Source of the DNA: Anaerolineales bacterium | Lineage (GTDB): Bacteria; Chloroflexota; Anaerolineae; Anaerolineales; Villigracilaceae | Reading direction: 5' to 3' | DNA: 47,245 nucleotides | NCBI GenBank assembly: GCA_013360875.1 | Contig: JABWAU010000014.1 | Span: forward strand, 1 to 47,245 | Shown: positions 1 to 47,245 of the stretch, in pieces | Layout of the letters: each line of letters begins with the position of its first letter | How positions within the stretch are numbered: position 1 is the first letter of the stretch | Made by a program: the position numbers and the translations under genes | The notes under the pieces: model-generated | Databases searched by the model: none | Told to the model about the DNA's origin: nothing | What the model saw: the letters and a program-made list of their open reading frames with translations, nothing else

Positions 1-198
1 CACCTGGAACGCGGCAGTGAGAAGCAGCGCCGCCAGCGAGACCTTCACCGCATGGATGCCGCGGTCGGTGGCGAGGGCTGGATCGAGCGCGGCAACCTGA
101 TAGCCGTGATCGTGCGGCGTGAAGGTGTGCTGGAACCATTCGACGAGCGGGTTCGTGGAATGCGCGTGTTCGTGATCGTGTTCATGATTATGTTCCAT
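1..198 (-). CDS. Cation diffusion facilitator transporter, N-terminal fragment (cut by window edge)
   Basis: The minus strand reads 66 codons from an ATG at 198 to the window edge with no stop. The product starts MEHNHEHDHEHAHS, a His-rich tail of the kind that binds divalent metal ions, and continues with PHDHGY, ALDPALATDRGIHAVKVS and the start of a first membrane helix (LAALLLTAAFQV). This fits the CDF family, which exports Zn, Mn or Fe from the cytoplasm in exchange for protons. An AGAGG ribosome site lies just before the ATG. The gene follows the GH4 glycosidase stop by 24 nt on the same strand, so both are probably on one transcript. The membrane domain lies outside the window, so the family call rests on the N-terminus only. 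Confidence 0.75.
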   Translation of the reverse strand, partial: MEHNHEHDHEHAHSTNPLVEWFQHTFTPHDHGYQVAALDPALATDRGIHAVKVSLAALLLTAAFQV

Positions 199-222
199 AA
201 TTACCTCTGCTTCTGTTCAACG

Positions 223-1617
223 TCATTTCCAAAACTGCGGAAGGTATTCCTTGTAACTCGTCAGGTAATCATCCAGTATTTTCCTTGCTGTATCCATGTC
301 CGTAATTACAGGATCGAGCAACAGACATTGGAATGCCTTTTCGCGCGAGCCTTCCACGGCGGCATCCACGCAAAGTTGCGCAACAGTTATTTCCCTTCGG
401 CAAAGTTCGGCAATCGGTTCGGGCAGCGCGCCGACATGAACAGGATGAATCCCGGCGCCGTTGACGTGTACCGGTGTTTCGACGGTTGCGCCCATTGGTA
501 AATTGGAGATTTGTCCCACGTTCGGAAGGTTTGCCGCGAGGTGATAGTGATTCCCCGCGCCGGCGACGTTTTCGATCATTTCAAGCGCGCCTTCGGAGTC
601 CGTGTTCATCAAGCCCTCGATGGTTGCTTCATTGTTTGCCATTTGGTTCAGGCGGTGCAGTTCGAATTCGCGTACATTCGCAAAAAGTTCCCAATCGTAA
701 AGGCGGATGTTGTATTTCTCCCAGGGCTTGGTCTGCGTGTCGCTCATCCACGGGAGGTATTCGCACAAGTGCGTATCGCCGGGGATGGGGAACAAACCGA
801 AGGCGGAGAAAACGTCCCTCGTGAGCGGCTCGAATTTCGGGTCCAGTTCGAAGAAGCGTTTTCTGAACAACGGATAAAGGTCCTCGCCGGTGCGGCGATC
901 CGTGATGGAAAGAATCCAGGTGAAGTGATTCAGCCCCGCGGCGCGAACGTCCACCAACGGCACGATCTGTTCGCGCACGCGATGTTGAAGCGGATGTTGA
1001 TCCACCGCGGCGTGAACCCCGTTGAGTCCCTCGGGAATCTCGATGCCCAAATCGTTCGCAAGCGCGACGCCGACCATGACATAACCCGCATAGATTTGAT
1101 GACATAATCCAACAGCCTTGATCGTGCTGTGACGATTGACCGCGTCGCAAATGCGGACCATGGGATTGGTGAAATTGATGAACCACGCGTCGGGGCAGGC
1201 TCCTTCCATATCCCGCGCAATCTGCATGATCGGACCGATGTTGCGCGCCGCGTGGGCAAATCCGCCGGGACCTCCGTTCTCCGCATAAGGCTGGCGGACG
1301 CCGTATTTCAACGGAATCTCGAAATCCTTCTGCCACAGGTTTTCGCGCGCGCCGACCTCGATGGCGTTGACGACGAATTGGCTGTCGGGCAACGCGTCGC
1401 GATGATCCTTGTGGGCGGTGATGACAAACCCCGCCTCCCACTCACGGTTGAGCCTGTCCGCCAGACGACGGACGATATCCAAACTGCCGGCATTCCGATC
1501 CACCAATGCAAGGGTGGAACCGCGTAATTTTTTCGAACGCATGATGGCGGATAACGTGTTTTCGCCGAACGATGCAGAACCCGCGCCAATGACAGTGATC
1601 TTGGTTGGGAGGGACAT
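223..1617 (-). CDS. Glycoside hydrolase family 4 (NAD- and Mn-dependent alpha-glycosidase type)
   Basis: A 464-aa cytoplasmic glycosidase of family GH4, which opens glycosidic bonds by an oxidation-elimination route using NAD+ and a divalent metal, usually Mn2+. Visible motifs are the nucleotide loop GAGSASF (residues 11-17), NFTNP (148-152), GLCH with Cys172, and LNHFTW with His231; the Cys and a later His bind the metal in this family. Length is normal. The start at 1617 is preferred because GGAG lies 6 nt upstream; an ATG at 1629 would put that GGAG inside its own codons. The substrate (galactoside, glucoside or glucuronide) cannot be read from sequence. The neighbouring CDF transporter may set metal supply for it (inference). 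Confidence 0.9.
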   Translation of the reverse strand: MSLPTKITVIGAGSASFGENTLSAIMRSKKLRGSTLALVDRNAGSLDIVRRLADRLNREWEAGFVITAHKDHRDALPDSQFVVNAIEVGARENLWQKDFEIPLKYGVRQPYAENGGPGGFAHAARNIGPIMQIARDMEGACPDAWFINFTNPMVRICDAVNRHSTIKAVGLCHQIYAGYVMVGVALANDLGIEIPEGLNGVHAAVDQHPLQHRVREQIVPLVDVRAAGLNHFTWILSITDRRTGEDLYPLFRKRFFELDPKFEPLTRDVFSAFGLFPIPGDTHLCEYLPWMSDTQTKPWEKYNIRLYDWELFANVREFELHRLNQMANNEATIEGLMNTDSEGALEMIENVAGAGNHYHLAANLPNVGQISNLPMGATVETPVHVNGAGIHPVHVGALPEPIAELCRREITVAQLCVDAAVEGSREKAFQCLLLDPVITDMDTARKILDDYLTSYKEYLPQFWK

Positions 1618-1633
1618 TGAATGCTCCATTTGG

Positions 1634-1693
1634 AAACGTCCCGAAGGTTTTTTGGGAATCGTCTTGTTGAATGGATGAACCTTCGGGACGTTT
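1634..1693 (-). repeat. 16-bp perfect inverted repeat in the GH4 leader
   Basis: Arms 1634-1649 and 1678-1693 are perfect complements (AACCTTCGGGACGTTT on the minus strand, followed by its inverse) around a 28-nt loop. On the minus strand the hairpin lies between the -10 box at 1715-1720 and the GGAG site of the GH4 gene. It could act as a leader structure or be a dispersed palindromic element. Confidence 0.85.
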
Positions 1694-1714
1694 TGTAAAA
1701 ACAAGGACGCGGCG

Positions 1715-1720
1715 ATTATA
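1715..1720 (-). promoter_or_regulatory. Probable -10 box of the GH4-CDF operon
   Basis: TATAAT on the minus strand, preceded by TTG. It lies about 98 nt before the chosen ATG, leaving a leader that holds the inverted repeat. No convincing -35 was seen at 16-18 nt. Confidence 0.5.
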
Positions 1721-1784
1721 CAATACCCGAAAGGATGTAAATCATCCGCGTCCCGTTCACTGACAACTGCTCACTGATCACTGC

Positions 1785-3038
1785 CTATTCCCCAATCGTC
1801 ACCTCCGCGCTCATCCCAGCCAGCGCGCCGGCGGGTTGCTCGCTGAATGTAAGCGTGACCTCGTAAACGACATCCCCACCGAGAGTATTTGCCAGCGGCG
1901 AGATATTGAATACCTCTCCGTCGAATTCGCGGTTCAAGGCTTTGATGAGAATGCTTGCGGGAGCGCCGGTCTTCACTTTTGTCACGTCGCGTTCGCTCAG
2001 GTCTGTGGTCTTGACCAGCCATTGGTTCGTATCGAGTACGACGACCAGAATCCTGCCCGGTGTGGCGTATTCGCCCGCGATCACGTTGACCTGCGCCACC
2101 ACCCCGGAGATGGGCGAGATCAAACGGGTTTGCTCGAGTCGTTCCTGCGCGGCGGTCAGGTCGTCCCTTGCCTGTTGCAGTTGCGCCAGTTTCATGCCCG
2201 AGGCATCCGGCGGGACCCGTTCTCCCTTGAGAGCGTCGAGATACCATTCCGCCTCCTGGGCTGCGGCTTGCGCGGCGCTCAGTTTTGCCTGCGTGATGGC
2301 TATGTCCGTTTCGGAGGGTTTGCCCGTCAGCCAGTTGTATTTTGCCCGCAGCGTGTTCAGGTTCAATTGGGCGTTGGTCATGGCGACGAGCGCCTTCGCC
2401 TTTCTGGGGTCGCCGTCGGAAAGCCGGGCAAACTGCCTGTAAGTGTCCGACGCGATCGCCAGTTGTTGTTCGGCAAGGGTGATCTCGGCTTCGGCATTAT
2501 CAATCAAGGCGTCGGAGGCGCGCGGCAGGGACAGGGCAACCACTTTTTTCTGCGCATCCTCCAGGTCGTTTTGCGCGGAGGCGAGCGCCTCCTCGGCGGT
2601 GGCGATCATGGCGGGCGAGGTCAGTTCGCGCAGGGCGCGCTTTGCCCGCTCGACCTCCAATTGGGCGAGCGCGTCATCCAGTTCGACCAGGATATACCCC
2701 GCTGTTACGCGGTCTCCGACCCTGGCGTTGACCTTCGCAACGTTCCCGCCGGTGACGAAAGCCAGATACGCCTCCTGCGCGGGGATGACGACAGCCGAGG
2801 CGACGACGCTTCCTCCGCTCGAAACTGGCGCGGCAGGCTGGACCGGGTTGCTGTTGCCGCTTTCAACGACGATCGTTGGAATGGGAGTCGGTGTGGCATT
2901 CGATCCGCAGGCGGAGAGGATCAACGCCAGGATGATGGGTATGGTTATGGCGTATATAGCACTTTGGCTTCGGTCTTCGGCTTCGTTAACGCTTCGCTCA
3001 GACCTCCGCTCAGCGCGATGGAAACTTATGTTCTTCAT
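1785..3038 (-). CDS. HlyD/MacA-type efflux adaptor, lipoprotein
   Basis: A 417-aa membrane-anchored adaptor that couples an FtsX/ATPase transporter to its export path. The sequence shows a hydrophobic stretch ending in lipobox LSAC (Cys44), a Thr/Pro linker, a split lipoyl-like domain (first half around GGNVAKVNARVGDRV, second half SPISGVVAQVNVIAGEYATPG), an Ala/Glu-rich coiled coil of about 150 residues, and a C-terminal beta-barrel (SEQPAGALAGMSAEVTIGE). It is the last gene of the MacB-like operon. The ATG at 3038 lies 7 nt after the ATPase stop; an ATG at 3059 overlaps the ATPase end and is possible. The segment before the hydrophobic stretch is unusually long and Arg/Glu-rich because it reads through a repeat at 2969-3015. 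Confidence 0.88.
   Translation of the reverse strand: MKNISFHRAERRSERSVNEAEDRSQSAIYAITIPIILALILSACGSNATPTPIPTIVVESGNSNPVQPAAPVSSGGSVVASAVVIPAQEAYLAFVTGGNVAKVNARVGDRVTAGYILVELDDALAQLEVERAKRALRELTSPAMIATAEEALASAQNDLEDAQKKVVALSLPRASDALIDNAEAEITLAEQQLAIASDTYRQFARLSDGDPRKAKALVAMTNAQLNLNTLRAKYNWLTGKPSETDIAITQAKLSAAQAAAQEAEWYLDALKGERVPPDASGMKLAQLQQARDDLTAAQERLEQTRLISPISGVVAQVNVIAGEYATPGRILVVVLDTNQWLVKTTDLSERDVTKVKTGAPASILIKALNREFDGEVFNISPLANTLGGDVVYEVTLTFSEQPAGALAGMSAEVTIGE
2969..3015. repeat. Repeat-like segment inside the adaptor signal region
   Basis: A degenerate direct repeat (CGGTCTTCGG, CTTCGTTAACGCTTCGCTCA, GACCTCCGCTCA on the plus strand) of the CTGAGCGAAGTCGAAG type. A related piece, CCTGAGCGCAGTCGAAAGG, lies at about 33781-33799. 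It encodes the charged RAERRSERSVNEAEDRSQ before the lipoprotein signal. Confidence 0.5.
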
Positions 3039-3045
3039 TCTCACT

Positions 3046-3741
3046 CTATGACTTTCCATTGACCTTGCTGTCCTTGACGATCAAGCCGTCCTGCAAGGTG
3101 ACGACCCGGTTGGCGTATTTGATGACGCGCGGATCGTGGGTGGCAAAGACGAAGGTGGCACCGGTCTCTTTGTTGAGTTTCTTCATGATCTCCATGACCT
3201 GCTCGCCGTTCTCGGTATCGAGGTTGGCGGTGGGTTCGTCGGCGAGGATCAGTTTGGGATCAGTGGCAAGCGCTCGGGCGACCGCGACGCGCTGCTGTTG
3301 TCCGCCGGAGAGTTGATCGGGACGGTTGTTTGCCCGGTCGGTCATGCCGACAGCCGAGAGCAGTTCCATGACGCGTTTTTTGCGTTCCGCCGCGCTTTTA
3401 CCGTTGAGCAGGAGCGGCATTTCCACGTTTTCGTAGGCGGTCAGTGTGGGAATGAGGGCGAAGAACTGGAATACGAATCCGATCGTGCCTTTGCGCAGGT
3501 CGGCGCGTTGGTTGCGATTCAAATTGGTGGCATCCTTGCCTGCGATGATTACCTTGCCGGAGGTGGGCTGGTCGAGACAGCCGATGAGTTGCAGGAGCGT
3601 GGTCTTGCCCGAGCCGGACGGTCCGACGAGCGACGTGAACTCTCCGCTTTCGATGGTGAGGCTGACGCCGTTGAGGGCGCGGGTTTCCACTTCACCGATC
3701 TTGTAGATGCGGGTGACATCCGTTAATTTTGCGACTTCCAT
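3046..3741 (-). CDS. ABC transporter ATPase, LolD/MacB type
   Basis: A 231-aa nucleotide-binding protein that powers an FtsX-type permease pair. Walker A is GPSGSGKTT, the Q loop lies in FVFQFFAL, the signature is [15 protein letters not shown], Walker B is [12 protein letters not shown] and the switch His lies in FATHDPRV. The spacing [15 protein letters not shown]...GCLDQPTSG is typical of the LolD/MacB/FtsE group. The start at 3741 has AAGGAG 9 nt upstream; the longer frame to 3819 would read through a palindromic repeat. It lies between the damaged permease and the adaptor and is probably shared by both permeases. Confidence 0.95.
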
Positions 3742-3757
3742 TTTTGTTTCTCCTTGT

Positions 3758-3813
3758 GTAGCGGACGTTAGAGAACGTCCGCTACGCGTATTGCGTAGGG
3801 CGCGTTCTCTAAC
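3758..3813. repeat. Dispersed palindromic repeat, copy A
   Basis: Arms 3758-3769 (GTAGCGGACGTT) and 3774-3785 are perfect complements with a 4-nt loop. A second pairing joins GTTAGAGAACG at 3767-3777 to CGTTCTCTAAC at 3803-3813. Its reverse strand shares the 19-mer GAGAACGCGCCCTACGCAA with copy B at 7316-7385. It lies between the damaged permease and the ATPase. Confidence 0.85.
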
Positions 3814-3819
3814 GTGCAT

Positions 3820-4975
3820 TTATTGTGCGTTGTGCAATGCCTCGACGGGTTCCATGCGGGAAGCCATCCGCGCCGGGTAGAGCGAAGCGATCAGGGTAAA
3901 TACGAACGCGGTGATGATCAGGTTGATGGCTGATTCAAGCGTCAGGTAGGTGTAGATGCGGTCTTCAAGGAGCATGTCGGCGCTCAAGCCGAGGTCTCCG
4001 AAATAGATGCCGACCTTTCCAAAGTAGACGGAAAGAGCCCAGCCAGCCAGTGATCCGACCGTGACGCCGCCCAATGCCAGCAGGCTCGCCTCTGCCAGGA
4101 ACATGGCGATGATCTGCCTGCCTTTCATGCCGATGGCGGAGAGGATGCCGATCTCGCGCGTGCGTTCGAAGACGGACATGAGCAGTGTGTTGACGATGAC
4201 AGTGATTGTCACGCCCAGAATGATCAGGTTGATGACCGTCAGATAGGCGTTCGAGAAATCGTTGACCAGCACGAGCAGCGAGTTCAACTCACGCCACGTC
4301 TCCACCTTGAAATTCCGGCTCGGGATCGCCTTCGCCACGAACTCAGCCTGCTCGCGGTCCTTCAGCAGGACGAAGATCATGCTGGCGTGATTCCCTGCGC
4401 CCGAAAAAGCCTGCGCCTTGGCAAGCGGAAGAAACACGATGCCCTTGTCATAGGCGGTGGTGCCGGTCGTGTAGATGCCGCGCACTGTGAACAATTGCTC
4501 GTCCACCGTGCCGTCAGCCGTGTTGACCAGCAGGTTGATCCGGTCTCCAACATTGAGCGCCAGGTTTTGCGCGAGCGGGTATCCGATCAGGATGCCTTCG
4601 CGGTCATCCGCGGTGAGAAACTCACCGGAGACGAGGTGACGGTACGGATCATTCGCCCTTGAAGCAGGGTCTATGCCCATGATCTGGACGCCTATGGAAT
4701 CGCTCTGCACCGAAATGATCCCGCTTGCCAACAGGCGCGGCGTTGCCACATCAACCTGGTCCAACGCTTCGATCTGCGCCGCGATCTGCTCCGGATTCTC
4801 GATCAGATATTCCCAGGCGACGCTGAGTTTGTCGGGGTCATAATCCGCATCCCGCACTTGCAGGTGCCCACTGCTGAGGCGCAGTGTGGATTCCATGGCA
4901 CTGCGCATCTCACCTTGAAAGAAGGCGGCGATGCCTGCCCAGGTTTCGATAAGCCAGTTTGAAATAATTCATCAT
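3820..4975 (-). pseudogene. FtsX/MacB-type permease with an N-terminal deletion and frameshift
   Basis: The 5' end is intact: GGAG, 7 nt, ATG at 4975, reading MMNYFKLAYRNLGRHRR, the usual N-terminus of a MacB-type permease. It then ends at a TGA at 4912-4910. The rest of the protein continues in another frame from about WAGIAAFFQGEM and runs 362 codons from ATG 4908 to 3820, with a periplasmic MacB core and three C-terminal membrane helices (INLIILGVTITVIVNTLL, then ALGGVTVGSLAGWALSV and LIITAFVFTLIASLYP). Compared with the intact permease at 5086-6315, about 20 residues forming the first membrane helix are missing. Reinitiation at TGAGATG could still give a protein without TM1. An assembly error is the other explanation. 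Confidence 0.75.
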
Positions 4976-4986
4976 AGTTATTCTCC

Positions 4987-5082
4987 AAACCTGACAGGTT
5001 TTATTGTGAGGTCTGATGAACAGACAACGTCCAAGTCCGCAGGAACTTTTTGAGAAAGTTTCCGCGGAAACCTGTCAGGTTT
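4987..5082. repeat. Structured intergenic element between the two permeases
   Basis: Outer arms AAACCTGACAGGTTT (4987-5001) and AAACCTGTCAGGTTT (5068-5082) are perfect complements, and each is itself nearly palindromic. Inside are a small hairpin GTCTG-ATGAA-CAGAC (5011-5025) and an imperfect hairpin at about 5036-5068. It fills almost the whole gap between the permease genes. Confidence 0.8.
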
Positions 5083-5085
5083 TTG

Positions 5086-6315
5086 TCATACGTAGTGCAA
5101 CGCCTCCGCCGGTTCACGCTGTGAGGCTTGGATGGCAGGGAAGACCGCCGCAAGCGTTGCAATGACGGCAACCGTGACCGCGTGTTGAAGCACCTTGAGA
5201 GGCACGAGTTGGGTATAGATGCTTCCGCTGATCAGGGCGGTGTACTCGGTCAGGCTGGCGAACTGGCTGTAATCCAACCCCACAACGCTGAAGATGCCAT
5301 TGATGGCGGTGCCTAACACTGCGCCGATCACCGCGCCCATGACGCCGATCAGGGTCCCCTCCAGCAGGAACAGGACCGTGATCTCACGCGGCTTCAATCC
5401 CAGCGCGCCGATGATGCCGATCTCGCGCGTCCGCTCAAAGACCGCCATCATCAACAGGTTGAGGATGCCGATCGCGGCGATGCTCAGCATGAATACGCCC
5501 ATGTAACCCATCACGCCGGTCTTCATCTCCATGGTCTGTTTCAATTCCGGGAACGAACTCTCCCAGGTCTCCACTTCATAGCCAGATACCGACCCGTTGA
5601 TGGCGTTGATCACAGCCGCTTCCTGCCCGATCTGCTTCAGGGAGACGACAATCTCCGTCACCTGCCCATTCAGCCCGAACAGGCTCTGCGCCTCGGCAAG
5701 AGACATGTAGATCATGGCTTTCTCAACTGAGGGCACGCCCACATCGTAGATGCCGACAACGGTCATTGTGCGCTGGCGGTTCTGTTCATTCCTGGAATTA
5801 CCCACCATCGTGATGCGGTCGCCAACGCCCACGCTCATGGCGGTGGCGAGTCCCTGACCGATGACGATCATGTCGCCATCGTCGGGGTTGAGGTAGTGTC
5901 CCTTTGTGATGTTCTCCGCCACCGGGGTGATTTTGGCTTCCTTCTCCGCCTCGATGCCGATGATCGAGACCGCGAACGCGCCTTCGCGGTTGGTCACCAA
6001 CCCGCCGGTGACGATGCGCTTCGACGCGGCAACCACCTCGGGTCGTGACTCCGCCGCCTGCACTACGGCATCCGGGTCGGCCAGCGGGAGCAATGGTTTG
6101 CTTCCCAAAGTATCGCCATAGCCGGGCGCATGCACCTGAATGTTGCCTCCCAGCAGTTGAATGGCGTTGCCGTAGATTGCCTGCTCGAAACCGCCGATCA
6201 GACCGTCATAGAACACCAGCAACGCCATCATGGCGCCCATGGCGCCCGCGATCAGGAGCGTCCTGCGGCGTTGACGCCATACGTTCCGCCATGCTATGCG
6301 TAGAAATAAATTCAT
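5086..6315 (-). CDS. FtsX/MacB-type ABC transporter permease (intact)
   Basis: A 409-aa permease: N-terminal MNLFLRIAWRNVWRQRRRTLL followed by the first helix (IAGAMGAMMALLVFY), a periplasmic MacB core (about residues 45-270), then three helices at the C-terminus, with the conserved FERTREIGIIGALGLKPREI between the first two. It ends in the usual REPAEALHYV. AAAGGA precedes the ATG at 6315. TetR lies 13 nt upstream and the damaged permease downstream. MacB-like sets commonly extract lipoproteins or export peptides and drugs; the cargo here is unknown. Confidence 0.93.
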   Translation of the reverse strand: MNLFLRIAWRNVWRQRRRTLLIAGAMGAMMALLVFYDGLIGGFEQAIYGNAIQLLGGNIQVHAPGYGDTLGSKPLLPLADPDAVVQAAESRPEVVAASKRIVTGGLVTNREGAFAVSIIGIEAEKEAKITPVAENITKGHYLNPDDGDMIVIGQGLATAMSVGVGDRITMVGNSRNEQNRQRTMTVVGIYDVGVPSVEKAMIYMSLAEAQSLFGLNGQVTEIVVSLKQIGQEAAVINAINGSVSGYEVETWESSFPELKQTMEMKTGVMGYMGVFMLSIAAIGILNLLMMAVFERTREIGIIGALGLKPREITVLFLLEGTLIGVMGAVIGAVLGTAINGIFSVVGLDYSQFASLTEYTALISGSIYTQLVPLKVLQHAVTVAVIATLAAVFPAIQASQREPAEALHYV

Positions 6316-6328
6316 GGTGTTGTCCTTT

Positions 6329-6988
6329 CTAAACGCTCGCTTCGAATTGCGATTCTGTTTTGCGCAAACCGTATTCCATCACGTACAACATCTTGTCGAT
6401 CCGTTCCTGAACCTTCGCAGAGCGCACCCATTTCATGATGTCTTTCTGCTTCATGCCTTCATTGATAATGTAGGTGCTGATGGCATTCGTCCAGGTTTCC
6501 ATGATCATCACCGCCAGGTCCACATCCACGCTGGGGTCCACTTCGCCGCGCTCGATGGCTTGCGTGATCATCGCGCGCAATCCCTGTATGGAACGTTCCC
6601 GAACACTGGCAAAATTCCGATAATACAAACTTTCACCGAACATCACGCGGCTGATTGCCTGCACCAGGCGCGGATAGGCGGAATTGAATTCCATGCCTGT
6701 CTTGATCATCCAGCGGAAGTACTGGAAGGTGTCCAAGTTCATACTCGGTGGATGCTTGCCTTTGAAGTATTCCAGTTTTTCCTTTTCCAGTACGGTGAGC
6801 AAATACACAAAAACATCCTGTTTATCCTCGAAGTACTGGTAGAAACTTCCCTTGGCGATGCCGCTGTGCGCCACGATACGGTTGGTGGAGGCGTTCTCCA
6901 AACCGTATTCCGCAAACTCGTCAATCGCCGCGTTGACGATGACCTTGCGTTTTTCTTCGGGAAGATTGAGGAAGGTTTGTTTGGGCAT
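6329..6988 (-). CDS. TetR/AcrR family transcriptional regulator
   Basis: A 219-aa repressor-type protein. The N-terminal helix-turn-helix is clear: EKRKVIVNAAIDEFAEYGLENASTNRI then AKGSFYQYFEDKQDVF, the TetR signature. The C-terminal two thirds is the variable ligand domain. The ATG at 6988 (MPKQTFLNLPEEK) is preferred; longer forms to 7003 or 7036 lack a ribosome site and would read into the palindromic control region. It is the first gene of the MacB-like operon, 13 nt before the intact permease, so it most likely controls this exporter and itself. The ligand is unknown. Confidence 0.93.
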   Translation of the reverse strand: MPKQTFLNLPEEKRKVIVNAAIDEFAEYGLENASTNRIVAHSGIAKGSFYQYFEDKQDVFVYLLTVLEKEKLEYFKGKHPPSMNLDTFQYFRWMIKTGMEFNSAYPRLVQAISRVMFGESLYYRNFASVRERSIQGLRAMITQAIERGEVDPSVDVDLAVMIMETWTNAISTYIINEGMKQKDIMKWVRSAKVQERIDKMLYVMEYGLRKTESQFEASV

Positions 6989-7008
6989 GTATCTCAATTC
7001 CATGGAGA

Positions 7009-7069
7009 GGACAGGTAGACACGTATACACGTACACAAGATAGACAAATGTGTACCTGTATACCTGTCC
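7009..7069. promoter_or_regulatory. Nested inverted repeat upstream of tetR, candidate operator
   Basis: Outer arms GGACAGGTA (7009-7017) and TACCTGTCC (7061-7069), inner arms GTACACA (7031-7037) and TGTGTAC (7049-7055), with several GTATAC/GTACAC words between. It fills the region just upstream of the TetR start, where an autoregulatory operator is expected. No clear -35/-10 pair could be fixed in it. Confidence 0.55.
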
Positions 7070-7075
7070 ACCTTC

Positions 7076-7282
7076 TCACCTCAACAACAAATACACACCG
7101 CCGACGATTGTCGCAATGCCGACGATGCTGAAGAAGATGACGGTCCCTTTTTCAGAGAGCAGTTGCACGAAGCCCTGAATCTTGCCGAGGTTCCAGATGG
7201 CTTTGGGTTTGAAATAGGCGATGTACAGTGTGAAGACGCCGTAAAGAATTAATGCGTAGGCGATGATGGTGAGTGTGTCCAT
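7076..7282 (-). CDS. Small two-helix membrane protein
   Basis: A 68-aa protein with two hydrophobic segments: LTIIAYALILYGVFTLYIAYF near the N-terminus and VIFFSIVGIATIVGGVYLLL at the C-terminus, joined by a short basic/aromatic loop (KPKAIWNLGKIQGFVQLLSE). No family was recognised. AGGAG lies about 9 nt before the ATG at 7282; a longer frame to 7477 would run through palindromic repeat B and is rejected. It follows the ABC-2 permeases by 107 nt and precedes tetR on the same strand. It may be an accessory membrane subunit of a neighbouring exporter (inference). Confidence 0.75.
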   Translation of the reverse strand: MDTLTIIAYALILYGVFTLYIAYFKPKAIWNLGKIQGFVQLLSEKGTVIFFSIVGIATIVGGVYLLLR

Positions 7283-7315
7283 GATAGGAGTCTCCTGAAA
7301 TTTTTGCTCAAGTAA

Positions 7316-7385
7316 CCGCGTAGTCGGCGTTCTCTCACACCGACGGGCGCGTAAGCCTGCCGAAGGGAGAACGCGCCCTACGCAA
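7316..7385. repeat. Dispersed palindromic repeat, copy B
   Basis: CGCGTAGTCGGCGTTCTC at the left end and GAGAACGCGCCCTACGC at the right end form the core arms, with a GC-rich middle holding GGGCGCG. It aligns along its length with copy C at 41647-41705 (CGCGTAGTTGGCGTTCTC ... GGAGAACGCACCCTGCGC) and shares 19 nt with copy A. Confidence 0.85.
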
Positions 7386-7389
7386 TTTT

Positions 7390-8130
7390 TTATTGATGCA
7401 ACACCTTGTAAAACCTTCTTGCAAAATAGACTGTGACCAGCAGTTGATAAACAAACGCAATGACCACATACAGCCACACGTTCGCCGCGCCCTCATACAA
7501 CAGCCAGTAGACTTTCATGGGCCAGTAGGTGGGAACGATGCCGAACGCCAGTTCCCAGCCGGCAGGCGCGAAGTAGGCAACGACAGGCGCAATGAAGATG
7601 AACCCTGTCAGTTTCATCAGGGCAAATCCCTGCACCTTGTTTTGCGCAACGGAGCCAAACATCAGAGCAAGCATCGGCGCCATAGGAGCGGCGGCGAGTG
7701 CCGTCAGCAAAACCGTCCGCAGGTTGAAAGGCGTCAGGTTGGCTAAAGGAAAGAGGACGAACATCAGCCCGAAGGTCAGAAGAATCGGAACCGCTACACG
7801 GTAGAGGATGTAACTGTTCAGCGGGAGCGGCGTCACTTGCAGGGCGGTCAGGGTGCGGTCATCCTTTTCATCCAGCAGGAGGAAACCGATCACCGCGCCG
7901 AAGACCATCGGACACATGCCGACGAAAAAATACGCCAGCAGGACGGGATAGTATTGGACGAGGTCAAAGTTGTATTGCTCCATCAGCCGCGTAGTGATGG
8001 CAGGAACACCCCAGCGCATTACCAACGCCAGCAGGACCGGCAGGAAGATCATCCACGAGGTCAGGCTGTCGCGGCGGATGCTGCGAAGGTCTATGGGTCC
8101 GAGCGAACGGAAGATGGTGGTGAGATTCAT
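7390..8130 (-). CDS. ABC-2 type exporter permease, second subunit
   Basis: A 246-aa membrane protein with about six hydrophobic segments (SWMIFLPVLLALVMRWGVPA, YYPVLLAYFFVGMCPMVFG, PILLTFGLMFVLFPLA and three more). Between helices it carries LLLDEKDDRTLTALQVTPLP, the cytoplasmic coupling segment typical of ABC-2 permeases. Its ATG overlaps the stop of the first permease by 4 nt (ATGA at 8127-8130), indicating translational coupling. With 8127-8837 and the ATPase it forms an exporter of the type used for drugs or antibiotics; no substrate is evident. Confidence 0.9.
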   Translation of the reverse strand: MNLTTIFRSLGPIDLRSIRRDSLTSWMIFLPVLLALVMRWGVPAITTRLMEQYNFDLVQYYPVLLAYFFVGMCPMVFGAVIGFLLLDEKDDRTLTALQVTPLPLNSYILYRVAVPILLTFGLMFVLFPLANLTPFNLRTVLLTALAAAPMAPMLALMFGSVAQNKVQGFALMKLTGFIFIAPVVAYFAPAGWELAFGIVPTYWPMKVYWLLYEGAANVWLYVVIAFVYQLLVTVYFARRFYKVLHQ

Positions 8131-8837
8131 TTCTTACGCGCTCCTTCTTTCGTCACCACGAAGCGGTGGAAAACGCGCAGGCTGAGCCACGCTACGATGC
8201 CTGTCCACAAAATGGAATAAGCGTAGCCGTACACAATTTGCCAGGCAGGCACAGAGGCGAACGCCGCCTGAAGCAGAATCAAGATGCCCTGTAACGGATG
8301 CAGGAACATCACCCAACTGCGCCAGATGTCGAAGTAATACAACAACGGCAGAGAAAAGCCCATCGTCCACAAGGCAGAGGGCAAAAGGAATTCGCTGATT
8401 GAGTCGTAGCGGGCAACGACAATGAAACCGTAGAGCGAGAGCATGGCAATGTAGAGCGCAACGCCCGTCACCAGCAGGAACCAGTTGAATCGCACGTCTT
8501 GCACAATGACGATCATGAGAAGGGTCTCGAAGAGCGAGAGCAGACCGAGGGTGAGGACTTTCGAGCCGAGAATCTCCCACGGGCGCAAGGGCGTGACGAT
8601 CTGCGCCTCCAGCGTGCCTTCGCCTTTTTCGAGCAGGACAATACCCGCCATGAAATAAAAGGAATTGATGGTCAGGTTGCCGGTGATGATGGCGGGCCAC
8701 CAATAACCGAAGTCTGCCACATCGAATTGTTTGAGCAGCACAATCATGACGGTCGCCGTGAACGCGGAAACGTAGTAAAAGCCGTTGCGAAACTGCAGGC
8801 TTACATCCCAGCGGGCGGCAGAAAGCAGACGCGTCAT
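8127..8837 (-). CDS. ABC-2 type exporter permease, first subunit
   Basis: A 236-aa membrane protein with about six hydrophobic segments and the ABC-2 coupling motif LLEKGEGTLEAQIVTPLRPWE after the second helix. It starts MTRLLSAARWDVSLQFRNGFYYVSAF, a short cytoplasmic N-terminus. The start overlaps the ATPase stop by 4 nt (ATGA, 8834-8837) and the end overlaps the next permease by 4 nt, so three subunits are made from one message in a fixed order. The two permeases differ in sequence and probably form a heterodimer. Confidence 0.9.
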   Translation of the reverse strand: MTRLLSAARWDVSLQFRNGFYYVSAFTATVMIVLLKQFDVADFGYWWPAIITGNLTINSFYFMAGIVLLEKGEGTLEAQIVTPLRPWEILGSKVLTLGLLSLFETLLMIVIVQDVRFNWFLLVTGVALYIAMLSLYGFIVVARYDSISEFLLPSALWTMGFSLPLLYYFDIWRSWVMFLHPLQGILILLQAAFASVPAWQIVYGYAYSILWTGIVAWLSLRVFHRFVVTKEGARKK

Positions 8838-9688
8838 TCGAGCCTCCGTCCCGTCATTTGAATAAAGATGTTCTCCAGTGTCGCCTCCTGCGTGTGCAGG
8901 GTGCGGACGCTGCCCGTGCGCAGAATATTGAGAAACTCGGCATTATCCGCCAAGCCTGCCAGCGCGAAGTCGCGTTGTTCGGTTTTGCCGTTCAAGCCGA
9001 ATTCCACGCGCACTTCGGGTTTGCCGTAGCGCAGTTTCAATTCACGCGGCGAATCGATCAGGCTGATCTGCCCGTCCACGATGAAAGCGACGCGGTCACA
9101 AAGCTCGTCGGCAATGGTCATGTCGTGAGTTGTCAAAAAGACCGTTTTGCCCGCATCTTTCTGGGCTTTGATCAAGTCCTTGATCTTGCGCGCATTGACG
9201 GGGTCGAGCCCTGCTGTCGGTTCGTCCATGAACAACAACTTCGGGTTGTTTACCAGCGAACGCGCCACGCTCAGGCGATTCTTCATCCCTTTGGAATATT
9301 GCGCGACGGGCATATCGGCGTCATCCAGCAAGCCGACCATCTCCAGCAAAGCTTCGGGTTTCATTACAGGTCCCCGATAGAGCGCGCCGAAATAGCGCAG
9401 GTTCTCGCGCGCGGTCAACTTGCTGTAATGGTTCGGCATTTCGAAACTCACGCCGATTTGCTCGAAATACTCATAGCCCCACTCGCGCAGGTCGCGGTCA
9501 AACACGCGCACCAACCCTTCATATCCCTGCAACAAGCGGAACAGAATCTTCTGTGTGGTGGATTTTCCCGCGCCGCTCGGTCCGAGGAATCCAAAAATTT
9601 CTCCGGGCTGGACTACAAAACTGATGTCTTTGATGGCGGGCTGGGTTGCGCCTGTGTAGGCAAACGTCAAATTCTCGACACGGATCAT
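8834..9688 (-). CDS. ABC-2 exporter ATPase
   Basis: A 284-aa ATPase with Walker A GPSGAGKST, signature YSKGMKNRLSVARSL, Walker B LLFMDEPTAGLD and switch His in LTTHDM. The signature (SKGMK) and the roughly 60-residue C-terminal extension (KPEVRVEFGLNGKTEQRDF ... TLENIFIQMTGR) are typical of the CcmA/DrrA-like ABC-2 group. AAGGA lies 6-7 nt before the ATG at 9688; an upstream ATG at 9778 would lie in the operator region. It is the first gene of the operon controlled by the promoter at 9745-9806. Confidence 0.95.
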   Translation of the reverse strand: MIRVENLTFAYTGATQPAIKDISFVVQPGEIFGFLGPSGAGKSTTQKILFRLLQGYEGLVRVFDRDLREWGYEYFEQIGVSFEMPNHYSKLTARENLRYFGALYRGPVMKPEALLEMVGLLDDADMPVAQYSKGMKNRLSVARSLVNNPKLLFMDEPTAGLDPVNARKIKDLIKAQKDAGKTVFLTTHDMTIADELCDRVAFIVDGQISLIDSPRELKLRYGKPEVRVEFGLNGKTEQRDFALAGLADNAEFLNILRTGSVRTLHTQEATLENIFIQMTGRRLE

Positions 9689-9744
9689 TCTGTTTCCTTC
9701 TCGATGCCCCGCTGAGGTCACGCGCGGCATGGTGGGGGGAGTAA

Positions 9745-9806
9745 ATGTGACCTGTAGGTCATGTGACCACAAGGTCACATTCTACGACGATTTATCCCCG
9801 TGTCAA
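9745..9806 (-). promoter_or_regulatory. Promoter and tandem palindromic operators of the ABC-2 operon
   Basis: On the minus strand, a perfect -35 TTGACA (9806-9801), 16 nt, and -10 TAGAAT (9784-9779). Two palindromes follow at once: ATGTGACC-4 nt-GGTCACAT at 9761-9780, overlapping the -10, and TGACCT-2 nt-AGGTCA at 9748-9761. The word ATGTGACC appears at 9745 and 9761, 16 bp apart. A repressor bound here would block initiation directly. The TetR at 6329 is a candidate but its own upstream palindromes differ. Confidence 0.8.
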
Positions 9807-9823
9807 GAGATTTATGAGTAACT

Positions 9824-10669
9824 TTACGCTTCCTGCCGGATGTTTGGCTGCTCCGTCCTCGAGAAGCCGAATCTCGCCCCGAGCATTTTCACCATCAACC
9901 CCGCCCTCCAGAACGCGACCGCTGCCATCCCATGCGCAAGGACAGCGAATAATGGCGGCGTCTCGAGCGTGTAATACGTCCAGCATTCGCGGGTGGTTCC
10001 CCACAATTCGAGATAATATCCCAACCCTGAACCAGCGAGGAAGGTTAAGAGGGCAAAACGATGGTCGGTAGGAGTGAGGATGAGGAGGGTTGTGAGAATT
10101 AGGGCGAACCAGGTAAAGGATTTATCGAAGGTCGGGGAAACGAAGACCAGCATCAGGCTTAGGAAAGACGCGAAGGCGATCCAGTAGAGTGTCTTGAATG
10201 TGGAATCCAAAGTCTCCTGACTGTGGATGATCTCATGCCCAAACGTCTGGAGACGTTTGAGTCCGTAATCCAGGAGTCTGGTAATGCGATCAATGGATAA
10301 AGAAGCGATGGGCCAGGCGGGGATGATCCATAGCGGCGGGCGTTCATCGGTGTAGTACACCCATAGATTGGTCTGTGTTCCCCACGATTCGATGGCGAGT
10401 CCGCCGCAGACGCCGACGAAAATGATCAGTGAATCTGTTTTGAGGTTCGCGCGTGCGATGATCGTGACGGACATGAACGCGAAGATGCCGAGCAGCAGCC
10501 AGTCCATGTACCGCCACCATGCGCCGTTCCAATCCACGTAGGAAAGAACCTCCTCCGCCAGGGGCCACCAGATGTAGACGATGAGGAAAATGGTAACGAA
10601 AAACCCGCCGAGGAGGATGCTGCTGTCGCGGGTCCAAAACCTGGCAAGCGCCCGACGGATCGAAGACAT
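9824..10669 (-). CDS. Polytopic membrane protein with internal duplication
   Basis: A 281-aa protein with about seven hydrophobic segments. No family was recognised. Its two halves share a 20-residue motif with identical spacing, E-x-W-G-T-x4-W-x-Y-Y-T-x-E-x-P-P-L, at residues 94-113 and 221-240, each next to membrane helices. This indicates an ancient tandem duplication. The start at 10669 (MSSIRRALARF) is chosen because TATAAT lies 7 nt upstream, giving a leaderless message; the open frame to 10867 reads through non-coding sequence. It ends 18 nt before the -35 of the ABC-2 promoter, on the same strand. Conserved Trp, Tyr and acidic residues suggest a functional pocket near the membrane surface (inference). 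Confidence 0.8.
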   Translation of the reverse strand: MSSIRRALARFWTRDSSILLGGFFVTIFLIVYIWWPLAEEVLSYVDWNGAWWRYMDWLLLGIFAFMSVTIIARANLKTDSLIIFVGVCGGLAIESWGTQTNLWVYYTDERPPLWIIPAWPIASLSIDRITRLLDYGLKRLQTFGHEIIHSQETLDSTFKTLYWIAFASFLSLMLVFVSPTFDKSFTWFALILTTLLILTPTDHRFALLTFLAGSGLGYYLELWGTTRECWTYYTLETPPLFAVLAHGMAAVAFWRAGLMVKMLGARFGFSRTEQPNIRQEA

Positions 10670-10676
10670 GGACGGG

Positions 10677-10682
10677 ATTATA
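10677..10682 (-). promoter_or_regulatory. -10 box for leaderless transcription of the duplicated membrane protein
   Basis: TATAAT on the minus strand, 7 nt before ATG 10669. Transcription would start at or within a base or two of the start codon. No ribosome site is present and no strong -35 is seen. Confidence 0.65.
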
Positions 10683-10865
10683 GCAGGAGAGTTCGAAGGA
10701 TATCCGGTTCGGTAACGTTTTTGATGGAACGCGTGGGTAACAGTCGCTGCCGGGTATCTTATTCCTGTCAGGCGGGATTTTTCGATACGTTCGCGCCGCT
10801 CAACGCGCTCGGCGATTAATTGTTTTGTTGTGACTGTTCCCGTTGCATGCTGATTGGCAGGTCGC

Positions 10866-10930
10866 AAAACAAAACCTCGATGGATTTGACCTGCGCCGCG
10901 CGATTTTGTGCGACAGGTCCCATCGAGGTT
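10866..10930 (-). terminator. Terminator hairpin of the candidate small RNA
   Basis: An 11-bp stem (10873-10883 with 10920-10930, AACCTCGATGG type) continues past a 4-nt bulge into a 6-bp stem (10888-10893 with 10914-10919). On the minus strand it is followed by TTTTGTTTT; the plus strand has no T run after it. Confidence 0.75.
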
Positions 10931-10981
10931 GGTTCGTTAAATGATAACTGCCAGAGTGAGGGGGGCACCCTAGCAGTCATC
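10866..10981 (-). ncRNA. Candidate small structured RNA with its own promoter and terminator
   Basis: No family was recognised. Read on the minus strand it has a 5' hairpin of 16 consecutive pairs (10966-10981 with 10943-10958) closed by a 7-nt C-rich loop, a 12-nt linker, then a second hairpin ending in TTTTGTTTT. Three of the 16 pairs are G-U on the minus strand but would be A-C mismatches on the plus strand, which fixes the strand. A -10/-35 pair lies just upstream. Length is about 115 nt. It sits in a gene-free gap between tRNA-Arg and the duplicated membrane protein, all on the same strand. It is not a recognisable SRP RNA, tmRNA or 6S RNA. Confidence 0.6.
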
Positions 10982-10987
10982 GCCCAT

Positions 10988-11016
10988 ATATTACTACAAC
11001 ATCCCGGAAAATACAA
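10988..11016 (-). promoter_or_regulatory. Promoter of the candidate small RNA
   Basis: On the minus strand -35 TTGTAT (11016-11011), exactly 17 nt, -10 TAATAT (10993-10988). Transcription would start at about 10981-10983, the first base of the 16-bp hairpin. Confidence 0.6.
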
Positions 11017-11070
11017 GAGTTTTGCCTGAAGGATTTATTAGAAACCTGACAAATACGCCCCCGTATATAT

Positions 11071-11141
11071 GCCCCGGGCAGGAATCGAACCTACATCTAA
11101 GCCTTAGGAGTGCCTTGTTCTGTCCATTGAACTACCGGGGC
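11071..11141 (-). tRNA. tRNA-Arg, anticodon CCU
   Basis: The minus strand folds into a full cloverleaf: acceptor GCCCCGG/CCGGGGC, D stem GTTC/GAAC with GG in an 8-nt loop, anticodon loop CTCCTAA (anticodon CCT), T stem GTAGG/CCTGC with loop TTCGATT. The next base (11070) gives discriminator A, and CCA is not encoded. It reads AGG codons. The anticodon stem has one G-U pair and an A-G mismatch at the pair next to the loop (31-39). Confidence 0.93.
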
Positions 11142-11150
11142 GCGATGAAG

Positions 11151-11156
11151 ATTATA
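11151..11156 (-). promoter_or_regulatory. -10 box of tRNA-Arg
   Basis: TATAAT on the minus strand, 9 nt before the first base of the tRNA, the distance expected for a tRNA with a very short leader. No good -35 was found. Confidence 0.6.
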
Positions 11157-11267
11157 CCTCAAAGGAAACGATGCTTTGTTTTGCAGCCTGTGCCGGTAAT
11201 GCGCATCCCAAATTGACGCAGCGTTCCGGCGTTACAATCAACAAAACCCCATCCTCGGAACCGTCTC

Positions 11268-11657
11268 ATGAAAAAACTCATCACCGCCAAACTCGCAGGA
11301 GACCTCCTCCTCGCCTCCCTGGGATTACTGCTCATCTTCCACCTTCTCGTCCTCTTGAATTTCCTCCCTGCCGATATGATCTGGGGCGGACAAGCCAATG
11401 CAGACAATCCTGCTCTGGAGATCATTGCCATTGTTGTGACCATGTTCTTTGGCTGGATCGTTGCCGCAAAAACGGGATATGTCAAAGCGGGCAAATTCGC
11501 CGGGGCATTGCATGTCCTTGTCTGGATCGTTTTCGCATTTCTGTTGTTGAACACATTGGGCAATCTTGCCTCAGGCGTTTTCGTCGAGAACTTCATCTTT
11601 GCCCCCATCACGTTGATATTGGCGCTTTGCGCGCTCAGGCTGGCAGTTGAAAAGTGA
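11268..11657 (+). CDS. Four-helix membrane protein of unknown function
   Basis: A 129-aa protein with four hydrophobic segments: LLLASLGLLLIFHLLVLLNFL, EIIAIVVTMFFGWIVAA, GALHVLVWIVFAFLLLNTL and FAPITLILALCALRLAV. No family was recognised. It starts at ATG 11268 after a weak GGAA. A TACAAT box lies 29 nt upstream. It is alone on the plus strand between minus-strand genes, and its stop lies 1 nt from the end of the convergent TIM-barrel gene, with no terminator between. Confidence 0.75.
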   Translation: MKKLITAKLAGDLLLASLGLLLIFHLLVLLNFLPADMIWGGQANADNPALEIIAIVVTMFFGWIVAAKTGYVKAGKFAGALHVLVWIVFAFLLLNTLGNLASGVFVENFIFAPITLILALCALRLAVEK

Positions 11658-11658
11658 A

Positions 11659-12513
11659 TTATTCCCTCTCCCCGCTCACCTTCCTCCATGTCTTCTTCAT
11701 GAACAGCGCGTCCTCCTCCATGATGGGGCTTTCACACAGAATGCGCCCCGCGCAGCCGTGATCCCGCAACGCTTCGAACAACGCGTTCAACTTCAAATCG
11801 GATTCCTTCAACGCCAGGTGATTCTTCTCGCCCCTGGGACCATACTCGATTCCCGAAAGGTGGATGTGCAGACTCTTCAACGCCTCTTTCCCCAACGACG
11901 CCTGATACGCTTCGAGCAGCCTCGTCCACTCCCCGACCGAATTCATCGTCCCATCGCCGGGACGCGCGTGCAGGTGCGCGAAATCGAGGCACGGCTCGAC
12001 GCCCTCGATGGTTTTGCTCATTTCCAGCGTATCCTCCAGCGATCCCAACATCGCGGATTTTCCCATCGTCTCCGGGCGCAGGATGACCGGGTTCTTCGCC
12101 TTGCGTAATTCCCTCACGCAATCCTTCAAGCGGGGAATCGCCACCTTCAACACCTCCGCAGGCGGACGTTCGAAATATGAACCGGGATGGAAGATGATAT
12201 CCGTCGCGCCGGCGAGATTGCCGTAATGCGCCGCGTCCATAAGACGTTTACGCGATTTGGGCCACTCCTCCCCGTCCGCGTTCAAATTGATAAAGTACGG
12301 CGCGTGGACGCTCAACGAGATCCCCTGCTCTGCCGCCTTTGCCTTGATCGCCGCGCACGTCGCCTCCGTCACGCGGACGGATTGCACCCAACCCAACTCC
12401 AACGCGGTCAATCCGATGGACTTGCTGTACTCAATGGCTCCCACCGACCCGCCCGGTTTCTTGGGCGTTCCGATGGGTGAACCGACCGTTCCGAATTGAA
12501 AAGATAGCGCCAT
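11659..12513 (-). CDS. Endonuclease IV-like / sugar isomerase-like TIM-barrel protein
   Basis: A 284-aa TIM barrel of the AP endonuclease 2 superfamily. Metal-site segments follow the family order: SVHAPYFINLN, IIFHPGSY, RPETMGK (Glu), CLDFAHLHAR, LHIHLSGIEYG with EKNHL, and ILCESP (Glu). This matches archaeal/Chloroflexi Nfo-like proteins, which cut abasic sites in DNA, but members of the fold also act on sugars. The start at 12513 (MALSFQFGTVG) has GGAG 6 nt upstream; the ATG 12 nt earlier has its GGAG only 2 nt away. Confidence 0.8.
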   Translation of the reverse strand: MALSFQFGTVGSPIGTPKKPGGSVGAIEYSKSIGLTALELGWVQSVRVTEATCAAIKAKAAEQGISLSVHAPYFINLNADGEEWPKSRKRLMDAAHYGNLAGATDIIFHPGSYFERPPAEVLKVAIPRLKDCVRELRKAKNPVILRPETMGKSAMLGSLEDTLEMSKTIEGVEPCLDFAHLHARPGDGTMNSVGEWTRLLEAYQASLGKEALKSLHIHLSGIEYGPRGEKNHLALKESDLKLNALFEALRDHGCAGRILCESPIMEEDALFMKKTWRKVSGERE

Positions 12514-12516
12514 GAA

Positions 12517-12607
12517 ATTCTCCATTCTCCAATTCTCTGATTTCCAGTGATCAGTGACCAGTAATCAGTGATCTGTGGGCAGTGATCAGTGATCAGTAAT
12601 CAGTGAC
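12517..12607. repeat. Low-complexity intergenic array (GGAGAATT words, then CAGTGATCAGT array)
   Basis: 12517-12538 is, on the minus strand, AGAGAATTGGAGAATGGAG, closely matching 39546-39572 before rsgA. From 12545 the sequence is a degenerate tandem array of CAGTGATCAGTGA/CAGTAAT words reaching to 12607. Its end encodes the last residues of DgkA (SLITDH). Similar words recur at 1757-1790, 29246-29325 and 40531-40571. Confidence 0.8.
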
Positions 12608-12981
12608 GAAAGCCGCGCCCACAACGGCGGACCCAATATCAACAAACCGATCAACACCGCCGCCAGCGCCGCGATCAAAACAGCTGCCGCGCCCACGTCC
12701 TTGCCTACCTTCGCCAGTGGATGATGCACCGGGCTTGCCAAATCCACGACCGCTTCGATGGCGGTGTTGACGAATTCCGCCGCGAAGACCATCGTGACGG
12801 TCAGGATGAGGACCGCCCAATCGCGCGCAGGCAATCCCAGCCACAACGCGGCGATGAACACAACGACCGCGGCGACGGCATGGATCCACGCGTTGTGCTG
12901 GGTCCTGAGAACGTACCACCAGCCGCGAAAGGCATGACCGAACGCGGCAATACGGGAGTAGATGAATTCTTTGAGCGTCAT
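12586..12981 (-). CDS. dgkA: Diacylglycerol / undecaprenol kinase family protein
   Basis: A 131-aa inner-membrane kinase of the DgkA family that phosphorylates a lipid alcohol, in Gram-positives and relatives usually undecaprenol, for wall-precursor recycling. The signature EFVNTAIEAVVDL is present, with three membrane helices (AWIHAVAAVVVFIAALWLGL, AVLILTVTMVFAA, AAVLIAALAAVLIGLLIL) and the HHPLAKVGKDVGAAAVL catalytic stretch. The C-terminal residues SLITDH are encoded by the tandem array. It lies 58 nt after ybeY on the same strand. Confidence 0.92.
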   Translation of the reverse strand: MTLKEFIYSRIAAFGHAFRGWWYVLRTQHNAWIHAVAAVVVFIAALWLGLPARDWAVLILTVTMVFAAEFVNTAIEAVVDLASPVHHPLAKVGKDVGAAAVLIAALAAVLIGLLILGPPLWARLSSLITDH

Positions 12982-13039
12982 GTTTACAAATTACGCAACA
13001 CGCAGCACGCAACACTACTCCGTTTTTCGTACCGCGTAT

Positions 13040-13516
13040 TCATTCCTCACGGATTTTTATATCGCCCAGCCCAAGCGATTCCAGAATCTCCGCCTGCGCC
13101 TTCCACATCTTCGCTTTTTCCTTTGGCTTGGCGTGGTCGTGACCGAGCAAGTGCAGGACGCCATGCACAACGAGCAACTGCGCCTCCGCCTCGAGCGGAT
13201 GACCAGCCTGCTTTGCGCTTTTTGCGGCGTAAGGGATCGAGATAAGGATATCGCCAAGGTAACGCGCGCCAGTTTCCGGGTCAATTTCTGCCCCGTCGAT
13301 TTCTGACCCGTCCGTTTCGGAGGCGGGGAACGAAATCACATCGGTCGGCGCGTCGATTCCCAGGTAATCCCGATTCAGTTCGCGGATCTTCGCGTCGTCG
13401 GTCAATACGATGGTCAGATCCGTATCCAAAGATTCGGATTGATGTTCGAGCGCGGCTCTCGCGGCGCGTTCGAGCAATTCCCTGGGAAACGGTGTTTTCG
13501 ATTCGATGTGGATCAT
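13040..13516 (-). CDS. ybeY: Endoribonuclease YbeY
   Basis: A 158-aa metal-dependent endoribonuclease needed for 16S rRNA 3' end maturation and ribosome quality control. The zinc motif HGVLHLLGHDH (His118, His122, His128) matches HGxLHLxGYDH with Tyr replaced by His. The upstream motif LNRDYLGIDAPTDVISFP is also diagnostic. The ATG overlaps the pgpH stop (ATGA, 13513-13516). Adjacent 7TM-HD, YbeY and DgkA genes are a widespread bacterial arrangement, supporting the call. Confidence 0.95.
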   Translation of the reverse strand: MIHIESKTPFPRELLERAARAALEHQSESLDTDLTIVLTDDAKIRELNRDYLGIDAPTDVISFPASETDGSEIDGAEIDPETGARYLGDILISIPYAAKSAKQAGHPLEAEAQLLVVHGVLHLLGHDHAKPKEKAKMWKAQAEILESLGLGDIKIREE

Positions 13517-15630
13517 ACCTTGCGCGGCGCCGTCACGACATCTTCACCGGCTGTCACATCCTTGGGATAGGCGATGCGCGGATGATGCGTGCCTTTCAGG
13601 ATCGTGACGAACGCCTCGGTGATGACGCCGAGATCCTTGAGGGTCAATTGCGTATCGTCGAGTTGACCCTGTTTCTGCGCGGCTTCTATTGTGGAGCGCA
13701 CGAGTTTGCGAATCGCTTCTTCATCCTGCGGGCGTTCGGCGCGCGAGCGCGCCTCGACCCCGTCGGCAAGCATGAGCAGAGCCGTTTCGCGCGAACGCGG
13801 ACGCGGGCCCGGGTAACGGAACTTTTCGATGTCCACTTTGGAGGCGTCGCCGCCCGCGGCTTGCACAGCCAGGTTATGCTGATAACGCGTGACCATGGTG
13901 CCGTGATGTTCGAGGATGAAATCGTCAATGCGGCGCGGCAGACGGTGTTTGCGCGCCAGCGTCACCCCATCCGGGACGTGCGCGATGATGACCGCCGCGC
14001 TTTCTTCGGGGTCGAGGCTGTCGTGCGGATTGTTCCCATCCGCCGCCTGATTCTCGATAAAGAAGGAAGGGTTGAGCGCCTTGCCCACGTCGTGGAACAA
14101 CGCGCCGACGCGCGTGAGCAGGGCGTCCGCGCCGATCAACTCCGCGGCTTGTTCGGCAAGGTTCGCCACCTGTAAACTGTGCTGGTAGGTGCCAGGCGCG
14201 TTGCGCAAAAAGAATTGCAATAAAGGAAAATCGGGACGCGAGATCTCGATGAGTTGCAGCGCGGTGGTGAGTCCCAGCGTTTGCGCAAGGAAATATTGCA
14301 GCAACAACGCGATGCTCGAGGAAGCCAGCCCGCTGAAGATCGCCGCGCCCGTGAGTTGGAGCATGGCGACGCCGTCCATCGAAGCGAAGGGCAGGCGAAA
14401 CGCCGCCAGCACAACGATTCCCGCGACGGCAACCCCCATGCCCGCGCGAAAGAACGTCCACACGCGCCGCGCCGACCCCAGGACGAGCACGCCCGCCAGC
14501 GATGAGAGCAAAAAGTAGGGCGTCAGATCGAACGCGTTGGGCATTCCATAAGGGACGAGCAGGGAGATCAGGATCGAAAAGATGATCCCCGCCTCCAGCC
14601 CGAACAACGTCGCGATCAACAAACCGGCGGCGGACAACGGGTAGGCATACGGCAATACGGTGCGATCGGGGATGATGAGCCGCGCGCCCACCACGAACAC
14701 AAGAAAGACCAGCGCGACGATCACCAGGCTGCGCGCGTCGAACAGGAAGTTCAACCGCCGCCGCGAAAAATACAACCCGCTCAAAGCCGTCAGCATCAAC
14801 ACCAGCGCGCCCGCGCCGGCGTATTCCTGCCAGGGACTGGTCCGTCCGATCAAACCCAGTTTTTGCAGCGCCTCCAGTTGCGCGGGGCGGATGATCTGTC
14901 CGCGCAGGACGATGATCTCGCCCGCCTTGTATCTCTGGACGACCGGCTCCACCGCATCACGCGCGGACTGACGGGCTGATTCCGTCAAATCGGCGGAATA
15001 CACGCTGTTGGCTGTCACGAACGCCGAGACCAGTTCCACGACGATGGCGGCTTGTTCCTCGTTGAGGGCGAGACTGACCAGCGAGGGAAGAGTCCTTCGG
15101 ACGGAATCAAGATCGGTGTCCCGAATGGAGCGGCGCATGACCTGTTCCAGCACGTTCAACGACTCCTGCTGGATCGAATCCCAGCGCGCGGGGGTCAGCG
15201 CGAGGATCTGTTCGATGGTTTGCGGTTTGAGCGTAACGTCGCTGAGGGAGGCGATGTCGGAGGCTTTTTGTTCGGGCGCGGCGTTCTCATCCCCGCGCAC
15301 GAGGGTGATATATTGCAGCGCGGCGCGCAGGCGTTCGATCTGTTTGCGCGCGATGGCTGGATCGGGCGGAGCGTAAACGGGCGCGACCGCGTGTTCCGCC
15401 GCGAGGTGCGCCTCCTCCGTTCTCACTTCGCTGATGTATTCGATGTCTTGCGGCGCCTGGAAATCGCTGGGCGAAACGTCCCCCGCCTGCAGGGAGATCG
15501 CCGCGGGTCCCGTCAGGGACGGCAGGACCAATGCCCCGTAGGAAATGACGCTCACGAGGATGAGCAATATGATCTGAAGCACGCGGATGCGCGGCGGCGT
15601 CTGGCGGCGACGCGCGGGTACGATAGCCAT
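13513..15630 (-). CDS. pgpH: 7TM-HD family protein, PgpH-type c-di-AMP phosphodiesterase
   Basis: A 705-aa membrane protein: N-terminal helix (IILLILVSVISYGALVL), a large extracytoplasmic 7TMR-HDED domain (about residues 40-270), seven helices (about 275-470), and a cytoplasmic HD domain with GTYQHSLQVANLAEQAA, GALFHDVGKALNP, VIIAHVPDGV and FILEHHGTM. In Listeria and relatives this architecture hydrolyses c-di-AMP. No c-di-AMP synthase lies in the window, so the substrate is inferred from family. It follows yqeY by 1 nt and overlaps ybeY by 4 nt. The low-GC Firmicute orthologue has the same neighbours. Confidence 0.93.
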   Translation of the reverse strand: MAIVPARRRQTPPRIRVLQIILLILVSVISYGALVLPSLTGPAAISLQAGDVSPSDFQAPQDIEYISEVRTEEAHLAAEHAVAPVYAPPDPAIARKQIERLRAALQYITLVRGDENAAPEQKASDIASLSDVTLKPQTIEQILALTPARWDSIQQESLNVLEQVMRRSIRDTDLDSVRRTLPSLVSLALNEEQAAIVVELVSAFVTANSVYSADLTESARQSARDAVEPVVQRYKAGEIIVLRGQIIRPAQLEALQKLGLIGRTSPWQEYAGAGALVLMLTALSGLYFSRRRLNFLFDARSLVIVALVFLVFVVGARLIIPDRTVLPYAYPLSAAGLLIATLFGLEAGIIFSILISLLVPYGMPNAFDLTPYFLLSSLAGVLVLGSARRVWTFFRAGMGVAVAGIVVLAAFRLPFASMDGVAMLQLTGAAIFSGLASSSIALLLQYFLAQTLGLTTALQLIEISRPDFPLLQFFLRNAPGTYQHSLQVANLAEQAAELIGADALLTRVGALFHDVGKALNPSFFIENQAADGNNPHDSLDPEESAAVIIAHVPDGVTLARKHRLPRRIDDFILEHHGTMVTRYQHNLAVQAAGGDASKVDIEKFRYPGPRPRSRETALLMLADGVEARSRAERPQDEEAIRKLVRSTIEAAQKQGQLDDTQLTLKDLGVITEAFVTILKGTHHPRIAYPKDVTAGEDVVTAPRKV

Positions 15631-15631
15631 C

Positions 15632-16078
15632 CTATTTTTGGAGGAGTTCCCGCACGGCGGCGCTGATTACATCGTTCGGCGCGCGCCCCGCAACCTTCGC
15701 CATGACGATCTTCATGACCTTGCCCATGTCGGCGGGCGAGGAGGCGCCGGTCTCCGCAATGGCATACTGGACAATGGCGCGCAGTTCTTCGGGAGGCATG
15801 GCTTTTGGCAGGAAGGCTTCGAGCACTTTGATCTCGGCTTCGTTGTCGGCAATCAGATCGGCGCGGTTCGCCTTCTTTGCTTCTTCGAGCGACTCGCGCC
15901 GGTTCTTGACCTCCTTTTGTAATAACGCGATGATCGCCATGTCGTCGAGTTCGGCGCGCTTATCCACCTCCGCCTGTTTGATCGCGGCGAGCGCCATGCG
16001 CACCGTGCGCTTGCGGACTTCGTCGCCGTTCCTCATGGCGTCCTTCATGGAGTCGTTGAGTTGGGTCTTGAGGTTCAT
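15632..16078 (-). CDS. yqeY: GatB/YqeY domain protein
   Basis: A 148-aa helical protein: N-terminal MNLKTQLNDSMKDAMRNGDEVRKRTVRMALAAIKQAEVDK and C-terminal GKVMKIVMAKVAGRAPNDVISAAVRELL, the stretch shared with the tail of GatB, which binds tRNA in the amidotransferase. The free-standing role is not settled. It is the first gene of the yqeY-pgpH-ybeY-dgkA unit. The message appears leaderless: TATAAT lies 7 nt before the ATG, and this -10 overlaps the stop of the upstream LysE gene. Confidence 0.93.
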   Translation of the reverse strand: MNLKTQLNDSMKDAMRNGDEVRKRTVRMALAAIKQAEVDKRAELDDMAIIALLQKEVKNRRESLEEAKKANRADLIADNEAEIKVLEAFLPKAMPPEELRAIVQYAIAETGASSPADMGKVMKIVMAKVAGRAPNDVISAAVRELLQK

Positions 16079-16085
16079 GGGGAGG

Positions 16086-16091
16086 ATTATA
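16086..16091 (-). promoter_or_regulatory. -10 box for leaderless yqeY operon
   Basis: TATAAT on the minus strand, 7 nt before ATG 16078. Its TAA is the stop codon of the LysE gene (16089-16087), so the promoter is built into the end of that gene. Confidence 0.65.
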
Positions 16092-16737
16092 GCAGAGAAG
16101 GAGGGTATCCCCTCTTCCCCGTCAGCGCGGTTGTGATTCCCAAACCGATATATACCAATCCCGCGAAGTAACGCCCTCCCTTTTGGAAGCGGCGGTTACC
16201 CGATAATTTGCCCGCGATGGAACTGGTCAACAAGGCATATATGCTGTCAGTGATAATTGCCATGCCAACGAAGAGCGCACCCAGCAACAGGTTCTGCGTG
16301 ATGAGGTTTCCCCGGGCGGGATCAACGAATTGCGGCAGAAAAGCAAAAAAGAACAATGCAGTCTTCGGGTTGAGAATGTTGACGGCAAATCCCTGCCAGT
16401 AGATGCGCGACAGGCTTTCCTGCTTCACCGCCTTATCTTCCAATCCATTATCCGAAGCCAGCAACTTTCGTATCCCCAGATAAATGAGATACGCCGCGCC
16501 GAGATATTTCACAGCATTGAACGCCAACGCGGACGAAAGCAGGATGGCGGAAAGTCCCAGCGCGGCGGCGACCGCCTGAAGGAAGTTCGCGGTCTCGATG
16601 GCAAGCACCGATACAAGTCCCGCCATGCGCCCCTGACTGGCGCTCCGGGCGGTGATGTATAACACCGCAGGGCCGGGCGCCAGAAGCAATATCAGCGCGG
16701 CGCCCATGAACAGATAAAGTTGCGAGGGTTCGATCAT
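16087..16737 (-). CDS. LysE/RhtB family amino-acid exporter
   Basis: A 216-aa inner-membrane protein with about six helices and the family N-terminal motif FMGAALILLLAPGPAVLYI (the APGP turn) followed by GRMAGLVSVLAIETANF. The mid-protein GFAVNILNPKTALFFFAFLPQFV is the second diagnostic stretch. It exports amino acids or related small molecules; the substrate is not readable. It is on the same strand as moaA, separated by an 88-bp inverted-repeat element. Confidence 0.92.
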   Translation of the reverse strand: MIEPSQLYLFMGAALILLLAPGPAVLYITARSASQGRMAGLVSVLAIETANFLQAVAAALGLSAILLSSALAFNAVKYLGAAYLIYLGIRKLLASDNGLEDKAVKQESLSRIYWQGFAVNILNPKTALFFFAFLPQFVDPARGNLITQNLLLGALFVGMAIITDSIYALLTSSIAGKLSGNRRFQKGGRYFAGLVYIGLGITTALTGKRGYPPSLL

Positions 16738-16754
16738 GATGGTTTTCCAACGTT

Positions 16755-16842
16755 TGTCATTTCGAGTGACGCCTCGCGCCGCGAGAAATCTTCCTCACAA
16801 CGAGAAAAAGATTTCTCCATCGTTGCACTCGTCGAAATGACA
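16755..16842. repeat. Nested inverted-repeat element between moaA and lysE
   Basis: Outer arms 16755-16765 (TGTCATTTCGA) and 16832-16842 are perfect complements, as are inner arms 16783-16792 (GAGAAATCTT) and 16808-16817. It is an 88-bp cruciform-type element placed 5 nt after the moaA stop. The terminal GTCATT word recurs in elements at 29703 and 43004. Confidence 0.88.
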
Positions 16843-16847
16843 TGGCG

Positions 16848-17852
16848 TCACCCCCCAATGTGCGACATTTCCACCTTGGGCAGATCAACCGTGTTTTCCG
16901 AGCGGAGTTCGGAGTAGCGGTCTGCACGCCTGCCCCAGACGCGCGCAATGAATTGTGAAATCTCCTCGTCGGTGGCGCCGCCTCTGAGCAGGCTCTTGAG
17001 GTCGTGTCCCTTGACGGCGAACAGGCAGGTATAGAGTTTCCCTTCGGCGGACAACCTGGCGCGGTTGCAATCGCGGCAGAAGGGCTGGGTCACGGAGGCG
17101 ATCACGCCAATCTCACCGCTCCCATCCTTGTAGCGCCAGCGTTCCGCCACTTCGCCCGTGTAGTTCGGGTCGAGCGGTTCGAGCGGCATCTCGGCGTTGA
17201 TGATCTCCACGATTTCCTTCGCCGAGATCACGTCGTCCATGCGCCAGCCGTTGGTGTGACCCACGTCCATGTATTCGATGAAGCGCAGGATGTATCCCTT
17301 CTCGCGGAAGAAGCGCGCCATCGGCAAAATGCTGGATTCGTTCATCCCGCGCTTGACCACCATATTGACCTTGATCGGCTCCAACCCGACCTTTTGGGCT
17401 GTTTCCATTCCCTCCAGCACCTTCTCCACCGGGAAGTCCACGTCGTTCATGGCTTTGAACACCTCGTTATCGAGCGAGTCCAAACTGACCGAAATCCGCT
17501 TGAGACCGGCATCCTTCAACGCCTGCGCGTAGCGCGGGAGGAGCGATCCGTTGGTGGTCATGGTCAGGTCAATATCCGGGATTTGCGACAGCATGGAAAC
17601 CAGCAGCGTCAGTCCCTTGCGGACGAGCGGCTCGCCGCCGGTCAGGCGGATCTTTTTTACGCCGTGCGCGGCGAACATGCGCGCCAGCCGCGTAATCTCC
17701 TCGAAGGTCAACACCTGGTCGTGCGGGAGATAATGGTAATCGGAGCCGAAGATCTCCTTCGGCATGCAATAGACGCAGCGGAAGTTGCACCTGTCGGTGA
17801 CGGAGATGCGCAGGTCGCGCAGGGGGCGGTTGAGGAGGTCGGTAAAAGGCAT
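16848..17852 (-). CDS. moaA: GTP 3',8-cyclase MoaA
   Basis: A 334-aa radical SAM enzyme that starts molybdenum cofactor synthesis by rearranging GTP to 3',8-cyclo-GTP. The first cluster is CNFRCVYC (Cys22, 26, 29), SAM motif TGGEPL, and the C-terminal cluster is [18 protein letters not shown]. The protein ends in the conserved Gly-Gly (SHIGG). No other moa/moe gene is in the window. The ATG at 17852 has no good ribosome site, and a leader of about 85 nt separates it from a TATAAT at 17938-17943. Confidence 0.97.
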
Positions 17853-17882
17853 GGGCGTGGAAGCGGTCCCTTCGTCCCGTGC

Positions 17883-17943
17883 CAGCCCCGGGTGGGGGCT
17901 GAAGCGGGCGTGTTCCTGGAATGGGAGGTTTCGGGGATTATAA
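17883..17943 (-). promoter_or_regulatory. moaA -10 box and GC-rich leader hairpin
   Basis: The minus strand has TGT-TATAAT (17943-17938), an extended -10 form. The leader holds a 7-bp G/C hairpin CAGCCCC/GGGGCTG (17883-17889 with 17895-17901) with a 5-nt loop. It does not resemble the known Moco riboswitch, which is larger. Confidence 0.5.
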
Positions 17944-17971
17944 CAAGAGTATGTGAGGATTTTATAAGTAA

Positions 17972-18000
17972 TTGACTAGGCTTTTCAGACATGCTATGAT
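17972..18000 (+). promoter_or_regulatory. Promoter of the PIN-TRAM gene
   Basis: -35 TTGACT (17972-17977), 17 nt, -10 TATGAT (17995-18000). The start would be about 18007, giving a leader of about 40 nt that ends in AAGGAG before ATG 18046. It is divergent from the moaA promoter 50 nt away. Confidence 0.8.
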
Positions 18001-18045
18001 ATGGACATTATTCTTTATTCCGCACGTTACAAAAAGGAGTTATCC

Positions 18046-19158
18046 ATGAGCAAGAGCAGTTATTCTTTTCGCATTGTCGAGTTTATCGTCCGCTTTATTG
18101 GCTTGTTCGTTTTCAGCGCCGCCGGGTTTTCGTTTGGGGAGGCAATCGCAAATTTCTTCCATTCCTCGGATACAGCTGAGGTCTTTCTGTACCAGACCGT
18201 CTTTGCGTTGCTGGGCGGTTTGTCCGGGTTCATCCTGATCCCTTATTTCACGACGCGCCCGGCGCGCGCCATCCGCAGGACGCTCGGTCATCTTTCGGCG
18301 GAGACCCTTTTCGCGGGGCTGGTCGGGTTGATCGTGGGTTTGCTCACCGCCGCCCTGCTGGCGTTCCCGCTTTCCCTGCTTCCTTCTCCGTTTGGGGAAA
18401 TTCTGCCTTTCGTCGGCGTGGCGGCTTTCGCGTATCTTGGCATTTCGCTGTTTGTGATGCGACAGGGCGACCTGTTGGGGCTGGTGAGCGCGTTGAGCGG
18501 ACGCGGCGGCGAGAGCGGTTCCTCCTCCTCGTGGACGAACCTCAACCGTACCATCTTACTGGATACGAGCGTGATCATTGACGGGCGCGTCGCCGACATC
18601 GCCAAAACGGGATTCCTGCCCGGCACGCTTCTCATTCCCCGTTTCGTGCTGAACGAACTCCAATACATCGCCGACTCTCCCGACGGCTTGCGCCGCCAAC
18701 GCGGACGCCGCGGCATGGAGGTGCTTGCCGAACTGCAAAAGATCCCCAGCATCCTCGTCCGCATCAGCGACATCAACGCCGAGGGCGTGCGCGAAGTGGA
18801 CGATAAACTGGTGGTGTTGGCGCGGCAGTTGAAATGTCCGATCCTCACCAACGATTTCAACCTGAACCGCATCGCCGAATTGCAGGGCGTGACGATCCTG
18901 AACATCAACGAACTGGCGAACGCGGTCAAGTCGGTTGTGTTACCCGGCGAACACATGACCATCAACATCTTCCAGGAAGGCAAGGAATACGGACAGGGCG
19001 TGGGCTACATGGACGACGGCACGATGGTGGTGGTGGAGAACGGCAAGGATTACATCGGCGAATACAAGGACGTGGTTGTCACCAAGGTCTTGCAAACCGC
19101 CGCCGGAAGAATGATCTTCGCCCGCGTGGAAGAGGAGAATGGGAAGAGGAAGAAATAG
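18046..19158 (+). CDS. Membrane-bound PIN-TRAM domain protein (YacL family)
   Basis: A 370-aa protein with four N-terminal helices (about 11-30, 51-67, 88-112, 120-137), a Ser-rich linker, a PIN nuclease domain (about 168-290) and a TRAM RNA-binding domain (about 305-365). PIN acidic residues are visible in LLDTSVIIDGRVADI (Asp173), LNELQ (Glu204) and LTNDFNLNRI. PIN-TRAM proteins are thought to act on RNA; the YacL role is unsettled. AAGGAG lies 6 nt before ATG 18046, which rules out the ATG at 18001 inside the promoter. It has its own promoter. Confidence 0.92.
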   Translation: MSKSSYSFRIVEFIVRFIGLFVFSAAGFSFGEAIANFFHSSDTAEVFLYQTVFALLGGLSGFILIPYFTTRPARAIRRTLGHLSAETLFAGLVGLIVGLLTAALLAFPLSLLPSPFGEILPFVGVAAFAYLGISLFVMRQGDLLGLVSALSGRGGESGSSSSWTNLNRTILLDTSVIIDGRVADIAKTGFLPGTLLIPRFVLNELQYIADSPDGLRRQRGRRGMEVLAELQKIPSILVRISDINAEGVREVDDKLVVLARQLKCPILTNDFNLNRIAELQGVTILNINELANAVKSVVLPGEHMTINIFQEGKEYGQGVGYMDDGTMVVVENGKDYIGEYKDVVVTKVLQTAAGRMIFARVEEENGKRKK

Positions 19159-19202
19159 TCTGATAGTCGCTCGTCATAAAAAATCACCAAACCATAAGAT
19201 TG

Positions 19203-19246
19203 CGAGACCATGAGACTATGAAACTATAAGACTATAAGACTATAAT
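19203..19246 (+). repeat. ACTATAAG tandem array leading into the cysS promoter
   Basis: Successive words GACCATGAG, ACTATGAA, ACTATAAG, ACTATAAG, ACTATAATG form a degenerate 8-10-nt tandem array. The last unit supplies the TATAAT box of cysS. Confidence 0.8.
19241..19246 (+). promoter_or_regulatory. -10 box for leaderless cysS
   Basis: TATAAT 9 nt before ATG 19256, with no ribosome site between. It is the last unit of the ACTATAAG array. Confidence 0.6.
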
Positions 19247-19255
19247 GATAAAACC

Positions 19256-20656
19256 ATGATTCGACTCTACAACACCCTCACGCGCAAAAAAGAGGAATTC
19301 CAAACCCTCGAACCGGGACTGGTCAAGATGTACGTCTGCGGCGTCACGGTCTATAACGACGCGCACGTCGGTCACGCCATGTCCGCGCTCGTGTTCGACA
19401 TCATCCGCCGTTACCTCGAATATCGCGGCTACAAGGTCAAACACGTGATGAACTACACCGACGTGGACGACAAGATCATCGCCCGCGCCAGACAACTCGG
19501 CGAAGACCCGCTCGCACTGTCGCAACGTTACATCGAAGAATACGCCAACGAACTGAAAAGCCTGAACATCCTGCCTGCAACCTCGTATCCGCAGGTCAGC
19601 AAGACCATGCCGCTCATCATCGAATTCATACAAGGCTTGATCCAAAAAGAAGCCGCGTACGCCGCGCCGAACGGCGACGTATATTTCAGCGTCACCGGCG
19701 ACCCCGATTACGGCAAACTCTCCGGGCGCAAACTCGAGGACATGCAGGCGGGCGCGCGCATCGAAGTCGGCGAAGCGAAGGGTCACCCAATGGACTTCGC
19801 GCTCTGGAAAGCCGCCAAACCCGGCGAAATTTCGTGGGATAGTCCCTGGGGCAGGGGGCGCCCCGGCTGGCACATCGAATGTTCCGCCATGAACCTTGCC
19901 GAACTCGGCGAACAGATTGACATTCACGGCGGCGGCAACGACCTCATCTTCCCGCACCACGAAAACGAGATCGCGCAGACCGAATCCTACACCGGCAAAC
20001 CCTTCGCCCGTTACTGGATCCATAACGGCATGTTGCAGATCGGCAGCGGCGAGAAGATGTCCAAATCGCTGGGCAACTTCGTTAGCATCAAGGACTTCCT
20101 CAAGCAACGCGACGCCGACGTGATGCGGATGCTCGTCTTGAGCGGCAACTATCGCGCGCCTCTGATCTTCACCGACGAGACGCAGGACGCCGCGGAAAAA
20201 TCCCTGGAGCGCCTCAAGTCCGCCCTCAGGCCTGCTTCACCCTCTGCAAGCGGACTCGCCGCTGAAGCCGCCTCCGCCCTCGCCTCCCAGGCTGAGAATA
20301 CAAAGCAAGCCTTTATCGAAGCCATGGACGACGACTTCAACACACCGCTTGCCCTCGCCGCTCTCTACGAACTCGTTAAAGCCATCAACACGGCACGCGG
20401 CGACGGCGCGACCGACGAACAACTCAAGCCCGCGCAATCCATGCTCCGCGAACTGACCGGCGTCTTGGGTCTACGCTTGCAGGAAAAACAAGGCTCGGGC
20501 GACGCGGACAAATTCATTGATCTGCTTGTCGAAGTGCGGAGCGAAATCCGCAAACAAAAACTGTGGCAACTCTCGGACCTCATCCGCGACAAATTGAAGG
20601 AACTCGGTGTAACCATCGAAGACACAAAAGATGGCGCGAAGTGGAGATGGAGTTGA
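19256..20656 (+). CDS. cysS: Cysteinyl-tRNA synthetase
   Basis: A 466-aa class I synthetase that charges tRNA-Cys. HIGH motif HVGH (37-40), KMSKS at 267-271, zinc ligands Cys28 (YVCGVT), the Cys of HIECSAMN and His/Glu of PHHENE. The usual [14 protein letters not shown] block is present. The C-terminus holds the DALR-type helical domain. Length is normal. The rnk-like gene follows 13 nt downstream. Confidence 0.97.
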
Positions 20657-20669
20657 AGGAGGACTCACA

Positions 20670-21086
20670 ATGAACGATAAAAACATCCACATCACGGAAC
20701 TGGACCGCCAGCGCCTGATTGATTTGATCCTGGATGCTAAATCCGGCGAATACCGCGGCAGCGTGTATCTCGAAAAACTGCGCGGCGAACTCGACCGCGC
20801 CCGCATCGTCCCGCCGCAGGAAATCCCCGACGACGTTATCACCATGAACTCGAAAGTCGCCCTCAGGGATATGGACAGCGGCGAGGAGGAGACCTACACG
20901 CTGGTCTACCCTGAGAACGCCAACATGGCGGAGGGCAAAGTCTCGATCCTCGCGCCGATCGGGACAGCCATGCTCGGTTACCGTATTGGTGATGTATTCG
21001 AATGGGAGGTCCCCGCCGGAAAAAGGCGGCTCAAGGTCGAAAGCATCCTTTACCAACCCGAAGCGGCAGGGGATTACGACCTGTAG
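20670..21086 (+). CDS. Rnk / GreA-like C-terminal domain protein
   Basis: A 138-aa protein with a short N-terminal helical part and a GreA/GreB C-terminal FKBP-like fold (NSKVALRDMDSGEEETYTLVYPENAN, then SILAPIGTAMLGYRIGDVFEWEVPAGKRRLKVESILYQPEA). It lacks the long GreA coiled coil, so it matches Rnk, the nucleoside diphosphate kinase regulator that binds RNA polymerase. GGAGG lies 7 nt before ATG 20670, so the frame start at 20631 inside cysS is rejected. A strong terminator follows. Confidence 0.88.
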   Translation: MNDKNIHITELDRQRLIDLILDAKSGEYRGSVYLEKLRGELDRARIVPPQEIPDDVITMNSKVALRDMDSGEEETYTLVYPENANMAEGKVSILAPIGTAMLGYRIGDVFEWEVPAGKRRLKVESILYQPEAAGDYDL

Positions 21087-21096
21087 GACGAGAGAA

Positions 21097-21127
21097 AAAC
21101 TTCCGAGGCGAATGCCCGGAAGTTTTG
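21097..21127 (+). terminator. Rho-independent terminator after the rnk-like gene
   Basis: AAAACTTCCG (21097-21106) pairs with CGGAAGTTTT (21118-21127) around an 11-nt loop, ending in a T run. It can work in both directions and closes the cysS-rnk unit. Confidence 0.85.
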
Positions 21128-21175
21128 ATTCAGGCAACGCAGGGATTTTGGGAATCGTATAGGTTACAACTGCCT

Positions 21176-21203
21176 TGCCTTTTTGCCGGGTCTCACATAG
21201 AAT
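21176..21203 (+). promoter_or_regulatory. Promoter of the secreted nuclease gene
   Basis: -35 TTGCCT (21176-21181), 16 nt, -10 TAGAAT (21198-21203). It gives a leader of about 135 nt before ATG 21344, long for this window. Confidence 0.55.
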
Positions 21204-21343
21204 GAGGGGCGTGGGGAAATTTTACGATTACCGTTGTTGAGTTCAAGGAGGTGCTTCGCTTTCTCAAAAACCGGACTTCACGCCCGCCCGCTTTCCTGTC
21301 GGTGTGTTTTTTCCACATCCAATTTCATATCGAGGAGAATAAT

Positions 21344-24300
21344 ATGAAACGGTTATCCAAATTGACTTCGGTCACGCTGGTTCTGGCGCTCATGCTGAGC
21401 ATATTATCCGTTGCCCAGCCTGCGAAGGCGGCGCCCGATCTGTTCGCAAACCCCACTACTACGGTTTTCATCAACGAGATCCATTACGATAACACCGGAA
21501 CGGATGCCGGCGAAGCGATCGAGATCGCCGGGCCCGCTGGCACGAACCTGACCGGCTGGAGCATCGTCCTTTACAACGGTTCCGGCGGGGCTACGTACGA
21601 TACGGATATGTTGAGCGGAACCATTCCCAATCAGCAGGGCGGATATGGTACGGTTGTTTTGACCTATCCCTCCAATGGAATACAGAACGGCGCGCCCGAC
21701 GGGCTCGCATTGGTGGATGCCAGCAATACGGTCGTCCAGTTTCTCAGTTATGAGGGGAGTTTCACTGCCGTCGGCGGAGCGGCAAACGGCATGACCAGCA
21801 CGGATATTGGGATCAGCCAGACTGGCTCCGAGCCGGTAGGCTCCTCCCTGCAATTAACCGGCAGCGGCGCAACCTACGGCGATTTCACATGGGCAGCCAC
21901 CACAGCGAACACTTTCGGAAGCCCCAACACCGGGCAAACCTTCACGGGCGGCGGCGGCTCCACCGACCCAACCGGGACCGGATCAGCCACCCCAGCCACC
22001 GTCGCGCCTGGAGAGTCTTCCCTCCTTGCGGTTGTTGTGACCCCCGGCTCCAACCCTGCCAGCACGGGCCTGGCTGTCGTTTGCGATCTTTCCACGATCG
22101 GCGGGAGCGCGACCCAATCCTTCTTCGACGACGGTTCGAATGGCGATACCGCCGCCGGGGACAATACCTTCTCCTTCCTCGCAACCGTTGACAGCGGGAC
22201 GAGCGAGGGCGCCAAGAACCTGTCTTGTACGATCACCGATGCGGAAGCCCGCACCGGTAATGCGGCGATTTCGTTGACCGTGCAGGAACCGGTAGAGATT
22301 GTCATCAACGAGATACTCGCCGACCCTGATGCGGTCAATGGGGACGCCAACGGCGACGGCGTTGTGAATACCTCGCAGGATGAATTCGTCGAGATCGTCA
22401 ATAACGAGCCGACGGCTTTGAACATCAGCGGCTGGACGTTGAGCGATGCGGTCGGCGTACGTCACACTTTCCCGACAGGCACCGTCATTCCAGCCGGATG
22501 CTCGGTCGTTGTCTTTGCGGGAGGCGCGCCGACCGGAACCTTTGGTCGCAGTCTCGTGCAGGTTTCCACCACGGGGCAATTGGGCTTGAATAACACGGGG
22601 GACACGGTAACCCTGAAGAACGGTTCGCTCAGCGTGGCAGGTTACGTCTACGGCAGTGAGGGCGGCGACAACCAATCATTAACGCGCGACCCGGATGTCA
22701 CGGGTGGGGAACCGCTCGTTAAACACGCGACAGCCACCGGGTCGGGTGGAGCGTTGCAATCTCCCGGCAGAAAGATTGACGGCAGTCAGTTCCCCGGATG
22801 CCCGGCTGAGGTGAAGATCCACGAAGTCCAGGGCAGCGGCGCGACCAGCCCGCTGGTTGGGAAGACGGTCGTGATCGAGGGCATTGTCGTCGGTGATTTC
22901 CAGGATGGCGCCAGCGGCACGAACGGCGACTTCAACGGCTTCCACGTGCAGGAAGAGGATGCCGATGTGGACGGTAATGCGCTCACATCCGAGGGCATCT
23001 TCGTGTTCGACGGGAACTTCCCGGCAGTCAATGTGGCGATCGGCGACCTCGTCGAGGTGCAGGGTGTGGTATCCGAATTCAACGGCCTGACCGAGATCAC
23101 GTCCTTCACGGGCGTCAAGGTACTTGGCAACGGCAACCCCCTGCCCACTGCCGCAACTCTTTCACTGCCCGTCACCGCAGTCACCGACTTCGAAGCCTAC
23201 GAAGGCATGAGAGTGACCTTCCCACAGGCGCTCGTCATCTCCGAATACTTCAACTTCGACCGCTTCGGAGAGATCGTGTTGACCTCCGAACGACATCTCA
23301 CGCCGACCGCTGAATTCGAACCCGGCGCGCCAGCCATCCAAGCCGCGCAGGAATTCCTGCTCGACCGCATCACGCTCGATGACGGACGTTCGACCCAGAA
23401 CCCGGACCCGGCGATTCACCCCAACGGAGGCGTGTTCAACCTCTCGAACTTCTTCCGCGGCGGAGACACCGTGGCGAACGTGACCGGCATCATGGACTTC
23501 TCGTTCAACCTCTACCGCATCCAGCCGACACAGGGCGCAGACTACGTGCCTGCCAATCCGCGCCCGACAACGCCGGAAGACGTGGGCGGACGGTTGACCG
23601 TCGCCTCGATGAACACGCTCAACTTCTTCCTTACGCTGGATTATCCGGCAGGCAATCCGTTGGATAACAAATGCGGACCGCTTCAGAACGTGGAATGCCG
23701 CGGCGCAGACTTCGACCAGCCCAATGAGTTTACACGTCAACGCGCGAAACTGCTTGCCGCGCTTGCCGGTCTGAACGCCGACGTGGTCGGCTTGAACGAA
23801 TTGGAAAACACGCTCGGCGTCGATCCGCTGGGCGACCCGACCAACGGCGTGGTTGCCGGTTTGAACGATATTTTCACAGCCGGCACGTATGCCTACATTG
23901 ACACGGGCGTGATCGGTTCAGATGCCATCCGCGTTGGGTTGATCTACAAGCCCTCCAAAGTGATGCCCGTCGGCGATTTCAAGATCCTGGATTCGACGGT
24001 TGACTCGCGCTTCCTGGATACGCTCAATCGTCCCGTGCTGGCTCAAACCTTTGAAGAGGTCGCCACCGGAGCGCGCTTTACGGTGGTGGTCAATCACCTC
24101 AAATCCAAAGGCTCCGACTGCAACGCGGTCGGCGACCCGGATATGGGCGACGGCCAGGGGAACTGCAACCTCACACGCAAAGCCGCCGCTGAAGCCCTGG
24201 TGGACTGGCTTGCCACCGACCCGACCGGCAGCAACGACGCGGACTTCCTCATCATCGGCGACCTCAACTCCTACGACAAGGAAGACCCGATTGACGCCAT

Positions 24301-25183
24301 CAAAGAAGGCTCCGATGACGTCTCCGGCACGGGCGACGATTATACCGACCTTGCCTTCCACTTCCAGGGCGAGGACGCCTACTCCTATGTCTTCGACGGG
24401 CAGACCGGCTACCTCGATTACGCGCTGGCGAACGCAAGCCTCTTCCGGCAGGTCACCGGCCTGACGGACTGGCACATCAACGCCGATGAAGCCGACCTGA
24501 TTGACTACGACACCTCCTTCAAACTCCCCGCACAGGACGCCATCTACGCGCCGGATGCCTATCGCTCATCGGATCACGACCCGGTCATCATCGGACTTGA
24601 GCTTGATCCGCCCTTCCCGACCGCTTCCATCCTCGACGACTTCAACCGAGCCAACGGCAACCTAGGCTCGAACTGGAAGGGATTCACCGGTTCCTATCGC
24701 ATCTCCGGCAACCAGGTGGATGTGCGGCGCGACGGTCCGATCTACTGGAAGGACGCCTTCGGCGCGGACCAGGAGGTCTTCGTAACCCTCACCAACGTGG
24801 ACGCGGCGGGCTGGGAACAGGACCTGCTCCTCAAGGTGCAAAACGTCTACGGTCCCAATTGGGGCGATGGCGTGATCGAAGTCCTCTACGACGCCGCGGC
24901 AAACCGGGTGACCGTCTGGACTTTCCGCCCGCAAACGTTTAAGTGGTTCAAATATGCGGACATCCCGGTCACTTATGCCAATGGCGACCAGTTCGGCGCG
25001 CGGGCGCTGGCTACCGGCGACGTGGTGATCTTCAAGAACGGCGTGGAGGTGGGCAGGGTGACGCTCAATGCCGCCGACCAGGCATTCTTCAACCCCAGAG
25101 GCGGTCACATCGGCCTCTGGTTCATTGACGCCCGAAATGCCTTCTTCGACGACTTCGGCGGCGGAGACATGTCACTGCCATGA
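21344..25183 (+). CDS. Secreted multidomain nuclease (LTD-LTD-OB-EEP nuclease)
   Basis: A 1279-aa exported protein. A signal peptide ends at AKAAPD (about residues 1-30). Then come a lamin-tail domain (FINEIHYDNTGTDAGEAIEI ... GWSIVLYNG), an Ig-like region, a second lamin-tail domain (IVINEILADPDAVNGD ... NISGWTLSDA), an OB-fold of the YhcR type (VKIHEVQGSG ... FHVQEED), and an endonuclease/exonuclease/phosphatase domain (VASMNTLNFF, GLNELEN, VNHLKSKGSDC, IIGDLNSY, SSDHDPVI). A beta-rich concanavalin-like domain ends the protein. This matches ExeM-type extracellular nucleases that digest DNA for phosphate or biofilm turnover. GAGGAG lies 6 nt before the ATG. No sorting signal was seen. Confidence 0.93.
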   Translation: MKRLSKLTSVTLVLALMLSILSVAQPAKAAPDLFANPTTTVFINEIHYDNTGTDAGEAIEIAGPAGTNLTGWSIVLYNGSGGATYDTDMLSGTIPNQQGGYGTVVLTYPSNGIQNGAPDGLALVDASNTVVQFLSYEGSFTAVGGAANGMTSTDIGISQTGSEPVGSSLQLTGSGATYGDFTWAATTANTFGSPNTGQTFTGGGGSTDPTGTGSATPATVAPGESSLLAVVVTPGSNPASTGLAVVCDLSTIGGSATQSFFDDGSNGDTAAGDNTFSFLATVDSGTSEGAKNLSCTITDAEARTGNAAISLTVQEPVEIVINEILADPDAVNGDANGDGVVNTSQDEFVEIVNNEPTALNISGWTLSDAVGVRHTFPTGTVIPAGCSVVVFAGGAPTGTFGRSLVQVSTTGQLGLNNTGDTVTLKNGSLSVAGYVYGSEGGDNQSLTRDPDVTGGEPLVKHATATGSGGALQSPGRKIDGSQFPGCPAEVKIHEVQGSGATSPLVGKTVVIEGIVVGDFQDGASGTNGDFNGFHVQEEDADVDGNALTSEGIFVFDGNFPAVNVAIGDLVEVQGVVSEFNGLTEITSFTGVKVLGNGNPLPTAATLSLPVTAVTDFEAYEGMRVTFPQALVISEYFNFDRFGEIVLTSERHLTPTAEFEPGAPAIQAAQEFLLDRITLDDGRSTQNPDPAIHPNGGVFNLSNFFRGGDTVANVTGIMDFSFNLYRIQPTQGADYVPANPRPTTPEDVGGRLTVASMNTLNFFLTLDYPAGNPLDNKCGPLQNVECRGADFDQPNEFTRQRAKLLAALAGLNADVVGLNELENTLGVDPLGDPTNGVVAGLNDIFTAGTYAYIDTGVIGSDAIRVGLIYKPSKVMPVGDFKILDSTVDSRFLDTLNRPVLAQTFEEVATGARFTVVVNHLKSKGSDCNAVGDPDMGDGQGNCNLTRKAAAEALVDWLATDPTGSNDADFLIIGDLNSYDKEDPIDAIKEGSDDVSGTGDDYTDLAFHFQGEDAYSYVFDGQTGYLDYALANASLFRQVTGLTDWHINADEADLIDYDTSFKLPAQDAIYAPDAYRSSDHDPVIIGLELDPPFPTASILDDFNRANGNLGSNWKGFTGSYRISGNQVDVRRDGPIYWKDAFGADQEVFVTLTNVDAAGWEQDLLLKVQNVYGPNWGDGVIEVLYDAAANRVTVWTFRPQTFKWFKYADIPVTYANGDQFGARALATGDVVIFKNGVEVGRVTLNAADQAFFNPRGGHIGLWFIDARNAFFDDFGGGDMSLP

Positions 25184-25248
25184 TGGACGGATGAAACAAC
25201 CTGAATGAAATTTCCCCGACCGCAAAGAGGTCGAGGGATCGAAAACAA

Positions 25249-25300
25249 AAAGTCTCCCGCGCGGGTATGGTCGAGAGTCCAAACCCAGCCGGGAGACTTT
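25249..25300 (+). terminator. Terminator-like hairpin after the nuclease gene
   Basis: AAAGTCTCCCG (25249-25259) pairs perfectly with CGGGAGACTTT (25290-25300). The 30-nt loop can pair further (CGGGT with ACCCAG). The T run is short, so it may instead be a processing or repeat structure. Confidence 0.65.
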
Positions 25301-25341
25301 CACAATCGCCTCGAAGACCCTTTCGTGTCGTAATCAGGATG

Positions 25342-25347
25342 TATAAT
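25342..25347 (+). promoter_or_regulatory. -10 box for leaderless coaBC
   Basis: TATAAT 10 nt before ATG 25358, with no ribosome site between them. A transcript from here would have a leader of only a few bases. Confidence 0.55.
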
Positions 25348-25357
25348 CAATACGTCT

Positions 25358-26569
25358 ATGTCCATTCTTTCGGGAAAACGAATCGCCCTGGGCGTGACCG
25401 GCTCCATCGCCGCGTATAAAGCCGCGGACCTGGCGTCGAAACTCACGCAGGCGGGCGCGCAGGTGGACGTCATCCTCACGAACGCGGCGGAAAAGTTCAT
25501 CGCGCCGCTCACGTTCCAATCCGTGACTGGGCGGCGCGCGTATACCGATAATGATCTTTGGGGAAACGAGGCGCACGTTTTACACGTGGGGCTGAGTCAC
25601 ACCGCCGACCTGCTCGTCATCGCGCCCTGCACTGCCAACACCATCGCCAAACTCGCACACGGGCAGGCGGACACCCTGCTCACCGTCATTGCGCTGGCAT
25701 CGCAAGCCCCGCTCGTCATTGCGCCCGCGATGGACGGCGGCATGTTCGACCATCCCGCCACGCAGGAAAACCTTGATACGCTCCGCAAGCGCGGCGCATA
25801 CATCATCGAACCCCTCGAGGGACATCTCGCTTCGGGACTCACGGGAAAGGGACGCCTGCCCGAAACGCCCGAACTCATCGGACACCTTCGCCTCATCCTC
25901 GGACGCCGGGGCTTGCTCGCGGACAAAAAAGTTTTGATCACCGCCGGAGGGACCCAGGAACCGCTCGACCCGGTGCGCGTCCTTACCAATCGTTCCTCCG
26001 GCAGGCAGGGATATGCCCTCGCCCAAGCCGCGCTGGATGCCGGCGCGCAGGTCACGCTGATTACGACGACCACCGCGTTGACTCCCCCCGTCGGCGCAAC
26101 GGTCGTCAACGTTCAAACCGCAAGACAGATGCTGGATGCGGTGTTGAAGGAATTCTCCGAAAGCGACGTTCTCATCATGGCGGCGGCGGTGGCGGATTTT
26201 CGACCAAGGAAACAATCGGAGCGGAAGATCAAAAAAGAGGATGGGGTTCCGCAGATCGAACTCGAAGCGACGGAAGATATCCTGAAAGCGGTGGCAGATC
26301 TAAGGTCGAGAATGAAGCGGAAACAGGTCGTGGCTGGGTTTGCGGCGGAGTCGCAGGACCTCCTGCAAAACGCATCAAATAAGTTACAATCCAAGAAATT
26401 GGATTTGATCGCCGCCAACGATATTTCCGCCGCAGATGCGGGATTTTCCGTCGAGACCAACCGCATCACTTTATTGTTTGCCGACGGGCGCACGGAATCA
26501 TTATCATTGATGAGCAAGAGCGAGGCGGCGGAGATCATCGTCGAGCGCGTTGCGGCGCTTTTGGAGTGA
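25358..26569 (+). CDS. coaBC: Bifunctional phosphopantothenoylcysteine decarboxylase/synthetase
   Basis: A 403-aa coenzyme A enzyme. The flavin-dependent CoaC half (about 1-180) has GSIAAYKAADL, HVGLSHTADLLVIAPCTANTIAK and IAPAMDGGMFDHPATQENL. The CoaB half has ITAGGTQEPLDPVRVLTNRSSGRQGYALA, AAVADFRP and KIKKEDG. The CoaC signature PxMNxxMW reads PAMDGGMF here, with Asp for the usual substrate-binding Asn. The next gene follows the stop by 1 nt. Confidence 0.96.
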   Translation: MSILSGKRIALGVTGSIAAYKAADLASKLTQAGAQVDVILTNAAEKFIAPLTFQSVTGRRAYTDNDLWGNEAHVLHVGLSHTADLLVIAPCTANTIAKLAHGQADTLLTVIALASQAPLVIAPAMDGGMFDHPATQENLDTLRKRGAYIIEPLEGHLASGLTGKGRLPETPELIGHLRLILGRRGLLADKKVLITAGGTQEPLDPVRVLTNRSSGRQGYALAQAALDAGAQVTLITTTTALTPPVGATVVNVQTARQMLDAVLKEFSESDVLIMAAAVADFRPRKQSERKIKKEDGVPQIELEATEDILKAVADLRSRMKRKQVVAGFAAESQDLLQNASNKLQSKKLDLIAANDISAADAGFSVETNRITLLFADGRTESLSLMSKSEAAEIIVERVAALLE

Positions 26570-26570
26570 A

Positions 26571-27302
26571 ATGCGAGTATTGGTAATTTCGGATATTCAT
26601 GCGAATTACACCGCGCTGGAGGCTGTGCTGAAAAACGCCGGTGAGGTGGACGCGACCTGGTGCCTGGGCGACATGGTGGGTTATGGGCCCGACCCCAACG
26701 CGGTGATGGAGCAGATCCGCGAAATCCCAAACCTGACCTGCATCCTGGGCAACCATGATATGGCGGTCATCGGGCGCATTCCCTTCGAGGTCTTCAATAC
26801 CGACGCGCGCCGAACGCTCGAATACCACGAACGTGTGTTGACCGCGGACAACATGGATTTTCTGCGATCATTACCCTCGAATTTGAAGACGCTGGGGGAT
26901 GTGAGCATCGTGCATGGAAGCCCGCGCGATTCGGTTTGGGAATACATCCTGAACGCGCTTTCCGCGCGCCTGAATTTCGATCATTTCACAACCGCCTGGT
27001 GCTTGGTGGGTCATTCGCATTTGCAGTGCATGTTCCAATTGGATACGAACACAGACCGGGTGAGTCTCTCGCCGATCCGCGCGGGAGAACATTATCCACT
27101 GCGACCGAGGGCGATCATCAATCCCGGTTCAGTGGGTCAACCGCGCGACCGTGACCCGCGTGCCGCCTACGCCATCTACGATACGGAGAGTTACGTCTGG
27201 GAGCCGCGCCGCGTGGAATACAACATCTCCGAAGTACAACGCCGCATCCGTGAATCGAACCTGCCGGAGAAGCACGCCATCCGGCTGGCGGAGGGGTGGT
27301 AG
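26571..27302 (+). CDS. Metallophosphoesterase, YfcE/MJ0936-like
   Basis: A 243-aa calcineurin-like phosphoesterase. Metal motifs are in order: DIHANYTALEAV (Asp and His), GDMVGYGPDPN, LGNHDMAV, VHGSP and VGHSHLQCMF. The compact fold and GSVGQPRDRDPRAAYAIYD at the end match the YfcE group, which hydrolyses phosphodiesters in vitro. The substrate is not known. GGAG of the coaBC end serves as ribosome site and the ATG lies 1 nt after the coaBC stop, so it is translationally coupled. Confidence 0.92.
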   Translation: MRVLVISDIHANYTALEAVLKNAGEVDATWCLGDMVGYGPDPNAVMEQIREIPNLTCILGNHDMAVIGRIPFEVFNTDARRTLEYHERVLTADNMDFLRSLPSNLKTLGDVSIVHGSPRDSVWEYILNALSARLNFDHFTTAWCLVGHSHLQCMFQLDTNTDRVSLSPIRAGEHYPLRPRAIINPGSVGQPRDRDPRAAYAIYDTESYVWEPRRVEYNISEVQRRIRESNLPEKHAIRLAEGW

Positions 27303-27411
27303 GCGGTGGTTGAGTAAAGCCGTGATCGTTGAATCGTATCGAGGATACGCGGAGGGAGGAGAATTGGGGGATCGGGGGAGCGGAAGGAACTTTTGGTCGA
27401 GGGTTTCGTCT

Positions 27412-27431
27412 GTAAGGTAGAGTCACCTTAC
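27412..27431 (+). promoter_or_regulatory. Palindrome before the DUF4349 gene
   Basis: GTAAGGT (27412-27418) and ACCTTAC (27425-27431) are perfect complements with a 6-nt loop, ending 21 nt before ATG 27453 and just upstream of AAGGAG. It could be an operator or a leader hairpin. Confidence 0.45.
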
Positions 27432-27452
27432 GCCCATGAAGGAGTAGAACCA

Positions 27453-28430
27453 ATGAAAAGAACCTTGATCACGATCGCGTTGACGACCCTGGTTGTATTG
27501 ACCTTGATCGGCGGCGCGTTGTTTTTTGCGGCAGGCAGTTTTGGAGGCATGGGGGCGCCAATGGAATCGTATAGAAGCCTAGAACCTGCGATTGCCCCCC
27601 TCCCCGCCATGCCCCAGGTTGAATTTTATGGGGGATCGGGCGGCGCGTCCGATTATTCGTATGAGCAAACCGTCGCCAATGTGACCGCGGAACGCCTCGT
27701 CATCCAGACCGTGGACATGAGCGTCGTCGTCCCCGACCCGAAGGCACGCATGGGAGAGATCGCCGACATGGCTGTAGAGATGGGCGGCTTCGTCGTTTCG
27801 TCGAACCTTTATCAGTCCACGTACGGACCCAACCAGATCGAAGCGCCGGAAGTCACCATGACCATTCGCGTCCCTTCGCAAAGATTGGATGAAGCGCTCG
27901 AAAAGATCAAGGAGGGCGCGGTCGAGGTCCCGTACGAGAATCGTTCCGGCGAGGACGTGACCAATCAGTACGTGGACTTGCAATCCCGTTTGAAGGCAAA
28001 GCAGGACGCCGAGAAGAAACTGCTCGAGATCATGGATACCGCTACGAAGGCGGAGGACGTCCTCGCGATCTACATGCAGATACAAAACATCCAGACCGAG
28101 ATCGAGGTTCTGAAGGGACAGATCAAATATTATGAAGAATCCGTTGCGCTGTCCGCCATCAGCATTCGTTTGATCGCGGAGGAGACGGTCAAACCGATCG
28201 AGATCGGCGGCTGGAAACTGCAAGGCACAGCCAGCGACGCCGTTCAGGACTTGATCCGCTTCACGCAGGGCTTTACCCGCTTCCTGATCCGCTTCTTCCT
28301 CTCGTACCTGCCCGCCCTCATCCTGATTGCTCTTCCGGCTTATGGAGCCTTCGTCGGTGTGCGGGCGCTGGTCCGCAGGTTCGGGAGATCAAAGGCTGGC
28401 GCTGAGATGAAGGAGGAAGAGAAGAAGTGA
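27453..28430 (+). CDS. DUF4349 family membrane protein
   Basis: A 325-aa protein with an N-terminal helix (TLITIALTTLVVLTLIGGALFF), an extracytoplasmic DUF4349 domain (SVVVPDPKARMGEIADMAVEMGGFVVSS ... VTMTIRVPSQRLDEALEKI ... SGEDVTNQYVDLQSRLKAK), a coiled coil (about 190-250: AEKKLLEIMDTATKAEDVLA...), and a C-terminal helix (FLSYLPALILIALPAYGAFV) with a basic tail. The family is widespread but has no settled role. AAGGAG lies 8 nt before the ATG. A terminator follows. Confidence 0.9.
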   Translation: MKRTLITIALTTLVVLTLIGGALFFAAGSFGGMGAPMESYRSLEPAIAPLPAMPQVEFYGGSGGASDYSYEQTVANVTAERLVIQTVDMSVVVPDPKARMGEIADMAVEMGGFVVSSNLYQSTYGPNQIEAPEVTMTIRVPSQRLDEALEKIKEGAVEVPYENRSGEDVTNQYVDLQSRLKAKQDAEKKLLEIMDTATKAEDVLAIYMQIQNIQTEIEVLKGQIKYYEESVALSAISIRLIAEETVKPIEIGGWKLQGTASDAVQDLIRFTQGFTRFLIRFFLSYLPALILIALPAYGAFVGVRALVRRFGRSKAGAEMKEEEKK

Positions 28431-28454
28431 TCTTCGATGACGGATGATGTACGG

Positions 28455-28490
28455 AAGACCCGACAGGTTTGGAAGCCCGTCGGGTCTTTT
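28455..28490 (+). terminator. Rho-independent terminator after the DUF4349 gene
   Basis: AAGACCCGAC (28455-28464) pairs with GTCGGGTCTT (28479-28488), 14-nt loop, followed by further T residues. It closes the upstream unit just before the rsmG promoter. Confidence 0.9.
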
Positions 28491-28515
28491 GATTCCATCG
28501 CGCTGCGTAAACATG

Positions 28516-28521
28516 TATAAT
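28516..28521 (+). promoter_or_regulatory. -10 box for leaderless rsmG
   Basis: TATAAT with 7 nt (CCCTTCA) to ATG 28529. There is no ribosome site. It lies 28 nt after the terminator hairpin, so rsmG must be transcribed from here. Confidence 0.7.
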
Positions 28522-28528
28522 CCCTTCA

Positions 28529-29239
28529 ATGGAAAAACTCGTCCGCGACGCGCTCGAATTGTTCCACGTCCACGTGACCGGGCGGCAGGTGATGTCGCTC
28601 ATCACCTACGAAAAGGAACTGATGGCATGGAACCAGAAGTTCAACCTGACCGCCATCCGTGACCTGGACTCCATCCGCACGAAGCATTTTTTGGATTCGT
28701 TCTCGTGCGTGCTGGCGTGGAAGGCGAATCCCCCGGCTCGCCTCATTGACGTTGGAACCGGCGCGGGGTTCCCGGGCATTCCCCTCAAAATTCTCTACCC
28801 GAACATGAAGTTGACGCTCGTCGAATCGGTCGGCAAGAAAGCCATGTTCTGCCAGCACATCGTCAGCGTGCTGGGCTTGGAGGAGGTGGACGTGATCCAC
28901 AAACGCGCCGAGGACCTGGGGCAGAACCCGAAGCACCGCGAAATGTATGACTGGGCGGTGGCGCGCGCGGTGGCAAATCTCAATGTGTTGAGCGAATATC
29001 TCATCCCGTTGGTGAGGATCGGCGGGCGGATGCTCGCCCAAAAAGGCGAAAGCGGACCCGCCGAAGCGCAGTCCGCGGAAAAGGCGATGAAGTTGTTGGG
29101 CGGAAAGATGGAGCAGTTGATTCCGGTCCATTTGCCGGGGGTGGTGGAAGATCGTTATCTCGTGGTCGTGGAAAAGATCGCGGCGACGCCCCCCAAATAT
29201 CCGCGCAAGCCGGGGATGCCAGCGAAACAGCCGTTGTAG
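28529..29239 (+). CDS. rsmG: 16S rRNA (guanine-527-N7) methyltransferase
   Basis: A 236-aa SAM-dependent methyltransferase that modifies G527 of 16S rRNA. The SAM motif is LIDVGTGAGFPGIPLKI, followed by LTLVESVGKKAMF and the RAVANLNVLSEYLIPLVRIGGRMLAQKG stretch typical of RsmG (GidB). The N-terminal MSLITYEKELMAWNQKFNLTAIRD is also diagnostic. Length is normal. It is a single-gene unit between a terminator and a convergent cupin gene. Confidence 0.97.
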   Translation: MEKLVRDALELFHVHVTGRQVMSLITYEKELMAWNQKFNLTAIRDLDSIRTKHFLDSFSCVLAWKANPPARLIDVGTGAGFPGIPLKILYPNMKLTLVESVGKKAMFCQHIVSVLGLEEVDVIHKRAEDLGQNPKHREMYDWAVARAVANLNVLSEYLIPLVRIGGRMLAQKGESGPAEAQSAEKAMKLLGGKMEQLIPVHLPGVVEDRYLVVVEKIAATPPKYPRKPGMPAKQPL

Positions 29240-29245
29240 GGCATT

Positions 29246-29325
29246 GAGCAGTTATCAGTCAATAGTGATCAGTATCTTGTGTCTGGAGCCACGGTCTAAC
29301 TGATCGCTAATCACCGGTAACTGAA
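29246..29325. repeat. Degenerate CAGTGATCAGT array after rsmG
   Basis: GAGCAGTTATCAGTCAATAG, TGATCAGTATC and later CTGATCGCTAATCACC, CTGAACTAG words form a degraded version of the array seen at 12545-12607. It fills the gap between convergent rsmG and the cupin gene. Confidence 0.55.
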
Positions 29326-29688
29326 CTAGCATCCCTCCTCCACAATCGTGATCCTGTCTTCCTTGTTGGGGATGATGCACAGGAACTCGAACGGCTCCTC
29401 GCCGGTGTTCTCATACGAATGCACCGCGCCTTCGGGGATGAAGACCACGTCCCCCGCCTTGACGTGATACGTCTCTTCGCCGATGGTGATGGTCGCTTCG
29501 CCGCGCAGGACGTATTGTTCGTGTTCGAGCGTATTGGTATGGCGCGGCATCCCGCCTCCCTTTTGCATGGAGAACTTCCGCAAGGCAAAGTTGGGACCTT
29601 CCTGCGCGGAGATCAGGACTTGAATGGTCGTGTCCTTTCCGGCGGCTACGTTTTTGGCTTCCACTTCGTGGGAATGTTTGACGGACAT
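29326..29688 (-). CDS. Cupin domain protein
   Basis: A 120-aa single-domain cupin. Motif 1 is PRHTNTLEHEQYVLRGEATI and motif 2 is AGDVVFIPEGAVHSYEN; His and Glu residues at the usual metal positions (H..EHE.., H) are present. Such proteins bind a metal and act as sensors, isomerases or dioxygenases; no role can be assigned. AGGAGAG lies 7 nt before the ATG. The C-terminal end IVEEGC with terminal Cys is unusual. Confidence 0.88.
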   Translation of the reverse strand: MSVKHSHEVEAKNVAAGKDTTIQVLISAQEGPNFALRKFSMQKGGGMPRHTNTLEHEQYVLRGEATITIGEETYHVKAGDVVFIPEGAVHSYENTGEEPFEFLCIIPNKEDRITIVEEGC

Positions 29689-29702
29689 ATTATCTCTCCT
29701 TT

Positions 29703-29824
29703 GTCATTGTGACCCTGCGAAGCCGGGAAGCAATCTCCAACTTCGCGGGGGATGGCTTCGGGCTTGGTCTTGATACGGGCGGGAAGAATACTTGCCCTAC
29801 CCGACCATCAGCCCTCGCAATGAC
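29703..29824. repeat. GTCATTG...CAATGAC intergenic element
   Basis: GTCATTGTGA (29703-29712) and TCGCAATGAC (29815-29824) are inverted with one mismatch. Inside are GAAGCAATC and CTTCGCGGGG words. The ends and the GAAGCAATC word recur in the 43004-43122 element, and the ends resemble the 16755-16842 element. It lies between cupin and PP2C genes. Confidence 0.65.
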
Positions 29825-29825
29825 G

Positions 29826-30938
29826 CTATGGTCTAACCGTATTTGTGGGCCACGGCGTGAGGGTGGCGGTTGACTGGATCGCGTTCGGGGATGCGGTCCT
29901 GGTGGGGATGAGGGTGAACGTGGGGCGGATCAACGGAGTCTCTGTGACCAGCGCGGGCAGCGGCGCGGAAAAGGCTGAGGTGGGAGTCGCAGTTCCGAGG
30001 CGGCGGAGCAGGTTGAAGGTCAGGATCGAAGCGGCGAACAGGAGGAGCAACAAGCCGACGACCGTTCCGATGATCCACGGAAGCCAGTTCGATTTCCTCT
30101 TCTTGGGCGCGGTCTTCGAGCGGTACTCCGCAGGGACGCCGATCAGCAGGACGGTGATGTTATCGTGCCCGCCGCGTTCGTTGGCAAGGTTCACCAACGC
30201 GCGACTTGCCTCCTTCAGATTCGGCTTCGTGCGGACCACTTCGAGAATCTCGTCGTTCCACACAAGGTCGGTCAAGCCATCCGTGCATAAAAGCAGAACG
30301 TCGTTCGGCTGGAGTTCGACGCCCTGATTATTCTCGGCGTGATGTGCGCCCTCGCCGTCGAACAGGTTGAGGCGGAAGTCCGGTTCGGGCGGCACGGTGG
30401 AGCCGAGATAGCGGCGGATGACGTGCACGTTCGGATGTTCGCGCGCCAGTTCGGGTGTGAGGATGCCCTTGTCAATGGCTTCCTGCACCCACGAATGATC
30501 CACCGTGAGTTGCTGGATGCGCCCGCCGCGCATCAGGTAAATGCGCGAATCGCCCACGTAGGCGGTGTGGAGTTTGTTGTCAATGATCCAGGCGATGGCG
30601 CAGGTGGCGCCCATGCCCTTGAGGTTGTCGTTGGTGGCGGAATGGGCGGCAATGGCGCTGCTGGCTTCGTTGACCGCCTGCTCGATGACGTGTCGCGAAA
30701 ATTTTCCGTCTCCCTTCGCCACGCTTTGCATGATGTGATTGACCGCCAGTTCCGCCGCCACCTCGCCGCCCTTGTGACCGCCGATGCCGTCGGCAAGCAC
30801 GGCGAACAAAACGGGCGTGCGGTCCTTCTCGCTGACGTGGAACGACGCCACCGCGAAACGATCCTCGTTATTCTTGCCCGTCATACCCTGATGGGTATGC
30901 GCTTCGACGTTCAAATGCGCGCGTGATGTGCGTATCAT
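29826..30938 (-). CDS. PP2C-type Ser/Thr phosphatase with membrane tail
   Basis: A 370-aa PPM phosphatase that removes phosphate from Ser/Thr residues. The catalytic core (about 10-270) has NNEDRF (24-28), LADGIGGHKGGE (Asp50), AYVGDSRIYL (Asp130), LLCTDGLTD (Asp220) and GGHDNITVL (Asp259). A helix (about 285-311) and a 60-residue Thr/Pro-rich tail follow, so the tail is extracytoplasmic. It starts 8 nt after the VWA-FHA stop in the same operon. The pairing with FHA suggests control of phosphothreonine binding; the kinase is not in the window. Confidence 0.95.
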   Translation of the reverse strand: MIRTSRAHLNVEAHTHQGMTGKNNEDRFAVASFHVSEKDRTPVLFAVLADGIGGHKGGEVAAELAVNHIMQSVAKGDGKFSRHVIEQAVNEASSAIAAHSATNDNLKGMGATCAIAWIIDNKLHTAYVGDSRIYLMRGGRIQQLTVDHSWVQEAIDKGILTPELAREHPNVHVIRRYLGSTVPPEPDFRLNLFDGEGAHHAENNQGVELQPNDVLLLCTDGLTDLVWNDEILEVVRTKPNLKEASRALVNLANERGGHDNITVLLIGVPAEYRSKTAPKKRKSNWLPWIIGTVVGLLLLLFAASILTFNLLRRLGTATPTSAFSAPLPALVTETPLIRPTFTLIPTRTASPNAIQSTATLTPWPTNTVRP

Positions 30939-30946
30939 AAAATGGA

Positions 30947-32842
30947 CTATTTGAGGGGAACGACCTTCGGTTCGGACTCCGCCGGGGGCTGGCTCAGATC
31001 AAAGCGATATTGCAAACGTCCGAAGTGGATCCTGTCTCCGTGCTTCAAACGGACGCCTTCGCGCGGGACCGCTTCATAGTTCACCCACGTGCCAGCCACC
31101 GAACCATGATCCATGATTACAAAATATCCTTCGCGGGTCTGGCGAATGCGGGCATGCAGCGGCGAAATGGACGGATCATCCAGCACGAGCATGGATTGTA
31201 CCGGATCGGTGCCGAACGTCGTGTCCTTTTCGATCACGGGGATCGGGCTGGCGCTGGCGGGTTCGCCTCCGTTCGTCAAGCGGATAAGGTAAGCGGGCGC
31301 GGAGGGCAGGCGGCTTTGTCTCGTTATCCAACCGAAGCGCGGCTGCGATTTGACCTTCTTTGTAGCCGAAACGGGCGGCTCCGTCAATGCCGGAACGGGC
31401 TGGGTGAGCGGGTCCTCCTTTGCCTTTCGATTCTTTTTGCGGCGGGATTCCGGGATATTCCTCACGCGGCTCCTCACCAATATCGCCAGCAGAGCAAGCC
31501 CGGCAAACGCCAGCGCGCCCATCACCAGATGGTTGCTGTATTTCGCAAGGATGAGTTCCACGCCGCCGGGCGGGTGGATGACCGTAAACGTGACGGGAAT
31601 GCCGATGCTCGATTTTGTCAACCCCAGCGTGTCCTCCGCCTCGACGACGATCTCGTGCTGTCCGCTTCGATCGAGCGCGCTGAGGTCCCACAGAAATTTC
31701 TCGAAGGGTTCCTTCGTATTTTCGGCAACCGCCTGACCGTCCACGTACAGGGTCGTGCGCTTGAGTCTGCGTTTGTGCCCGTCGGGAAACTCGACGATGA
31801 TCTCGATAATCTGCTGCGAAGGTTCGAGGATTTCCGCGTTATAGGGATCGTCGGCGGGAGGCTGGCGCGTGATCTGCAGCGGCGGCGCGATGAAGATCGG
31901 GTTGGGCGGCTGGACGTTTACGCTAAAGGTCTTGTCCAGCGCGGGAATGGTTCCCTGCGGCGTTTCGATGTATAAGCCGAGCGTGTGATCGCCGGAGGTC
32001 GTCAGGGAGGAGGTGTAGGTGATCTGGTAGATGTTCCGCAGCGGGGCGAAATAGGCGTTCAGGTCCGGGAAGGGTTCGTTCCGGGAAAACGCGAAGAACG
32101 CGCCGCCGGTTTGCTGGGCGAGCATCCTGAAGGCGTTGGCGCTGGCGGAGACGTTCTGCTCCTCCGCGTCCACGAACCAGACGAAGACGCGCACCCTCGC
32201 GTCCACCGCGCGCTGGATGAACGGGGCGACGGCATTATCAATGTTGGGATCGTCCATGCGCGGGGTGATGAACAACACGGCGCGCTTCATGCCGGGCTGC
32301 GGCGTCGGCGCGGTGACCGTATCCAGCGCGATGGCAAGGGTTTGCAGGTTGGGCGTGGATTTCCGCAGGTCGGGCTTGAAGGCGTTCAGGCTTACGGACC
32401 AGTCGCGCGCGTTGGCGCGGTTGATCAACGAACCCGATAACGAAACCAGGCTGAGATCGTCGGCTGAGTCGGCGGGCTGCGATTCCGCCCATTGGCCCAA
32501 TGCGGCGATCACGCGGTCGTATCGTGAGACGCCGTTCGAATCGCGTATCGCCATGGGTGGGCCCGGGTTGATGGCGACCACCGCCTGCACAGGCACCTCG
32601 GCACGGCGGATCGTATCGGCTTTGCCCTCCCGCCCGTCTTCGTACACGGTGACGTCGGAGGGTTTGAGCCCCGCGATGAATTCGCCGTTCGCGTCGTACA
32701 CGTCCACGAGCGCGGAGATCTTCGGGAAGTTCGCGGCGTCAATGAGCGCGATCTCTGCGGAGGCGGCGGTCTGGGCGCGCGCGAAGGCTTGGGTCCCGGC
32801 AAACAGGCTGAGGGTAAGAAGGAAGCGGAAGAGTCTACGCAT
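30947..32842 (-). CDS. VWA-like and FHA domain membrane protein
   Basis: A 631-aa protein: signal peptide, an extracytoplasmic VWA-like domain (about 40-290), an Ig-like region, a helix (about 438-460, VMGALAFAGLALLAILV) and a cytoplasmic FHA domain (about 540-615) with DDPSISPLHARIR and GSVAGTWVN, the phosphothreonine-binding signature. The VWA metal motif DxSxS is replaced by INPGPP, so metal-dependent binding is doubtful. ATG 32842 with GAGG is chosen over the TTG at 32851. It overlaps the upstream membrane gene by 8 nt. It may carry an external signal to a phosphorylated partner inside (inference). Confidence 0.9.
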   Translation of the reverse strand: MRRLFRFLLTLSLFAGTQAFARAQTAASAEIALIDAANFPKISALVDVYDANGEFIAGLKPSDVTVYEDGREGKADTIRRAEVPVQAVVAINPGPPMAIRDSNGVSRYDRVIAALGQWAESQPADSADDLSLVSLSGSLINRANARDWSVSLNAFKPDLRKSTPNLQTLAIALDTVTAPTPQPGMKRAVLFITPRMDDPNIDNAVAPFIQRAVDARVRVFVWFVDAEEQNVSASANAFRMLAQQTGGAFFAFSRNEPFPDLNAYFAPLRNIYQITYTSSLTTSGDHTLGLYIETPQGTIPALDKTFSVNVQPPNPIFIAPPLQITRQPPADDPYNAEILEPSQQIIEIIVEFPDGHKRRLKRTTLYVDGQAVAENTKEPFEKFLWDLSALDRSGQHEIVVEAEDTLGLTKSSIGIPVTFTVIHPPGGVELILAKYSNHLVMGALAFAGLALLAILVRSRVRNIPESRRKKNRKAKEDPLTQPVPALTEPPVSATKKVKSQPRFGWITRQSRLPSAPAYLIRLTNGGEPASASPIPVIEKDTTFGTDPVQSMLVLDDPSISPLHARIRQTREGYFVIMDHGSVAGTWVNYEAVPREGVRLKHGDRIHFGRLQYRFDLSQPPAESEPKVVPLK

Positions 32843-33743
32843 TCGCCTCAACGGGGATCGGAGCGTCCTCCCGCGGCCGGGTCAGCCGCAGGTACACGAG
32901 GGCATAGGTTGCTTTCAAAAAGGTGATTGTAACCCCCTGTACCAGCGCCATGACCGGCAGGAGGAGCAGCATGAATCCGCCCATGAACAGCATCATCGTA
33001 CGCGGATCGAAACCGGACGGATCCTGCATGAGGAAGGGCATGAAGAAAAAGGGAGCCATAAAGGGCATGATGACGACGGCGCTGAGAACGCCGACGCCCA
33101 GGTAGGCGACCAACGAGATCAACAGGATGCGCCAGAAATTCGCCCGGATCAGTTCCCAGCCGCGGCGGATGGCGTCGGTCACGATGAGGTCGTCCACGAC
33201 GACCGCCGCCAGCGATTCTTCGATGATGCCGTAGAGGACGAGCATGAGCGGGAACGTCAAAAGGAACAACGGTTGCAGGCAGATGAAACCAATGCCCATC
33301 GTCACCGCCCCAAACAACGCCATACAGCCGAAGAGCGCCATCATCACGATCCAGACGCCCAGGCTGAACAGCAGGACAACGCCGATCACGCGCAGCCAGT
33401 ATTTCCTTCCGTCCTCGAACAGTTTCCTCATCCTCAACGTTTCCGCGCCATCCTCCGCCTGCACCGCGCCGAGCGTCACCGACGCGGACGATACCGCGTA
33501 CAGAAGGATGCTAAGGAGGCTGATGACGATGCTGAAACCGATGAAAAGGACGATGTAGACCGGTTGCTTCACAAAGAAGGGTTCGCCGTACGGGTCGAAA
33601 TCCGTAAGGAGGATCGGCAGGAACACCACCGGAAAGAACGCAAAACTCAGGAGCGTGGGCAACGCGCTGAACAACCAAAGGATCTTATGTTTCCAGGTGA
33701 TTTGTCCGGCGCGGGTCAAAAGTTCGCCAAAGTCGAAGTTCAT
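32835..33743 (-). CDS. Polytopic membrane protein (GDPD-membrane-domain-like)
   Basis: A 302-aa protein with about six helices: HKILWLFSALPTLLSFAFFP, PVYIVLFIGFSIVISLLSILL, WLRVIGVVLLFSLGVWIVMM, PLFLLTFPLMLVLYG, ILLISLVAYLGVGVLSAVV and LFMGGFMLLLLPVMALV. The stretch VVVDDLIVTDAIRRGWELIRANFWRILLI is typical of a family of bacterial membrane proteins related to the GDPD membrane domain; function unknown. AGGA precedes the ATG. It is the first gene of the operon with VWA-FHA and PP2C. Confidence 0.8.
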   Translation of the reverse strand: MNFDFGELLTRAGQITWKHKILWLFSALPTLLSFAFFPVVFLPILLTDFDPYGEPFFVKQPVYIVLFIGFSIVISLLSILLYAVSSASVTLGAVQAEDGAETLRMRKLFEDGRKYWLRVIGVVLLFSLGVWIVMMALFGCMALFGAVTMGIGFICLQPLFLLTFPLMLVLYGIIEESLAAVVVDDLIVTDAIRRGWELIRANFWRILLISLVAYLGVGVLSAVVIMPFMAPFFFMPFLMQDPSGFDPRTMMLFMGGFMLLLLPVMALVQGVTITFLKATYALVYLRLTRPREDAPIPVEANA

Positions 33744-33806
33744 CGTTTTTCCTCAATCGCAAATCGCCGGTCGTAACCTTGCCCTGAGCGCAGTCGAAAG
33801 GTCGCC

Positions 33807-35366
33807 TCACTCCCATTCGATGGTCGCGGGCGGTTTGCTCGTAATATCATACACCACGCGATTTATTCCGTCCACTTCGTTGACGATGCGATTTGCCACT
33901 CGCGCCAGCAGGTCGTGCGGCAGGCGCGCCCAGTCGGCGGTCATGAAATCCTCGGTCGTCACGGCGCGAATCGCCGCCGCCTCCTGATACGTGCGCTGGT
34001 CGCCCATCACGCCCACCGAACGCACGGGCAGCAAGACGACAAACGCCTGCGAGGTCTTTGCGCCCTTCCCCAAAAAGCCCGCTTTGGACAATTCCTCGAT
34101 CAGGATCGCATCCGCCGCCCGCAGGCGGGATACACGCTCGCGCGTTGCCTCCCCGAGACAGCGCACGGTCAAACCCGGACCCGGGAACGGCTGCCGCCAA
34201 ACCAGGTTTTCCGGCAGCCCAAGCGCCTCGCCGACCGCCCGCACCTCGTCCTTGAACAGATAACGCAACGGCTCGACCAACTCGAACTGCATGTCCTGCG
34301 GCAGACCGCCCACGTTGTGATGCGTCTTGATCTTCTCCGCTTTGTTCCTATCGGGAGCGGATGATTCCACGACGTCGGGATAGATCGTACCCTGCACCAA
34401 AAACCTCGGATGACCGAGTCGTTCCGCCTGCGCTTCGAACACCCGAATAAACTTCTCCCCTACGATCTTGCGTTTCTGCTCCGGCTCCGTGACGCCCGCG
34501 AGCGCCGGGAAGAATTCGTCGGAGGCGTCAACGGTGATGAGTTCCGCGTGCAAATGATCCCGAAACGCCGAAGCGACCTGTTCCCCCTCGTTCTTTCGCA
34601 GGAGACCGGTATCCACGAACACCGCTACGAGTTGATCGCCGACCGCCTTATGCACCAGCGCCGCCGCGACCGATGAATCGACTCCGCCCGAAACCGCCGC
34701 AAGGACGCGTGATCCCTGAGCCTTGTCGGAGGGTTCGTTTCCGACCTGTTTTTGAATCCGCTCGACTGCCTCGTCAATGATGGACGTGGGAGTCCATTCG
34801 CGTTTCGCGCCGCAAATATCCACGACGAAATGTTGAAGCAACTTCTCTCCGTTGGGCGTGTGATGTACTTCGGGGTGGAACTGCACGCCGAAATACCTGC
34901 GCTTCATATCGCCCATTGCCGCGAAGGGACTGTTGCCGCTGCGCGCCAGCGGGATAAAACCTTCGGGGAGTTTGGTGATGCGGTCGCCGTGCGACATCCA
35001 GACTTTGGAGATCACATCCAACATCGTGCCGGGCATCGTCGGCTCGATCTCTGCAGGACCATATTCACGTTTTGCAGAAGAGTCTACCTGACCGCCAAGG
35101 GCGTGGGTCAATGCCTGCATCCCGTAGCAAATTCCGAGGATGGGCAGACCCGTTTTGAAGATGAAATCCTGAATGTAGGGCGCGCCTTCTTCATAGACTG
35201 ATTTGGGCCCGCCCGAGAGGATGAATCCCCTGGGGCGGATGGCGAGGATATTCTCCATGGGCGCGTCCCACGGGAACAACTCGCAATACACCTGCGCCTC
35301 GCGCACACGCCGCGCGATGAGTTGGGCATACTGCGAACCGAAATCCAGAATTGCTATTGAATCCAT
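33807..35366 (-). CDS. guaA: GMP synthase (glutamine-hydrolysing)
   Basis: A 519-aa enzyme that turns XMP into GMP. The glutaminase domain has [27 protein letters not shown] (nucleophile Cys80) and [11 protein letters not shown]; the ATP pyrophosphatase domain has [16 protein letters not shown]; the dimer domain ends in the usual [12 protein letters not shown] 35366 ([10 protein letters not shown]) is the conserved start; no ribosome site is seen before it. It is downstream of xpt and a HIT gene on the same strand, which supports a purine-salvage unit. Confidence 0.98.
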
Positions 35367-35401
35367 AAATAATGACCGGGTCGAAGATCGAAGGTTGAAA
35401 G

Positions 35402-35767
35402 TCAACGGCAAACTTTAGACCTTTGATCTGTGACCTCCGAAATAAGATGAAAATGCAACTGCGGAAAATCCTGAAACTCCCCCCCGTTGACGATCAACCG
35501 CCACGCGGGGAGTCGGGATTCTTCCACAAGGCTTTGAACTGTGGAATACAGGTCTGTGAGAAAGGCGGAATCTTTTGCATCGAACTCCATCAAAGTCTTG
35601 ACCGCTTTCTTCGGCACGAGCAGAACGTGGAACGGATACGAGGGCTTCGGATGATGGAACGCCAGAAGCGTCTCCGTCTCACGCAGTCGTTTTACGGGAA
35701 TGGCAAAACTCATGTGTTCGAAGATCCAGCCGATGAGAGGGGCGAGGAGCCAAAGAAGTTTGCGCAT
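35402..35767 (-). CDS. HIT-like protein with N-terminal membrane segment
   Basis: A 121-aa protein of the histidine-triad fold: a hydrophobic N-terminus ([16 protein letters not shown]), then [39 protein letters not shown] and the triad region [10 protein letters not shown]. The catalytic HxHxH reads Gln103-x-His105-x-His107, so the first His is replaced by Gln. HIT proteins hydrolyse nucleotide conjugates; activity here is uncertain. The C-terminal residues run into intergenic-type sequence before guaA. A double-hairpin repeat lies 4 nt upstream of the ATG. Confidence 0.85.
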
Positions 35768-35770
35768 GTT

Positions 35771-35826
35771 TTGGAATCCAGAAGCTTGCTTCTGGAAATC
35801 CCGACAGCAAGCTGTCGGATTCCAAA
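35771..35826. repeat. Double-hairpin repeat, copy 1
   Basis: Ends TTGGAATCC (35771-35779) and GGATTCCAA (35817-35825) are inverted. Inside are two perfect hairpins: CCAGAAGC-TT-GCTTCTGG (35778-35795) and CCGACAGC-AA-GCTGTCGG (35801-35818). It lies between xpt and the HIT gene and is related to 37181-37234. Confidence 0.9.
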
Positions 35827-35827
35827 T

Positions 35828-36439
35828 TTAGGTTGGCTCCCCAAACACGATCTTGTCGCCCTCCATCGAAGTAATGCAAGCCAGCGAATGGATCGGCACG
35901 CCGAGCGGCTTGAGCGCCTCGCGCCCGCCCTCGAAGATCTTCTCGATCAACGCGCCGATGCCGACGATGCGCGAACCCGATGCCTCCGCCAGGCGCGCCA
36001 GCCCGAGGATGGTCTGCCCGCTGGCGAGGAAGTCGTCAATGATCAACACCCTCTCGCCATTCGCCAGGTATTCCGGCGAAACGATCAACTCCACCATACG
36101 ACCCTTCGTGTGGGATGGGGCAAGGGTCAAATACACCTGATCGGGCATCGTGATCGGCTTGTGCTTGCGCGCGTATACCACCGGCAAACCGAGATGGATG
36201 GCTGTCGTCAGCGCGGGGGCAATGCCCGAGATTTCGGCGGTCAGCACCTTCGTCGCGCCGACCGGGGCGAAGAGCTGCGCAAACTCCCTGCCGCAAGCAT
36301 CCATCAACAACGGGTCCACTTGATGATTGACGAAACTATCCACCTTCAAAATTCCCCCGCCCAGGTTCTTCCCATCCCGCAAAATGCGTTCCTCGAGTTC
36401 CTTCACGTCCGCCTCCGCGATCAGCCAAGTTTTCGCCAT
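35828..36439 (-). CDS. xpt: Xanthine phosphoribosyltransferase
   Basis: A 203-aa salvage enzyme that joins xanthine to PRPP to make XMP. The PRPP motif is RVLIIDDFLASGQTILGL, and the N-terminal EERILRDGKNLGGGILKVDSFVNHQVDP is typical of Xpt. XMP is the substrate of GuaA encoded downstream. ATG 36439 (MAKTWLIAEAD) has GGTGG upstream; the longer frame to 36496 is not conserved in character. No purine riboswitch was recognised in the 100 nt upstream. Confidence 0.95.
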   Translation of the reverse strand: MAKTWLIAEADVKELEERILRDGKNLGGGILKVDSFVNHQVDPLLMDACGREFAQLFAPVGATKVLTAEISGIAPALTTAIHLGLPVVYARKHKPITMPDQVYLTLAPSHTKGRMVELIVSPEYLANGERVLIIDDFLASGQTILGLARLAEASGSRIVGIGALIEKIFEGGREALKPLGVPIHSLACITSMEGDKIVFGEPT

Positions 36440-36524
36440 TGTACCACCGACCCCACCCCCCTCCCTAACCCTCCCCCCAATTCGACGGCACTTCAATCAA
36501 ATTTGGGAGAGGCGGCGCTTGTGT

Positions 36525-36530
36525 TACAAT
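36525..36530 (+). promoter_or_regulatory. -10 box for leaderless maf (GTG start)
   Basis: TACAAT with 8 nt to the GTG at 36539. TTTTCCTC in between is not a ribosome site. It is the only GTG start in the leaderless set. Confidence 0.55.
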
Positions 36531-36538
36531 TTTTCCTC

Positions 36539-37240
36539 GTGACCGAAACTCCCCTGCTCGTTCTGGCATCCAATTCGCCGCGCCGCCGCCAACTCATTGC
36601 CCTCGCCGGGTGGGATTTCATCGTCTCCGTTGCGGATGTGGATGAAAGCCCTCGTGAGAACGAACCGCCCGCCGATTACGTCCTAAGACTCGCCGAAACA
36701 AAAGCGCGCGCGGTCAAAGCGAATGCGGACAGGATCATCCTCGCCGCAGACACGACCGTCGTGGACGGATCGGAGATTTTGGGAAAACCGCGTGACAATG
36801 CGGAAGCCGCGGCGATGTTATATCGTCTACGCGGACGCACGCATCAGGTCTACACCGGAATTGCCCTGCTTCGAGTGAGCGACGGTCTCCTTCTGACCGA
36901 TCTCTGTGTCACCGACGTGCCGATGCGAGATTATTCCGGTGAAGAGATCAATGCGTATGTCGCTACCGGCGACCCGCTCGACAAAGCCGGGGCGTACGCG
37001 ATACAACATCCGGTCTTTCGTCCCGTTGCCTCCGTGAACGGATGTTACGCCAGCGTGATGGGATTGCCGTTATGTCACGTGGTCAGAACGATGCGTAAAA
37101 TGGGCATCCTTCCCAATGCGGATGTACCGATGATCTGTCAGAAACTGCTGGAGTACGATTGTCCGGTGTTCGGACAATATTTGGACTCAGCCAGCTTGCT
37201 GGCGTGGGATGGGAGCAAGCTCCCTGATTCCAAACACTGA
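36539..37240 (+). CDS. maf: Maf family nucleotide pyrophosphatase
   Basis: A 233-aa enzyme of the Maf/HAM1 fold that hydrolyses non-canonical or canonical NTPs. Motifs: LLVLASNSPRRRQLI at the start, ILAADTTVV, GKPRDNAEAAAML, HQVYTGIAL and DPLDKAGAYAIQ. The GTG start is required because the open frame upstream is only the antisense of xpt. The last 20 or so residues (YLDSASLLAWDGSKLPDSKH) are encoded by a double-hairpin repeat and extend the usual C-terminus. It overlaps no gene; the PBP follows 10 nt downstream. Confidence 0.93.
   Translation: MTETPLLVLASNSPRRRQLIALAGWDFIVSVADVDESPRENEPPADYVLRLAETKARAVKANADRIILAADTTVVDGSEILGKPRDNAEAAAMLYRLRGRTHQVYTGIALLRVSDGLLLTDLCVTDVPMRDYSGEEINAYVATGDPLDKAGAYAIQHPVFRPVASVNGCYASVMGLPLCHVVRTMRKMGILPNADVPMICQKLLEYDCPVFGQYLDSASLLAWDGSKLPDSKH
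37181..37234. repeat. Double-hairpin repeat, copy 2, inside the maf 3' end
   Basis: TTGGACTCA ... TGATTCCAA ends, with hairpins GCCAGC-TT-GCTGGC (37190-37203) and GGGAGC-AA-GCTCCC (37211-37224). The loops TT and AA and the central AGCTTGCT/AGCAAGCT cores match copy 1, while stem sequences differ with compensating changes. It is read as coding sequence at the end of maf. Confidence 0.9.
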
Positions 37241-37250
37241 AAGGCAGAGA

Positions 37251-39491
37251 ATGAAGTTTTTTCGCTGGTTGAATCTCATCGTCATCGCGACCTTCCTGAG
37301 CGCATGCGGCTCGGGCGGGGACGGGCTTCTTCCCATCGGGACGACCGATACCCCCCTGCCTCCGCCGGTGGTGACCGTCGAATCCGCCCCGGACCCGAAC
37401 GTGGCGCTGGCAACCTATCTCGACGCGTACAAGGTGGACGATTACAACGCCATGTACAGCCTGCTCAGCAAAGTGACGCAGGATGCGCTCCCGCTCGAGG
37501 AATTCGCCAGACGCAACCGCGACGCGCTCAACAACATGAGCGCCGGCTCGTTCGATTACGAGGTGCTTTCCTCTCTGGTCAACCCCTACTCCGCAGAGAT
37601 CGCCTACAAAGTAACCTATCACACCGCGCTGGTTGGCGACATCCAACGCGAGATGATCGCCCGCTTTGCGCTCGAAAACGGCGCATGGAGACTGCAATGG
37701 GACGATTCGCTCATCCTGCCGGAACTGGCGAGCGGCAATGTCCTGCGCATGGACTACAGTATTCCCTCCCGCGGCAACATCTACGACCGCAACGGCGATG
37801 TGGTGGTGGCGCAGACCGACGCCTACGCGTTCAGCATCATTCCGGGCAACGTGACGGAGGAAAGTCTGCCGATCCTGCTTTCCGAGGTAAAGAGATTGTG
37901 TGGCAACGATCCTGAGGAACTGGCACAGGAGATCGCCAACACGCCCGCCTTCTTTCCCATTCCGTTGTGCGAGGCGTCCGAGCAGGAGTCCGAACGCATA
38001 CGAAGCGTCTATCCGGCGGGATTGCAATGGACCCCGTACAACTCCCGTTTTTATTTCGATCGCGGCACGAGTTCCAACATTGTCGGCTATACACAGTTTA
38101 TTTCCGAGGAAAACCTGGAACGGTATCGCCGCCTCGGTTACCGGGGGGATGAGCGCGTGGGCGCGACGGGCATCGAAGGGTGGGCGGAGGATTATCTTGC
38201 CGGTCAGCATGGCGGGACGTTGTACGTGGTCAACCCAGCCACCGGGCAGATCGTAACGCGCGTCGGCGAGAGCGCGCCCAAACCCGCCGACTCGGTCTAC
38301 CTCACCATTGACGACAACCTCCAATTTTACGCGCAACAGGCATTGACCGGTTTTACAGGCGCGGCGGTCGTGATCGAAGTGGAAACGGGACGCGTGCTTG
38401 CCATGGCGTCCTCCCCAGGTTTCGATGCAAATATCTTCGAGCCGAACAACCCCAACAGCCAGTCGCAGATCGCGGAATTGGTTCCGGGATCTCTGCTCAA
38501 CCGCGCCGCGCAGGGACAGTATCCGCTCGGTTCGGTGTTCAAGATCATTACGATGGCGGCGGGGATGGAAAGCGGGTTGTTCGTCCCCGAAACCACTTAC
38601 GACTGCCAGTACACGTGGACGCGCCTGCCGGACCAGATCCGCTACGACTGGACGTACCAGCACTGCCAGGACAGGCTGGCGGCGGGGCAGGAATGTAACT
38701 CCAGCGACAGCACGCCCTCGGGCCTGCTCACGCTTTCCGAAGGTCTGATGCGTTCGTGCAACCCGTTCTTCTGGGAAATCGGATACACACTCTATTACAA
38801 CGACCGCCCCAACGACATTGCGAACATGGCGCGCGCCTTCGGGCTGGGTCAGCCGACCGGCATCGGGCAGATCGCGGAGGAGGCGGGGCAGATCAACGAC
38901 CCGCAAAGCGACATTGACGAAGTGAACCAGGCGATCGGGCAGGGCGACGTGCTGGTCACGCCGTTGCAGGTCGCGGTATTCACCGCCGCGCTGGCTAACG
39001 GCGGCACGTTGTATCGTCCGCAACTGGTGGAGAAGATCGAACCGGTGGACGGGAGCGCCGCCACGCAGGTCTTCAAACCGGAAGCGCGCGGCACCCTGCC
39101 GATCCAGCCCTTCCGGTTGGAACTTATACGAGATGCCATGCGCGATGTGGTGAGCAACCCGCGCGGCACCGCCAACTTCCGTTTGCGCGGTTTGCAGATT
39201 CCCGTTGCGGGCAAGACCGGCACAGCCGAATCGGGAAGCGGGGAACCTCACGCCTGGTTTGCAGGGTACACGATGGCAGGCGAAAGCACGGGCTTGCCCG
39301 ATATTGCGATCGCCGTCGTCATCGAGAACATCGGCGAGGGTTCCGATTACGCCGCGCCGGTCTTCAGGGCGATCGTGGAAACGTATTATTTCGGCAACCC
39401 GCAAAGCAGGCCCTGGTTCGGTCCCATCGGTGGACCGTTGTACACGCCGACCCCGTTCGGCGGCATCCCGACGGAAACACCGAGACCGTAA
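37251..39491 (+). CDS. Class B penicillin-binding protein (FtsI/MrdA-like), lipoprotein
   Basis: A 746-aa peptidoglycan transpeptidase. It has a lipobox LSACG in the first 20 residues, a Thr/Pro linker, an NTF2-like domain of the MecA_N type (about 45-160), a PBP dimer domain (IPSRGNIYDRNG ...) and the transpeptidase: SVFK (Ser428, Lys431), SCN (502-504) and KTG (655-657). It crosslinks wall peptides outside the membrane and would be a beta-lactam target. The end is TPTPFGGIPTETPRP. A weak GAGA precedes ATG 37251. It lies directly after maf, a gene often linked to division and wall genes. Confidence 0.93.
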   Translation: MKFFRWLNLIVIATFLSACGSGGDGLLPIGTTDTPLPPPVVTVESAPDPNVALATYLDAYKVDDYNAMYSLLSKVTQDALPLEEFARRNRDALNNMSAGSFDYEVLSSLVNPYSAEIAYKVTYHTALVGDIQREMIARFALENGAWRLQWDDSLILPELASGNVLRMDYSIPSRGNIYDRNGDVVVAQTDAYAFSIIPGNVTEESLPILLSEVKRLCGNDPEELAQEIANTPAFFPIPLCEASEQESERIRSVYPAGLQWTPYNSRFYFDRGTSSNIVGYTQFISEENLERYRRLGYRGDERVGATGIEGWAEDYLAGQHGGTLYVVNPATGQIVTRVGESAPKPADSVYLTIDDNLQFYAQQALTGFTGAAVVIEVETGRVLAMASSPGFDANIFEPNNPNSQSQIAELVPGSLLNRAAQGQYPLGSVFKIITMAAGMESGLFVPETTYDCQYTWTRLPDQIRYDWTYQHCQDRLAAGQECNSSDSTPSGLLTLSEGLMRSCNPFFWEIGYTLYYNDRPNDIANMARAFGLGQPTGIGQIAEEAGQINDPQSDIDEVNQAIGQGDVLVTPLQVAVFTAALANGGTLYRPQLVEKIEPVDGSAATQVFKPEARGTLPIQPFRLELIRDAMRDVVSNPRGTANFRLRGLQIPVAGKTGTAESGSGEPHAWFAGYTMAGESTGLPDIAIAVVIENIGEGSDYAAPVFRAIVETYYFGNPQSRPWFGPIGGPLYTPTPFGGIPTETPRP

Positions 39492-39551
39492 TTGTGATGA
39501 AGCCCTACAAGCCGGAAGCAGACCCTTCCTGACTCCATAACCATTCGAGAA

Positions 39552-40505
39552 TTGGAGATCGGAGAATTGGAGACCAACGGTTTGATCGTCAAAGCGCAGT
39601 CCGGTTTCTTCACCGTGAAGATGTCGCCGCGGCGCCATGGCGACGACGGGTCGAGGCTGGTCGTTTGTCAATTGCGCGGCAAACTGAAACAGGGGCGTCC
39701 CACCGGCGACATCGCGGCGATCGGCGATAAGGTGCGGGTTATGGTGTTGGAGGATGGGTCCGGGGTGATCGAGGAAATCGCCGAGCGGAAGCAGGCCATC
39801 GTCAGGTTGGACCCGAGACCCATCGGGGAGTATCAGCAGGTTCTGTTGGCGAATGCCGATCAGGCGGTCTTCGTCTTTGCGTGCGCGCATCCCAAACCGA
39901 AATTGAGAATGCTGGATCGTTTCCTCGTTATCGCTGAAAAACAGAGAGTCGAGCCGGTCATCGTCGCGAACAAGATTGATCTCGCGAAGGATGCTTCGTC
40001 TCCGTTCGACGCGAGGAAAATCTTCGGGATGTACGAAGATGTCGGCTATCGCGTGATCTATACGTCGGTCAAAACCGGCGCGGGACTCGATGAATTGAAA
40101 CGCGCGTTGGTCGGAAAGATCAGCGCGCTGGCGGGACCGAGCGGCGCGGGAAAATCCAGCCTGTTGAACGCGATCCAGCCCGGCCTGGGTTTGGAAGTGA
40201 AGGAAGTCAGCAAGGCGGTCAACAAGGGCAGGCACACAACCGTGACGAGGCAAATGTTCCCGCTCGAAGGCGGCGGATATGTCGCCGACACGCCGGGCTG
40301 GAAGTCTCTTGCGTTGTGGGATACCACGCCCGAGGAGATGGACGCCTATTTTCCCGAACTGCGCAATCTCGTGTCGCATTGCCAGTTCAGCGATTGCACG
40401 CACATCCACGAGCCGGGCTGCGCTGTGCGCGCCGCACTGGAGGAGGGGCGGATCCATCGAGAGAGGTATGAGTCGTATTTGAGGTTGCGCGCCGGAAAAG
40501 ATTAG
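39552..40505 (+). CDS. rsgA: Ribosome small-subunit GTPase RsgA
   Basis: A circularly permuted GTPase (up to 317 aa) that aids 30S maturation. OB-fold first (GFFTVKMSPRRHG), then VANKIDLAKD (G4), GPSGAGKSSLLN (G1), VADTPGW (G3) and a zinc knuckle HCQFSDCTHIHEPGC. The order G4-G1-G3 is diagnostic. No ATG fits; TTG codons at 39552, 39567 and 39582 are in frame. The last has GGAG 8 nt upstream and gives MIVKAQSGFF, close to the family N-terminus, so it may be the real one. The first two lie in a GGAGAATTGG repeat. Confidence 0.95.
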   Translation: MEIGELETNGLIVKAQSGFFTVKMSPRRHGDDGSRLVVCQLRGKLKQGRPTGDIAAIGDKVRVMVLEDGSGVIEEIAERKQAIVRLDPRPIGEYQQVLLANADQAVFVFACAHPKPKLRMLDRFLVIAEKQRVEPVIVANKIDLAKDASSPFDARKIFGMYEDVGYRVIYTSVKTGAGLDELKRALVGKISALAGPSGAGKSSLLNAIQPGLGLEVKEVSKAVNKGRHTTVTRQMFPLEGGGYVADTPGWKSLALWDTTPEEMDAYFPELRNLVSHCQFSDCTHIHEPGCAVRAALEEGRIHRERYESYLRLRAGKD

Positions 40506-40530
40506 CGAATTGGCGATTTACGATTGGGAA

Positions 40531-40571
40531 CTGTTCACTGCTTACTGCTCACTGCTCACTACTCACTGACA
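40531..40571. repeat. CACTGCTCACT tandem array before holB
   Basis: CTGTTCACTG, CTTACTG, CTCACTG, CTCACTA, CTCACTG form a degenerate 7-nt tandem array, ending just before ATG 40576. It is a relative of the CAGTGATCAGT arrays in the other gaps. Confidence 0.75.
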
Positions 40572-40575
40572 ACCA

Positions 40576-41604
40576 ATGACCGATAACTCGATCACCGCTC
40601 CTTCGACTACGCCCAGGACAAACGACTGGAACTTGACCGGTCACGCATGGGCTGTGGACATGTTGAAGAAACACATCGTCCGCGGGACGACGCGCCATGC
40701 GTATCTTTTCTGCGGACCTCCGGGACTGGGCCGCCGCACACTGGCTTTACGCTTCGCCCAGGCTTTGAACTGTCCGACTCCGCTCGAGCCCGGAATCCCA
40801 TGCGGGACGTGCCGCGACTGCAAACAGATCGAATCCATGCAACATGCGGACCTGACCATCGTCCAGGCTGACTCCGAGGGCGGAACGTTGAAGGTGGACC
40901 AGATCCGCGAGGCACGCAAGACGTTGATCCTCAAGCCGTACATGTCGAAGTATCGCGTGGCGTTGTTCCTGCGATTCCACGAGGCGAACGACAACGCGGC
41001 AAATGCCCTGTTGAAAACGCTCGAAGAAGCCCCTTCGTATGCCGTCCTGGTATTGACCGCCGACAACCCCGAACAGTTATTGCCGACCATTGTTTCGCGT
41101 TGTGAGGTGTTGAGGTTGAGGCCGTTGTCTGTGGATGAAACACAGAGGGAATTGGAGAATAGAGGATTGGAGCATTCGCGGGCGAAGTTGATCGCGCACA
41201 TCTCCGGCGGGCGGATGGGGTACGCGCTCCGTTTGCTCGAAAATGATTCCCTGCTCGAACAGCGTGAGGAGCGCTTGAATGACCTGTTGACCCTCCTCTC
41301 CGCCTCGCGCGTGGAAAAATTCAAATACGCCGATAAACTGTCGAAGGACAAGGACGCCATGCGGCAAACGATCACTTTCTGGCTGTCGTACTGGCGCGAC
41401 GTGATGTTGCGCGCCGCGCAGGCGGAGACTCCGCTGGTCAACGTGGACAGAAACGTGGAGATCGAAGACCTGGCGGGGAAAATGGATCTAGCCTCTTTAC
41501 GCAAGGTGGTGAGCGGTCTCGAAAACGCGCTCGAACAAATGGAGAGAAACGTTAACCCGCGTTTGCTCGCGGAGGTCATGTTGTTGGATTTGCCGAGAGT
41601 CTAA
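40576..41604 (+). CDS. holB: DNA polymerase III delta-prime subunit
   Basis: A 342-aa clamp-loader subunit. The Walker A region is GPPGLGRRT (47-55) with Arg where the catalytic Lys should be, as expected for delta-prime, which does not hydrolyse ATP. The zinc module is Cys66, 76, 79, 82 (CPTPLEPGIPCGTCRDC). Other marks are LLKTLEEAPSYAVLVLTA and VSRCEVLRL (the SRC motif). Delta-prime works with DnaX to load the sliding clamp. No ribosome site is seen before the ATG. Confidence 0.94.
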   Translation: MTDNSITAPSTTPRTNDWNLTGHAWAVDMLKKHIVRGTTRHAYLFCGPPGLGRRTLALRFAQALNCPTPLEPGIPCGTCRDCKQIESMQHADLTIVQADSEGGTLKVDQIREARKTLILKPYMSKYRVALFLRFHEANDNAANALLKTLEEAPSYAVLVLTADNPEQLLPTIVSRCEVLRLRPLSVDETQRELENRGLEHSRAKLIAHISGGRMGYALRLLENDSLLEQREERLNDLLTLLSASRVEKFKYADKLSKDKDAMRQTITFWLSYWRDVMLRAAQAETPLVNVDRNVEIEDLAGKMDLASLRKVVSGLENALEQMERNVNPRLLAEVMLLDLPRV

Positions 41605-41646
41605 TCGTAGTGACGACTTATGATGTCTAAAAACCAAATACCGTAA

Positions 41647-41705
41647 CCCGCGTAGTTGGCGTTCTCTAACGCCAACGGGCGCGTTGGAGAACGCACCCTG
41701 CGCGG
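41647..41705. repeat. Dispersed palindromic repeat, copy C
   Basis: CGCGTAGTTGGCGTTCTC at the left and GGAGAACGCACCCTGCGC at the right; inside GTTGGCGTT-CTCT-AACGCCAAC is a perfect 9-bp hairpin. It aligns with copy B (7316-7385) end to end, with about 11 nt fewer in the middle. Confidence 0.85.
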
Positions 41706-41755
41706 CGTTACGAGTTAAAAACCATCAGCCGTTGCTTCGAGAAAGGAAGTTCTTT

Positions 41756-42097
41756 ATGAAAAAACCATCCCTGCGTGAGCTGGCAATTATGACGATAGAC
41801 GAGGGCGAGGAGATCGTGGGCGCATGGATCACGCCCTACATCAAGGAAGTGGGCATGTATAAACTGCTCGCCAAGAAACGCGTGGACGGCGTTTACGAAT
41901 GGGTGCATTTCATCCAGCGTTTGAGCGGAGGCAAGGAGATCGTTTTGCGCGGCGAAGCCAGGGATGAGGCGCAGTTGAACAGCCTGCTCGAAGCCGCGAA
42001 GGACAACCTGAGCCGCATCTTCGGCGTCACCCTCCAGCCCGCCGATGCGGACTTGTACACGCTGGACGGCAGGGGCGCGCCGCCGAAGGTTCAATAG
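41756..42097 (+). CDS. Conserved small protein of unknown function
   Basis: A 113-aa soluble protein starting MKKPSLRELAIMTIDEGEEIVGAWITPYIKEVGMYKLLAKK. It looks alpha/beta, with a Glu/Lys-rich middle (HFIQRLSGGKEIVLRGEARDEAQLNSLLEAAKDNL) and no membrane segment or catalytic motif. No family was recognised. AAGGAAG lies 6 nt before ATG 41756; the frame start at 41684 lies in palindromic repeat C. The DUF2277 gene starts 9 nt downstream on the same strand. Confidence 0.75.
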   Translation: MKKPSLRELAIMTIDEGEEIVGAWITPYIKEVGMYKLLAKKRVDGVYEWVHFIQRLSGGKEIVLRGEARDEAQLNSLLEAAKDNLSRIFGVTLQPADADLYTLDGRGAPPKVQ

Positions 42098-42106
42098 GAG
42101 CAAACC

Positions 42107-42328
42107 ATGTGCCGGAGCATCAAAACATTACGAAATGCGGAAGTCCCCGCGAGCGAGGAGGACATCCGCGCCGCGGCGCTGCAATACGTGAGAAAGATCA
42201 GTGGGTATCGCAAACCGTCGAAGGTCAATGAAGAGGCGTTCGAGCGGGCGGTGGAGGAGGTGGCGAGAGCCACGCGGTCATTGCTCGGTCAATTGAAACA
42301 GGCAAGCCACCCCCCTCACCCAAACTGA
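42107..42328 (+). CDS. DUF2277 family protein
   Basis: A 73-aa protein, MCRSIKTLRN...ASEEDIRAAALQYVRKISGYRKPSKVNEEAFERAVEEVARATRSLL, matching the DUF2277 pattern (N-terminal MCRxIKxLRN and GYRxPS). Function is unknown. GGAG lies 7 nt before the ATG. The last residues (SHPPHPN) overlap the end of the convergent YhhN gene by 13 nt. It is in an apparent pair with the preceding 113-aa gene. Confidence 0.9.
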   Translation: MCRSIKTLRNAEVPASEEDIRAAALQYVRKISGYRKPSKVNEEAFERAVEEVARATRSLLGQLKQASHPPHPN

Positions 42329-42981
42329 CCGATCACCCCGGCGATCAAGCCGATCTGTCCGAGGTGATATGCGGCGATGTTGAGAATGCGTCCATTCCTG
42401 ACAGGGGACACGAATTTGTTCCACGCCAGGATGATATCGGAAAGATAGAACAGGAACGCGCCCAGCCCCACGAGGAGCGACGCGCCCGCCTCCCAGGAGG
42501 GGTTCGAAAGCGTCGTCATCGCGGCGTAGAGCATTACGGTGATCACACTCGAATACAGGACGACCGGACCGATGAGGCGGGATTGTCCTTTTGCGCGGAT
42601 CGCCGCGATTATCCTTCGCATCAACCTTGCTGCGTTGATAAAAATGATCACAACCAGCAATACCGACCAGAAACTGACCGTCCGCAATTCGTTCTGGAAC
42701 CCCGCGAGATAGGAAACGTGCGTGAACAGGAACGCGGTCAACCCGAAGATGAACATGCGGTCGAGCGAGATCATCAACAGCACGTCCCCCGCCAGCGAAA
42801 ACAGAATCCCGATCCCAAACCAGAACGTCACTCCCTGCAAGCCTGTGGCGAAATACAGCCACGCGAACAGGCAGACCATCACAGCAGGCTTGGCAGCGTA
42901 TTCCAATTTATTCCATCCCCTCCGCAATGCCAGCACCTCCAGCGCGGCAAAAACAAAAGCCAGAACGAGCCAGGTATTCAT
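42316..42981 (-). CDS. YhhN/TMEM86 family membrane protein
   Basis: A 221-aa membrane protein with seven or eight helices, including EYAAKPAVMVCLFAWLYFATG, FGIGILFSLAGDVLLMISLDRMFIFGLTAFLFTHVSYLAGF and GALLVGLGAFLFYLSDIILAWNKF-type segments. The Asp residues in AGDVLLM and LSDIILAWN are conserved in this family; animal members hydrolyse lysoplasmalogens. The bacterial role is not settled. GGGAGG lies 5-6 nt before ATG 42981. It ends inside the DUF2277 gene. Confidence 0.9.
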   Translation of the reverse strand: MNTWLVLAFVFAALEVLALRRGWNKLEYAAKPAVMVCLFAWLYFATGLQGVTFWFGIGILFSLAGDVLLMISLDRMFIFGLTAFLFTHVSYLAGFQNELRTVSFWSVLLVVIIFINAARLMRRIIAAIRAKGQSRLIGPVVLYSSVITVMLYAAMTTLSNPSWEAGASLLVGLGAFLFYLSDIILAWNKFVSPVRNGRILNIAAYHLGQIGLIAGVIGQFG

Positions 42982-43003
42982 TCGTGCCTCCCGAAGTAAC
43001 TAT

Positions 43004-43122
43004 GTCATTGTGAGCCCGATGGTCGAGTAGAGCGAGTGCGCTTCCCGCTCATATCGAGATCGAGGGCGAAGCAATCCCCATGCAACAGGAGACTGCTTCG
43101 CAACCAACGCTCGCAGCAACAT
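43004..43122. repeat. GTCATTGTGAGC intergenic element
   Basis: It starts GTCATTGTGAGCCC and holds GAAGCAATCCCC and an inverted GACTGCTTC about 20 nt later. It shares both words with the element at 29703-29824. The right terminal inverse is degraded (CGCAGCAACATG). It lies between era and YhhN. Confidence 0.55.
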
Positions 43123-43125
43123 GTT

Positions 43126-44036
<911 letters not shown>

Positions 44037-44040
<4 letters not shown>

Positions 44041-45674
44041 GGAATCCTTTCGTAGATGCGGATGGATGGGTTGAGGAATTCGAAATTGATCTGCGGCAGG
44101 TAAGGCGGCAGGGTGTATTTGAATTCCTTCAAAAGTTTGTAATGATCCGACCCGCCCGTTTCGAGTTGCTTGAAGAACGCGCACTCGACCGGCATGGAGT
44201 CGCAATAATGCGGGTCATCGAATTTGTCGGAGGTGAAACTGTCAACGATGAAGTAATCCGTCCGGCGGTCGTCGAGACCTGCTTCCCCGGCGTTGTATTC
44301 GAATCGTTTGTCTGTCGGCAACGGCTCGTCGCCTCTCACGAAGTAAACGGGATAGTTATGCTCGCGCTCGAAACGGCTCCCATCGTAGGCGGGCGGATAA
44401 TACGTATGCTCGAGCGTTTTGCCCGGCGGCAATGTATCCATGAAGGCGGAGGCGGGGATGCGGGCGTCGTTCATCACCAGCAGCATCAGGCTTACGACGC
44501 GCGCCAGGGAATAAAGGATGATTACAGAAACCGTCACACCAATTGCAATGGGATATGCGGATTTGTTTGTCTGCTTTGCTTGTTGGTAAATTCGTTCAAT
44601 GAAGAAGGCGGTCAACACGGCGAGGAACGGCATCAGAGTCAGGAAGTAGCGCAGTTGGTAGTTGTACGAGATCATCATCGGCAGGTCGAGCGCGAGGATC
44701 GCTAGAAGGAGGATGGCATAGGATCTTGTTTGCGGCTCCTGCGCGAGCGTTCTGGTTCTATACGATCCTGCAACTCTCCAGACCGCCCAGGCGAATCCGA
44801 GACCGAACAACAAAACGAGCGCGAGACCGAGTCCGTTTGCCATCACGCCGTATTGACCGAAGATGCCGTGCACGCTATCCGGCTGGTAGCCGTAATTCAC
44901 CTGCCATTGAAGTGTGGAGAACAGGCGCTTGAAGTAGTACGTCATCCAGAACAGGGCTTTGGGTGTGCCGAGGGCGAATCCGAGAAATGTCACTGCCGCG
45001 CTGATGAACAGTGTTTCAAGAAAAGGAAGCCATTGTTTTCTAATGGTATGTCTCTGTTCGATGAGATAGACTGTCAATGGAGCAAGCACAAGACTCCCGC
45101 CGATGTATTTGCTGGATGCCGCCATGCCCACAGTGACGAACGAAGCGTACAACCAGAGTTTATTATGGTTATTGACGTAATTGAGCAAACAAAGGACCGA
45201 CAGGGTGGTAAAAAAGACGATGTACGTGTCGTTGTGCGCGAAGCGTCCGTTGTGGGGCATTTCGCTGACGGAGATGAGCAAGAGTCCGCTCAAGCCCGCG
45301 ACGAAAATACTGCCTCCGATGCGGCGGGCGATGATGTAGGTGAGGATCACTGTCAACCCTGCCAGGACAGCCGAAAGGACGCGCGAAGCGACGAGGATGT
45401 CCCCGTCCGTTTTGCCGAGGGCGAGCATGAGTTTCCCGAGAAAGAGCATCGCGTATTGCGGCAGGTCGGGGTAGTCGAAGTTGATCTCGCTGAACTGCCA
45501 TTCGCCGTGCAATGCCTTGATCGAGCGTACCACGATCTCGTCCGGGTGCCAGACGTCCGGCGCGCCCCACGAGATGCCGGGCAGTGTGAGGACGAGGAAA
45601 AGGATGAACAATACGAGCGGGACGAGAAACTCGTATTGTTCGAGAAGGACTTTTCGGGAAACCGATTTCGTCAT
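44037..45674 (-). CDS. GT39/PMT-like membrane glycosyltransferase
   Basis: A 545-aa membrane protein with about ten helices and a C-terminal soluble part. The first loop has PDVWHPDEIVVRSIKAL and NFDYPDLPQYAMLF, the Asp-Glu region of ArnT/PMT-type enzymes that use polyprenyl-phosphate sugars. The mid part has GRFAHNDTYIVFFTTLSVL and SKYIGGSLVLAPL. The acceptor is not readable. It starts at ATG 45674, overlapping the EamA gene stop by 4 nt, and ends on the era ATG, so EamA, GT39 and era are translationally coupled. Confidence 0.85.
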
Positions 45675-46576
45675 GCAGACTTCTGCGCCTCGATTGCCGG
45701 ACGTTGGGCAGGTTTCCAATTAACGACCGCCAGACTGGCGATGATTAGAACCGTCCCAGCCGCCAACTGCCACGAGAGTTCTTCGTTCAGGAAGATCACG
45801 CCGAGAAGGACTCCGCCGACGGGGAAGAGATACGTCACAAGCGAGGTGCGCGTGGGTCCGATCTCGTGGATGAGGTACCAGAGCATGATCACCGCCACTC
45901 CCGAACCGAGGATGCCCAGCCACAGGATCGCAGTCCAAGTGAGAGGGAGGCTGGGGAAGAGGAACGGCTTTTCAGTTAGCGGACCGACCGCCCACATGAA
46001 GAGCGCGGAGGTGATGAGCGGCATGGCGCCGCGCACGACGCCGTCCACGTGCTTCGTGAGTTTGCGGGCGAACACCGCGCTCCCGGCGTAGAACAGCGAA
46101 GCAAGGACGACCGCTGCCTGCCCGATGATCGAGTTGTGGGCGCCTTCTGTCAGGTCCTTGCTCATCAGGACCACCACGCCCGCGAAACCGATCAACAAAC
46201 CGAGTACCTTTTGGGCGGTCATCTTGTCATCGTGCAGGAGGAAATGCGCGAGGACGATGGTGAACAGGGGAACCGTCGCATTGAGGATGGAGGCGACGGC
46301 CGAGTCAATCGTCTGTTCGCCCCACGAGATGAAGAAGATGGGGATGGCAAGGCTGGCGGGACCAAGGACGGCGAAAATGCCCCACGTCTTCCGGTCATGG
46401 GGCCAGGTTACTTTCTGATAGATGCCAATCGCCACTGCTGTGACCGCGCCGAATAACATGCGGAAGGCGGTCAACGCCATGGGACCGATCTCCTGCACGC
46501 CGATCTTGATCCACAGGAAGGACGAACTCCAGATCAGACCGAGGCTGATGAATACGAACCAGTGTTTGGGTTTCAA
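45671..46576 (-). CDS. EamA/DMT family transporter
   Basis: A 301-aa membrane protein with ten helices in two EamA repeats of about 140 residues (GLIWSSSFLWIKIGVQEIGPMALTAFRMLFGA in the first, GQAAVVLASLFYAGSAVFARKL in the second). Typical substrates are amino acids or metabolites. The start is TTG 46576 with AAGGAG 6 nt upstream, a strong context. It is the first gene of the coupled EamA-GT39-era unit. Confidence 0.92.
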   Translation of the reverse strand: MKPKHWFVFISLGLIWSSSFLWIKIGVQEIGPMALTAFRMLFGAVTAVAIGIYQKVTWPHDRKTWGIFAVLGPASLAIPIFFISWGEQTIDSAVASILNATVPLFTIVLAHFLLHDDKMTAQKVLGLLIGFAGVVVLMSKDLTEGAHNSIIGQAAVVLASLFYAGSAVFARKLTKHVDGVVRGAMPLITSALFMWAVGPLTEKPFLFPSLPLTWTAILWLGILGSGVAVIMLWYLIHEIGPTRTSLVTYLFPVGGVLLGVIFLNEELSWQLAAGTVLIIASLAVVNWKPAQRPAIEAQKSA

Positions 46577-46691
46577 GTTGCTCTCCTTTTTGACGATGAA
46601 ATTACGATGAAGTTGATCGGGGAAATATTACACACTGGCTCATTCTACGATATACGCTGGATCCTACCGACCCGATTCTTGCTTCTTTGGA

Positions 46692-47225
46692 TTACGCCAT
46701 CACCGCGCCTTCCATCTTCAACAGCCATTCCTTGGTGGGCAATCCCTCCCCGCCGCCGTAGCCGTGGAGTTTGCCATCCGTACCGATCACACGGTGACAG
46801 GGGATGACCAACGGCATGGGATTCATTGCATTGACGGCTCCCACGGCGCGCCAGGCGAGCGGACGGTTGATCTCTTTTGCGATTTCGGCGTAGGTGCGCG
46901 TCTCGCCATAAGGGATGCGGTAGACCGCCTGCAAGGCTTCGCGCTGGAACGGGGTGAAGAACGTCCAGTCCACGGGGATGGTGAAGGCGGTGCGTTTGCC
47001 GTTCAGGTATTCGGCGAGTTCCCTGGCGTAGGGTTTGATCTTTTTTGGGTCAGGCTGGATGGGGCGTTCGAGGCGCGCGAGGTAGGAATCAAATTCGGGC
47101 TGGGAATCCGCCCATTCGACGGCGATCAAGCCAAAGTCGGAGGCGGCGAGGCGGAAATCTCCGAGGGGAGTCCCGTTCAGTTCGCCGGTGTAAATGGGAA
47201 CTGGGGCAGGTGTTTTCTTTTTCAT
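46692..47225 (-). CDS. ogt: Methylated-DNA--protein-cysteine methyltransferase
   Basis: A 177-aa suicide repair protein that takes methyl groups from O6-methylguanine. The active-site motif IPCHRV holds Cys143, with upstream FTPFQREALQAVYRIPYGETRTYAEIAK (the recognition helix) and AWRAVGAVNAMNPMPLV. It ends GYGGGEGLPTKEWLLKMEG. Single-domain, no Ada part. The symbol is by family; a true Ogt/AdaB split cannot be made. It starts at ATG 47225 after GGTGG near the window end. Confidence 0.96.
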   Translation of the reverse strand: MKKKTPAPVPIYTGELNGTPLGDFRLAASDFGLIAVEWADSQPEFDSYLARLERPIQPDPKKIKPYARELAEYLNGKRTAFTIPVDWTFFTPFQREALQAVYRIPYGETRTYAEIAKEINRPLAWRAVGAVNAMNPMPLVIPCHRVIGTDGKLHGYGGGEGLPTKEWLLKMEGAVMA

Positions 47226-47245
47226 AAAAAATCACCACCGAGAAC

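Follow-up and report, generated by a model that had tools for sequence, protein, structure and literature searches.

An apparently undescribed, predicted small RNA with a conserved C-rich loop in genomes of Anaerolineales and in phage contigs

Does the gap beside a tRNA-Arg gene in this stretch of Anaerolineales DNA hold a small RNA gene, and if so, what would such an RNA do? Here, the window denotes the whole stretch that was analyzed, which is 47,245 nucleotides long. A preliminary description, made from its letters alone, had claimed that the minus strand carries a promoter with a 17-nt spacer, a hairpin of 16 pairs starting at the predicted first base, a linker, and a bulged terminator, and all of these parts are present in the sequence. 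It had placed them between tRNA-Arg and a membrane gene; the upstream neighbor on the same strand is indeed a tRNA-Arg(CCT) (11141-11070, minus strand), identified by an Rfam tRNA match, and the gene on the other side (10669-9824, minus strand) is an open reading frame whose 281-aa product has no Pfam match, which leaves the “membrane gene” unconfirmed. Neither of the flanking proteins (9824-10669, minus strand; 11268-11657, plus strand) had a Pfam match.

Read along the minus strand, the parts are arranged as follows. The -35 element TTGTAT (11016-11011), whose TTG occurs in 155 of 161 copies, is separated by 17 nt from the -10 element TAATAT (10993-10988), which ends 6 nt before the hairpin. 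The 5′ hairpin of 16 unbroken pairs (10981-10943) is supported by folding, covariation, and a covariance model match, and its first base, 10981, is the predicted transcription start. The hairpin displays a loop of 7 nt, CCCCCCU (10965-10959), which is the proposed seed, and is followed on its 3′ side by a conserved single-stranded ATTTAA (10942-10937), in which the three T and the last A reach at least 90% in the alignment. A bulged terminator stem (10930-10873), which was found by folding and whose sequence recurs only in the nearest relative, and a T-rich tail, TTTTGTTTT (10874-10866), complete the locus.

The minus strand folded at -58.5 kcal/mol, compared with a mean of -29.66 kcal/mol for shuffled sequences (z = -8.15), and none of 200 shuffles was as good. 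The plus strand folded at -49.3 kcal/mol (z = -4.77), and the 16-pair hairpin was absent from its minimum-free-energy structure. A simple scan for consensus promoters and terminators flagged neither element on the minus strand, owing to a weak -35 element and the bulges in the terminator stem. The case against chance is one of sequence comparison: it rests on conservation and not on the promoter and terminator scan.

A DNA search at E ≤ 0.01 gave matches in 63 of 101 genomes, including the window's own; some of the weakest of these rest on short segments alone, in a few cases within the second stem. The hairpin was then assessed in a gap-free alignment of 31 hairpins from 30 loci (that of the window included), counted on 29 distinct rows. 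There, 99.6% of the 464 cells were paired, and double changes occurred at 9 of the 16 pairs. The 53 double-change cells compare with a shuffle mean of 13.3, and none of 500 shuffles reached as high a value on any of five measures; slid registers of the alignment scored far lower. A second set, chosen from named genomes by loop and tail alone, contained 102 distinct host hairpins, of which 92 had all 16 pairs and 100 had at least 15. The two sets are not fully independent: 10 of the 102 hairpins are identical to members of the first set, and some species are common to both. The preliminary description had inferred selection on the minus-strand RNA from three pairs of the window hairpin that are G-U on that strand. 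Across 119 distinct host hairpins, we counted 182 G.U cells and only 5 A.C cells, which indicates that selection acts on the minus-strand RNA and upholds that inference. Loss of pairing in homologous loci, which had been named as a refutation, did not occur; the homologues keep their pairs through compensation. As judged from these comparisons, the hairpin is a conserved RNA and the product of an apparently undescribed, predicted small RNA gene. A coding role is unlikely, since an ATG within the first 6 nt, as expected of a leaderless peptide, was found in only 23 of the 119 hairpins.

A covariance search in Anaerolineae had been proposed as a further check, and its outcome was supportive. The model matched the window with 72 bits (E = 1.2e-21; the window belongs to the training set), and at E ≤ 1e-4 it found matches in 237 of the order's 301 genomes (152 of the 175 good ones) and in 94 of 112 genera. 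Each matching genome had 1–11 matches, with reverse-strand echoes of the palindrome counted in. In a sample of the phylum, 39 of 400 genomes matched at E ≤ 1e-3, and 35 of these belong to the order. Four genomes outside the order matched; the four loci examined in three of them (L212, L215, L216, and L222) all lack a C6 loop and were counted as false, and the fourth genome (G184, E = 0.001) was not among the loci examined. A pattern scan of named genomes gave at least 119 loci. Among the matches listed, 117 are from Chloroflexota, 77 of them from Anaerolineales, one is from a Brevefilum without lineage, and one is labeled Candidatus Parabeggiatoa, a record that is probably, at a guess, a mixed bin. 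The carriers include both uncultured organisms and named cultured species, such as Anaerolinea thermolimosa IMO-1. The family, its strand, structure, promoter, and distribution, and the phage copies described below are all computed results.

The explanation that we prefer, and consider probable if only by a little, is that these hairpins form a family of trans-acting sRNAs of Anaerolineales that works without Hfq, reads G-tracts close to start codons by base pairing through its C6U loop, and has phage copies that act likewise. In this model, a sigma-70-type promoter would start transcription at the first base of the 16-bp hairpin, the hairpin would present CCCCCCU, and transcription would end at a local downstream terminator; in other genomes, the hairpin's own T-rich tail may serve instead. 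The loop would then block translation by pairing in trans, without Hfq, with G-tracts at start codons or in their vicinity. No Hfq was found by Pfam in the genome, which is 96.5% complete. Expression, G-tract pairing, and the identity of the targets are inferred only.

With regard to transcription, 138 of the 161 host and viral copies reached a promoter score of at least 10, compared with 11 among 483 places drawn at random from the same loci, which are mostly coding. The distance from the end of the -10 element to the start of the stem was 6–7 nt in 135 of the 161 copies. Possession of its own promoter and a defined start, a criterion of an independent sRNA gene, is met on consensus only. A terminator-like stem lies within 150 nt downstream in 52 of 161 copies, compared with 20 of 161 upstream control stretches, and 73 of the 161 hairpins carry a T-rich tail themselves. 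We infer, without expression data, that the length probably varies, from about 115 nt in the window to perhaps ∼50 nt elsewhere. It is also possible, though we lean against it, that the second stem (10930-10873) is only a terminator or intergenic sequence and that the functional RNA is the hairpin alone, of ∼45–60 nt. The restriction of that stem, with this sequence, to the nearest relative would fit such a short RNA, as would the T-runs that directly follow the hairpin in several divergent copies. However, the tail at the window locus is just ATTTAA, a poor terminator, and the excess of terminator-like stems over the upstream controls also argues for a longer transcript. This alternative concerns length and is compatible with the preferred explanation.

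No part of the RNA is more conserved than the C6U loop, a feature on which the preliminary description had not remarked. The sequence GGGTG-CCCCCCT-CAC was invariant in all 31 aligned copies. Because the pattern scans fix the loop (and two of them also demanded the ATTTAA tail), they are blind to variation in it, which can be seen only in the alignment and in low-scoring model matches. Among 15 such matches inside the order, 11 had CCCCCCU, one had C7U, one had CCCCCUU, and two (L218 and L219) had no C-loop. In several low-scoring copies, the closing pairs were compensated (GGGCG/CGCCC, GGATG/CATCC, and CCTG/CAGG) and the C6U loop was kept. A stem that drifts around a loop that is held suggests that it is the loop that does the work. 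In two related genomes, L218 and L219 have a similar stem and ATTTAA with a loop that lacks the C-run; these may be a decayed or re-targeted paralogue.

The exposure of the C-run in an apical loop meets a criterion of sRNAs that target G-tracts with C-rich loops. G-tract pairing itself is the weak step of the model, inferred by analogy with B11/6C, sX13, and LhrC, and our searches for targets did not identify any. The motif GAGGGGG-N3-9-ATG was not enriched in carriers: it occurred 448 times against 280 for the control in 14 carriers, and 631 times against 228 in 12 genomes without a model match. In this comparison of 26 genomes, carriers thus exceeded their control by less than non-carriers did; the lineages are confounded, and we read it neither as avoidance nor as targeting. 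AGGGGGG-N3-10-ATG was scanned in four genomes, and the 38 sites of the fourth (G014) were left out of the reading of sites. Only 24 of the 77 sites in the other three (24, 34, and 19) open a frame of at least 60 aa in the stretch fetched. Only two homologous pairs were shared between genomes, one of which (L285/L332) apparently lies inside a gene, and no convincing common target emerged. Complements of the loop in the fetched loci were mostly the hairpin's own reverse strand. Outside the hairpin, host loci (L089–L207) contained AGGGGGG 43 times and its reversed control 75 times; the corresponding counts in viral loci were 39 and 35. The deficit in host loci could reflect avoidance of off-target pairing, although this was an unplanned test confined to the fetched loci.

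These results leave room for a conserved sRNA whose hairpin binds a protein, through sequestration or in a ribonucleoprotein, without pairing to G-tracts of mRNAs. We consider this unlikely but not negligible: target searches found none, the loop and its three closing pairs do not vary in the 31 aligned copies, and a 16-bp stem suits a protein ligand. However, the divergent copies change the closing pairs and not the loop, which fits a single-strand reading of the loop, and known sRNAs with C-loops pair with G-rich mRNA motifs, according to two reports (PMC12395582; PMC3771888).

Whether the RNA acts in trans or in cis can be judged from its gene neighborhoods, in which genes were called by a simple ORF picker and one member per group was identified by Pfam. 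The tRNA-Arg neighborhood and the second stem are local to the lineage of the window and not general, which the preliminary description had missed. Among 164 copies, the recurrent upstream neighbor on the same strand was FtsK (17 copies), and the recurrent downstream neighbors were a RecN-like protein (25) and an aminotransferase class V (21), which were convergent in 44 of these 46 cases. Five loci (L117, L160, L166, L103, and L036) carry the sRNA in two or three tandem copies, each preceded by a promoter-like pair of its own, and four of these loci lie ahead of a SpoU methylase. A leader, attenuator, or terminator that acts in cis on the next gene would accord with the 17 copies (11 loci) that precede a same-strand SpoU methylase gene, some of them 24–37 nt from its called start, and with the T-rich tails counted above. 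Nevertheless, such a role is very improbable: among the 157 copies (host and viral) for which a downstream gene was called, 100 have it on the opposite strand, no one gene family is always downstream, and the tandem copies each have their own promoter-like pair. The opposite-strand downstream genes and the differing contexts speak for a trans-acting RNA rather than a cis-acting one.

Finally, an inverted repeat found at several places per genome in many genomes and carried by phages might be a palindrome that works as DNA (a REP element, the end of a mobile element, or a protein-binding site), but this is hardly tenable given the promoter at a fixed distance, the recurrent flanking genes, and the failure to meet the criteria for REP or mobile palindromes, namely no strand preference (182 G.U against 5 A.C) and high copy number (1–11 matches per genome).

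The carriage of the RNA by phages escaped the preliminary description. A second copy in the window's own genome lies on a contig (C186) with genes for terminase, portal, protease, and major head protein, and consists of TTGACA-16-TATAAT, the hairpin, and a T-run. In viral contigs, 59 stretches contained GGGTGCCCCCCTCACYC and 21 had the loop-plus-tail pattern; the set used below was made non-redundant and comprises the 50 viral copies that form 12 or more of the 16 pairs, and the C186 copy was counted as host. Between the -35 and -10 elements, 25 of the 50 viral copies had the palindrome TAGAAC-N4-GTTCTA (at least 10 of 12 positions matched), compared with none of 157 host copies; an example is found at about 6840 of L071. 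Among letter shuffles, a score of 10 was reached by 1 of 500 for viral copies and by 3 of 1570 for host copies. The palindrome had been derived from the same viral copies before counting. Its absence from the other half of the viral copies and from the C186 copy counts against the preferred explanation. In the host lexA promoter (L380), a similar box, AGAACAGGCGTTCG, occupies the corresponding position between TTGACA and TATCAT, which makes LexA control of the phage copies plausible; such control is inferred, and a phage repressor is not excluded. The window's genome also has four exact AGAACNNNNGTTCT sites (G000 C54, C127, C130, and C182; L228–L231), some of them over a promoter-like stretch, and the genes beside them are non-SOS in appearance.

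TerL was among the two nearest upstream ORFs (of at least 90 aa) in 23 of the 50 viral copies, where one member was identified by a Pfam match and the others by BLAST grouping. As judged by a loose pattern, 17 of the 50 are followed by a second RNA that has a terminator and a promoter-like pair of its own. It lies directly 3′ of the hairpin in L071, L072, L073, L075, L076, L078–L080, L084, L085, L343, L365, and L227 (714-800), where it has a 5′ stem (for example, GTCCTGG..CCGGGAC) and a GCGCCCG terminator that shows covariation. Of the 11 pairs of this terminator, 7 had double changes in 13 rows, and the 5′ stem lies outside the predicted consensus. No Rfam match at the gathering score was found in the 11 of the 13 loci scanned (L343 and L365 were not). 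The viruses probably infect Anaerolineales hosts, to which they are as yet unassigned. The phage copies, many of them beside packaging genes and half under a LexA-box-like operator, would probably reach the same targets after induction. Only tentatively, and with more doubt than conviction, do we propose the bolder reading that tailed phages carry the core riboregulator of the order beside terminase, under the SOS repressor and often with a second sRNA, so that DNA damage or induction would flood the host with a copy of the G-tract-reading RNA that it already has.

Should the RNA prove to be a core regulator, it would give access to riboregulation in a phylum that is abundant and little studied. 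A family present in most sampled genomes of the order, with a nearly invariant seed and cultured carriers, can be put to the test at once, and phage copies under a LexA-like operator would exemplify viruses that carry a core RNA of their hosts. The near-constancy of the loop across the order and its viruses suggests a shared regulator that reads G-rich messages.

How does this RNA compare with those already known? At the gathering score, Rfam 15 gave only tRNA and no sRNA family in the window, and no match in 14 phage loci; the remaining weak matches in the window at E ≤ 10 were tRNA look-alikes or chance. The earlier remark that the RNA matches no class known to its author is borne out to this extent, and a match to a known family, which would have refuted it, was not found in Rfam 15. 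Nor did we find a description of a conserved sRNA of Anaerolineae in the literature searched, although most subscription papers were outside the reach of that search. Membership in 6C RNA (RF01066) was rejected: its model had no match at E ≤ 10 in the genome, and none in 10700-11200. The control for this model was weakly sensitive, with a signal below the cut-off in 4 of 14 genomes (including Corynebacterium glutamicum) and none above it. Moreover, 6C requires two C-rich stem-loops, whereas the window RNA has one C-loop, and its second stem is terminator-like with a loop that lacks a C-run.

Like the window RNA, 6C and B11 of Actinobacteria are short sRNAs with C-rich loops, although they belong to another phylum and have two C-rich stem-loops instead of one, typically with six C each in 6C (PMC4046766). 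The C-rich terminator loop of B11 pairs with guanine tracks near ribosome binding sites, and 6C acts without Hfq, according to the title of the 6C paper cited there (PMC12395582). The present RNA may work like 6C although it is not a member of that family. HPnc5490 of Helicobacter, which is RepG, and sX13 of Xanthomonas share C-rich apical loops with the window RNA. In one report, sX13 represses mRNAs with G-rich motifs and does not need Hfq, and UCCCCCU occurs both in one of its loops and in HPnc5490 (PMC3771888). At 115 nt, sX13 is close to the length predicted for the window RNA, but it has three stems with three C-rich loops. LhrC and other UCCC-motif sRNAs of Firmicutes resemble this family in their C motif and multicopy nature. 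LhrC of Listeria pairs with G-rich sequence ahead of the start codon; it differs in that its UCCC sites lie in two loops and a linker, and phage copies are not mentioned in the accessible part of the source (PMC4132741). Phage-encoded sRNAs offer another likeness, as a phage genome with a small regulatory RNA gene that acts on host regulation is described in a further report (PMC12197685). In contrast to these, the family of the window also occurs in the majority of host-order genomes; many of its phage copies lie by terminase, and half of the copies have a LexA-box-like operator. Taken together, these results describe an apparently new RNA family whose presumed functional style is already known and which, unusually, occurs in both host and phage.
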